From positions 1 to 42,537 of IMG/VR virus record IMGVR_UViG_3300008120_000101: a stretch of DNA of 42,537 bases; one strand, given 5' to 3'. Below are positions 1-42,537 of this stretch, piece by piece (the first letter of the stretch is position 1; every line of letters begins with the position of its first letter). Both the position numbers and the translations under genes were made by a program. A model generated the notes under the pieces. It saw nothing but the letters and a program-made list of their open reading frames with translations, did not search any database and had not been told where the DNA came from. This stretch comes from a virus.

Positions 1-1632
1 TCATGGACCACAGCAGTAAGTACAGGTACAAGTTGGTCAACTTCTGTAAGTACAAGTACAAGTTGGACTACATCAGTTACAACTTCAAGAAGTACTTCAA
101 CTACTTGGACTACTTCGTGGTCAACTTCTGTAAGTACAAGTACTTCGTGGACTACTTCAGTATCAACATCAGTTAGTACAAGTACTTCATGGACTACTTC
201 GTGGACTACAGCAGTAAGTACAGGTACTTCATGGTCAACTTCTGTAAGTACAAGCACAAGTTGGACTACATCAGTTACAACTTCAAGAAGTACAAGTACA
301 AGTTGGACTACTTCATGGACTACGTCTGTTAGCACTTCAACTTCATGGTCAACTTCTGTATCAACATCAGTTAGTACAAGTACTTCATGGACTACTTCAT
401 GGTCTACTTCTGTAAGTACAAGTACATCGTGGTCGACTTCTGTAAGTACAAGCACAAGTTGGACCACATCAGTTACAACTTCAAGAAGTACAAGTACTTC
501 ATGGACTACTTCATGGAATACTTCTGTAAGTACAAGTACTTCATGGTCAACTTCAGTTAGTACAAGTACTTCATGGACTACCTCCGTTACAACTTCAGTA
601 AGTACAAGTACTTCATGGACTACTTCGTGGACTACAGCAGTAAGTACAGGTACATCGTGGTCAACTTCAGTTAGTACAAGTACAAGTTGGACTACATCAG
701 TTACAACTTCAAGAAGTACTTCGACTACTTGGACTACTTCGTGGTCAACTTCTGTAAGTACAAGTACAAGTTGGACAACTGCTGTAAGTACAAGCACATC
801 GTGGACCACTTCTGTATCAACTTCTGTAAGTACAAGTACTTCATGGTCTACTTCTGTAAGTACAAGTACTTCTTGGTCTACTTCTGTAAGTACTAGTACT
901 TCATGGACTACCTCCGTTACAACTTCAGTAAGTACTAGTACTTCATGGACTACTTCGTGGACTACAGCAGTAAGTACAGGTACAAGTTGGACGACCTCTG
1001 TAAGTACAAGCACAAGTTGGACTACCTCCGTTACAACTTCAGTAAGTACAAGTACATCATGGACTACTTCATGGAATACTTCTGTAAGTACAAGTACAAG
1101 TTGGACAACTGCTGTTAGCACTTCAACTTCATGGACTACATCAGTTACAACTTCTGTAAGTACAAGTACTTCATGGACTACTTCATGGTCTACTTCTGTA
1201 AGTACAGGTACTTCATGGTCAACTTCTGTAAGTACAAGTACTTCATGGACTACCTCCGTTACAACTTCAGTAAGTACAAGTACTTCATGGACTACTTCGT
1301 GGTCCACTTCTGTAAGTACAGGTACTTCATGGTCAACGTCAGTAAGTACAAGTACAAGTTGGTCTACATCAGTTAGTACATCAACATCGTGGACCACTTC
1401 ATGGACTACATCTGTTAGTACTAGTACTTCATGGTCGACTTCAGTTAGTACAAGTACTTCGTGGACTACTTCTGTTACGACTTCGAGAAGTACAAGTACT
1501 TCATGGACTACTTCGTGGTCTACTTCTGTAAGTACAAGTACTTCATGGACTACTTCAGTAAGTACATCCACATCATGGACTACTTCATGGACTACTTCTG
1601 TAAGTACAAATACAAGTTGGACAACTAGTATA
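1..1632 (+). repeat. degenerate tandem DNA repeat array (about 30-42 bp units)
   Basis: The coding array is also a DNA repeat. Near-identical blocks such as agtacaagtacttcatgg recur throughout, joined by tggactact and aacttctgtaagtaca segments. All changes keep the reading frame and are mostly synonymous (tca/tcg, act/aca, gta/gtt). This is expected of an array that expands and contracts by recombination or slippage in multiples of three while the protein is under selection. Confidence 0.85.
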
Positions 1633-1656
1633 GAAACTTCATTTTATATCGTATAA
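1..1656 (+). CDS. Ser/Thr/Trp/Val repeat protein, 5' partial (probable fibre or surface protein)
   Basis: Frame 1 is open from the left edge to the TAA at 1654-1656, giving 551 residues with no start in the window. Almost every residue is Ser, Thr, Trp or Val, with rare Ala, Gly, Arg and Asn. The basic unit is about ten residues (SWTTSVSTST), mixed with 14-residue variants such as SWTTSWTTSVSTST and SWTTSVTTSRSTST. There is no Cys, Lys, Asp, Pro or Leu through the repeat. Only the last eight residues (IETSFYIV) break the pattern. Alternating small polar and bulky residues suggest stacked beta-strands, a beta-solenoid or a fibrous stalk. Its place beside sugar-modifying genes on a T4-like phage suggests a fibre or a glycosylated surface protein. 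Function is inferred; the reading frame is certain. Confidence 0.8.
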   Translation, partial: SWTTAVSTGTSWSTSVSTSTSWTTSVTTSRSTSTTWTTSWSTSVSTSTSWTTSVSTSVSTSTSWTTSWTTAVSTGTSWSTSVSTSTSWTTSVTTSRSTSTSWTTSWTTSVSTSTSWSTSVSTSVSTSTSWTTSWSTSVSTSTSWSTSVSTSTSWTTSVTTSRSTSTSWTTSWNTSVSTSTSWSTSVSTSTSWTTSVTTSVSTSTSWTTSWTTAVSTGTSWSTSVSTSTSWTTSVTTSRSTSTTWTTSWSTSVSTSTSWTTAVSTSTSWTTSVSTSVSTSTSWSTSVSTSTSWSTSVSTSTSWTTSVTTSVSTSTSWTTSWTTAVSTGTSWTTSVSTSTSWTTSVTTSVSTSTSWTTSWNTSVSTSTSWTTAVSTSTSWTTSVTTSVSTSTSWTTSWSTSVSTGTSWSTSVSTSTSWTTSVTTSVSTSTSWTTSWSTSVSTGTSWSTSVSTSTSWSTSVSTSTSWTTSWTTSVSTSTSWSTSVSTSTSWTTSVTTSRSTSTSWTTSWSTSVSTSTSWTTSVSTSTSWTTSWTTSVSTNTSWTTSIETSFYIV

Positions 1657-1669
1657 TTTTTAAGGTTAG

Positions 1670-1676
1670 TTAAATA
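1670..1676 (+). promoter_or_regulatory. possible late-type promoter motif TTAAATA
   Basis: TTAAATA lies 19 nt before the ATG at 1696 and just after the stop of the repeat protein. It matches the (N)TAAATA motif seen before many virion genes here. No Shine-Dalgarno sequence follows. Weak evidence taken alone. Confidence 0.35.
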
Positions 1677-1695
1677 GTGTATCTTAATTAAGCTT

Positions 1696-2274
1696 ATGGA
1701 TTATTTAGAAGAGTATAAAAAAATTTTTAATAATGGAAGATTTATCAGACACGGAAAAAAAATTACATTAAATGATTTTCCTATATTTGATGGTTCTGGA
1801 ATTAAATTATTATTAGATAAAATTTTATTAGAGTTAAAAGATAAAAAATCAGTAACTTTGTTAGATTACGGGTGCGGATCATCATCTATATGGCACGAAT
1901 CAATAATAGGTCAAAAAAGGCAAAATTTATTTGAAATTCTCGGGCCCAAAATTCAATCGTTTCATAGATATGATCCTAGAAATGAAGCATTTTCTAAAAA
2001 ATTAAATTCAAAATTTGATATTATAATTTGTTCTAATGTATTAGAATTTTTTTCAAAAATTGAAATATCAAAAATTCTAAAAGAGTTACAAGATTTTTCC
2101 AATGAAAGTACTCACATCTTTTATACAATTAACACAGGGCCATCTAAGAATTTTTTCTTAAATGGCACAAATATGCATGTAACTCAAGAGTCGGCCGACT
2201 TTTGGATAAACATGCTAAAAGAATTTAATAATTGTAAAATATCCGTAGCAGTTGATAAAAAATTTTTAATTTAA
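1696..2274 (+). CDS. class I SAM-dependent methyltransferase-like protein
   Basis: A 192-residue protein. The glycine-rich SAM-binding motif I is LLDYGCGSSS at residues 55-64. An acidic YDP follows at 92-94, and a motif IV-like FDIIICSNVLEF at 107-118, in Rossmann-methyltransferase order. It has no target-recognition domain. The next genes encode a capsule-type transferase and a glycosyltransferase, so a small-molecule or sugar substrate is more likely than DNA, but this is inference. The DNA is very AT-rich compared with the virion genes further right, which is common in accessory cargo. The ATG has no Shine-Dalgarno sequence. Confidence 0.7.
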   Translation: MDYLEEYKKIFNNGRFIRHGKKITLNDFPIFDGSGIKLLLDKILLELKDKKSVTLLDYGCGSSSIWHESIIGQKRQNLFEILGPKIQSFHRYDPRNEAFSKKLNSKFDIIICSNVLEFFSKIEISKILKELQDFSNESTHIFYTINTGPSKNFFLNGTNMHVTQESADFWINMLKEFNNCKISVAVDKKFLI

Positions 2275-2345
2275 CCAAAAAAATTGTAATTTATTATTCA
2301 AATATAGTATATTAAAAATAAATTCTTATAAAGTGAGATATCATT

Positions 2346-3230
2346 ATGGACATGTTTAATAAAAAATCGTTATCTGAGAGAATCGGTGAAATACAAAAAT
2401 GTACAAGCCTTCATCATTTAAAAGATGTTGAAAAATATTTTTTATATAGTGTAAAAAAACACAAAATCGAAGTAGCATATGATGTAATTGCTAATGAAAT
2501 ACCTTTTTTTAAAACATTAAATTATACAGAATGGGCACATTCTTTTATCATGCATCCTTTGCAGCAAGAATTAAGAGTTCAACAAATGCAAGATGCTTAC
2601 AACGATAATGCTGAACAAAAAATAGATTTTGTAACTTATTTTAAAAATAGAATTCTGTCAGGGCAATCTAACAAATATACTCATATTCAAAAGGATACAA
2701 AAAACTATCCTAGAGACAATTTAGTAGTTTTAGTTGGGTCAAATAAACTAAAAGATAGAATATGTCTTAATAAACTAAAATGGATTTCTACAACGTTAGA
2801 TGAAGATGTTTATTTTAAGCCCCATCCTTTAACTACTCATCAACTTGTTGGAGAATTAAAAGATTTATTCAATGATGCTAATGTATTGCATCGTGATGCA
2901 GATATGTATTCTTTCTTAGTAGAAGCAAAAACAGTTTATACCTCGCATATGAGTGAATCTGCCGTATATGCTATTTGTCTCGATAAAATAATAGAGCCCA
3001 TTGATGTTTATAATAAAGTAGAACAAGCATCTTTTTATCATATTAACAAATATTTGTTTAGTGTAGATCAACCTAAAGAATGGTTAAATCGTACATTAAA
3101 TAGTTATAAATCAGGTATTGTTAATCCAGAAATAGAAGAAAACTGGAAGGAAAAAATTGATCAATATCTTGATTATATTATGACTACCAGAGCTAAATTT
3201 AAAAACAAATATATTGCTAAACCAGCCTAA
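2346..3230 (+). CDS. putative capsule-type glycosyltransferase (KpsC/KpsS-like GT-B)
   Basis: A 294-residue protein. The C-terminal half has the pattern of capsule polysaccharide and CDP-glycerol-type transferases: a strand leading into KPHP at 158-161, an acidic helix, and VYTSHMSESAVYAI at 197-210, where the family carries the Ser/Glu nucleotide-binding loop. The N-terminal 110 residues are helical and not recognised. It would act on a sugar nucleotide in the cytoplasm. It sits between a methyltransferase and small late genes, and several other glycosyltransferases are scattered through the window, which supports a role in modifying virion or host glycans. The exact family is not certain. 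Confidence 0.55.
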   Translation: MDMFNKKSLSERIGEIQKCTSLHHLKDVEKYFLYSVKKHKIEVAYDVIANEIPFFKTLNYTEWAHSFIMHPLQQELRVQQMQDAYNDNAEQKIDFVTYFKNRILSGQSNKYTHIQKDTKNYPRDNLVVLVGSNKLKDRICLNKLKWISTTLDEDVYFKPHPLTTHQLVGELKDLFNDANVLHRDADMYSFLVEAKTVYTSHMSESAVYAICLDKIIEPIDVYNKVEQASFYHINKYLFSVDQPKEWLNRTLNSYKSGIVNPEIEENWKEKIDQYLDYIMTTRAKFKNKYIAKPA

Positions 3231-3314
3231 ATTTTTAAGCATCTTAAATATTTTTTTATTGATAAATATCATATGGCTAGAATCAAAAATCTATAAGGGT
3301 ACAATGATTGGTCA

Positions 3315-3321
3315 ATAAATA
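3315..3321 (+). promoter_or_regulatory. late-type promoter motif ATAAATA
   Basis: ATAAATA ends 15 nt before the ATG at 3337. A second copy lies at 3262-3268 and a TTAAATA at 3244-3250. The 106 bp gap 3231-3336 holds nothing else recognisable. By analogy with the T4 late promoter TATAAATA this would drive the following small genes. Confidence 0.5.
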
Positions 3322-3336
3322 TGAAAGTCATTTAAG

Positions 3337-3540
3337 ATGCCAGGATTTATTCCGTATACAGGTACAGCAATTGCAATGGGAAAAGTGTATGCAGCATTTG
3401 CAGGGGGTCCATACCCTCCTACAACACCAAATATTAGTTTAAGTGGTGTCTTAGGCCCATTTGCATCGGTATCTACAGGTACAGAAATTAGTCTGTCGGC
3501 GACATTTGGCGGAAAACCAACTCCATACCCATACCCATGA
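3337..3540 (+). CDS. small Gly/Pro/Ser-rich protein, possible virion component
   Basis: A 67-residue protein without Cys, rich in Gly, Pro, Ser and Thr, ending in a YPYP tail. Two related strands, ISLSGVLG and ISLSATFGG, are about 20 residues apart. There is no signal peptide or clear membrane segment. It is preceded by late-type motifs, and its stop overlaps the next start as ATGA, so it is probably translated with the following gene late in infection. A small structural or tail-tip protein is a guess; I do not recognise the family. Confidence 0.6.
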   Translation: MPGFIPYTGTAIAMGKVYAAFAGGPYPPTTPNISLSGVLGPFASVSTGTEISLSATFGGKPTPYPYP

Positions 3541-4007
3541 AGATAGAAAACATTGAAAAAATAATATCAAAAGTAAGTAAAAGTCCAAAAAAGTGGGAAT
3601 TAGACGAATTAGTTTATTTCGATCGTGATACTAATCCAGATACACTTTTAAAATTTTTTAATCGTATTCGAGAATTAAAAAGTATTAAAACATTATCACC
3701 TGAAGAAAAAATAGAACTAAAGTATCTAACAGAATTATTATCCGATATGGATGAAAAAGAATGTTTAAGCCTACTTAATGCTTCTGAAGAAGAATCCAAA
3801 ACAGCTTTTATTGAAAATCTTGCTAGAACTAGTGCAATAGAAATGTTAACAAGTGGTAGAATCGGTTTTGATTCTATGAATACGGCTTGTAAATTAAGCC
3901 CTAATGACTTTATACTATGTGCTAAACGCACTCAAGATTTACTAACTGCAATTCAGGGATTAGTTATCAAAGGCGAAACATTAAGTAAGGACATAGCAGG
4001 AGCATGA
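3537..4007 (+). CDS. unknown helical protein
   Basis: A 156-residue, highly charged, almost entirely helical protein with no recognised motif. Residues 20-75 are a Lys/Glu-rich helical region, and the second half is more amphipathic. It overlaps both neighbours by 4 nt (ATGA at each junction), which points to translational coupling with the small Gly/Pro-rich protein before it and the glycosyltransferase after it. Possibly an assembly or accessory factor for one of them. Confidence 0.6.
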   Translation: MKIENIEKIISKVSKSPKKWELDELVYFDRDTNPDTLLKFFNRIRELKSIKTLSPEEKIELKYLTELLSDMDEKECLSLLNASEEESKTAFIENLARTSAIEMLTSGRIGFDSMNTACKLSPNDFILCAKRTQDLLTAIQGLVIKGETLSKDIAGA

Positions 4008-4660
4008 AAAAGAAAAGCGTATTCGATTCAACAGCTTGGAGTTCAAAAAAGGGCAAACTGGCAGTTTTAGTCCCTTGTAGAGATACATTACATTCAGCTC
4101 ACGCAATGAGTTTACTTGAATTAGTAAAATTCAATACTATGAATGATATAGATACTCAAGTTTTTATGGATAGTAGTACTATATTGCTCAATCAAAGAGA
4201 ACGATTAGCTACAGAAGCATTGAAATTAGGTAGTGAATATATGCTATGGCTAGACAGTGATATGGTATTTCCTGCTACTACTGCGGTTCGATTGTTAGCA
4301 CATAATGAACCTGTTGTTGCTGCAAATTATGTTCGCCGGCAATTTCCTATAAAAGGTGTTGCATATCCAAAAATTGGCCAGTGGGAAGATCCTTTAAAAT
4401 TTGATGTAAAAGATAATTTGGTTCCGGTTGAAGGTGTGGGTATGGGATGTTTTTTAATGAAAACAGAAATATTTTCTAAAATTCCTAAACCTTGGTTTGA
4501 TTTTGGATGGACACCTAAGAGCAATGATTGGTTAGGTGAAGATATGTTACTATGTCAAAAAATGGCCAACTTAGGTTACACTGTTAAAATAGATACTGTG
4601 TTAAGTAGAGAAATAAGTCATCTAGGAACTTGGGCGTTTAATGTTAATATGTTAGATTAA
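4004..4660 (+). CDS. GT-A fold glycosyltransferase
   Basis: A 218-residue protein. After the first strand (KLAVLVPCRD, residues 18-27) it carries the metal-binding DSD at 84-86 in LWLDSDM, then GMGCFLMK at 147-153, a catalytic-type GED at 178-180, and a late His in ISHLG, the usual layout of small Mn-dependent GT-A transferases. It probably moves a sugar from a nucleotide sugar to a protein or glycan. Its start overlaps the previous stop (ATGA). The 3' end overlaps the convergent Nudix gene by 9 nt. Donor and acceptor are unknown. Confidence 0.75.
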   Translation: MKKKSVFDSTAWSSKKGKLAVLVPCRDTLHSAHAMSLLELVKFNTMNDIDTQVFMDSSTILLNQRERLATEALKLGSEYMLWLDSDMVFPATTAVRLLAHNEPVVAANYVRRQFPIKGVAYPKIGQWEDPLKFDVKDNLVPVEGVGMGCFLMKTEIFSKIPKPWFDFGWTPKSNDWLGEDMLLCQKMANLGYTVKIDTVLSREISHLGTWAFNVNMLD

Positions 4661-5086
4661 CTCTAACATAATTTCTAATTTAGCCCTGACAATTTTATTA
4701 TTAAAACTATTTTTTAGTCCTTGATGTAAAGGTTTCGGCCAAGAATCAAAACTACACCAAGCATATCCGGAATGTTCATGATTTAATTCCGGAATAAATT
4801 CTTTTTCTACAACTAAAATATATGTGTTATATTGAAATTGTTGATCATTACTAACAAATAATTCTAAAGGAACAGTTTTTATAATAGGAATTGACAGTTT
4901 TCCGATTTCTTCGTCAATTTCTCTTTTAAGCCCATCAAAAATAGTACAGTCGGAAGGTTCTTTTTTACCACCTGCTATACTCCATGTTCCTGCTGTTTTT
5001 CCTTGATTACGTAATAATAAAAGAAATCTTTTTGTTTCTTTACTTAAAAATAATCCGCCACTACAAATTATAGAACTAGTCTCCAT
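4652..5086 (-). CDS. Nudix hydrolase
   Basis: A 144-residue protein with the Nudix fold. The Nudix box runs from GG at 39-40 to REIDEEIG at 55-62, keeping the metal-binding REx-x-EE core. The box differs from the consensus: the first Glu is Asp, and there is one extra residue before the Arg. Such enzymes cleave nucleoside diphosphates linked to another group, for example oxidised dNTPs, NDP-sugars or RNA caps; the substrate cannot be told here. Its start lies 19 nt inside the end of the tail-terminator gene, so it is the last gene of the minus-strand gp14-gp15-Nudix operon. Confidence 0.85.
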   Translation of the reverse strand: METSSIICSGGLFLSKETKRFLLLLRNQGKTAGTWSIAGGKKEPSDCTIFDGLKREIDEEIGKLSIPIIKTVPLELFVSNDQQFQYNTYILVVEKEFIPELNHEHSGYAWCSFDSWPKPLHQGLKNSFNNKIVRAKLEIMLELI

Positions 5087-6468
5087 AATCTCTTATCGTA
5101 TATTCCTTCATAAACTTTACTCCAAGAACCATTTGACCACTTATATTGTGTTCCTGTATAAGAGTTAGTTATATAAATGACGTTGTTCGATAATGTAGAA
5201 TTGAAAATTATTACCCAATTAGTTCCGTTCCATTCGATTATATCATTTGCATGTGCTTGAAAATCTGAATTATCTGTATTTTTCCAAGCATCGGGCCCAT
5301 CATATCCCAGTGTGCCGAATTGTTCATTTAAGTTTATATCTTCTAATATTAGATATCTAGTTCCTGTTGCCAATCCTCTTGGATCATAAGTTTCTGGATT
5401 AATAATAGCATCAACTGTTCCTCGACCGGATAAAATTGTATTTGTAGGTATTGTATCAGTATCGACGTTCAATGTCATTATTCTATCGTCAACTGGATCT
5501 AAGCTGATATAAGCAACTACTTCACTTTCGCCGTCTTGATTAAATCTTAATTGACTTAGCCCTGCACGAAATTTTCCAGGATAGACATCTAACAAAGTAT
5601 GCCAACTAGAAGAATTTCTAGGATTAGATAAATCTATAGCTTCACCGTCACCATTTGAATTAATTAACCGTGCAGTATTGTTTAATACAAGTAAATCAAA
5701 ATCTCCCGGAGTTACAGTTATTGTAGCATCCGGTTCTGTTCCTTCAAACATTTCTGCGGCACCAATTTTGTCATAGATTGAATTTATTGATCCTTTAGCA
5801 TTGCTAGAAAATATATTGGTAATAATTTTTGTAATTATTCCTAATTTCTTAACTTTAGCAGGTGGAGTTATCCATATAGGTGCCTTGAATGTCCAACTAA
5901 AAATATCAATGTCTTCACTTGTACCTTGTGGAATTTGACGGCTAGTAAAAATTTGTGAATCGATATCTATAACACTTAAACTGGTCCAGTCTACATAATT
6001 GTCAGTTGTTTGTATTTCAAAGCTAGGAGTGAATAATACTGCAATCTGTTCCCATAATTGTAATTTTTGATCTGTACTACTTGTCCAAACATCGGCTGCA
6101 AAAGTTATTGTATAAGGTGTAGGCATTAAACGTTCTATAGTATAGTTACTACCTTGAGTGTTTAAGTATTCTTGAGCATTGTCGTCGAATTCACGTTCAC
6201 GTATATGAATTTTACTAACAAATGTAGGATCTTGTAATCTAGGACGATCAAATTGTAGATCTTTAATATAGCAGGCAATAAATGGAGCACTAGGAATAGT
6301 ATTTTCACTGTTCTTTTTAAGTATCTGTGCAACTTGTCTAGTCATATCACCATAACGTACAGGCACTTGAACTAACTGTCCTTTGCTATCCTTATAGCTA
6401 AAGTTACTCATTACTTGTATAAATTGTGCAAGATAACGTCTTATCTGACCGTCATAAAAATAATCCAA
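5068..6468 (-). CDS. 15: tail sheath stabilizer / tail terminator, gp15-like
   Basis: A 466-residue protein. Residues 1-220 match T4 gp15: the start DYFYDGQIRRY parallels gp15's YFYNSSFRRY, followed by VQVPVRYGD, a MPTPYTITF strand and WTFKAPIWITPP. gp15 caps the tail tube and joins the tail to the neck. It is much longer than T4 gp15 (272 residues); the extra C-terminal part ends in two Trp modules (WNGTNW and WSNGSW, about 410-450) like those in the sheath. The start is TTG, with AGGAG in the 13 nt gap after gp14 and 6 nt spacing, and it coincides with the T4 N terminus. Confidence 0.88.
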   Translation of the reverse strand: MDYFYDGQIRRYLAQFIQVMSNFSYKDSKGQLVQVPVRYGDMTRQVAQILKKNSENTIPSAPFIACYIKDLQFDRPRLQDPTFVSKIHIREREFDDNAQEYLNTQGSNYTIERLMPTPYTITFAADVWTSSTDQKLQLWEQIAVLFTPSFEIQTTDNYVDWTSLSVIDIDSQIFTSRQIPQGTSEDIDIFSWTFKAPIWITPPAKVKKLGIITKIITNIFSSNAKGSINSIYDKIGAAEMFEGTEPDATITVTPGDFDLLVLNNTARLINSNGDGEAIDLSNPRNSSSWHTLLDVYPGKFRAGLSQLRFNQDGESEVVAYISLDPVDDRIMTLNVDTDTIPTNTILSGRGTVDAIINPETYDPRGLATGTRYLILEDINLNEQFGTLGYDGPDAWKNTDNSDFQAHANDIIEWNGTNWVIIFNSTLSNNVIYITNSYTGTQYKWSNGSWSKVYEGIYDKRLWRLVL

Positions 6469-6481
6469 TTTAATCTCCTAA

Positions 6482-7669
6482 TTAATTGTCAGCTCGGGGC
6501 TTTAAGGCTTTACTTAATGCTTGACGTTCTTGTACGACTTCGCCTGCAATAGTTGCTGTATTTGTATTATTAATAAATCCAGACTTTTGACTATTTCTAA
6601 TTTTATTAACATCTAATGTCTGTGTACCACCTTGAGTACTATTTGTCATTCTTACATTATCTTCGAATTTAATCCAAGTAACACCGTCAAATCTAAATAA
6701 TCTGTTAGGAAGATAATCTGTTCTTAGATAAAATTGTCCTCTCACAGGACTACCAGGAAATGTTATTCCGAATCCGTATGGCGCTCCGTTTGGTGGTACA
6801 CCATCACCAGTTAAGTAACCTACATAATAATCTTTTCTTGGGCTGTTTAACACTAAACTAGCATCTAAATATGTAGTACTAGCATCACTATCAAATGTGG
6901 TATCAAGTACATCTAATGTTCCTGTGTCTTCTTTTTCTGGTAGTACATATAAATGTTGTGTTTCGTATCCACTTTTTCCAGTATCTTCTTGTGCTTGGGC
7001 AATAATTTGATTATTAATTTCTAAATTCTTTTGATATGTAGATAACAAATCACGTAATGTACTACCGTCTTCATCCCCAGATTCTTGATCAAGTATTTCT
7101 TTAAATTCTTGCGAATCAACTAACGGAGCACATTTTGCCCTAATTAGATGCGGATACCAAGTTTGACTATATCCATTGGCAGGACGTGTTACTTCTTGCA
7201 CAACGTAAAATCTTTTTAATGCTACTAAACTGTCATCTAATCCGTATTCGTCTTTTTGATGCGGAAGTTCAATTACATCACCAGCCATAAGTTTACGTCC
7301 GAGAACATCAACAATACCACGTAAATGAAAGTGGATCATTATGTTGTCATTTTGTAAAAACAAACCAAATTGACTTAAGTTAAAATCAATGTCTTGTAAT
7401 GTATAAATTCCACGGATTACATAGATATCAGGGTCATAGTGACGATCTCTATTTTCCATAAACAATAAGTCTTGTATCCCTAATTCTGGTATTGGATTTG
7501 AATTGTTCGGAGTTGTGGGAGTACTTTCTCCCGCAGCAGGGTTAACTGGACCTAAATATTTGTGAATAAAGACATCAGTTCCACCTACTTGGAATTGTTC
7601 GTTGATCACACGATCTAAAAAACGAAAATCGTTGCCTTTTTCGGGGCGATATAAAGAAAGTCTTGGCAT
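6482..7669 (-). CDS. 14: neck protein gp14-like
   Basis: A 395-residue neck protein. The N-terminal 200 residues have the gp14 pattern: FGLFLQNDNIMIHFH, then a GDVIELPH segment, then FYVVQEVTRP followed by WYPHLIRAKC. gp14 forms the lower neck ring with gp13 and connects the DNA-filled head to the tail. It is longer than T4 gp14 (256 residues). The extra C-terminal part carries one Trp module (RFDGVTW, about 327-333) similar to those in gp15 and gp18. It is the first gene of the minus-strand operon, behind a perfect TATAAATA 7 nt upstream, with no Shine-Dalgarno sequence. Confidence 0.82.
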   Translation of the reverse strand: MPRLSLYRPEKGNDFRFLDRVINEQFQVGGTDVFIHKYLGPVNPAAGESTPTTPNNSNPIPELGIQDLLFMENRDRHYDPDIYVIRGIYTLQDIDFNLSQFGLFLQNDNIMIHFHLRGIVDVLGRKLMAGDVIELPHQKDEYGLDDSLVALKRFYVVQEVTRPANGYSQTWYPHLIRAKCAPLVDSQEFKEILDQESGDEDGSTLRDLLSTYQKNLEINNQIIAQAQEDTGKSGYETQHLYVLPEKEDTGTLDVLDTTFDSDASTTYLDASLVLNSPRKDYYVGYLTGDGVPPNGAPYGFGITFPGSPVRGQFYLRTDYLPNRLFRFDGVTWIKFEDNVRMTNSTQGGTQTLDVNKIRNSQKSGFINNTNTATIAGEVVQERQALSKALKPRADN

Positions 7670-7676
7670 AGTAATG

Positions 7677-7684
7677 TATTTATA
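7677..7684 (-). promoter_or_regulatory. late promoter TATAAATA for gp14 (minus strand)
   Basis: On the minus strand this reads TATAAATA, identical to the T4 late promoter consensus. It ends 7 nt before the gp14 ATG. It is 2 nt away from the plus-strand motif at 7687-7693, so the two neck operons diverge from one 29 bp gap. Confidence 0.75.
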
Positions 7685-7686
7685 GC

Positions 7687-7693
7687 ATAAATA
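7687..7693 (+). promoter_or_regulatory. late promoter ATAAATA for gp13
   Basis: ATAAATA ends 5 nt before the gp13 ATG at 7699, and no Shine-Dalgarno sequence is present. Transcription from a T4-type late promoter would start at or next to the start codon. Confidence 0.7.
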
Positions 7694-7698
7694 TTGAT

Positions 7699-8457
7699 AT
7701 GACTGAGAACGAAAACGAACGCCAAAAAATTATAGACTACTGTCAAACCATGCTAGGCTCTGGTATGATTGACGTAGAGTTAGATCCTATTCACTATAAT
7801 ACTGCCATTGACCGTGCTTTAAACAAGTTCCGTCAACGTAGTAGTAATGCAGTAGAAGAAAGTTTTAGCTTTTTGACTATTGAAGTTGATAGAAACGACT
7901 ATGTATTACCATCTGAAGTAATGAATGTACGTCAAATTTTTAGACGTAGTATAGGTTCTCGTTCAGGTGGCGGACAAGGCGGTACACTTTTTGAACCGTT
8001 TAATTTAGCATATTCAAATACATATCTACTTACTGCTACAAATATGGGCGGTTTAGCTACCTATTACGCATTTGCAAGTTACCAAAAGCAAGTCGGTAAA
8101 ATGTTCGGTAGTGAAATAAATTTTACATTTAATAGAACTTCTAAGAAATTAACCTTGATGCAACGTCCAAGATCGGAAGAAGAAGTTTTATTATGGTTAC
8201 ACAATTACAGACCTGACTTTAATTTAATGCAAGATCCTTTTGCAAATCAATGGCTGAAAGATTATAGTCTAGCAACTTGTAAATTAATTTTAGGTGAAGC
8301 TCGTGAAAAATTCGCTCAGGTTGCAAGTCCTCAAGGTGGTACACAATTAAATGGCGCTGCATTAAAGGGAGAGGGCAAGGCCGAAATAGAAACTTTAGAG
8401 CAAGACCTTGTTAATTATAAAGACGGGTCAACCCCGTTAACTTTTGTCATTGGCTAA
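7699..8457 (+). CDS. 13: neck protein gp13-like
   Basis: A 252-residue protein. The start is typical of T4-like gp13: a short helical segment (IIDYCQTMLGSG), DPIHYNTAIDRALNKFR, a paired beta segment with YVLPSEVMNVRQIFRR, and a C-terminal WLKDYSLATCKLILGEARE helix followed by a Gly-rich loop. gp13 sits between portal and gp14 in the neck and closes the packaged head. It is transcribed away from gp14 from its own late-type promoter. Length is close to T4 gp13 (about 300 residues). Confidence 0.82.
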   Translation: MTENENERQKIIDYCQTMLGSGMIDVELDPIHYNTAIDRALNKFRQRSSNAVEESFSFLTIEVDRNDYVLPSEVMNVRQIFRRSIGSRSGGGQGGTLFEPFNLAYSNTYLLTATNMGGLATYYAFASYQKQVGKMFGSEINFTFNRTSKKLTLMQRPRSEEEVLLWLHNYRPDFNLMQDPFANQWLKDYSLATCKLILGEAREKFAQVASPQGGTQLNGAALKGEGKAEIETLEQDLVNYKDGSTPLTFVIG

Positions 8458-8465
8458 ACAAAATA

Positions 8466-8494
8466 TTGACATACTTCTTATTAACGTATAAATT
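8466..8494 (+). promoter_or_regulatory. promoter for gp1: sigma70-like, overlapping a late-like box
   Basis: TTGACA at 8466-8471 is followed after 17 nt by TAAATT at 8489-8494, a fair host-type promoter. The same bases contain TATAAATT at 8487-8494, close to the T4 late box. A GGAG ribosome binding site lies at 8507-8510, 5 nt before the ATG. The gene may be read both early and late. Confidence 0.55.
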
Positions 8495-8515
8495 ATAGTA
8501 TCGCCCGGAGATGCT

Positions 8516-9181
8516 ATGATTATTGGATTTGTAGGATTTATAGGATGTGGCAAGGATACTGCTGCTGATTATTTGGTTAATTATCACGGATTTAGACGAG
8601 ATAGTTTTGCTAATACACTAAAAGATGCTGTTGCACATGTGTTTGGATGGGATAGGACTTTACTAGAAGGTCGTACAAGAGAATCTCGAGAGTGGAGAGA
8701 AACAGTTGACCAATGGTGGGCAGAACGTTTAAATATGCCAAAACTTACTCCACGTTGGATATTACAGTATTGGGGCACTGAAGTTTGTAGAAATAATTTT
8801 CACGATGATATTTGGATAGCTAGTTTAGAAAATAAACTTAGAAAAACTAAAGATAGCATTGTAATTAGTGACGTAAGATTTCCTAACGAAATGAAAGCTA
8901 TTAAAAATTCTGGTGGAATTGTAGTAAGAATTAAACGAGGACCAGAACCAAAATGGTACGAACATGCAGTCAATGCCAATAAAGGTGAAAAACATCTAGG
9001 GTGGGCAATAGGTAAACATCAGTTAGAACAACTTGGAATTCATAGTAGCGAAACAGCATGGGTAGGTTTACCTGTAGATTACGAAATTACTAACAACGGA
9101 ACTATTGTTGAACTATTTGATCAATTAGATTCGTTAATTAAAAGTCAGGTTTCAGATCACCTTGCCGCCAAGGCAGCTTAA
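8516..9181 (+). CDS. 1: deoxynucleoside monophosphate kinase, gp1-like
   Basis: A 221-residue protein with an N-terminal P-loop GFIGCGKDT (7-15), then FANTLKDAVAHVFGWDR and WILQYWGTEVCR, and VISDVRFPNE in the middle: the arrangement of T4 gp1 dNMP kinase. It phosphorylates dNMPs to dNDPs to feed phage DNA synthesis. It has its own host-type promoter. A strong hairpin terminator 156 nt after its stop, inside the opposite gene, would end its message. The last 44 nt overlap the convergent zinc protein. Confidence 0.88.
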   Translation: MIIGFVGFIGCGKDTAADYLVNYHGFRRDSFANTLKDAVAHVFGWDRTLLEGRTRESREWRETVDQWWAERLNMPKLTPRWILQYWGTEVCRNNFHDDIWIASLENKLRKTKDSIVISDVRFPNEMKAIKNSGGIVVRIKRGPEPKWYEHAVNANKGEKHLGWAIGKHQLEQLGIHSSETAWVGLPVDYEITNNGTIVELFDQLDSLIKSQVSDHLAAKAA

Positions 9182-9476
9182 GTTTGTGTAGTATTCGTTG
9201 ACAATTAGCACAAATAGTTTTTAAATTAGAATATTTGTAATTGCTAGGATTACCGTCAATATAATAAACATTAAATTGTTCTTGATATTTTGAAGTAAAC
9301 CCGCATTTATCACATTCTGATTTTTTCTTATATCCGTGAAAGGCCCATAGTGGCCTTTCTTTTTTTCTGTTTTTAGAACAATGGTCGCATTTTGACCTGA
9401 AAAAAGGTTTTTCATTTTTATAATAGTTAATAGCAACGGGTCTTTGACCACATTCTTTACATAAATTTCTAATCAT
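9138..9476 (-). CDS. degenerate HNH-like zinc protein
   Basis: A 112-residue protein with four CxxC pairs (C6/C9, C30/C33, C55/C58, C89/C92), so probably two zinc ribbons. Its C-terminal half copies an HNH nuclease core (IDGNPSN at 73-79, then SNLKTICANC), but the His expected just before the Ile-Asp is Tyr72 and the last His is Gln93. It is therefore more likely a binding or regulatory relic than an active nuclease. A TTAAATA motif on the same strand (9504-9510) and AAAGGG before the ATG suggest its own expression. The gp1 terminator lies antisense within it. Confidence 0.75.
   Translation of the reverse strand: MIRNLCKECGQRPVAINYYKNEKPFFRSKCDHCSKNRKKERPLWAFHGYKKKSECDKCGFTSKYQEQFNVYYIDGNPSNYKYSNLKTICANCQRILHKLKLPWRQGDLKPDF
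9338..9366 (+). terminator. rho-independent terminator, plus strand
   Basis: GAAAGGCC (9338-9345) pairs perfectly with GGCCTTTC (9352-9359) around a 6-nt loop, followed by seven T's. It faces the gp1 transcript and lies inside the coding region of the opposite-strand zinc protein. Confidence 0.85.
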
Positions 9477-9534
9477 ACGCCCTTTTTCAATCCCTTTTGT
9501 ATGTATTTAACCAGTATCTTTTTTATGTTCAGTG

Positions 9535-9541
9535 CTAAATA
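9535..9541 (+). promoter_or_regulatory. late promoter CTAAATA for the sheath gene
   Basis: CTAAATA lies 33 nt before the sheath ATG. The leader carries a strong GAGGAG ribosome binding site (9561-9566), unlike the near-leaderless late genes. The 98 bp gap holds nothing else except the minus-strand motif of the zinc protein. Confidence 0.6.
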
Positions 9542-9574
9542 TAACAAAGTAAATCCATTCGAGGAGATCATATA

Positions 9575-12529
9575 ATGGCAAATTTGCAATCACCAGGCGT
9601 ACAAGTACAGGTAATCGATGAAAGTTTCTACTTACCTGCTGCACCGGGCACAACCCCAATGTTATTTGTTGCTTCAGCACAAGATAAAAAGAATCCTAGC
9701 GGCAGTACTGCAGAAGGTACAACAGCAGCCAATGCTGGCAAAATTTGGTTAATAACCAGTCAAAGAGATTTAGTCGAAACATTTGGTACACCTTTATTCT
9801 ACACAGATGCTAGCAGCAATCCTCTACATGGTGATGAATTAAACGAATACGGTCTACAGGCTGCTTATAGCGTATTGGGTGTTAGCTCAAGAGCTTATGT
9901 TGTTCGCGCTGATTTAAATACCACACAACTAGTTCCAACAAGTTCTACACCTACAGGCGGCCCTGTGGCAGGTACATTCTGGCTAGATTCCGATGCAAGT
10001 GTATTCGGAGTTAAAGAATGGAGTTCTAGTACACAAAAGTTTACTGTTAAGACTCCGTTAGTTTTAGATGACAATAGCCCATCTACAGATCTTGTTTCAG
10101 GTGCTCCTACAAATTCATTTGGTTCAAAAGGTGACTATTGCATGGTACTACCTTACAGTACTTCTGCTGACGTTGGTCTGTTTTATAAAACAACAACAAA
10201 TGTATGGGTTCCAGTCGAAAATGGTTTTGACAGTGGAAAGGCATTACAAATAAGTCCGCACTATACATATCCGACTACATTTAATAGTTCTACCGCAACA
10301 GGTAGTGTTTGGATAACAACTACAACACCATCAAATGGTGCTAAATGGAGTTTAAAATATTATAATGGTTCTACACAAACATGGGGTACTGTTAATGCAC
10401 CTATCTATTCAGGAAATAAAGAAGCAATTTATGCACTAGATTCTTCAGGCGGCGGTAAAAATATTCCATTAAGAACTGTTTATATCGATAGTAACCCAGA
10501 TAATCTTACCGCAGAAACTGCTAGATTTGAAATTAAACAAAGAAATGTAGCAGGAGCAACTATAGCAACTGGTAATGCTACAACAAATTTATCTGTTGAA
10601 GGTTCATATACATTTACACTAAAGGTTACAACTCCTGGATCTAATAGTTGGTCTGTAAATACTGCAACTATTACACCTCCAAATACAACTACCGTAATAG
10701 CATCTTTAATTCCTGCTGCTATTAGTTCTTTAGGGTTATCGAATGTCAGCGCAGCGTGGAATGCTAGTACAAATAAACTAACTGTAACACATGCTGCTGG
10801 CGGCGATATTATGATCGACGACGGTACTAATACACCGATTGATAAATCTGGTTTTTCTACTACTGGATTAGATAATGTTTATGTTCCACCTTCGGGCGAA
10901 ACAGGATACAACTTCTTAATATCAAATTGGAAACCGTTAGTCTATCAAGCTAAAGCATCTGCACCGACTACTGATCCAGCAGATGGAACACTATGGTACA
11001 ATAATGTTGTAGGTGATGTAGATATTATGATTCATGATGGATCTAAATGGGTAGGTTATAAAAATTCATTAAGTTCAACTAATTCAACTGGACCGTTAAT
11101 TGCCGCAGTAGAACCTACTGAACAAAGTGACGGAACAGGATTAGAAACAGGAGATATTTGGATTGACACAAGTAATCCAGACGAGTTCGGTCGTAAGATC
11201 TACGTTTACAATTCTACAAATGTTGTAGGAAAGAGATGGGTATTACAAGATGTTACTGATCAAAGTTCACCAGACGGCTGGCTATTTGCTGATGCACGTT
11301 GGGCAACAACAGGTACAACATTAACTGCAAGCAGTATTGTTGATTTGTTAAGCAGCAATTATGTAGACCCAGATGCTCCAGATCCTGCATTATATCCAAA
11401 AGGAATGCGTCTATGGAATACACGCCGCTCAGGATTTAACGTTAAGAAATACATTGTAGGTCATATTGATATAGAAGCCAACGAAGGCCGAAATATTAGA
11501 ATGAACAACGAATCAATGAGTAATTACAAATCAGATCGTTGGGTAAGTCAATATCCAGTTGCTGCCGATGGCGGACCACAATTCGGACGTTTAGCCCAAA
11601 GAGCGCAAGTTGTTAATGCACTAAAAGAAGTAATTGATAGCAACACTTCGGTTAGAGATACTGATACATTAGTATTCAACTTATTAGCTGCTCCTGGATA
11701 CCCAGAAGCAATACAAAATCTAATTGGATTGAATACAGATCGTAAACTTACTGCGTTTGTTGTAGGTGATACACCATTTAGATTAGTCCCAAATGCAACT
11801 GCTTTAAGCCAGTGGGCATTAAATTCTAACAATGCGTTAGATAATGGTGACAAAGGTGCAACTAGCTATGACGAATACATGGGTATGTGGTATCCAAGTG
11901 GTTATACAAATGACAATACTGGAAACAACATTGTTGTTCCTCCAAGCCATATGATGCTACGTACTATCATTAACAGTGATAATAAGAGCTATCAGTGGTT
12001 TGCACCAGCAGGTACACGTAGAGGTGGCGTAGACAATGCAACATCAGTTGGTTATATTACTGATGAAGGCGAATTTAAACCTGTTGCACTATACGAAGGA
12101 TTACGTGATACACTATATAATGCTAAAGTTAACCCAATTGCAACACTAACAGGTGTTGGAGTTGTTGCGTATGGACAAAAGACCAGAGCAAGAAATGCTA
12201 GTGCATTAGATCGTGTTAATGTTGCAAGATTAGTAGTTTATCTACGTAGACAGTTAGACATCATGGCTCGTCCATTTTTGTTCGAACCAAATGATGCTCA
12301 GACACGTAGAGAAATTAAAGCAGCAGCAGAAAGTTTATTATTAGAGTTAGTAGGACAACGTGCTCTATATGACTTTATTGTAGTTTGTGATGAGACAAAC
12401 AATACACCAAGTAGAATAGATCGTAATGAATTATGGTTAGATATTGCTATAGAACCTGTTAAGGCAATTGAGTTTATCTACATACCAGTAAGATTGAAAA
12501 ATACTGGTGACATTGCAGCCGGACTATAA
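9575..12529 (+). CDS. 18: tail sheath protein, gp18-like, with large insertion
   Basis: A 984-residue protein. The N terminus (SPGVQVQVIDES, then FVASAQD and LVETFGTP) and the C-terminal 300 residues, with VLYLRRQ-type and WLDIAIEPVKAIEFIYIPVRLK segments, are classic contractile sheath. The C-terminal domain polymerises around the tube. It is far longer than T4 gp18 (659 residues): residues about 120-580 hold an inserted region with four modules built round a GxxW strand and a WxxxW or DGSxW turn (about 128-161, 229-280, 464-498, 513-576). These would stick out from the sheath. Strong Shine-Dalgarno; late-type promoter upstream. Confidence 0.93.
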   Translation: MANLQSPGVQVQVIDESFYLPAAPGTTPMLFVASAQDKKNPSGSTAEGTTAANAGKIWLITSQRDLVETFGTPLFYTDASSNPLHGDELNEYGLQAAYSVLGVSSRAYVVRADLNTTQLVPTSSTPTGGPVAGTFWLDSDASVFGVKEWSSSTQKFTVKTPLVLDDNSPSTDLVSGAPTNSFGSKGDYCMVLPYSTSADVGLFYKTTTNVWVPVENGFDSGKALQISPHYTYPTTFNSSTATGSVWITTTTPSNGAKWSLKYYNGSTQTWGTVNAPIYSGNKEAIYALDSSGGGKNIPLRTVYIDSNPDNLTAETARFEIKQRNVAGATIATGNATTNLSVEGSYTFTLKVTTPGSNSWSVNTATITPPNTTTVIASLIPAAISSLGLSNVSAAWNASTNKLTVTHAAGGDIMIDDGTNTPIDKSGFSTTGLDNVYVPPSGETGYNFLISNWKPLVYQAKASAPTTDPADGTLWYNNVVGDVDIMIHDGSKWVGYKNSLSSTNSTGPLIAAVEPTEQSDGTGLETGDIWIDTSNPDEFGRKIYVYNSTNVVGKRWVLQDVTDQSSPDGWLFADARWATTGTTLTASSIVDLLSSNYVDPDAPDPALYPKGMRLWNTRRSGFNVKKYIVGHIDIEANEGRNIRMNNESMSNYKSDRWVSQYPVAADGGPQFGRLAQRAQVVNALKEVIDSNTSVRDTDTLVFNLLAAPGYPEAIQNLIGLNTDRKLTAFVVGDTPFRLVPNATALSQWALNSNNALDNGDKGATSYDEYMGMWYPSGYTNDNTGNNIVVPPSHMMLRTIINSDNKSYQWFAPAGTRRGGVDNATSVGYITDEGEFKPVALYEGLRDTLYNAKVNPIATLTGVGVVAYGQKTRARNASALDRVNVARLVVYLRRQLDIMARPFLFEPNDAQTRREIKAAAESLLLELVGQRALYDFIVVCDETNNTPSRIDRNELWLDIAIEPVKAIEFIYIPVRLKNTGDIAAGL

Positions 12530-12532
12530 AAG

Positions 12533-12539
12533 GTAAATA
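12533..12539 (+). promoter_or_regulatory. late-type promoter motif GTAAATA for gp19
   Basis: GTAAATA starts 4 nt after the sheath stop and is followed by AAGGAG (12549-12554), 7 nt before the tube ATG. An extra promoter here would raise tube protein above sheath. Confidence 0.45.
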
Positions 12540-12561
12540 ATAGAAACTAAGGAGCATTTAA

Positions 12562-13209
12562 ATGCCAATTGCAAGTTTAAATAGATTCACAGTACCTTTG
12601 AGTGCTACACAAGCAGCAACAACTCAAGGTCTACTAATGCCAAAATTAAAGTATCGCTTCCGCGTTACTCTTGATAGTTTTGGTGTTGCAGGAAACCCTA
12701 GCACAGAATTAACTAAACAAGTTATGAGTGCATCACGACCTGATATTACTTTTGAACCAATAGAACTACAAGTCTATAATAGTAAAGTAAAATTAGCAGG
12801 TAAGCACAGTTTTGCTGATACAAAACTAATGTTAAGAGATGATGCTAGTGGAGTTGTAAGTAGAAAAGTTGGCGAGCAATTGCAGAAACAATTTGATTTC
12901 TTCGAACAAAGCGGAGCTGCAAGTGGTATTGACTATAAGTTCAGAATGCGTGTCGAAATCTTAGACGGCGGTAACGGGCAATTCGAACCAGTAACACTAG
13001 AAAGCTTTGAATTTTTAGGGTGTTTTATTAGACAAGTACAGTATGCAGAAGCAAGCTATACTGAAAATGCTGCAATGGATATTAGTTTAACTATAGCGTT
13101 CGATAACGCAATACAATTAGAAGCTCCTGGTGGTGCAAGTTCTGGTGTTGGACTAGATGTAGGTCGTGTTGTAAGACCACCAACAGCACAAGGTCTAGTA
13201 ACAGGTTAA
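12562..13209 (+). CDS. 19: tail tube protein, gp19-like
   Basis: A 215-residue protein. Residues 28-200 fit the gp19/Hcp-like tube fold: KYRFRVTLDSFG, a SASRPDITFEPIELQVYNSK strand pair, KLMLRDDASGVV, and an ESFEFLGCFIRQVQYAEASY region before the last strand ISLTIAFDNA. It forms the inner tube through which DNA passes. It directly follows the sheath gene, as in T4, with its own ribosome binding site and motif, and is closed by a strong terminator. Slightly longer than T4 gp19 (163 residues), with an N-terminal Ala/Thr-rich extension. Confidence 0.88.
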   Translation: MPIASLNRFTVPLSATQAATTQGLLMPKLKYRFRVTLDSFGVAGNPSTELTKQVMSASRPDITFEPIELQVYNSKVKLAGKHSFADTKLMLRDDASGVVSRKVGEQLQKQFDFFEQSGAASGIDYKFRMRVEILDGGNGQFEPVTLESFEFLGCFIRQVQYAEASYTENAAMDISLTIAFDNAIQLEAPGGASSGVGLDVGRVVRPPTAQGLVTG

Positions 13210-13229
13210 TAATTAAATTAACATTAGAG

Positions 13230-13257
13230 AAACCCGGCATAAAAACCCGGGTTTTTT
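13230..13257 (+). terminator. rho-independent terminator after gp19
   Basis: AAACCCGG (13230-13237) pairs with CCGGGTTT (13247-13254) and runs into further T's. It closes the sheath-tube transcript. Confidence 0.85.
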
Positions 13258-13263
13258 ATTTGG

Positions 13264-13270
13264 CTAAATA
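13264..13270 (+). promoter_or_regulatory. late promoter CTAAATA, 5 nt before ATG
   Basis: CTAAATA ends 5 nt before the ATG at 13276, directly after the gp19 terminator. There is no Shine-Dalgarno sequence, the same geometry as gp13 and gp17. Confidence 0.7.
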
Positions 13271-13275
13271 TTATT

Positions 13276-14469
13276 ATGAGTAATGCATTTACAAACTGGT
13301 TAACATCTGCCCGAGCTATTGATCCTAAGGCAGGCGGTGTTCCTATAATGAAGGATTATCAACATGCTTCTAGATTGTATATTGATGATACCTTTAGTCT
13401 AACGCCAAAATTAGGATTTTTATATTTTATTTCTTTTAACATTAATAGAGAAGCAATTTTAAGCGAAACTTGGGCTAATAGAGATAGTAATGATTTTAGC
13501 CTGTTGGCTAAAAAAGTAGATCTTCCTAAATTTAGAATAGCCACAGAAACATTAAATCAATATAATCGAAAAACAGTTGTACAAACTAAATTAAACTACG
13601 AACCAGTTAGTATAGAATTTCATGACGACAATGCAGATATAGTTAACGGATTTTGGGTTAACTATTATAAACATTATTATGCAGATAGTAATTATGGCGG
13701 CGGAGCAGTTGGACAACCAGAACAAAATCAATCTGTAAAAGAATTCGGTGACACAAAATACGGAGAAATAGATTACAACTATGGACGTAGTGACTCAATA
13801 AAAACTCAAAAACCTTTTCTGTCTTCTATAGATATATATGTATTGTATAAGCATCAATTTACACAGATAACTTTACTTAATCCAAAAATAACAGAGTGGA
13901 TGCACGATTCATTGAATCAAACAGAAGGTACTAAAATCATGCAAAACAGAATGGGTATTATGTATGAGAATGTACTATATAATCAAGGTTTTATCACACC
14001 CGGAAAAATACCAGAAGAATTTGGTGAAGCCAGATATTATGATACAACACCTAGTCCTTACGGTGTTGCAGGTACACCAGTAAATCAAACATTAAATAGA
14101 AGTCAATCACCGTTTGATAAACCAGGCAAAGACAGAGTGTTTGGAAGAATAGGTGGTCCTGACTCTAGACGAAATGGTCTATTAGATATCGGTAAAATAT
14201 TAGCTAACAATTATCTAAATAGAAACGGTCTCGGAAAAGCAAAAAGCACAGGATATAATATTGCATCCGGTGTGTTAGGCGCAGTAACCGGCTCAGGAGC
14301 AGGCAAATATGCAGAACCTCCTCCAAGCACAAATCAACCAGGTATAATTAATTTACCAGGCGGTGTTAATATCAATATTTTTAAAGGTTTAAACAAAAGT
14401 GTCGACGGTAAAATTCGTGCCAATCCCGCAGCACTTATATTTCCTAAACTAGGTGGCGGCGGAGGTTAA
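13276..14469 (+). CDS. tail-tube-like baseplate protein (gp54/gp19-like tube initiator)
   Basis: A 397-residue protein. Residues 45-140 show the tube-protein pattern (FLYFISFNIN, then VDLPKFRIATETLNQYNRK, then LNYEPVSIEFHDD and a WVNYYKHYY helix). A second conserved part, SSIDIYVLYKHQFTQITLLNPK, follows at about 180-205. The last 130 residues are Gly/Asn/Pro-rich and look disordered. In T4, gp54 and gp48 have tube-like folds and start tube growth on the baseplate; this is the likeliest role, but gp54 and gp48 cannot be told apart here. It heads a new late operon reaching gp4 and gp16. Confidence 0.6.
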   Translation: MSNAFTNWLTSARAIDPKAGGVPIMKDYQHASRLYIDDTFSLTPKLGFLYFISFNINREAILSETWANRDSNDFSLLAKKVDLPKFRIATETLNQYNRKTVVQTKLNYEPVSIEFHDDNADIVNGFWVNYYKHYYADSNYGGGAVGQPEQNQSVKEFGDTKYGEIDYNYGRSDSIKTQKPFLSSIDIYVLYKHQFTQITLLNPKITEWMHDSLNQTEGTKIMQNRMGIMYENVLYNQGFITPGKIPEEFGEARYYDTTPSPYGVAGTPVNQTLNRSQSPFDKPGKDRVFGRIGGPDSRRNGLLDIGKILANNYLNRNGLGKAKSTGYNIASGVLGAVTGSGAGKYAEPPPSTNQPGIINLPGGVNINIFKGLNKSVDGKIRANPAALIFPKLGGGGG

Positions 14470-14470
14470 T

Positions 14471-14842
14471 ATGGCAACTAGTTATTCAAATCTTCCTACA
14501 AACAATTCTGGGGGCGAATCTACAATTCGATCTTTTAATAATTATTATTCTGCACCTATAGAATTAAATGCCACCGCTTATGCCGCAATGACTGGTTATT
14601 TTACTAATAGCGGATTCGACCAATCAGCAGCTGAGTCTATTAGTTCTATTATAATGGCCCAGGCTAAAAGAGACGGATATAATCCCATGCAAATTTTAGA
14701 TACACTAAAAGGATTAGATTCAGTTGAGCTAAAAGGTTTATTAGCTGAAATATTAAATTACAACAGATATAAAACTAGCAACTTGGGTACAGCACAAAAA
14801 TTTGAACCAAATCCTGAAATTCTACGCAATATACTGGTATGA
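14471..14842 (+). CDS. unknown virion-operon protein
   Basis: A 123-residue protein. The ATG at 14471 is preferred to an upstream GTG because GGAGG, in the end of the previous gene, lies about 6 nt before it. The first 35 residues are Ser/Asn/Thr-rich and probably flexible. The rest is helical (FDQSAAESISSIIMAQAKRDG, then a Leu-rich amphipathic segment). It sits between a tube-like baseplate protein and the head completion gene and overlaps the latter as ATGA, so a tail or head assembly role is likely. I do not recognise the family. Confidence 0.7.
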   Translation: MATSYSNLPTNNSGGESTIRSFNNYYSAPIELNATAYAAMTGYFTNSGFDQSAAESISSIIMAQAKRDGYNPMQILDTLKGLDSVELKGLLAEILNYNRYKTSNLGTAQKFEPNPEILRNILV

Positions 14843-15276
14843 GTTTAAAGTTTAGTCAAGGTACATACACAGTAAAAAATACTGAAAAATATATTGGTTC
14901 TAATACTCCTAGATATAGAAGTAGCTGGGAAAGAACTTTTATGATGTTTTGCGACAGTAATCCAAATGTTCAACAATGGGCTAGTGAATGTATTAAGATT
15001 CCCTATCGAGATCCTTTGACAGATAAACAAACAGTTTATGTACCAGATTTTTTTATTGTTTATCTTGATAAAAATAAAAAGAAACATGCAGAACTAATTG
15101 AAATAAAACCAGCAAAACAAACATTAAGAGAAAAAGTTGGAAAAAATCCTTACGACCAAGCTCAATATGTTAAAAATATGGCAAAATGGAAAGCAGCAAC
15201 ATTGTGGGCAAAACAAAATGGTGTAGCATTTCGCGTGTTAAATGAAAATGATATTTTTTCCAATTCTAAAAAATAA
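14839..15276 (+). CDS. 4: head completion protein, gp4 (gp50)-like, nuclease fold
   Basis: A 145-residue protein. It matches T4 gp4: the start FSQGTYTVKNTEKYIG, then RYRSSWERTFM, NVQQWASECIKIPYRDP, YVPDFFI and LIEIKPAKQ. The PDF...ExK arrangement (D about 75, ELIEIKP about 90-96) is that of TnsA-like PD-(D/E)xK nucleases, and the catalytic residues are present. gp4 acts on filled heads just before tail joining. It overlaps the upstream gene by ATGA and is followed by the small terminase, so head maturation genes are grouped. Confidence 0.85.
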   Translation: MSLKFSQGTYTVKNTEKYIGSNTPRYRSSWERTFMMFCDSNPNVQQWASECIKIPYRDPLTDKQTVYVPDFFIVYLDKNKKKHAELIEIKPAKQTLREKVGKNPYDQAQYVKNMAKWKAATLWAKQNGVAFRVLNENDIFSNSKK

Positions 15277-15291
15277 AATAAGTAATGTATT

Positions 15292-15780
15292 ATGACAAAA
15301 CGCTTAGAAGAAATTTTAAATATTGCTCCTCAAGAAGACGAACCATTTATTGAACCAGAAACTACAACTGCAACTCCAACGGTTCCTACAATTGACCTTC
15401 AAGAAAAATTAGAAGAGTTTGATAAAATATCAGCAGCATTGCCGAGAGTAAAAGGTCTAGGAGATATTGCAGACGACGAACTAGATGCTCTTGCTAGTAA
15501 AGCAGAAAAGGCCTACGACGATTTAATGGATCTAGGTATGAACGTTGAAGCAAGACATGGTGCAAGGATGTTTGAAGTGGCTGCACAAATGATGAATGCT
15601 GCTATTCAAGCTAAATCTGCTAAGATTGATAAAAAACTAAAAATGGTAGATCTGCAACTTAAAAAATTAGCTATTGATAAAAAGAATAGTACTAAAGGTG
15701 ACGAACCTATCGAAGGCGAAGGATATATTATTACCGATCGTAATAGCATCCTTGAAAAACTAAAGAATTTGAATAAATAA
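15292..15780 (+). CDS. 16: small terminase subunit, gp16-like
   Basis: A 162-residue protein with the gp16 layout: an acidic, Pro/Thr-rich N-terminal segment (to about 40), a central pair of coiled helices (DELDALASKAEKAYDDLMDL, then ARMFEVAAQMMNAAIQAKSAK and KLKMVDLQLKKL), and a flexible tail. The small subunit forms a ring that recognises DNA and stimulates the large-subunit ATPase. Length equals T4 gp16 (164 residues). The large terminase is two genes downstream instead of adjacent. No Shine-Dalgarno sequence before the ATG. Confidence 0.75.
   Translation: MTKRLEEILNIAPQEDEPFIEPETTTATPTVPTIDLQEKLEEFDKISAALPRVKGLGDIADDELDALASKAEKAYDDLMDLGMNVEARHGARMFEVAAQMMNAAIQAKSAKIDKKLKMVDLQLKKLAIDKKNSTKGDEPIEGEGYIITDRNSILEKLKNLNK
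15773..15779 (+). promoter_or_regulatory. late-type promoter motif ATAAATA
   Basis: ATAAATA overlaps the small terminase stop and ends 7 nt before the ATG of the next gene, which has a T4 internal-protein-like N terminus. No Shine-Dalgarno sequence. Confidence 0.5.
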
Positions 15781-15786
15781 CTGACT

Positions 15787-16374
15787 ATGAAAACATTCAA
15801 AGAACATCTACTTGAATCACAAAAACGTTACGATTTCCGCATTAAAATTGCTGGAGATTTTACCACCGAACAAGAGTCTAATCTAAAAAAAGTATTAGAC
15901 AAATATGCAGTTAGTGGTTGGAAAAAAGCAGGAAAGACTCCTATACAGGAACTACCTTTAGATTTCCCTCAAATTAAAAATTGTGAAGTTAATATTTACG
16001 AAGTAACTTTAGATTACCCTACAACACAACACGAACTAACTGAATTTATTGCTAATCAATGCGGCGTTAATAAATCACATCTTGCAGTTCGTCGTCCTGG
16101 CGAACCTACTGAAGAATATCAACATGTTGAAGAAAAAAGAGAAGGTGCTTTATTAACAGATCCTGATTACAAAGAAGCACCTAATGCTAAATTTGAAGAT
16201 TTTTATGGTGACAAATACAATACTGGATTTGTTAAAGAACTAAATGATCTTCTTAAATTACAACGTAAAGAACGCGGAGAAGAAATTCCTACAACAGAAG
16301 CAGCAAAATTTAATACTGACTCCGATGCTGGAAAAACTAGTGTGCTAAAACAAGCCAAAAGTCCAAGGAAATAA
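15787..16374 (+). CDS. putative internal head protein with capsid-targeting N terminus
   Basis: A 195-residue protein. The first residues, MKTFKEHLLES, closely resemble the capsid-targeting sequence of T4 internal proteins (MKTYQEFIAEA), which the prohead protease gp21 cleaves after (L/I)xE; here LLE ends at residue 10. Residues 15-110 form an alpha/beta region with two strand-rich halves, and the rest is charged and probably flexible. It is led by a late-type motif and lies between the terminase genes, matching a protein packed in the head. Its function inside the capsid or host is unknown. Targeting is inferred. Confidence 0.65.
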   Translation: MKTFKEHLLESQKRYDFRIKIAGDFTTEQESNLKKVLDKYAVSGWKKAGKTPIQELPLDFPQIKNCEVNIYEVTLDYPTTQHELTEFIANQCGVNKSHLAVRRPGEPTEEYQHVEEKREGALLTDPDYKEAPNAKFEDFYGDKYNTGFVKELNDLLKLQRKERGEEIPTTEAAKFNTDSDAGKTSVLKQAKSPRK

Positions 16375-16376
16375 TT

Positions 16377-17528
16377 ATGCAAATGATCGACTTAATGAAG
16401 CGTCTTGCTGAGCTAGATGCAAAAAACTCAAATGTTGTTAAAGAATCTAGTGTAGACGAATGCGGCATGATGGGAAGTATGGGTATGAGTCGCCCCCATA
16501 GTCCAGCAAGTATTAATATGACTGCTGCAACAGGCAAAGAACTAAGTTCAATGCTTAAAGACATTATGACACTTGCTGGGCATCAGCAGATGCATGAACC
16601 AATGCACGATGTTGAGCCCATGGGTGGTGCAGACGGCGTAGCAGTAGTCGACGTTGAGCCAAGCCCAGAAGTTGGAGCAGATGAACCATCAATTATGCGC
16701 TCAATGATTGATAAACTAAATCCCGAAGTTGATACCGAAATAGGTGACAACGACGATGAAAAAACTGATGAAACTTATGATAATTCACCCGACGTTCAGG
16801 TAGCAGGATATGATGCTGCTGTTCCAAGCGGTAATGATTTACATAAAGAAAAACAACAATTCCCAGCAACACAACGTGGTGACAATCCAATGGCTGTTAC
16901 TTTCGAATCGTTAATGGCAGAATATCGTAAATTCTTAGGTGAAGGAATGTCAGATCACGAAGATGAATTATCTTTACGTACCTCAGTGTTAGATGTATTA
17001 CAAACTATATATGACGGAGCATCAGCAGGTGAAGAAATGATTGACACTGTTGCAGATGAGCTAGGCGACTATTACGACGAAGTAGAACAGAGCGGTGATC
17101 AAGAACTTATGAAAGCATATAGATTTGTACGAGAAAAAGGTGCCGATGCCGAGGGCAATCCTGAAATGATGGCAAAAGTAGTAAAACAAGCAATGTCTGT
17201 TTTAGGAAACGATCAAGGTGTGGCGGAAGGCCAAAAATCGTGGACCGATGGAACTGTTGAGTATTCGATGACAGATCCTAATAATCCTGACGCTGAAATA
17301 GACGTTACTATAGATTACACTATTGATCATCGACACAACGAGTGTAGAGTTGATAGTGTAACAAATTCAGAGACTGGTGAAGACCTTACAAATAAAGTAG
17401 ATAGACGACAATTTATAGATGTTTGTGTAAACGATTACCAAAGAAGAAGTGACGATAGATACGACCAAGGTATGGCGGAAGCCGACACAATGGAATCTAT
17501 GTTAAAACTAGCAGGACTTAAAAAATAA
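16377..17528 (+). CDS. acidic head-associated protein (scaffold or core candidate)
   Basis: A 383-residue, very acidic protein. It has a Met-rich N-terminal half with short helical repeats (MKRLAEL, MLKDIMTLAG), a long Asp/Glu-rich linker (about 80-170), a helical domain (180-290), a small beta domain with Cys (295-355), and a C terminus MESMLKLAGLKK. That ending recurs at the end of the 682-residue protein encoded at 20036-22084. SLMAE at about 178-182 fits the (L/I)xE prohead protease site. AAGGAA lies 6 nt before the ATG. A scaffold, prohead-core or packaged role is inferred from acidity and context only. Confidence 0.55.
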   Translation: MQMIDLMKRLAELDAKNSNVVKESSVDECGMMGSMGMSRPHSPASINMTAATGKELSSMLKDIMTLAGHQQMHEPMHDVEPMGGADGVAVVDVEPSPEVGADEPSIMRSMIDKLNPEVDTEIGDNDDEKTDETYDNSPDVQVAGYDAAVPSGNDLHKEKQQFPATQRGDNPMAVTFESLMAEYRKFLGEGMSDHEDELSLRTSVLDVLQTIYDGASAGEEMIDTVADELGDYYDEVEQSGDQELMKAYRFVREKGADAEGNPEMMAKVVKQAMSVLGNDQGVAEGQKSWTDGTVEYSMTDPNNPDAEIDVTIDYTIDHRHNECRVDSVTNSETGEDLTNKVDRRQFIDVCVNDYQRRSDDRYDQGMAEADTMESMLKLAGLKK

Positions 17529-17546
17529 ACAATTTTTAAGTTAACC

Positions 17547-17574
17547 AAATAGCCACTTAGGTGGCTATTTTTTT
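17547..17574 (+). terminator. rho-independent terminator before gp17
   Basis: AAATAGCCAC (17547-17556) pairs perfectly with GTGGCTATTT (17561-17570) around a TTAG loop, followed by T's. It separates the head operon from the terminase gene. Confidence 0.9.
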
Positions 17575-17576
17575 CA

Positions 17577-17583
17577 GTAAATA
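17577..17583 (+). promoter_or_regulatory. late promoter GTAAATA, 5 nt before gp17 ATG
   Basis: GTAAATA directly follows the terminator and ends 5 nt before the ATG at 17589, with no Shine-Dalgarno sequence. Same geometry as 7687-7699 and 13264-13276. Confidence 0.65.
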
Positions 17584-17588
17584 ATATT

Positions 17589-19175
17589 ATGGGAAGCAAA
17601 AACTTAGATGGCAAACTTGTAAAAACCGCGCACTCTACGCAACGTTTTACAGAAAAGGATCTTGAAGACCTAGCAAAATGCATGGATCCAGAAACAGGTC
17701 CACACTACTTCCTTGAAAACTTTTTCTACATTCAACACCCTGTAAGAGGTAAACTAAAATACGAACCATTCGACTATCAACGTAGACTGATAGACAGCTA
17801 TCACCAACATAGATTTAACGTAAATTTACTTCCTCGTCAGACGGGTAAAACAACAACTGCTGCCGGTTATTTGCTTTGGTATGCAATGTTTGTACCAGAT
17901 AGCACTATTCTAATTGCAGCACACAAGTATACAGGTGCACAAGAAATTATGGTTCGTATTCGTTACGCATACGAAATGTGTCCTGACAATATCCGAGCAG
18001 GTTGTACAAGCTATAATAAACAAAGTATTGAATTTGAAAATGGTTCTAGAATAATTGCACAAACTACAACAGAAACAACCGGCCGGGGTATGAGCTTGTC
18101 ATTACTATATGCTGACGAGTTTGCATTCGTTGCACCAAATATTGCTAGCGAGTTCTGGACCAGTATTTCACCTACACTAGCAACAGGCGGTAAGGCAATT
18201 ATTACAAGCACGCCGAACTCAGATGAGGATCAATTTGCAAGTATATGGAAAGAAGCAAATAAGAGATTTGATGAACACGGAAATACAACTAAAGTTGGTC
18301 GTAATGGATTTTTTCCATTTAGAGCATATTGGAACGAACATCCAGATAGAGATGAAAAATGGGCCGACGTTGAACGTAGTAGAATAGGTGAAGAACGATT
18401 TAGACGAGAACACGATTGCGAATTTTTAGTATTTGATGAAACTTTAATTAGCAGTATTAAATTAGCAGGAATAGAAGGCAAAGAACCATTTATGAAAATG
18501 GGTCAATGTAGATGGTACAAAAAAATTAATCCTGCCCATACATATATAATATCTCTAGATCCAAGTTTAGGTACAGGTGGAGATCCTGCTGCTATTCAGG
18601 TTATCGAAATTCCGACGCTAATTCAAGTAGCAGAATGGCAACATAATTTAACTACAGTACAAGCACAAGTAAGAATATTAAGAGATATTTGCAACTATAT
18701 TAATGATGAATGTGCTGCAAAAGGTAGTCAAGCAAACATTTACTATTCAGTTGAAAACAATACTGTAGGTGAAGCAGCATTGGTCGCAATTTCAGAGATA
18801 GGCGAAGAAAGCATACCGGGATTATTCTTAAGTGAACCGATTAAGAAAGGGCATGTAAGACGATTCCGTAAAGGATTTAATACAACACATTCAAGTAAAA
18901 TTGCAATTTGTGCAAAATTAAAACACCTAATTGAAAGTGATAGACTAAAGCTACATTCAAAACCACTCATATCAGAATTAAAAACATTTGTAGCAAAAGG
19001 CATAAGCTTTGAAGGAAAAGTAGGAAGTACAGACGATCTTGTTAGCAGTTTGCTATTGGCATTAAGAATGATTATTATGTTGCAAGATTGGGATCCGGCA
19101 ATTTACGATAAAATGCGAGAAGAACGAGAAGATGAATTCATAATGCCTATGCCGATTTATATTTCGAATTATTAA
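17589..19175 (+). CDS. 17: large terminase subunit, gp17-like
   Basis: A 528-residue packaging motor. ATPase part: Walker A PRQTGKTT at 82-89, Walker B LLYADEF at about 172-178, and the ITSTPN coupling motif near 205. Nuclease part: ISLDPSLGTGGD at about 321 with the first metal Asp, VEN near 388, and STDDLVSS near 480 with the last Asp. All key residues are present, so it should both translocate and cut concatemeric DNA. Slightly shorter than T4 gp17 (610 residues), with a shorter C terminus. It is followed after 2 nt by a glycosyltransferase gene. Confidence 0.95.
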   Translation: MGSKNLDGKLVKTAHSTQRFTEKDLEDLAKCMDPETGPHYFLENFFYIQHPVRGKLKYEPFDYQRRLIDSYHQHRFNVNLLPRQTGKTTTAAGYLLWYAMFVPDSTILIAAHKYTGAQEIMVRIRYAYEMCPDNIRAGCTSYNKQSIEFENGSRIIAQTTTETTGRGMSLSLLYADEFAFVAPNIASEFWTSISPTLATGGKAIITSTPNSDEDQFASIWKEANKRFDEHGNTTKVGRNGFFPFRAYWNEHPDRDEKWADVERSRIGEERFRREHDCEFLVFDETLISSIKLAGIEGKEPFMKMGQCRWYKKINPAHTYIISLDPSLGTGGDPAAIQVIEIPTLIQVAEWQHNLTTVQAQVRILRDICNYINDECAAKGSQANIYYSVENNTVGEAALVAISEIGEESIPGLFLSEPIKKGHVRRFRKGFNTTHSSKIAICAKLKHLIESDRLKLHSKPLISELKTFVAKGISFEGKVGSTDDLVSSLLLALRMIIMLQDWDPAIYDKMREEREDEFIMPMPIYISNY

Positions 19176-19177
19176 TT

Positions 19178-19990
19178 ATGAAAATTGCATTTTGTTTTTG
19201 TGGTCATGTGCGAACTGGTGATTATGCTGCCGACAATCTTATTAGATATATGGGAGATTTATTACCTAATATTGATTTTTTTATGCATACATGGAATACG
19301 AACGAATATAAAGGTGTATATCATAACAGTATTCGAGTTCGAGAATTATGTAAAGAAAAAAATTGCGGATATAGAAATTTAGATCTTAGAGCATTGAATC
19401 CATACATACCAGAAAATACTTTTTCTGTAATTGACAAAATGCAAAAAAAATATAAAAAACAATTTAAAAAAATTGAAGTAGAACTATTTAATGAAAACAT
19501 TGTAAAAAAAAATGTTAAACCGAAATTAAGGCCTCATTGGTATTCATGGTATAAGGTAAATCAATTAAAAAAAATATACGAAGAAGATAATAATTTTACA
19601 TACGATTATGTAATAAAATTAAGACCTGACATAATTTTTTCAAACAATGATAGTTTACAATCAGATATAGATTATTGTTTAAATTATAAATTAGAAAATT
19701 CTATATATCTAAAAGATGATGTATTTTATATAGCAGATTCAAAAACTATGGATATAGCAGCATCACTAATGGTTAGTGATCTAGAAAATTTACACAGAGA
19801 TAATTATTTTGAAATTTTAGCATCTATGGAAATTATTCCAAAAAAAACAAAAACACAACTTTTTGCTATATATAGACCGGAAAGTATTCCAGAAAGTTCA
19901 TTAAATTTTATAAAATGTTTTCATAAAGCACATGAATGGTATCAACCTTTTAATTTTCCCTTACCATACAATGATCAAATAGATATATAA
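19178..19990 (+). CDS. putative glycosyltransferase
   Basis: A 270-residue protein starting MKIAFCFCGHVRTGD, then FFMHTWN, WYSWYKVNQLKK and YDYVIKLRPDI (about 147-157), the arrangement of a family of LPS- or virus-encoded glycosyltransferases in which LRPD takes the DxD-like position. The C-terminal part (HKAHEWYQPF) is less conserved. The DNA is more AT-rich than the terminase before it, with long A-runs, and the gene sits in the middle of a head-gene order, so it looks like inserted cargo. Substrates unknown. Confidence 0.6.
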   Translation: MKIAFCFCGHVRTGDYAADNLIRYMGDLLPNIDFFMHTWNTNEYKGVYHNSIRVRELCKEKNCGYRNLDLRALNPYIPENTFSVIDKMQKKYKKQFKKIEVELFNENIVKKNVKPKLRPHWYSWYKVNQLKKIYEEDNNFTYDYVIKLRPDIIFSNNDSLQSDIDYCLNYKLENSIYLKDDVFYIADSKTMDIAASLMVSDLENLHRDNYFEILASMEIIPKKTKTQLFAIYRPESIPESSLNFIKCFHKAHEWYQPFNFPLPYNDQIDI

Positions 19991-20010
19991 AAATTTTACA
20001 AGAATATTAG

Positions 20011-20017
20011 ATAAATA
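20011..20017 (+). promoter_or_regulatory. late-type promoter motif ATAAATA
   Basis: ATAAATA lies 18 nt before the ATG at 20036. AAGGA (20024-20028) is correctly spaced for translation. This late-type signal supports a virion role for the next gene. Confidence 0.55.
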
Positions 20018-20035
20018 TCTGCTAAGGATAATAAA

Positions 20036-22084
20036 ATGCAAGCAATACAAATTATTTCTCAAGACCTCTTTGATAAGGTACGTAGCCGTTTTCAAAATTT
20101 AGAAATGGGAGATAAAACTGGTGCTGTAACTTTAGATCCAGCCGAAGCACGATTTTTTGATTTTGATTTTATCAATGAAGGTGTAAACTTAGGTCGTGTT
20201 AGTGTTAGTCTAAATGATTTAGGTAGTTTAAAAATATATTACAGCCAAGGTATAACAGAAAATAAAGACGCTATTTCTAAGAAAATGTGGTATAACTTTT
20301 TAAAAGAAATGCGTATGTTTGCTATGCGTAGATTATTACGTTTTGATACACGAGATATTGCTAAAACAAATCTAGATAAAAACGATTTTCAATACTTGGC
20401 TTCTAAGCAGGCTTCAAAGGAAGAAGAACCTATGACAAAAATGAACGAATCACGTTGGGTTGCAGAAAAAAGCACCAAAAAAACAAGCCGTGCGGTAAAA
20501 GGTCGCACTCAGGTCATTGTAAGACATACTGAATCAATGGCCGAAAGACGAATTGGTGACCGTAGTAATCCGAAAAGAATTAAGGCAATTTATATAGAAA
20601 ATTCAGACGGAGAAAGATTTAAATATCCATTTATACATCCGGCAGGCGCATTTGCAATGGCTCAACACGTTGATCACGGCGGCATCCCACACGATCCTGC
20701 AGGTAAGGCAATTATTAAAATGAGCGAACAAATTGCTCAATTACAAGAATTTAGAAGACAAGTCCAAAGTTCTACCTTAAACGATGACGCAACTGGAATA
20801 TCCGAAAGGGCCGTAGGCCGACTACACGAACTTAAAACAAAAATCGAAGCTTTGGGTAGACGTAACTATTATGAATCTTGGTTATCAGAATTTAATGAAA
20901 CAGAACATGATGACGAAATGTTATCAGAATTAGATCCTGTAACATTTGAAAGCTATAAATCAGCATTTACACAATCAAAATTTAATGAAGAACTAGGCAA
21001 ACTATTCCCATTAATACATAGCATAATGCAAGAAAAAATTGATTTAGAAGATTATGTAAAAGAAGAAACAACTAGTGATGATGAAGAAGACGACGAAGTA
21101 AAAGAGAATGCATTTGAAGAATTTGAACAATGGGCAGAAGCAACTGAACAAGGCAAATTAACAGACGATCAAATTGAACAACTAAAACAAGCAATAGAAG
21201 AATTACCAAATGGCAAATTAGAATTAGGCCCCGATGGACAAACAGCTTGGCAATTTTTTAGCGAACTTGGACTGAAAGATTCCGACCTAGAAGATAAACT
21301 AAAATCTGCAGCCGACTTAGATTCAACAACAGACTCTATGGAAGTTTTAAAAAGCTGGGCCGAAGATAACTATCCAGAATTATTAGTAGCATTAGGAATG
21401 AGTAATGATGAAACTCCTCCCGAAGCAGGGGCTCAACCTGCTGCCGAGCCAGGAGCTGAACCTGCTGCTCAACCTGCTCCTGCAGAACAACCAGCAGCTG
21501 AAAATGATGAGATGTCAGGCACCGGCCTAGTACCAGAAAGTGTCGACAAAAAAGGTTCAATGATTGAAGAAATTGCAAAGTTAGTAAAGAGCAGATTCAA
21601 CGAGTCAAATCCAAATGTAGGCCCATTTAACGGGCATGAAGGTATTTTACTTGATGTTGAAAAAACTATTAGCGAAAAATTTGGAGAAAAAGCTGGAAAA
21701 CAAGCTCGTGTTATAGCTGAAAAATATATGGAAAAGTTAACCATGAAATGGCAACAACGTCATGGCGATAAACTTATGGGCGAAAAAACAGATGATATAC
21801 AAAGATTAAAAGAACTAGTAGGCAATTTAAAATCTAAATTAGAAGAAAAAGATGTAGAAGAAGTACATCAGAAAAATTTCAATCCTTATAACGATTTAGC
21901 CGGTAGAGGTAGAATAAGTAGTATTAACAAAACTCCTGCTGGTAAACAGAGAGATTTTGATCGTGGAACAGAAAGACTAAAAGATAAAATGAAGTTCACT
22001 CAGAGTCAAGGTGGAGTTAGCGGTCCAAAAGGTCCATTACCAGAAATGGCAGCTTTGAAAAAATTGGCAGGTTTGACAAAATAA
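20036..22084 (+). CDS. large acidic probable virion/head protein
   Basis: A 682-residue protein. Residues 1-125 are an alpha/beta domain, and 140-270 a basic region with FIHPAGAFAMAQHVDHGG. Long acidic helices follow, then an Ala/Pro/Glu-rich linker (about 461-490). The C-terminal helical part ends in MAALKKLAGLTK, matching the end of the 383-residue protein at 16377-17528. The size, linker, late-type motif and good ribosome binding site suggest an abundant structural or prohead-core protein. I cannot assign a T4 counterpart. A terminator follows within 60 nt. Confidence 0.6.
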   Translation: MQAIQIISQDLFDKVRSRFQNLEMGDKTGAVTLDPAEARFFDFDFINEGVNLGRVSVSLNDLGSLKIYYSQGITENKDAISKKMWYNFLKEMRMFAMRRLLRFDTRDIAKTNLDKNDFQYLASKQASKEEEPMTKMNESRWVAEKSTKKTSRAVKGRTQVIVRHTESMAERRIGDRSNPKRIKAIYIENSDGERFKYPFIHPAGAFAMAQHVDHGGIPHDPAGKAIIKMSEQIAQLQEFRRQVQSSTLNDDATGISERAVGRLHELKTKIEALGRRNYYESWLSEFNETEHDDEMLSELDPVTFESYKSAFTQSKFNEELGKLFPLIHSIMQEKIDLEDYVKEETTSDDEEDDEVKENAFEEFEQWAEATEQGKLTDDQIEQLKQAIEELPNGKLELGPDGQTAWQFFSELGLKDSDLEDKLKSAADLDSTTDSMEVLKSWAEDNYPELLVALGMSNDETPPEAGAQPAAEPGAEPAAQPAPAEQPAAENDEMSGTGLVPESVDKKGSMIEEIAKLVKSRFNESNPNVGPFNGHEGILLDVEKTISEKFGEKAGKQARVIAEKYMEKLTMKWQQRHGDKLMGEKTDDIQRLKELVGNLKSKLEEKDVEEVHQKNFNPYNDLAGRGRISSINKTPAGKQRDFDRGTERLKDKMKFTQSQGGVSGPKGPLPEMAALKKLAGLTK

Positions 22085-22106
22085 TTTAACCATTATTGTT
22101 GTTTTT

Positions 22107-22114
22107 TATAAATA
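22107..22114 (+). promoter_or_regulatory. TATAAATA late-promoter box upstream of gp32
   Basis: A perfect TATAAATA, but immediately followed by a hairpin terminator (22117-22147) and 96 nt from the gp32 start. It could be a late promoter whose product is attenuated, or a chance match in an AT-rich gap. Confidence 0.35.
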
Positions 22115-22116
22115 AA

Positions 22117-22147
22117 GTGTGTATAGTTAATCCTATACGCACTTTTT
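22117..22147 (+). terminator. rho-independent terminator before gp32
   Basis: GTGTGTATAG (22117-22126) pairs with CTATACGCAC (22133-22142), with one G-U pair, around a 6-nt loop, followed by TTTTTCTTTTT. It divides the head/late region from the replication operon. Confidence 0.88.
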
Positions 22148-22209
22148 CTTTTTAGTCAGTGGGCTTTAAAGAAATGGCATAACATAATCTAACATTAAGG
22201 AAAAACATT

Positions 22210-23217
22210 ATGGCAACTTTAGCAGAAATTCGCGCAAAACTACAACAATCCGCTCAAACTAATACTGGTTCAACAGGCGGAGACAATGCAATTTACCCGC
22301 ATTGGAATATTCAAGAAGGTCAAACAGCAACAGTCCGTTTTCTACCAGACGGCGATTCAAATAACACTTTTTTCTGGATCGAACGTGCAATGATCAAATT
22401 GCCTTTTGCTGGCGTTAAAGGTGAAACTAGTTCTAAACCAGTAACTGTACAAGTTCCTTGTATGGAAATGTGGAACGAAACTTGCCCCATCCTTACTGAA
22501 GTTCGTCCTTGGTTTAAGGATAAGAGTCTAGAAGAAATGGGTCGTAAGTATTGGAAGAAAAAGTCTTACTTGTTCCAAGGCTTTGTTGTTGACAGTAAGC
22601 TTCAAGAAGATAAGACACCTGAAAATCCTATCCGTCGCTTTATCATTGGTTCACAGATTTTTAACATTGTTAAGAATGCACTAATGGATAGTGAAATCGA
22701 AGAACTTCCTACTGACTTTGTTCGTGGGCTTGACTTCAAGATCACTAAGACAAGCAAAGGCGGTTATGCTGACTATTCAACAAGCAATTGGGCTCGTCGT
22801 GAACGTGCTCTTAGCGCCGATGAAAAGGCAGCAATTGATCAATATGGTTTGTTTAATCTTAAGGACTTCTTACCTAAGAAGCCAGGCGAGGTTGAACTTA
22901 AGGTTATTAAGGAAATGTTCGAAGCCAGCGTTGACGGCGAAGCATTTGATATGGATCGTTGGGGTCAATACTTTAAGCCAAGTGGCTATGCTAGTACAGC
23001 AGCTAGCCAACCTAAGGCAAAATCAGGTGTAGAGGAAGACGACGTCCCTTTTGAAGCTGCGGCTCCAGCACCCGCTAAAACTGCTGCGAAACCAGCAGTA
23101 GTAGAAAGTGAAGAGCCACCGTTCGATACTGATTCTTCAAAGAAGACAGCAAGCAACGATGCTAGCAATCGTGCAGCAGATATCATTGCTATGATCCGTA
23201 AGCGTCAAACTCAATAA
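22210..23217 (+). CDS. 32: single-stranded DNA-binding protein, gp32-like
   Basis: A 335-residue protein in three parts like T4 gp32: a short basic N-terminal arm (LAEIRAKLQQ) for cooperativity, the OB-fold core (about 25-245) with GQTATVRFLPDGD, a Cys pair at 84 and 92 in the zinc region, and FVRGLDFKITKTSKGGYADY, and an acidic, Ala/Pro-rich tail (DDVPFE and EEPPFDTD) that binds other replication proteins. AAGGAA is well placed before the ATG. Codon use (aag, cgt, ctt, ggt) differs from neighbouring AT-rich genes, as expected for very high expression. Confidence 0.92.
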   Translation: MATLAEIRAKLQQSAQTNTGSTGGDNAIYPHWNIQEGQTATVRFLPDGDSNNTFFWIERAMIKLPFAGVKGETSSKPVTVQVPCMEMWNETCPILTEVRPWFKDKSLEEMGRKYWKKKSYLFQGFVVDSKLQEDKTPENPIRRFIIGSQIFNIVKNALMDSEIEELPTDFVRGLDFKITKTSKGGYADYSTSNWARRERALSADEKAAIDQYGLFNLKDFLPKKPGEVELKVIKEMFEASVDGEAFDMDRWGQYFKPSGYASTAASQPKAKSGVEEDDVPFEAAAPAPAKTAAKPAVVESEEPPFDTDSSKKTASNDASNRAADIIAMIRKRQTQ

Positions 23218-23227
23218 GGAGACGGTT

Positions 23228-24289
23228 ATGGGAAAAGCCTTTGATATTTCAAAGTTTCGTAAATCTATCACTAAGTCTATCGAAGGACTTGGTATCGGAT
23301 TTAACGATCCTACAGACTGGGTTTCAACTGGCAATTACGCCCTAAACTATCTTATCAGCGGGGACTTCTTCAAGGGAGTCCCCCTTGGTAAGGTAACGGT
23401 GTTTGCAGGTGAATCTGGTGCAGGTAAGAGCTATATTTGCTCTGGTAATATTATTCGTCATGCACAAGAACAGGGCATTTATGTTATCCTTGTTGATACA
23501 GAAAATGCACTTGACGAAGCATGGCTTCATGCACTAGGTGTTGATACTAGTGAAAATAAACTTCTTAAACTTAACGTAGCAATGATCGACGATGTTGCTA
23601 AGACTATTAGTGAGTTTATGAAAGAATATCGTGCAATGCCCGAAGATGAACGTATGAAGGTATTGTTCGTGATCGATTCACTTGGAATGTTGCTTACTCC
23701 TACTGATTTAAATCAGTTTGAAGCAGGCGACTTAAAGGGTGACATGGGTCGTAAGCCTAAGGCATTGACAGCACTAGTTCGGAATTGTGTTAACATGTTT
23801 GGTAGTTATAATGTTGGATTAGTTGCAACTAATCACACATATGCTAGTCAGGATATGTTTGATCCGGATGATAAAATTAGCGGCGGTCAAGGATTTATCT
23901 ATGCATCGAGTATTGTCGTTGCAATGAAAAAGTTGAAACTCAAGGAAGACGAAGACGGTAACAAAGTAAGTGATGTACTAGGCATTCGTAGTGCTTGTAA
24001 AATCATGAAAACTCGTTATGCTAAACCTTTTGAATCAGTTCAAGTTAAAATTCCCTATTCAACAGGCATGGCACCCACCTCTGGGTTAGTTGACATGTTT
24101 GAAAAAATGGGAGTCTTGACAAAAAGCGGAAATAAGTTACAATATGTAAGTAAGAAGACAGGTGAAATTGTTTCAGAATTCCGCAAAAATTGGTCTGAAG
24201 ATAAACTAATGACTATTATGTTAGAATGGGATAACACAACTGTCCAATCTACTATTTCCAATACAGAAGAAACAGAGGATGCAGAATGA
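23228..24289 (+). CDS. uvsX: RecA-like recombinase UvsX
   Basis: A 353-residue recombinase. Walker A GESGAGKS is at 61-68, Walker B VLFVIDS at 145-151, and the ATP-sensing NHTYASQDMFDP segment at about 200-210, followed by the DNA-binding loop region with GGQGFIYASS. It loads on gp32-covered DNA to drive strand exchange and recombination-dependent replication. AAGGAG lies 6 nt before the ATG and only 10 nt separate it from gp32. Its stop overlaps the next ATG (ATGA). Confidence 0.93.
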   Translation: MGKAFDISKFRKSITKSIEGLGIGFNDPTDWVSTGNYALNYLISGDFFKGVPLGKVTVFAGESGAGKSYICSGNIIRHAQEQGIYVILVDTENALDEAWLHALGVDTSENKLLKLNVAMIDDVAKTISEFMKEYRAMPEDERMKVLFVIDSLGMLLTPTDLNQFEAGDLKGDMGRKPKALTALVRNCVNMFGSYNVGLVATNHTYASQDMFDPDDKISGGQGFIYASSIVVAMKKLKLKEDEDGNKVSDVLGIRSACKIMKTRYAKPFESVQVKIPYSTGMAPTSGLVDMFEKMGVLTKSGNKLQYVSKKTGEIVSEFRKNWSEDKLMTIMLEWDNTTVQSTISNTEETEDAE

Positions 24290-24531
24290 ACGAAGAATTA
24301 ATTATTGAAATTTGGGATACATTTAAAGAATATGTACCAGATAAGAATAAAGAACATGCTGCAAATCAATTTGTCGATTTTTTAGTTGGAAAAGATGTTG
24401 AACTTGAGACTCTTCAAGGTCTTAAAGGTTTCGATTCACATCTTGACGAGGCTATTGACCTTGTAGTTGAAGAATATAAGTCTTTAGATGGCGAAGACGA
24501 TGTTGATTACGGAGACGACGAGGACTATTAA
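24286..24531 (+). CDS. small acidic protein between uvsX and uvsY
   Basis: An 81-residue protein, mostly helical, with a very acidic tail (DGEDDVDYGDDEDY). It is joined to uvsX by an ATGA overlap and to uvsY by a TAATG overlap, so the three are translated as a unit. An acidic tail like that of gp32 suggests competition for, or binding to, a DNA-interacting partner. I do not recognise a family. Confidence 0.75.
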   Translation: MNEELIIEIWDTFKEYVPDKNKEHAANQFVDFLVGKDVELETLQGLKGFDSHLDEAIDLVVEEYKSLDGEDDVDYGDDEDY

Positions 24532-24986
24532 TGTCATGGTATTCTAAAATTAGTAAAGATATTACTAATCTTCCTGACTGCATAGAATACTTTTATCAAG
24601 AACTTAACTCAGCTAAAGCCGAAGCTCGGATACATGGAAATGTTGAAAAGGCTTCGGCTTCTTTACCTGGAATTGTTGAACATCGCTTCAATCAACTTCA
24701 AGAAATTGAAGCAATTTTAGAGTACCTTAATATTGAATTAAGAAGAACACGCAGTAAAGTTTTTAAAAAGTATCTAGAAAATTATCAACGTGCATTGAGC
24801 AGTCGAGATGTTGAAAAATATGTCGATGGCGAAGCAGACGTAGTTGATATGGAGATAATTATTAACGAATTTGCCATGTTAAGAAATCAATGGCTTGGTA
24901 TTATTAAGTCTCTTGACATCAAACAATGGCAATTGAGCAATATAATTAAACTGAGAACCGCCGGATTAGAAGATATTACATTATAA
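24531..24986 (+). CDS. uvsY: recombination mediator UvsY-like
   Basis: A 151-residue, wholly helical protein. The pattern fits UvsY of marine T4-like phages: LEYLNIELRRTRSKVFKKYL, then NYQRALSSRDVEKYVDGEADV, then LRNQWLGIIKSLDIKQWQLS and a C-terminal LRTAGLEDITL. UvsY displaces gp32 and helps UvsX load on single-stranded DNA. Size equals T4 UvsY (137 residues) within a few residues. The position downstream of uvsX supports the call. Confidence 0.85.
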   Translation: MSWYSKISKDITNLPDCIEYFYQELNSAKAEARIHGNVEKASASLPGIVEHRFNQLQEIEAILEYLNIELRRTRSKVFKKYLENYQRALSSRDVEKYVDGEADVVDMEIIINEFAMLRNQWLGIIKSLDIKQWQLSNIIKLRTAGLEDITL

Positions 24987-26167
24987 TGTATATTGATACA
25001 CTTATTTCTCATTTAACTCGTTCCTTTGTTGCGGGAATGAATTCTTTTGACCTTAAACTTATGCTAAGTTTAGATGACCAACTTAAATTCGGTAACTATC
25101 TCACTGAAAAACAAGGAAAGCTGGCTGTTTCATTATTGAAAAAATATAAAATAAAATTAACACAGGCATTGTTAATTGATATTTCACCTTTTCTTGAAAA
25201 TCCTCAATTCAAATACCCTTTCCGAGTGATAAACTTGTCACAATCCATAAAAATTATCAGCGACCCGACCCATATAAAATTGATAAAGGTCGAATTTCCT
25301 TATGATGAAAAAATTGTAACAAAGTTTAGACAAGAAAAACCTAAATTTTTTCATTGCCAATGGAATGATAGCGAACGAGCATGGCTTTTTTCATTAGAAG
25401 AAGCCAGTGTACAGTTTTTAATGTTATTGCTACCAGAATATAACTTCACATGTGATGATGAATTTGTAAAATACATGAACCAAATTCAAAGTATTCAAAA
25501 AAACATCGAACATCATGTGCCCATGATCACTAAAAATGAGGAGAATTTTAATTTTATTAATGTTGTTGAACATTTTCCTAAAATTACATCGAGTGATCTG
25601 GTAGAATCATTGTTCATGGCACGAAAATTAGGTATCTATACGTGGGACGAGGCAATTGATAAAGAAATTAATTCAGACAATATTGATCCTGAAGTTAGAA
25701 CATTTTTAAAAACTAACCCCAGTGATGCATTTTCATTAATTTTAACCGAAAAACCAATAAATTCATTAAAAAATATTGTTAAACATTTACTACCATGTCT
25801 TGTTGTAATCTCTAATGGATCAGAATTAACAAAATTACAAAACACTATTGACTTTTTTCACGAACTGAATATAGATAATTCAGAAATGAGCGTACTTTTT
25901 CGACTTCCAACAGATGGAGGTAAAGATTTTAACGAATATGTACGAGATAACAAATTAAACTCTTCTGTGACTGAGAAAACAAAAATAATTTTTATTAGCG
26001 AACATATTCCTAAAACTATTTTAGAACCTAAGAAAATATTTAATTCTGTGTTAAACTATAATTTTTATACAGCACATTATAAAATGAAAGAATTTTTGCG
26101 TTTTCAACCTAATGTAATTAATATTTTAGAAACACACAATAGGAAACTAAATTTTGGCAACATGTAA
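24986..26167 (+). CDS. unknown protein with HARP-like segment, upstream of uvsW
   Basis: A 393-residue protein. Residues 1-60 are helical with the LTEKQGKLAVSLLKKYK segment often seen at the front of phage replication proteins. Residues about 100-150 (VEFPYDEKIVTKFRQEKP, then WNDSERAWLFSLEEAS) resemble the HARP-type domain of annealing helicases, where a strand, a helix and a W..R.W turn bind forked DNA. The rest has no motif I recognise and no Walker A. It starts at the uvsY stop (TAATG) and overlaps uvsW by 14 nt, so it probably works with UvsW. The HARP link is an inference. Confidence 0.6.
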   Translation: MYIDTLISHLTRSFVAGMNSFDLKLMLSLDDQLKFGNYLTEKQGKLAVSLLKKYKIKLTQALLIDISPFLENPQFKYPFRVINLSQSIKIISDPTHIKLIKVEFPYDEKIVTKFRQEKPKFFHCQWNDSERAWLFSLEEASVQFLMLLLPEYNFTCDDEFVKYMNQIQSIQKNIEHHVPMITKNEENFNFINVVEHFPKITSSDLVESLFMARKLGIYTWDEAIDKEINSDNIDPEVRTFLKTNPSDAFSLILTEKPINSLKNIVKHLLPCLVVISNGSELTKLQNTIDFFHELNIDNSEMSVLFRLPTDGGKDFNEYVRDNKLNSSVTEKTKIIFISEHIPKTILEPKKIFNSVLNYNFYTAHYKMKEFLRFQPNVINILETHNRKLNFGNM

Positions 26168-27611
26168 AGTTATAATTAAAGATGAAATTAATGTTAAGAT
26201 TGAAAATCTTGATCTTGACACTAGAAAAGCATTGGTTAAAAAGTTTAAGTACGAAGATCCCACTGCTCGCTATCGTCCTGCCTATAAATTAGGTCGATGG
26301 GACGGTACAATTTCATTTTTTGGGCTAGGAGGAACTACTTATCTTTCTATGCTTCAACAAGTTTTAGAATTTTTAGAAAGCAGAAATTATTACATTGAAC
26401 TTGAAGATCAACGTATTGCTACAGACCTAAAATTTACTGAAATTTTTGAAGATTTTTGGGGTGAAAAATGCTGGCCTAAAGGACATCGCTTTGAAGGCCA
26501 CCCTATTCGTCTACGCGATGATCAAGTCGAAGTTATTAATAAATTTTTAGAAAATCCTCAATGCCTACAAGAAATTGCTACTGGTTTTGGCAAAACCATT
26601 ACTACCGCAACTTTGGCAAAAATTTGCGAAAAATATGGAAAAACTGTAACTATTGTACCTAACAAAAGCCTTGTTGAACAAACAGAAGAAGACTTTGTTA
26701 ACTGCGGTTTGGACGTTGGTGTTTACTACGGTGATAGAAAAGACCTAACAAGAACTCACACTATTTGTACTTGGCAAAGTTTGAATATTTTAGACAAAAA
26801 ATCACATGATGACGAACTTGATGCCTTAAAATTAGCTGAATTTTTAGACGGAATTCGTTGCGTAATGGTTGACGAAGTCCATATGGCCAAGGCAGAAGTC
26901 CTCAAAAAAATCCTAACACAAAATTTATCTAACGCTCCTATTCGATGGGGACTTACTGGCACTATCCCTAAACAAGATTTTGAATATCAAGCACTACGAG
27001 CTAGTATCGGAGACGTTGTACATCGAGTTTCTGCTCACGAATTACAAGCCAAGGGCGTGTTGAGTAACTGCCATGTAAACATTGTACAAACTGCCGAATG
27101 GAAAGAATTTGGTAGCTATGCAGAAGAACTAAAATATTTGGTCACCGACTCAGAAAGAATGACTTATATTAGTCGTTTGATTAAACAAATTGCAAATTCT
27201 GGTAATACTTTAGTTCTAGTGGATAGAATTGAAAGTGGAAAATTTATGATAAACGAATTGCCAGACAGTGTGTTTATATCGGGCGAAGTGAAAACAAAAG
27301 ATAGAAAAGAAGAATACGATGAAATTAAAACTGCTACTAACAAGATTATTGTGGCGACTTACGGTGTGGCCGCTGTGGGTATTAATATTCCTCGTATTTT
27401 TAATCTGGTTCTTTTGGAACCCGGAAAGAGCTTTGTTAGAGTTATACAAAGCATTGGGAGAGGTATTAGAAAAGCAGAAGACAAAGATCATGTAGAAATA
27501 TGGGATATTACGGCAAGTACAAAATATGCCAAACGTCATTTAACTGAACGTAAAAAATACTACAAAGATGCAAAATATCCTTTTAGTATTGAAAAAACAA
27601 AGTATATATAA
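26154..27611 (+). CDS. uvsW: UvsW-like superfamily 2 helicase
   Basis: A 485-residue helicase. An N-terminal DNA-binding domain (1-110, with YKLGRWDGTISFF) is followed by motif I ATGFGKT (142-148), motif II DEVH (240-243), motif III LTGT (267-270), and motif VI QSIGRGIR near the C terminus. UvsW reverses stalled forks and unwinds R-loops to end origin-driven replication. The start is TTG: AGGAAA (26141-26146) lies 7 nt upstream, the N-terminal domain begins at once, and the gene overlaps its neighbour by 14 nt. Slightly shorter than T4 UvsW. Confidence 0.92.
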   Translation: MATCKVIIKDEINVKIENLDLDTRKALVKKFKYEDPTARYRPAYKLGRWDGTISFFGLGGTTYLSMLQQVLEFLESRNYYIELEDQRIATDLKFTEIFEDFWGEKCWPKGHRFEGHPIRLRDDQVEVINKFLENPQCLQEIATGFGKTITTATLAKICEKYGKTVTIVPNKSLVEQTEEDFVNCGLDVGVYYGDRKDLTRTHTICTWQSLNILDKKSHDDELDALKLAEFLDGIRCVMVDEVHMAKAEVLKKILTQNLSNAPIRWGLTGTIPKQDFEYQALRASIGDVVHRVSAHELQAKGVLSNCHVNIVQTAEWKEFGSYAEELKYLVTDSERMTYISRLIKQIANSGNTLVLVDRIESGKFMINELPDSVFISGEVKTKDRKEEYDEIKTATNKIIVATYGVAAVGINIPRIFNLVLLEPGKSFVRVIQSIGRGIRKAEDKDHVEIWDITASTKYAKRHLTERKKYYKDAKYPFSIEKTKYI

Positions 27612-27625
27612 TAAAATTAATAATC

Positions 27626-28129
27626 ATGCAAATACTCACATTAGAAAACAAAACATTTTTTTTAAACGATCTACCAGAAGAAGTAAATGACGATCTAAGA
27701 TTCGCGATACTAGATAATAGCGATAATCAAAATCCTGACTATTTTTTCATTCCCTTAATCTTTTTAGAAAGTTTTACAGGTCCAGCAGCTCAACTACAAA
27801 TCGGTCCTTACGAAATAATGATGCCTCTTGATTGGTGCACAGTTGTAGGAGATCCCGAAGGACCGGATATGGAAATTTTGCCATTGACTAGTCTTAACGA
27901 TAGAGGATTTAAAACATTTTGCTTTAACCCCTTATCAGGTTTTAGACCAGCATTTTTAGATATTGATATTATTGACGTTTATCAAGAAGTTAAATGGTAC
28001 TTTCCAAAAATGCGTTCGGGACAATTACTATGTACACCTTTACATTCTGGCGATAAACCACAATGTACTTACTTTGTTAAAGAAGTAAGCAGACAAAGTG
28101 AATTGCTAGATTACACTAAATGCTGGTAA
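27626..28129 (+). CDS. unknown conserved-looking phage protein
   Basis: A 167-residue acidic alpha/beta protein with no catalytic motif I can name. Distinct segments are IGPYEIMMPLDWCTVVGDPE, ILPLTSLNDRGFKTFCFNP and the C-terminal TYFVKEVSRQSELLDYTKCW. It has four Cys, not arranged as a zinc site. It lies 14 nt after uvsW and just before a gp62-like gene, so it belongs to the replication operon. Function unknown. Confidence 0.65.
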   Translation: MQILTLENKTFFLNDLPEEVNDDLRFAILDNSDNQNPDYFFIPLIFLESFTGPAAQLQIGPYEIMMPLDWCTVVGDPEGPDMEILPLTSLNDRGFKTFCFNPLSGFRPAFLDIDIIDVYQEVKWYFPKMRSGQLLCTPLHSGDKPQCTYFVKEVSRQSELLDYTKCW

Positions 28130-28132
28130 ATT

Positions 28133-28396
28133 ATGGGCCAACTTAAACCGGGCGCAACTTATATTTACGAAAAAGCAGATGGTATAACTTATGCTCGAGA
28201 AGCAGGTAGTCCATTGAACACACGGTTTGAGATTGGTAGAGATTACGATAGAACCCTTAGAGATGAATCAGAGCTTTGGGAAAAAATTATTATCGAAGGC
28301 AAAAATAATCCTGCTTTACAAAAAGCACTAGATAATGCTAAACTAATATATCATTTAAGTAAAAAACAAGAACCTCTTTTTTGGCATCCTGTATAA
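28133..28396 (+). CDS. unknown small protein
   Basis: An 87-residue protein with a beta N-terminal part (GATYIYEKADGITYARE), an Arg/Asp-rich turn (RFEIGRDYDRTLRDE) and a C-terminal helix. Only 3 nt separate it from the previous stop and 1 nt from the next ATG, so it is a tight operon member. No Shine-Dalgarno sequence. Family not recognised. Confidence 0.65.
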   Translation: MGQLKPGATYIYEKADGITYAREAGSPLNTRFEIGRDYDRTLRDESELWEKIIIEGKNNPALQKALDNAKLIYHLSKKQEPLFWHPV

Positions 28397-28397
28397 T

Positions 28398-28862
28398 ATG
28401 GCAACAGCAAAACTTGATATCAAACGCGAACTTCAGGCAGTAGATACAAAAAATTATAACTTTTATGATAATCTAACAGATGAAGAACGTAAGGCATTTA
28501 GTCCTTATATTCTCATGCGCTATACTTCAAACGTACAGGGCGATAAAGATATCCAAGAATGGTTTCTTGAAATGACTAATGAATGTGTTAATAAACATCA
28601 TTGGACTTTAAGCAAAAATCATAAACCTTTACTATGGAAACTATTTGCGTCTACTGGTGCAGGAATACCTACTTATCATCCTTATCTTGCAGCAGGAAAA
28701 AAAGAAAAAGCAAATAAAATTGAAAAACTACTTGTTGAAATTTATCCAAGTCGTAAATTAGAAGATATAAAATTGTTAGCTAGCATGATGTCTAAAGACG
28801 ATTGTAATGAGCTATTTGATAAAATGGGCTTTGATAAAAAACAAAGAAAAGAATACGAATGA
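28398..28862 (+). CDS. 62: probable clamp-loader small subunit, gp62-like
   Basis: A 154-residue helical protein. The order NFYDNLTDEERKAFSPYILMRY, then WFLEMTN, then the KNHKPLLWKLFAS segment and a C-terminal helical bundle follows the pattern of gp62 in marine T4-like phages. gp62 is the non-ATPase subunit that works with gp44 to load the sliding clamp gp45. gp44 and gp45 are not in the window, so the neighbours do not confirm the call. It overlaps the next gene by ATGA. Confidence 0.55.
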   Translation: MATAKLDIKRELQAVDTKNYNFYDNLTDEERKAFSPYILMRYTSNVQGDKDIQEWFLEMTNECVNKHHWTLSKNHKPLLWKLFASTGAGIPTYHPYLAAGKKEKANKIEKLLVEIYPSRKLEDIKLLASMMSKDDCNELFDKMGFDKKQRKEYE

Positions 28863-29074
28863 GATATTTTTCTTATAATGAATACAAAACTGAACCGGGT
28901 GTTGACGACTACGTTGCAACCGTGTCGGAAGAAGATATTAGAAAAGAATATTACCCTTATTGGTACGAAAAAATGTGTAAAAAATTCGGTCAAGAAACTG
29001 TAGATAGTAACTATTGTTTTGAAGATTGTCTAACAGATTGGGTTGTAGTACATTGGGCATGGGAAGTAAAATGA
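28859..29074 (+). CDS. small unknown acidic Tyr/Trp-rich protein
   Basis: A 71-residue protein rich in Tyr, Trp and acidic residues. YYPYWYEKMCKKFG and the C-terminal DWVVVHWAWEV are the striking parts, with three Cys. It is coupled by ATGA overlap at both ends. No function can be given. Confidence 0.65.
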   Translation: MRYFSYNEYKTEPGVDDYVATVSEEDIRKEYYPYWYEKMCKKFGQETVDSNYCFEDCLTDWVVVHWAWEVK

Positions 29075-29766
29075 TAGCACTAGTAGAACAACCTCATACT
29101 TGCATTCATTGCAAAAAGAAATTTATGCAAGAGAAAACTCTTGTGGCCCATATGTGTGAACGTAAACGTCGTGCTTTACAAAAAGATGAAAAACGTGTTC
29201 AGGCAGGTTTTATGGCCTATAATAGATTTTGGGAATTAACTCAGAATTCTAAAAAATCAAAGACCTATGACGAATTTGCTGATAGCAGTTACTATAACGC
29301 ATTTGTTAAATTTGGCAGTTTTATTAATAATGTAAATCCACTTTATCCTGATAAATTTATTGACTACGTTATCAAAAGCGGTGAAAAATTAGATAATTGG
29401 TGTAAGGATAAACTTTACGAAAAATATTTGTTCGAAATACTAAAAACTGAACCTGTTGAATCTGCTGTACAAAGAACTATTCAAACTATGATGGAATGGG
29501 CCGACGAACATAACGCAGAATTTGCACATTACTTTAATTACGTTAGTCTTAATAAAGCAGTATACGATATCTTAAACGGTCATATTAGCTGTTGGGTAAT
29601 ATTAAATAGCAAAGCTGGAAAAGACATGATTCAAAAAATGAATGACGAGCAAATATCTATGATTGCTCCGGCATTCGAAGCCAAGTATTGGTTTAAAAAA
29701 TTTAAAGAAACTCCTGCTGATGTTGCACTAGTAAAAGAAATTTGTAAAGAGATTGGGATAGAATGA
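29071..29766 (+). CDS. C2H2 zinc-finger phage protein
   Basis: A 231-residue protein. The ATG at 29071 (ATGA overlap) is preferred to an earlier TTG. Residues 9-31 form a near-classical zinc finger (CIHCKKKF, then LVAHMCERKRR), possibly CCHC. A basic stretch follows, then helical domains with FVKFGSFINNVN and MMEWADEHNAEFAHYF. It probably binds nucleic acid or a polymerase subunit; an early regulatory role would fit its place among replication genes, but this is inference. It overlaps the next gene by ATGA. Confidence 0.65.
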   Translation: MIALVEQPHTCIHCKKKFMQEKTLVAHMCERKRRALQKDEKRVQAGFMAYNRFWELTQNSKKSKTYDEFADSSYYNAFVKFGSFINNVNPLYPDKFIDYVIKSGEKLDNWCKDKLYEKYLFEILKTEPVESAVQRTIQTMMEWADEHNAEFAHYFNYVSLNKAVYDILNGHISCWVILNSKAGKDMIQKMNDEQISMIAPAFEAKYWFKKFKETPADVALVKEICKEIGIE

Positions 29767-30146
29767 TTGACATTAGAAACTTTCTAAAAGATCACTCAAT
29801 TAGAATTATTGATGATACTAAAAGAGCACATAGACATACTAGATTTAATACAGCTCTATTTCAATTTCCAGAAGATTATAATAAATTTCTAAAAGAAGAA
29901 ACACTCAGATTTGAGACAGAAAAACTATATACTCTAGAGATTGCCGAAAGTGAATTAGAACGCATTGCAAGATTTGAAGCCGAAGTTTATAATCATATGA
30001 ACGAACGCGGACATTACGGCATTTTTGATTCAATCATGCAGCAAAAAGAAGAAGAACGATATTTAAAAGATAAGTATCCAGCAGTAAAGAAAGCATATGA
30101 ACAATATAGTCTAATGCTTAAAATGGCAAAAAGTGGGGAACTATGA
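29763..30146 (+). CDS. unknown helical protein
   Basis: A 127-residue, Glu/Lys/Arg-rich, almost entirely helical protein, predicted to form a coiled coil through about 45-95 and again at the C terminus. It is coupled to both neighbours by ATGA overlaps. No motif recognised. Confidence 0.65.
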   Translation: MIDIRNFLKDHSIRIIDDTKRAHRHTRFNTALFQFPEDYNKFLKEETLRFETEKLYTLEIAESELERIARFEAEVYNHMNERGHYGIFDSIMQQKEEERYLKDKYPAVKKAYEQYSLMLKMAKSGEL

Positions 30147-30616
30147 TCGATGAAAAACTAAATTCTGCAAAAGGTAGAGATAGCTATGATTCTACTTCTA
30201 GTGGAAATTTAGTAGCATTCTTCAATAGAAATGTCACTCCTTATCCTACTGAGGCCGGAGGTCCTAAATTTGACCTAGTACCTGTAACTAAGCAAAAAGA
30301 TATAATGCTTAATGTTGCACGTCTATATGCACAACAAGAATATGATCGCATTATGGATCTCGTTAAGGTATTGCAAGGACAGGCTGAACAATTAAAAAGA
30401 AGATTAGAAATTACTGATGCAGTACATGCTGCCGAATATCAATTCCAAGTTTATCATGATCAATGCTATTGGCTAGCATTTGATAAAAGAAAACAAAAAA
30501 CCATTTTGTGTCATCACGGACCTAATGATTCTTTAGTAACTGAAGGATATGATTGGATAGCTAGAGTAAAATGGTTAGGTGACCATACTTGGATAGAAGT
30601 AGAGGACGATAAATGA
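30143..30616 (+). CDS. DUF2452 family protein
   Basis: A 157-residue protein. The segment from RDSYDSTSSGNLVAFFNRN through VTPYPTEAGGPKFDLVPV, then the helical ARLYAQQEYDRIMDL and the C-terminal WIARVKWLGDHTWIEVE, is the characteristic DUF2452 sequence found mostly in bacterial genomes. Its function is not known. It is complete here and unusually well kept, with ATGA overlaps at both ends, next to the cupin and ADP-heptose genes. Confidence 0.8.
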   Translation: MIDEKLNSAKGRDSYDSTSSGNLVAFFNRNVTPYPTEAGGPKFDLVPVTKQKDIMLNVARLYAQQEYDRIMDLVKVLQGQAEQLKRRLEITDAVHAAEYQFQVYHDQCYWLAFDKRKQKTILCHHGPNDSLVTEGYDWIARVKWLGDHTWIEVEDDK

Positions 30617-30969
30617 GATTGGAAGGATTTGTAGAAAAAGGATGGGGTCATGAACTCATTTGGGCTACCAATGACAAATATTGCGGTAAACTTTTAAAGT
30701 TCAATAAAGATGCGCGGTTCAGTATGCACTTTCACGCAGAAAAAGATGAAACTTGGTTTGTACTATCTGGCAAATTTCTTGTAAAATATATCGATACTAG
30801 AGATGCTACCGAACATCAAAAAGAATTAAATGTAAATGATACATGGAGGAATGAACCTCTATTCCCACATCAGATCTTTTGTTTAGAAGAAGGTACAATT
30901 ATAGAAGTTAGCACACCAGATAGTGTAAGTGATAATTATCGTGTAGCAAAAGGTGATAGTCAAAAATGA
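30613..30969 (+). CDS. cupin, sugar-isomerase-like
   Basis: A 118-residue single-domain cupin. The metal site is His39-x-His41 with Glu46 (MHFHAEKDE), and the start GFVEKGWGHELIW resembles mannose-6-phosphate isomerase type II cupins. It may isomerise or epimerise a sugar phosphate or nucleotide sugar. It is the first of four coupled genes leading to ADP-heptose (ATGA overlaps before and after), so it may replace a missing step or tailor the heptose. Confidence 0.75.
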   Translation: MRLEGFVEKGWGHELIWATNDKYCGKLLKFNKDARFSMHFHAEKDETWFVLSGKFLVKYIDTRDATEHQKELNVNDTWRNEPLFPHQIFCLEEGTIIEVSTPDSVSDNYRVAKGDSQK

Positions 30970-31739
30970 AAATATTAGTTACAGGTCATAAAGGATTTAT
31001 AGGACAGAATTTAACTGCTGCATTGAAAGATGATCACGAATTAACATTTTACGAATGGGGAGATCCTCCCCCAGAGTTTGAAGGTCTTGATTGGTGCATA
31101 CATCTCGGCGCATTAAGTTCCACTACTGAAAGAAATGTTGAAAAAGTTATGAGACAGAATCATGACTTTAGTTGTATTATATTAATATCTTGTCAATTGC
31201 ATGGTGTTAATTTACAATATTCTAGTAGTGCTAGTATATATGGTCAATTAAACGAATTTAGAGAAGATGGTCCAGTAGATCCTCGTAGTCCATATGCTTG
31301 GAGCAAATACCTATTTGACCGACATGTTACTACTCAAAATTTTGATAAAATAGTAGTTCAAGGTTTTAGATATTTTAATGTCTACGGTCCGCATGAAGAT
31401 CATAAAGGAGATCAAGCTAGTCCTTATCATAAATTTGAAAAACAGGCAAAAGAAACCGGTATAATTAAAATTTTTGAAAATTCTGATAAATTCTTTAGAG
31501 ATTTTGTTCCTGTTGAAACGGTGATAGATGTTCATAAAACATTTTTAAATGTTAAAGAAACTGGCATATGGAACGTAGGAACAGGTAAAATAAAATCTTT
31601 TGAAGAAGTGGCACAAGAAATAGCAAAAAAATATAACGCAACTATAGAGTATATTCCTATGCCCGAACATGTAAAAACTCAATATCAATCCTATACCAGA
31701 GCAGATGTTACTAAATTAAGAAAACACTATCAAATATGA
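30966..31739 (+). CDS. hldD: ADP-L-glycero-D-manno-heptose 6-epimerase, HldD-like
   Basis: A 257-residue extended short-chain dehydrogenase. The NAD motif GHKGFIG is at 7-13, HLGALSSTTE at 46-55, SSSASIYG at 86-93, catalytic Tyr110-x3-Lys114, and FRYFNVYGPHEDHKG at 134-148, the last specific to HldD. It converts ADP-D-glycero- to ADP-L-glycero-D-manno-heptose, the LPS inner-core donor. It is about 50 residues shorter than bacterial HldD, mainly between the first strand and the SSTTE motif. It overlaps both neighbours by ATGA in a tight operon. Confidence 0.88.
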   Translation: MKILVTGHKGFIGQNLTAALKDDHELTFYEWGDPPPEFEGLDWCIHLGALSSTTERNVEKVMRQNHDFSCIILISCQLHGVNLQYSSSASIYGQLNEFREDGPVDPRSPYAWSKYLFDRHVTTQNFDKIVVQGFRYFNVYGPHEDHKGDQASPYHKFEKQAKETGIIKIFENSDKFFRDFVPVETVIDVHKTFLNVKETGIWNVGTGKIKSFEEVAQEIAKKYNATIEYIPMPEHVKTQYQSYTRADVTKLRKHYQI

Positions 31740-32137
31740 AAAAAATAATTGTCAACGGAACATTTGATATTGTTCATGTTGGACATTTACGTCTTTTAGA
31801 ATATGCCAGGTCCTATCCTGATTCTTATATCTATGTGTTAATTGATAGTGATAATAGAATTAAAAAATTAAAAGGTCCAGAAAGACCGATAAACAACGAA
31901 TATGAAAGAGCTAGCTTATTAGCAGCATTGAGGTCTGTAGATAAAGTTGATATCTTTGATACAGATGATGAACTGAGAAATTATATAAAAAATTATGAAC
32001 CGGATCTAATGATCAAAGGCAGCGACTATATAGATAAACCAATTATAGGTTCAGAATTTTGTAAACAAATTATCTTTTATGATAGACTTAACAAATACTC
32101 AACTACACAAAAAATTCAAGATATTGTTAATAGGTGA
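31736..32137 (+). CDS. heptose-1-phosphate adenylyltransferase (HldE C-domain-like)
   Basis: A 133-residue nucleotidyltransferase with GTFDIVHVGH at 8-17 and MIKGSDY at 92-98, as in the C-terminal half of bacterial HldE (RfaE). It joins AMP to D-glycero-beta-D-manno-heptose-1-phosphate. In E. coli this domain is fused behind the kinase; here it is a separate gene placed before the kinase gene and overlapping it by 59 nt in another frame. Confidence 0.82.
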   Translation: MKKIIVNGTFDIVHVGHLRLLEYARSYPDSYIYVLIDSDNRIKKLKGPERPINNEYERASLLAALRSVDKVDIFDTDDELRNYIKNYEPDLMIKGSDYIDKPIIGSEFCKQIIFYDRLNKYSTTQKIQDIVNR

Positions 32138-32861
32138 TAGTTGCATAGATGAATACTATTACGGTACTTGTGATAGACTAAATCCCGAAGCACCTGTTCC
32201 TGTGTTAAAAATAACACATTGGAATTCAAAATATGGTATGGCAGCTAATGTTAAAGATAATCTCGAAGCATTTAACTGTGATGTTGATTTTATGACCGGC
32301 GGCAAAAAATCAATCAAACGTAGATATATCGATGAACGTAGTAAACAACATATTGTTCGAGTAGATGAAGATAAAATAAGCTCGCCATTTAATCCTAATT
32401 TTAAATCTTTAGCATTTGATCAGTATAATGCTATTGTTATCAGTGATTATAACAAAGGTTTTGTGACCTACGAAAATATAGCTGAAATTAGATTGCTATA
32501 TAAAGGACCAATTTTTATCGATAGTAAAAAATCAGATTTGAAAAAATTTGAAGGATGCTATGTAAAGGTTAATGAACAAGAAAGTAAAAGTTCCATATCA
32601 CATTGCGACAATCTGATAATAACATTAGGCGATAAGGGAGCTAAATTTAATAACCAAATATTCCCAACAGAAAAAGTAGAAATGGTAGACGTTTGCGGAG
32701 CAGGTGATACATTTTTGGCAGCACTGACTTACTTTTTCTTACTGACAAATGATATTAAAACTGCTATAATTTATGCAAACAAATGCTCGGCAATTTCCGT
32801 ACAACATCAAGGTGTTTATACTTTAACAACTCAAGATATAGAAACAATTAAAAATGCCTGA
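32079..32861 (+). CDS. heptose-7-phosphate kinase (HldE N-domain-like)
   Basis: A 260-residue PfkB-family kinase. IGDSCIDEYYYG (18-29), the HldE signature NPEAPVPVL (35-43) and the anion-hole/catalytic motif CGAGDTF (about 207-213) are present. It phosphorylates D-glycero-D-manno-heptose-7-phosphate to the 1,7-bisphosphate. It is shorter than the usual kinase domain (about 315 residues). The ATG at 32079 lies inside the adenylyltransferase gene (59 nt overlap); a start at TTG 32124 would leave the fold nearly intact, so the exact start is open. Confidence 0.82.
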   Translation: MIDLTNTQLHKKFKILLIGDSCIDEYYYGTCDRLNPEAPVPVLKITHWNSKYGMAANVKDNLEAFNCDVDFMTGGKKSIKRRYIDERSKQHIVRVDEDKISSPFNPNFKSLAFDQYNAIVISDYNKGFVTYENIAEIRLLYKGPIFIDSKKSDLKKFEGCYVKVNEQESKSSISHCDNLIITLGDKGAKFNNQIFPTEKVEMVDVCGAGDTFLAALTYFFLLTNDIKTAIIYANKCSAISVQHQGVYTLTTQDIETIKNA

Positions 32862-33432
32862 TATTGATATTGACTTTCACGATAGAACTCAAATATTAAA
32901 TATAATTGAACATATACCTGCTTCAATTATAGAAAAAGATCTTGTTAAAAAACACAACACTGGTGTTTATTGTCAACAAATACCTACTAATCCTTTAAAT
33001 AATCTTGCTAGTATTGATTACAAAACAGCAGAGGATAGAGGATATTTTAAATTAGATTTTCTTAACGTTAACATTTATAAAAATATAAAAAACGAAGAAC
33101 ATTTAATAAAACTTATGGAGACTGAACCACTATGGGATCTACTAGAGCAAGACGAATTCATCAATCTACTGTTTCATCTAAACGGACATGGGAATATCTT
33201 GAGAACCTTGAAACCCAAGAATGTCGAACAACTGGCAGCAGTACTGGCCTTAATTCGCCCGGCAAAAAGACACTTGCTTCATCAACCTTGGGATCAAATT
33301 TTAAAAGAAGTTTGGGTAAAACCTGATAATAATGATTACTATTTTAAGAAATCTCACGCAGTTGCATATGCATTGGCGATTATTGTACAGATGAACTTAA
33401 TATGTGAATCTATTGGCTACGAATATTCTTAA
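32854..33432 (+). CDS. miniature DnaE/DNA polymerase III alpha-like protein
   Basis: A 192-residue protein made of three DnaE pieces in the right order. PDIDIDF (2-8) matches the palm motif with both metal Asp (D5, D7). KLDFLN (66-71) matches the KFDFLG motif with the third palm Asp (D68) and its Lys (K66). LKPKNVEQLAAVLALIRP (119-136) and FKKSHAVAYAL (164-174) match the fingers. The long stretches normally between these, plus PHP, beta-binding and OB domains, are gone. It may be a minimal polymerase, a regulator or a repurposed fold. It overlaps the heptose kinase by 8 nt and the opposite gene by 23 nt. Confidence 0.75.
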   Translation: MPDIDIDFHDRTQILNIIEHIPASIIEKDLVKKHNTGVYCQQIPTNPLNNLASIDYKTAEDRGYFKLDFLNVNIYKNIKNEEHLIKLMETEPLWDLLEQDEFINLLFHLNGHGNILRTLKPKNVEQLAAVLALIRPAKRHLLHQPWDQILKEVWVKPDNNDYYFKKSHAVAYALAIIVQMNLICESIGYEYS

Positions 33433-33790
33433 CAGATTTAACTAATTGAATTGATTTTCTTTTAACACGCTTTTCGGCAATATCACTTAGATTTACTATA
33501 GGTCCGAATAATAAATCAACATCCTTGGCATTGAATGTTTTTATAAAAGGCCTAAATACTATCATTTCTTTCTTTAGAAATATATTGATGGGAATTTTAC
33601 GATTACTTTCCCACCACCACGTGTCTCCCATCTCTAAGAAAAATTTTCTTTCTTCTTCCCCACTTACCATCGATATATCATAAATGCTGACTATATTACT
33701 ATCAAAATTGACAATGATGCCGATATATTCCTTATTGTTGGATCTAATACAACTTAAAAACGGATAATTAATTTGAAACTTGTCTTTCAT
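33410..33790 (-). CDS. unknown minus-strand protein
   Basis: A 126-residue protein. The ATG at 33790 is chosen over a TTG three codons upstream. It is beta-rich in the first half (INYPFLSCIRSNNKEYIGIIV) with a striking GDTWWWESNRKIPINIF segment near the middle and a basic C-terminal helix. No family recognised. It is convergent with the DnaE-like gene, overlapping by 23 nt, and divergent from a late-type virion gene. Confidence 0.6.
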   Translation of the reverse strand: MKDKFQINYPFLSCIRSNNKEYIGIIVNFDSNIVSIYDISMVSGEEERKFFLEMGDTWWWESNRKIPINIFLKKEMIVFRPFIKTFNAKDVDLLFGPIVNLSDIAEKRVKRKSIQLVKSVKNIRSQ

Positions 33791-33798
33791 TATATTCA

Positions 33799-33805
33799 AT
33801 AAATA
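33799..33805 (+). promoter_or_regulatory. late-type promoter motif ATAAATA
   Basis: ATAAATA ends 8 nt before the ATG at 33814, with no Shine-Dalgarno sequence. It sits in the 23 bp gap between divergent genes. Confidence 0.55.
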
Positions 33806-33813
33806 CTATTGCT

Positions 33814-34650
33814 ATGCAAAATCTACCAGTCTATTTATATTCGAACACACTAGATGTAACACTAGATTTGGACACCATGACACGGGGAGTGAATCAGGTT
33901 ATGTATCAACGTGATTTAAAAATTCAAAAAGGTATAAAAAATCAAGTTCGTATCCAATTTAAGAACAGCGATCAAAAAAAACTTAGAATCTACAATACAC
34001 AAACTTTTGTATTCAGCATGTTTGATGCCGTAAATCAACGTCTGATTATAGAAAAAAATCTTTCCATTATCGACGCCGGCACAACTTCCACTAAAGGTTT
34101 GGCTCTACTAACTTTGACTGAAAGCGATACACTTGATCTAACTAGAACTAGCTATCAATACGCTATTAAATTACAAGATACAGACGGCACTTACTTGCCT
34201 GCTTATAGCAACACTTATTACGGAATGGCCGGAACCCTACACTTAAGTCAAGATATATATCCCGTATTACAAGATAGTAAAGAAATAACTAATTTTACTA
34301 AAACTTATAACGATCAAATTTTTAAGTACGAGCATAAAAGCGGAAATGTCTACGCAAATCCGGAATTCAACGGTAATACAGCTTTGCATACTGTGGCCTG
34401 CTACATGACAAACTATAAAGGCACTGTACAAATTCAGGTAACTTTAGATAACACTCCTGGCGTTAACTCAAACTACAGCACCGTAGAAGAACGTACCTAC
34501 AACGGTTTTACAGGTATCGATTATGTCAATTTTAACGGCGTTTATAGCTTTGTTCGAATAAAACATATACCTGCACAAGGACCTACAGATCCAGATAATG
34601 ATAATCCTGCTTACTACGGAAGCTTTGACAAAGCACTGTATAGAAGTTAA
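33814..34650 (+). CDS. probable virion structural protein
   Basis: A 278-residue, beta-rich protein low in Lys/Glu and high in Thr, Asn, Tyr and Asp, like phage tail proteins. Features are LDLDTMTRGVNQVMYQRDLKI near the start, a middle segment with GMAGTLHLSQDIYP, and a C-terminal jelly-roll-like half with VQIQVTLDNTPG. A late-type motif lies just upstream although the neighbours are replication genes, so it is probably read late on its own. Tail, baseplate or fibre attachment is possible; no T4 counterpart assigned. Confidence 0.6.
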   Translation: MQNLPVYLYSNTLDVTLDLDTMTRGVNQVMYQRDLKIQKGIKNQVRIQFKNSDQKKLRIYNTQTFVFSMFDAVNQRLIIEKNLSIIDAGTTSTKGLALLTLTESDTLDLTRTSYQYAIKLQDTDGTYLPAYSNTYYGMAGTLHLSQDIYPVLQDSKEITNFTKTYNDQIFKYEHKSGNVYANPEFNGNTALHTVACYMTNYKGTVQIQVTLDNTPGVNSNYSTVEERTYNGFTGIDYVNFNGVYSFVRIKHIPAQGPTDPDNDNPAYYGSFDKALYRS

Positions 34651-34659
34651 AATAGTAGG

Positions 34660-35658
34660 ATGAGTGAGATACAAGCAGCATTACAAGCACTATTGCCTCC
34701 AAAGAAAAAGCTAACTCCTAGCGGATGGACTAGCTTTAACGCTCCTTGTTGCCATAATAGAGGTGAATCTAAAGATAATCGTCAACGTGGTGGAATACTA
34801 CTAAATCCCAACGGTGGCTTCCAATATCACTGCTTTAATTGCAACTTTAAAGCAGGATGGAGCACTGGACATCTTTTATCAAAAAATACTAAAAGCCTTT
34901 TTAAATGGCTAGGACTTTCTGATACTGAAATTGATAAACTGTCTTTTATTGCACTACAAAATAAACAGGATCAACCTGGAAATAAAACAACAATTAAATT
35001 TGAACTTGAAGAACGAACTTTACCCGATAACTGTTTGCCTATAGATACTTGGGTAGCCGAAGGCGCTCAAGATACTGAACTACTCGATGTAATTAAATAT
35101 TTGGCAAATGAGCGCAAAGTAGGGTGGGATTGGTATCCGTGGCATTGGAGCCCCGAAAACGGCTACAGAGATCGAGTGATATTACCATTTTATCATAACG
35201 GTAAAATTGTAGGTTGGACAGGAAGAAAAATAGGAGATGGTAAACCAAAATACCTAACAGACACTCAACCTGGCTATGTATTCAATATTGACCATCAAAC
35301 TTACGATAGAAAATACGTAATAGTAGTAGAAGGACAATTCGATGCTATTGCTATAGATGGCATCGCTGTTATGCACAACGACCCTAACGAAACACAATGC
35401 TCTAGAATTAATGCATTGGGCAAAGAAGTCATTGTTGTACCTGATAGAGATAAACCGGGCGCTAAATTAATTCAGGCAGCACTTGACAATCATTGGACAG
35501 TGAGCTTACCGCCTTGGGAAGAACATATTAAAGACGCAGCAGATGCAGTTAAACATTATGGTAGATTGTACACACTTTTCACAATTCTACACTATCGAGA
35601 AACAAACGAGATAAAAATACAACTACTAAAGAAAAAACTAGAAGCACTCAATGGATAA
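34660..35658 (+). CDS. 61: DNA primase, gp61-like
   Basis: A 332-residue primase. The N-terminal zinc site has C30-C31-H32 and C58-x2-C61 (CCHNRGE, then YHCFNCNFKAGW). The TOPRIM core has VVEGQFDAIAIDG at about 224-236 and VVPDRDKPG later. It makes short RNA primers for lagging-strand synthesis and works with the helicase encoded next. Size equals T4 gp61 (342 residues). It overlaps the helicase gene by 8 nt, which keeps the two subunits of the primosome together. Confidence 0.92.
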   Translation: MSEIQAALQALLPPKKKLTPSGWTSFNAPCCHNRGESKDNRQRGGILLNPNGGFQYHCFNCNFKAGWSTGHLLSKNTKSLFKWLGLSDTEIDKLSFIALQNKQDQPGNKTTIKFELEERTLPDNCLPIDTWVAEGAQDTELLDVIKYLANERKVGWDWYPWHWSPENGYRDRVILPFYHNGKIVGWTGRKIGDGKPKYLTDTQPGYVFNIDHQTYDRKYVIVVEGQFDAIAIDGIAVMHNDPNETQCSRINALGKEVIVVPDRDKPGAKLIQAALDNHWTVSLPPWEEHIKDAADAVKHYGRLYTLFTILHYRETNEIKIQLLKKKLEALNG

Positions 35659-37048
35659 ACCTAATTACAACTTAGACACACAAAGATTATATCTGGAAAT
35701 GTTTTTGTCGGACGCAGAAACATTTATCCGCTGTCAAAATATTTTTGACCCGGAAAACTTTGATCGAAGATTACAAAATGTTGCTGAGTTCATTAACAAA
35801 TATGTTGATGAATATAAGGTCATGCCCGAAGTTAGAATTGTTAATGCTACTTGTGGAAGTAATCTAGAAACACTATCGTTACCTAGAGAAAACTATGAAT
35901 GGCTCATGGACGAGTTTGAACATTTTAGTCGACATAAAGGACTAGAACGTGCTATTCTAAAATCCGCTGACTTACTGGAAAAAGGTGATTACGGCCCTGT
36001 AGAAAAACTAATCAAAGACGCTATCCAAATTAGTCTTAACAAAGATATGGGTACAGATTACTTTGAAGATCCTCGCTCTAGACTTGAGAAAATTAAAAAT
36101 AATAACGGACAAACTTCAACAGGTTGGCCTTCAGTAGATAAGAAACTCTACGGCGGATTTAATCGAGGAGAACTTAATATCTTTGCAGCAGCATCGGGCG
36201 GCGGCAAAAGTCTATTCCTAGCTAACCTTGGTGTGAACTGGGCTATGTTGGGATTGAACGTAGTCTACTTGACTTTTGAACTTAGTGAAAATCTAGTGGC
36301 TATGCGACTGGATAGTATGATGACCGGCATCTCAACTAGAGAGATTTTTAAATCAATCGACGACGTTGAATTGAAGGTTAAAATGGCGGAAAAACGTGCA
36401 GGAAGCATACAGATTAAGTATATGCCTTCAGGAAAAAATTGTAACGATATTCGCGCCTATTTGAAGGAATATCAGGTCAAAAAGGGGCAAAAACCAGACG
36501 TTTTGTTAATAGATTACCTGGATTTAATGATGCCTCTAAGTGTGAAGGTAAGTCCTAGTGATCTGTTTGTTAAAGACAAATACGTGTCAGAAGAGATCCG
36601 TAATTTGGCTATGGAAACACAATGTATTACAGTTACAGCTAGTCAGCTGAATCGAAGTGCCGTAGAAGAAATCGAATTCGATCATAGTCACATTTCAGGT
36701 GGTCTGAGTAAGATTCAAACAGCTGATAACGTGATCGGTATCTTTACTAGTCGTGCTATGAAAGAACGTGGCAGATATCAAATACAATTTATGAAAACTC
36801 GTTCTAGCTCAGGTGTGGGTCAAAAAGTGGATTTAGAATTTAATGTTGATACTTTACGTATTACAGATTTAGGCGAAGATGAAGAACCTAGCTTTAATCA
36901 ACAAAAAATGCAAACTAGCAATGTTGCACAAGCCCTAAAACGCTCTAGCAAAATTGAAACAGCACCAAATCAAGAAACTACATCAAGCCCTAAAAAAGTT
37001 ATGGATATTAGAAATATTTTAGCTCAAATTAACAGTGAAAAAGATTAA
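35651..37048 (+). CDS. 41: replicative DNA helicase, gp41-like (DnaB family)
   Basis: A 465-residue helicase. A helical N-terminal domain (1-150) is followed by the RecA-type core with Walker A AAASGGGKS (about 178-186), VVYLTFELSE, Walker B LLIDYLDLM (about 285-293), and TASQLNR and GGLSKIQTADNVIGI toward the end. The hexamer unwinds DNA 5' to 3' at the fork and binds gp61. The C-terminal tail (about 415-465) is Ser/Thr/Gln-rich and disordered. It converges with the AlgH-like gene with a 4 nt overlap. Confidence 0.93.
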   Translation: MDKPNYNLDTQRLYLEMFLSDAETFIRCQNIFDPENFDRRLQNVAEFINKYVDEYKVMPEVRIVNATCGSNLETLSLPRENYEWLMDEFEHFSRHKGLERAILKSADLLEKGDYGPVEKLIKDAIQISLNKDMGTDYFEDPRSRLEKIKNNNGQTSTGWPSVDKKLYGGFNRGELNIFAAASGGGKSLFLANLGVNWAMLGLNVVYLTFELSENLVAMRLDSMMTGISTREIFKSIDDVELKVKMAEKRAGSIQIKYMPSGKNCNDIRAYLKEYQVKKGQKPDVLLIDYLDLMMPLSVKVSPSDLFVKDKYVSEEIRNLAMETQCITVTASQLNRSAVEEIEFDHSHISGGLSKIQTADNVIGIFTSRAMKERGRYQIQFMKTRSSSGVGQKVDLEFNVDTLRITDLGEDEEPSFNQQKMQTSNVAQALKRSSKIETAPNQETTSSPKKVMDIRNILAQINSEKD

Positions 37049-37605
37049 GCTAACCAAGAAGATACCTGCAATTTGCTGGCTTCAGTGATAACATTTTTCC
37101 ATTGATTTTGACCATCAAATTCAAATACTAATTCATTAGTAGCAGGTATTTGACTCCAACTTAATGCTATGTTATCTGAAGAATTTATTTCACTTTCTAA
37201 TTCGCCTGCACTCCATAAATTATACCCTGCCATGGCTCTATATTGTGACGGACCTTCTCCTTGACTTAATGCAGTTAGTATACTCAAATCACCACTTAAA
37301 CCTATGGTATCATTAAACTTTAATGTTGAAGATGTATACCAATCAAGTGTGTGAACAATATATACTCTGTTACCATTGTTTTCTCCCCCATAATATAAAG
37401 GATCTTCAACAAATGTAGAATCCATGCCTAAATTTTCCATTACAGAATTTAAACTGGCTCCATTGGTAAACGGCTTGTTAAGTTGCAATCCTAATGCACC
37501 TGATTTTTCATGCTTGAAAATTAATATCACAGAATTGTTTAAAAGGTCATAAGGCCTTTTGGGGTGTGCAGCTAGTAAATATCCGAAATAATTTATATTT
37601 GTCAT
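37045..37605 (-). CDS. AlgH/UPF0301 (DUF179) family protein
   Basis: A 186-residue protein. The ATG at 37605 is used, one codon inside a TTG. The family pattern is clear: GYLLAAHPKRPYDLLNNSVILIFKHE, GALGLQLNKP, then LYYGGENNGNRVYIVH, GEGPSQYRAMAGYNLWSAGELESEI. AlgH proteins are small bacterial proteins of unclear function, often near RNase-like YqgF. Its presence in a T4-like phage is unusual. It diverges from the deoxynucleotidase gene across a 56 bp gap that holds a minus-strand TTAAATA (37639-37645). Confidence 0.8.
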   Translation of the reverse strand: MTNINYFGYLLAAHPKRPYDLLNNSVILIFKHEKSGALGLQLNKPFTNGASLNSVMENLGMDSTFVEDPLYYGGENNGNRVYIVHTLDWYTSSTLKFNDTIGLSGDLSILTALSQGEGPSQYRAMAGYNLWSAGELESEINSSDNIALSWSQIPATNELVFEFDGQNQWKNVITEASKLQVSSWLA

Positions 37606-37661
37606 CAAAGTTATATAACTAATACTAGTATATATCCATATTTAACTAATCAACAAAAATT

Positions 37662-38186
37662 ATGCCTAAACATACAATATATATCGATATGGACGGAGTT
37701 GTTGCAGATTTTGACGGCGCGGTGATTAAAAAATTTAACCCAACAGATCAAGAAAGACACACAGCAAAATCTAACGGTCGTTGGTCACCCGAACAATGGA
37801 AACAAATTACTCAAGATCCACATTTTTATAGAGATCTTCCAAAAATGCCCCAGGCAGATAAATTAATGTCTTTGGCTAGACGTTTTAGAGATAATCTAGG
37901 TTGGAATCTCTATATGTTGACTGCTATCCCCAAAAATAACGATATGCCCGATTGCATCTACGATAAAATACTTTGGATGCAACAACACTTTCCGGACGTA
38001 ACTGTACGATTTGGTCCCTATGCTAAAGATAAACAACATCATGCACGTCTCGGAGATATACTGGTAGACGATAAACCTAGCAATATAGAAGAATGGCAAC
38101 GTGCCGGCGGTACTGCTATACCTGTTACTGATGACTACGACGTTGCTCTAATTATGCTAGAAAAATACTATAAACTATTAAATTAA
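37662..38186 (+). CDS. 5'(3')-deoxyribonucleotidase-like HAD phosphatase
   Basis: A 174-residue HAD protein. Motif I DMDGVVADFD (7-16) contains both catalytic Asp, motif II is LTAIPK, and motif IV GDILVDDKPSN lies near residue 130. The 5'-nucleotidase type C family dephosphorylates deoxy- and ribonucleotides and is common in T4-like phages, where it helps control nucleotide pools. A role as the missing heptose bisphosphatase (GmhB) was considered but the sequence fits the nucleotidase family better. Confidence 0.8.
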   Translation: MPKHTIYIDMDGVVADFDGAVIKKFNPTDQERHTAKSNGRWSPEQWKQITQDPHFYRDLPKMPQADKLMSLARRFRDNLGWNLYMLTAIPKNNDMPDCIYDKILWMQQHFPDVTVRFGPYAKDKQHHARLGDILVDDKPSNIEEWQRAGGTAIPVTDDYDVALIMLEKYYKLLN

Positions 38187-38191
38187 AAATT

Positions 38192-38935
38192 ATGGCCGAT
38201 ACTATTATACTTGTTATAGCTACCGATTTACCCTTTTATCAATCATTTAAAGATATTTGGCTACAATATTGCAACTTGTTTCCATACTTTAAGGTACACT
38301 TTGTCTACGGTGATTCACTGAAATCTAAATCACACCCTAACGATCTACATTTCCCACATATAAAAGAATATATAAACGAAACTGCTACTAAACAACAACG
38401 AGAACATTCTATGTTGGAAAAAACTTTAGAAGCTTTCCGCTATATAGATCAAATTTATAACTATAACTTTGTTATAAGAACTAACTTGACTACCCTTTGG
38501 GACTTGCCAAAACAACAACTACTTATGAAAAATTTTCCTTTGAAAAAATTTGCCATAGGTACTATGAGAGAAATACTTAACGACGAAATTACTAAAGCCG
38601 AAAAATATATATCGGGCACAGATCTTATTATTACTAGAGATATTGTGAAAAACTTTATTATCGATAAACCCGACGTTATGACTAAAACATTTAGCGAAGA
38701 CTTTGCACTTAGTCATTATATTAAATACGATCTAGGTATTACACTACAAGAATTTATGCCCAAAACTCAGGCAGTATTGGAAAACTATACCTCTTATGAC
38801 CCTGCAACTTTTGAAGAATCATTGAACAAATATAGAAATCTCTATATCACACACTATAGAATTAAAAACAAAGATAGACGAACTGTAGACCTACCTATAG
38901 CTAAACATTTACTAAAACAGATCTACAACAAATAA
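38192..38935 (+). CDS. putative glycosyltransferase
   Basis: A 247-residue alpha/beta protein with an N-terminal strand IILVIATDLPFY, a central YNFVIRTNLTTLWDLP (about 90-105) and YISGTDLIITRDIV near 145. RTNLTTLWD takes the place of the DxD region in virus-encoded galactosyltransferase-like proteins. No other function fits better. It is the last of the window's scattered glycosyltransferases. It ends just before the first copy of the duplicated palindromic element and is followed by the convergent gene of a putative packaged protein. Confidence 0.55.
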   Translation: MADTIILVIATDLPFYQSFKDIWLQYCNLFPYFKVHFVYGDSLKSKSHPNDLHFPHIKEYINETATKQQREHSMLEKTLEAFRYIDQIYNYNFVIRTNLTTLWDLPKQQLLMKNFPLKKFAIGTMREILNDEITKAEKYISGTDLIITRDIVKNFIIDKPDVMTKTFSEDFALSHYIKYDLGITLQEFMPKTQAVLENYTSYDPATFEESLNKYRNLYITHYRIKNKDRRTVDLPIAKHLLKQIYNK

Positions 38936-38940
38936 TCGGT

Positions 38941-38982
38941 CTATATAGTACCCTAAAAATTTTTGCTGCAAAAAAATTTTAG
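38941..38982. repeat. palindromic element, copy 1 (direct repeat partner at 41287)
   Basis: The element CTATATAGTA, 3-4 nt, then CTAAAAATTTTTGCTGC and AAAAAAATTTTAG is centred on the 13-bp palindrome TTTTGC-T-GCAAAA. It lies between convergent genes. The same element recurs at 41287-41327, also at a convergent junction. Confidence 0.75.
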
Positions 38983-38991
38983 AACTCGAAA

Positions 38992-40425
38992 TTATTTGAA
39001 CCTTCTGTAGGCAGCTAAATCTTTTAATAAAACTCCGGGCTCAACTATGTGATTGGCATAATTACCCCGAACTCTGAATCTTATTTCTAATAACTTACCA
39101 TCTTTGGTTCCACGAACTCGATCATAAAATATAATACTAGGAAACTCTTGCCCATCATATCGATCACTACCACGCTTACGGTACTCTACAGCAAGCTCTA
39201 TATTTGATTTCTTGAATACATTCTCTAATTGTCGGTAACTTAATAAACGATAATCACCATCTATACCCTTTTCAATTACTTGTATATTGGGGTTGTGCTC
39301 AGTGGCATGATGATCCACAAATTTACTAATCTTACTGGCTAATCGAGCATCTTGACTTACCGACCCCGTTTGAACTTGCAATTGATCAACTACTTGCTTG
39401 TAGGCAATAACCATGGCATTGACATATTGATTTTGTAACCCACTGGCCATGGCACCATTCTCAATGGCTGCTTTGATGAAACCATCATCCCCACCATTAC
39501 TGATCTGAGAAGACTCACGACCATATAAATCAACATCAAAAAACTTGAATAAATCAACTAGATTATCATATACTTCCTTGACATTCTTCCCTCGAGCTTT
39601 TTGACCAATTAGACTATTACTTAACTTTACACTTAACTTGACTTGCTCTAATTTACGTGTGGCCTGCATTTGACTGTCTAATACATTGACCTTTACATCA
39701 ATCTTACCACCCTCTTTTCCACTTAACTCAACTGTTATAGAATCAGGACGGTTGTTTAAATACAAGGCATCAGCATATCGCTGACTTAGACTATCATTGA
39801 CATAATTTACCCAACTACTGACTTCACTTTCTAATTGAACACGATTATTGGGATCAACTAAAAACGCTTGTACATCAGAAGGAACAGATATACTTAAATT
39901 AATGGTGTCACTGACACTGTGATCACGATCATGATACTGCTGACTTATGGTTTGCCCACCATTGGGGTTGATCTGCGCTACTACCGCCCATATGTCCTCA
40001 TTACTGACAGCACTGATAAAATCACCATGACGGTTTATTAACTTGGCATACATGGCTATCCCTAATAAGGCTTCATTTACTAATCCCATTAACCTTATTT
40101 GCCCACCCTTACCCTTTAATTCACTACTCTTGAATATATCCCCAATCCTAGCCCTACTACCACCTTGAAAACTGATTTCCGTTCCCTTGATTTGAACTAG
40201 GACACTTAACTTGTCCGTGGCGGTACTTAACTGCTGATTTAAACCTTTGATAAGGGCTATACTATTGGGATCAATGACTAAATTACTACCTAACTGCCCT
40301 CGATCACCTAGACTTACATTGGGAACTATACTGGGATCACTTAATCTATTTAAATACATGGGCCAACTGCTTATACTGGCACTGGCTAATGTGGCTTCAA
40401 CAATAACGAATTCTTTTGCTCTCAT
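38992..40425 (-). CDS. putative packaged (internal head) protein, possible nuclease
   Basis: A 477-residue protein. The N terminus MRAKEFVIVEAT resembles the T4 capsid-targeting sequence MKTYQEFIAEA, with IVE as the expected (L/I)xE cleavage site. An ATAAATA on its strand (40434-40440) lies 8 nt before the ATG. The body is alpha/beta; PDSITVELSGKEGGKIDVKV and EQVKLSVKLSNS (about 228-270) loosely recall the strand pair of restriction-type nucleases. A protein injected with DNA to counter host defence would fit, as with T4 IPI, but that is inference. No family recognised. Confidence 0.6.
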   Translation of the reverse strand: MRAKEFVIVEATLASASISSWPMYLNRLSDPSIVPNVSLGDRGQLGSNLVIDPNSIALIKGLNQQLSTATDKLSVLVQIKGTEISFQGGSRARIGDIFKSSELKGKGGQIRLMGLVNEALLGIAMYAKLINRHGDFISAVSNEDIWAVVAQINPNGGQTISQQYHDRDHSVSDTINLSISVPSDVQAFLVDPNNRVQLESEVSSWVNYVNDSLSQRYADALYLNNRPDSITVELSGKEGGKIDVKVNVLDSQMQATRKLEQVKLSVKLSNSLIGQKARGKNVKEVYDNLVDLFKFFDVDLYGRESSQISNGGDDGFIKAAIENGAMASGLQNQYVNAMVIAYKQVVDQLQVQTGSVSQDARLASKISKFVDHHATEHNPNIQVIEKGIDGDYRLLSYRQLENVFKKSNIELAVEYRKRGSDRYDGQEFPSIIFYDRVRGTKDGKLLEIRFRVRGNYANHIVEPGVLLKDLAAYRRFK

Positions 40426-40433
40426 GATTATAC

Positions 40434-40440
40434 TATTTAT
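40434..40440 (-). promoter_or_regulatory. late promoter ATAAATA (minus strand)
   Basis: Reads ATAAATA on the minus strand, 8 nt before the ATG at 40425. It touches the last base of the neighbouring gene's stop codon. No Shine-Dalgarno sequence. It supports late expression of the putative packaged protein. Confidence 0.6.
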
Positions 40441-40880
40441 TACCCGTATACATAATTGATACTGTCAACATTTTCTCTGTATAATCGCGCACCTAGACTA
40501 TAATGAAAATCACGCACCCGCTCTCCTGGCGGACTATACGTGTAAAACCCTACTATTTCCGAACGGTTACTACGTATCCACGCTTGCGCTAACGGTATTA
40601 TACGACGCCCACTACCCTTACTATAACTCCATACACTGTAAAATATGGCATTACGGCTACTTATACTTTCAAACTGCATTAACTGATCTAGACTACTGGG
40701 CACATAACTCTTGAAACTACAACATAATACAGCTTCAGGATTATCGAACCCATCTAATAAGACAAATACACAATTGTCAGGACTATGACACCTGAACCCA
40801 ACACTTATACCCGGACGTACCGGATCATCGGCAAATAACTTGACTAAACTGTCTTCGGCATTACTTATTACATATAACAT
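40440..40880 (-). CDS. GNAT-like acetyltransferase-fold protein
   Basis: A 146-residue protein. The second half (AIFYSVWSYSKGSGRRIIPLA, a helix, then EIVGFYTYSPPGERVRDFHYSLGARLYRENVDSINY) follows the end of GNAT folds: the strand and GxG turn for acyl-CoA, then a strand and the RDFHYSLGA helix. The acyl-CoA loop (SKGSGR) is reduced from the RGxGxG/A consensus. Possibly an inactive or specialised acetyltransferase, acting on protein or RNA. A purine-rich stretch with TAGGAG lies upstream of the ATG. Confidence 0.5.
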   Translation of the reverse strand: MLYVISNAEDSLVKLFADDPVRPGISVGFRCHSPDNCVFVLLDGFDNPEAVLCCSFKSYVPSSLDQLMQFESISSRNAIFYSVWSYSKGSGRRIIPLAQAWIRSNRSEIVGFYTYSPPGERVRDFHYSLGARLYRENVDSINYVYG

Positions 40881-41012
40881 ATTACTGACCCTACTACTCC
40901 TACTACTTATACTAAACTACTAGTAGAAAACCTATATATAGAACAATAAAAAAAAATTTTTAAAAAGATTTTAAAACCTGATTTTAAATACTACTTAAAT
41001 ATTGTTTTAACT
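40881..41012. promoter_or_regulatory. divergent AT-rich intergenic region
   Basis: 132 bp between the GNAT-like gene (minus) and the HNH gene (plus). It holds a run of A's then T's (about 40946-40962), TTTTAAAA blocks and two plus-strand TTAAATA boxes (40984-40990 and 40995-41001), the second 11 nt before the HNH ATG. The minus-strand side has a purine-rich leader with TAGGAG. Both genes are probably driven from here. No gene seen. Confidence 0.5.
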
Positions 41013-41294
41013 ATGAAACAATATATACCACTAAACTTACGTAGATCAGTTATAGAAAGAGACGGACCCCGTTGCGTCTACTGCGACGAAGATCTACAGG
41101 ATAAAGAAATACACTTGGACCACGTTATACCAGAATCTAAGGGCGGACTGACTACTAGAGAGAATCTACAAGTAACTTGCCGTAAATGCAATCTTGCTAA
41201 AGGTACACTTACTGAACAAGAATTTACCGAGAACCTTAGACAACGTGCTATTAATATACTTGCACGTTTGGGCAGCACAGACCGACCTATATAG
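41013..41294 (+). CDS. HNH endonuclease
   Basis: A 93-residue complete HNH nuclease: zinc Cys21-x2-Cys24, catalytic LDH (His37), SKGGLTTRENLQVTC with Asn51, Cys56-x2-Cys59, and NLAKG. All catalytic residues are present, unlike the zinc protein at 9138-9476. It could be a homing or cassette-mobilising enzyme or act in packaging. The last codons and stop overlap the second copy of the palindromic element. Confidence 0.88.
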   Translation: MKQYIPLNLRRSVIERDGPRCVYCDEDLQDKEIHLDHVIPESKGGLTTRENLQVTCRKCNLAKGTLTEQEFTENLRQRAINILARLGSTDRPI

Positions 41295-41327
41295 TATAAC
41301 TAAAATTTTTGCTGCAAAATTTTTTCC
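41287..41327. repeat. palindromic element, copy 2
   Basis: The element CTATATAGTA, then CTAAAATTTTTGCTGC and AAAATTTTTTCC shares its core, the TTTTGC-T-GCAAAA palindrome and the leading CTATATAGTA with copy 1. It overlaps the stop of the HNH gene and is followed at once by a sharp rise in GC content. Confidence 0.75.
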
Positions 41328-41473
41328 AGGTCTTGAGATCTCGGCCCCTGGTGATACAGTCTAACTATGGGGACTTTTTTGGCAAGCGGTTTGTAAGCTT
41401 GCTGTAAGCTTTGTGTGTTACAGCCCCCCATGCCCTCCTCCAACCACCGGGGCCCGAAAGCCCCTCCACCGCC
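41328..41473. other. GC-rich non-coding junction
   Basis: No gene seen. The composition changes abruptly from AT-rich to GC-rich near 41330. It holds an imperfect inverted repeat (CCAGG 41326-41330 with CCTGG 41347-41351), a doubled TGTAAGCTT-like motif (41390-41412) and a GC hairpin (GGGGC 41449-41453 with GCCCC 41460-41464) without a T-tail, which may weakly end transcription of the SprT gene. Confidence 0.5.
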
Positions 41474-42229
41474 TCAGGCCTTTGACCAATTGTTCTTGAC
41501 ATAGGTTTTGGCCAATGCTAGCGTCATGCCCAACACCGTAACTGCCCAGTTGACTACCGCCGAACTGCCTTCACCGTTGCTCTTGGCTAGGGCGATACGG
41601 GCACGGACTTGATCTGCTTTGCTAGCACCCAAGGGCAAGTTCCAAGGTGTAGCCTTAGGCAGCAGTGTTTCTACGGGCACTTCTTTAGTGCTCACAGCAG
41701 GCTTGACCACTGTGGTCGTACCAAGCACACTGTAGGAGCAAGCACGATCCAGTCTGCCCTTGCTGCGGTCCTTGAACAGATAGGCAGCGCCTTGTTGGAC
41801 ACGACGATGCTTGGTCTCGCTAAGGTTTACGGTGGCGCCAGTTGATGTGGTGTAGACGTAGGTCTTGCCCTTAGCGTAGGTCACTGCTTCGCTGTGGCAG
41901 CGCTCACCAGTACCGCCCAGTTCGATGCAGGTCCGCTTCCAAAAGAGGCCGTGAGCGAAGTCGCTGCCGTTAGCAAAGCAGATGACGTGTGCCAGTTCGT
42001 GCGGCACGGTATCGTTAAACAAGTGATCCCAAGACTGGTTCAGCATCATGTCCTTGTTGAAGCGCATGAAGTAGTTCCAACCCCGGCGACCTGCTTGACC
42101 TGCTGAGCGGCCACGGAGATCAAAGCGGATGTCGATTTGGGGGACCTTTTGGCCCGGGTGACGATGTTCGTATTCTGCGATCAGTTGGTTGATCTTGGCC
42201 TTGATCTGTTGGCAGCGTTCTTGGAACAT
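41474..42229 (-). CDS. SprT-like zinc metalloprotease
   Basis: A 251-residue protein. The SprT-like domain has HELAH (77-81) and a third zinc ligand His93 in FAHGLFWK, preceded by FNKDMMLN. SprT/Spartan-type proteases cut DNA-bound or damaged proteins. The C-terminal 60 residues (KADQVRARIALAKSNGEG, then VVNWAVTVLG) are a helical, possibly DNA-binding tail. AAGGAG lies 7 nt before the ATG and a consensus sigma70 promoter is upstream, so it is probably an early gene. The GC content is far above the rest of the window. Confidence 0.85.
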   Translation of the reverse strand: MFQERCQQIKAKINQLIAEYEHRHPGQKVPQIDIRFDLRGRSAGQAGRRGWNYFMRFNKDMMLNQSWDHLFNDTVPHELAHVICFANGSDFAHGLFWKRTCIELGGTGERCHSEAVTYAKGKTYVYTTSTGATVNLSETKHRRVQQGAAYLFKDRSKGRLDRACSYSVLGTTTVVKPAVSTKEVPVETLLPKATPWNLPLGASKADQVRARIALAKSNGEGSSAVVNWAVTVLGMTLALAKTYVKNNWSKA

Positions 42230-42260
42230 CTTTGAACTCCTTATTGCTTACTGTTCTTGC

Positions 42261-42289
42261 AGTATAGTCTCAAAGGATAGCCCTGTCAA
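42261..42289 (-). promoter_or_regulatory. consensus sigma70 promoter for the SprT gene
   Basis: On the minus strand: TTGACA (42289-42284), a 17 nt spacer, then TATACT (42266-42261). The -35 box is perfect and the spacing ideal. It gives a leader of about 25 nt with AAGGAG before the ATG at 42229. Confidence 0.85.
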
Positions 42290-42301
42290 GTGGTTGGTTA
42301 T

Positions 42302-42535
42302 TCAACCGCCACCGTGTACGGAGTGCAGAACGCCCTTGTTCACGGTCGGTGCCAGCGGATACACGCCATCCGCTAGGTTGAAGCCTGCCTGTTGTTCCAG
42401 GAAGTCTGCCAGCGTATTCTCCTTGCGGTAGTTGAACGCTTCGTAGGCAAACATCTGTGCTTCAAGCAGATCTTCCGCAGCTATCACAACCATACCAGAA
42501 GTGTAGTCCCACAGCACGTCATCGAATACATACAT
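42302..42535 (-). CDS. unknown small protein near the right edge
   Basis: A 77-residue protein starting at the ATG at 42535, two bases from the window edge. It is acidic, helical in the middle (AEDLLEAQMFAYEAFNYRKE), with a Gly-rich end. The GC-rich codon use matches the SprT-like gene downstream on the same strand. Upstream sequence is missing, so the start and operon are not settled. Family not recognised. Confidence 0.6.
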   Translation of the reverse strand: MYVFDDVLWDYTSGMVVIAAEDLLEAQMFAYEAFNYRKENTLADFLEQQAGFNLADGVYPLAPTVNKGVLHSVHGGG

Positions 42536-42537
42536 GT

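Follow-up and report, generated by a model that had tools for sequence, protein, structure and literature searches.

A DnaE-like gene in a conserved replication block

We analysed a 42,537-nucleotide stretch of viral DNA (IMG/VR record IMGVR_UViG_3300008120_000101, hereafter the window) and observed a small gene whose 192-residue product, here called the C-half, resembles the palm of bacterial DnaE. The last 8 bases of the upstream PfkB-type kinase gene are shared with the start of this gene (ATG at 32854), whose 3′ end is in turn overlapped by a small convergent gene of the phrog_11637 family. The C-half gene lies within a conserved replication block that runs from uvsW to the primase and DnaB genes (Table 1), and a matching gene order is annotated in Phosso, Atu_ph07, Paride, SCTP-2, GAP32, Vibrio 2.275.O, 121Q and CBB. 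The near-constant position of the phrog_11637 gene beside the C-half suggests that the two may be functionally linked.

The original prediction had placed the gene between heptose and primase genes. The primase is indeed a fixed neighbour, but the sugar/heptose cassette is found in only ~10 of 123 relatives and is thus an occasional insertion; this ruled out the cassette as a functional partner of the C-half. Elsewhere in the window, positions 1-1626 hold a long tandem-repeat array with units of 12, 30, 42 and 114 bases. One of its frames seems to encode repeats rich in Thr, Ser and Trp, which may be the terminal part of a large virion or fibre protein truncated at the contig edge.

Table 1 Features of the C-half gene and its neighbourhood (positions in the window; "with room" marks relatives whose sequence extends far enough).
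Feature	Position	Strand	Evidence
UvsW-type helicase, upstream member of the conserved block	26154..27611	+	phrog_16, E 1.6e-79; 25/26 relatives with room
phrog_11058 protein with C2H2-like zinc-finger motif (CIHCKKKF...HMCERK)	29026-29766	+	Upstream of C-half in 96/97 relatives with room
Sugar/heptose cassette: cupin, NAD-dependent epimerase, RfaE2-like nucleotidyltransferase, PfkB-type kinase	30613-32861		Between phrog_11058 gene and C-half
C-half of split minimal Pol III alpha (phrog_11778)	32854..33432	+	ATG, 192 aa
D3, I4, D5, I6, D7 codons: metal-binding DxDxD (E. coli DnaE D401, D403, D405)	32860..32874	+	D3, D5, D7 invariant
K66-L67-D68 codons: K-x-D motif (E. coli K553/D555)	33049..33057	+	K66, D68 invariant
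R135-P136-A137-K138 codons: end of fingers remnant (E. coli RP ~639-640)	33256..33267	+	R135, P136, K138 invariant
K165-Y172 codons (KKSHAVAY): KxH motif (E. coli KSHS, H760)	33346..33369	+	H168, Y172 invariant
Small convergent gene	33410..33799	-	phrog_11637, E 9e-35; 123/124 relatives with room
DnaG-type primase	34660..35658	+	phrog_47, E 2.6e-38; 110/111 relatives with room
DnaB-like replicative helicase (T4 gp41 type)	35651..37048	+	phrog_19, E 3.2e-74; 83/84 relatives with room

Motifs, conservation and predicted fold of the C-half

The 192-residue protein contains MPDIDIDF, KLDFLN, the LKPKNVEQLAAVLALIRP helix and FKKSHAVAYAL, all in DnaE order. Profile searches with Pol III alpha models matched it to phrog_11778 ('DNA polymerase'; E 1.8e-68, residues 3-186), to phrog_405, which represents full-length phage DnaE (E 8e-9), and to the NCBIfam DnaE model PRK05673 (E 5.4e-5); Pfam returned only the finger domain, below cut-off. 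The translation and these family matches confirm the DnaE-like frame with four ordered motifs that had been read from the DNA. A profile HMM of the C-half family scored E. coli DnaE at 11.5 bits, compared to a maximum of 5.1 for 2000 composition shuffles of DnaE, and the likeness is therefore real and well beyond chance. An hhalign comparison with the single E. coli DnaE sequence gave a weak, co-linear alignment (probability 12%, E 0.0024), and we did not use it as support. In its length class (~190-215 aa), its PDIDIDF start and its DxDxD, KxD, RP and KxH motifs, the protein has the characteristics of a C-half of the split form described below.

The catalytic aspartates of E. coli Pol III alpha are D401, D403 and D555. 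The HMM alignment of the C-half to E. coli DnaE covers only residues 399-419, the KxD motif, 596-641 and 752-767, with the equivalence of K66/D68 to K553/D555 assigned by motif, and the three palm aspartates are retained as D3, D5 and D68. Among 108 distinct homologues (minimum pairwise identity 32%), D3, D5, D7, H34, G37, P44, A59, K66, D68, W94, I134, R135, P136, K138, H168 and Y172 are invariant. The original prediction that the palm aspartates and the Lys-x-Asp pair are intact thus holds across the family, in which the aspartates do not vary freely. The selection on the palm that it had implied was also borne out: the median dN/dS is 0.14 (289 pairs), and selection on the C-half is purifying. 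As a separate observation, the annotated C-half of Atu_ph07 (FDI40_gp074, L083 8073-8567) starts downstream of the DxDxD motif, while the frame has an ATG further upstream (MKNIPDIDIDF); the record thus omits the catalytic aspartates.

We modelled the C-half with AlphaFold using the family alignment, which gave a confident prediction (pLDDT 92.2, pTM 0.83). In a Foldseek search of the PDB, the first 13 matches were family C polymerases (best E 3.4e-4, probability 1.00, TMq ≤0.57), with TM-scores near 0.5 because of the large deletions. The predicted fold is therefore related to that of DnaE, as had been proposed, and Pol III alpha structures match it best. In comparison to canonical DnaE, the 192-residue protein has no PHP domain, thumb, complete fingers or C-terminal clamp/OB domains. 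This agrees with the earlier description of a protein from which everything between the motifs is deleted, insofar as the thumb is absent and little of the fingers remains; that description had missed that the GRGS segment of the palm, upstream of PDIDIDF, is absent as well.

A second gene for the missing half of the palm

The GxGRGS loop (GRGS at E. coli 361) is a further essential element of the DnaE palm and lies just upstream of PDIDIDF. This nucleotide-binding palm half is absent from the 192-residue protein, which thus does not carry a full palm on one chain. Instead, the GRGS half is encoded by a second, distant gene (phrog_11127), whose product we call the N-half. In profile alignments to E. 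coli DnaE, the N-half stops at residue 392 and the C-half begins at residue 399, indicating that they are complementary pieces of one palm from which only a short linker has been lost. Six positions (G137, G139, R140, G141, S142 and S146, as numbered in one freshwater N-half) do not vary among 51 N-halves. An AlphaFold model of one N-half had a pLDDT of 86, and its first 15 Foldseek matches in the PDB were family C polymerases (best E 0.04, probability up to 1.00). The N-half of CBB, gp328, is a 172-aa protein (PF07733, E 2.1e-8) that ends in ...GLGRGSSVSSYCLYLIGLHLVDSIKYELDVNEFLKW and is encoded ~33 kb away from the CBB C-half gene; it was called truncated in the 2017 CBB genome paper (PMC5259590).

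The 42.5-kb window itself holds no N-half (best E 0.19), and its four largest close relatives each carry one, 136-184 kb from the C-half in the record. Overall, 15 to 200 kb separate the N-half and C-half genes, an unusual distance for parts of a single enzyme and a point against their forming one. No fused form was found among 134 C-half and 71 N-half loci, at which the longest frames are 232 aa and 217 aa, respectively.

We then determined how often the two genes co-occur. In searches of whole records, both were present in 22 of 22 records of at least 270 kb (phage 121Q being counted in two collections). Two environmental contigs, 181 and 207 kb long, also carry the pair. Records with one half only are all ≤221 kb, as expected for fragments. 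A family B polymerase (PolB) was found in all 12 large records tested, and none is visible in the 42.5-kb window; the same 12 records gave no further DNA_pol3_alpha match above cut-off.

By tblastn, the C-half is found in 90 phage records, each <60% identical to the window protein. They include the 121Q/RaK2/GAP32/CBB group, PA5oct/Paride/Callisto, Atu_ph07, Phosso, SCTP-2, XacN1 and Vibrio 2.275.O, and identity to the cultured relatives is 38-52%. At least 554 stretches in IMG/VR encode C-half relatives, the best 80 of which are 61-72% identical. A scan of genome contigs returned a single mini form, on the 3.7-kb contig PUKM01000272.1 of a Natrialbaceae archaeon MAG; the C-half there is flanked by phage-type neighbours, and we set this case aside as a probably misbinned phage contig. 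The other 64 matches were 27-33% identical, mostly over residues 51-137, as expected for cellular DnaE. RaK2-like phages with both halves also carry a gene for a DnaQ-like 'epsilon' exonuclease in the C-half block (L087 2723-3568, L089 2802-3620 and L090 8818-9663). In bacteria, epsilon is held by the PHP domain, which the split alpha lacks.

Proposed role of the split palm

Full-length bacterial and phage DnaE share with the phage pair the order of palm motifs, the catalytic residues and the best PDB fold matches. The split form differs in having its palm on two polypeptides and in lacking the PHP, thumb and C-terminal domains as well as complete fingers. Cyanobacterial DnaE is likewise encoded by two genes, DnaE-n and DnaE-c, whose chains are rejoined by a split intein, and its break lies near the KSH motif. 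In the phages, by contrast, the chain is divided after GRGS and before PDIDIDF, and the two pieces leave no room for an intein.

A split minimal Pol III alpha has already been described in 'group 2.2' jumbo phages, with Atu_ph07 among those named (Iyer et al. 2021, PMC7824862). Encoding a family C piece as well as a family B polymerase, which the original prediction regarded as unexpected, is therefore a documented trait of this group. The published form has an N-terminal NTP-binding and a C-terminal metal- and template-binding protein encoded by distant genes, and occurs with PolB in the same phage groups; we found no essential difference. The window is a further, freshwater-type example of this known split alpha, with its N-half presumably outside the fragment. 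The same authors suggested that the split form is ancestral, and PF07733 has been reported in 51.9% of one marine jumbo-phage cluster (PMC9123017). In the literature searched, the 2021 paper was the only work on the split form, and no biochemical assay of the enzyme was found.

Taken together, the family match, invariant residues, 392/399 boundaries, 22/22 co-occurrence, conserved block, structural models and independent description make it very probable that two genes together encode a minimal family C (Pol III alpha/DnaE-type) nucleotidyltransferase, with the 192-residue protein as its C-terminal subunit. Judging from the sequences, the two halves would bind each other to form one two-metal nucleotidyltransferase site. 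The C-half would bring the metal-binding DxDxD and KxD strands, the Arg-Pro at the end of the fingers remnant and the KxH motif, and so would provide the metals and the template side of the shared active site. The N-half, encoded elsewhere in the genome, would contribute the GxGRGSS loop for the triphosphate of the incoming nucleotide.

It is improbable that the assembled halves have no catalytic role and instead serve as a scaffold, regulate PolB or the primase, or act as a decoy of host Pol III; a decoy had been raised before, and we do not favour this reading. The lack of the thumb, most of the fingers and the exonuclease- and clamp-binding domains would fit it, as would the active PolB in the same genomes, but strict conservation of D3, D5, D7, K66, D68 and GxGRGS is unexpected if catalysis has been lost. 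The first suggestion for this protein, a minimal nucleotidyltransferase or primase helper that acts without a partner, is more doubtful still. Every metal-binding residue does lie in the C-half, which is predicted to fold compactly and confidently by itself (pLDDT 92, pTM 0.83); however, the family-invariant GRGS loop sits in the second gene, which accompanies the C-half in every large relative genome. Decay of a dnaE gene captured from bacteria would explain the absence of most DnaE domains and the 'truncated' label given to one half, but it is almost certainly wrong, since the frames are open in >100 divergent homologues, dN/dS is low, the active site is invariant and synteny is constant.

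The two-gene enzyme would probably act as a distributive helper beside the neighbouring primase and DnaB helicase, because the PHP, thumb and C-terminal clamp-binding domains are missing along with most of the fingers, and because the same genomes encode PolB. Given the constant primase and DnaB neighbours and PolB in the part of the replicase, we consider primer extension or short-gap repair the likeliest roles. Primer extension before hand-over to PolB, by analogy with DnaE and PolC of B. subtilis, is our leading but tentative suggestion; short-gap repair, the main alternative, appears rather unlikely. With no thumb and little left of the fingers, the pair need not work as an ordinary polymerase. 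The two-protein palm might be a dedicated enzyme of another kind, such as a primase-tied primer-extending polymerase or a template-independent nucleotidyltransferase, rather than a slimmed replicase, although we regard this as somewhat doubtful. If so, no smaller family C catalytic unit would be known, and the enzyme would be active only as a heterodimer encoded by distant genes.

To the known split form we add residue-level conservation, the boundaries of the pieces, synteny and co-occurrence counts. The window and its relatives show that the split trait is common in environmental viruses, the freshwater type included, and that in both halves few positions are as well conserved as the catalytic residues. 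In conclusion, the split enzyme is widespread and strongly selected in T4-like jumbo phages. From the pair one could learn how little family C nucleotidyl transfer requires and why phages that carry PolB retain a bacterial-type polymerase core.
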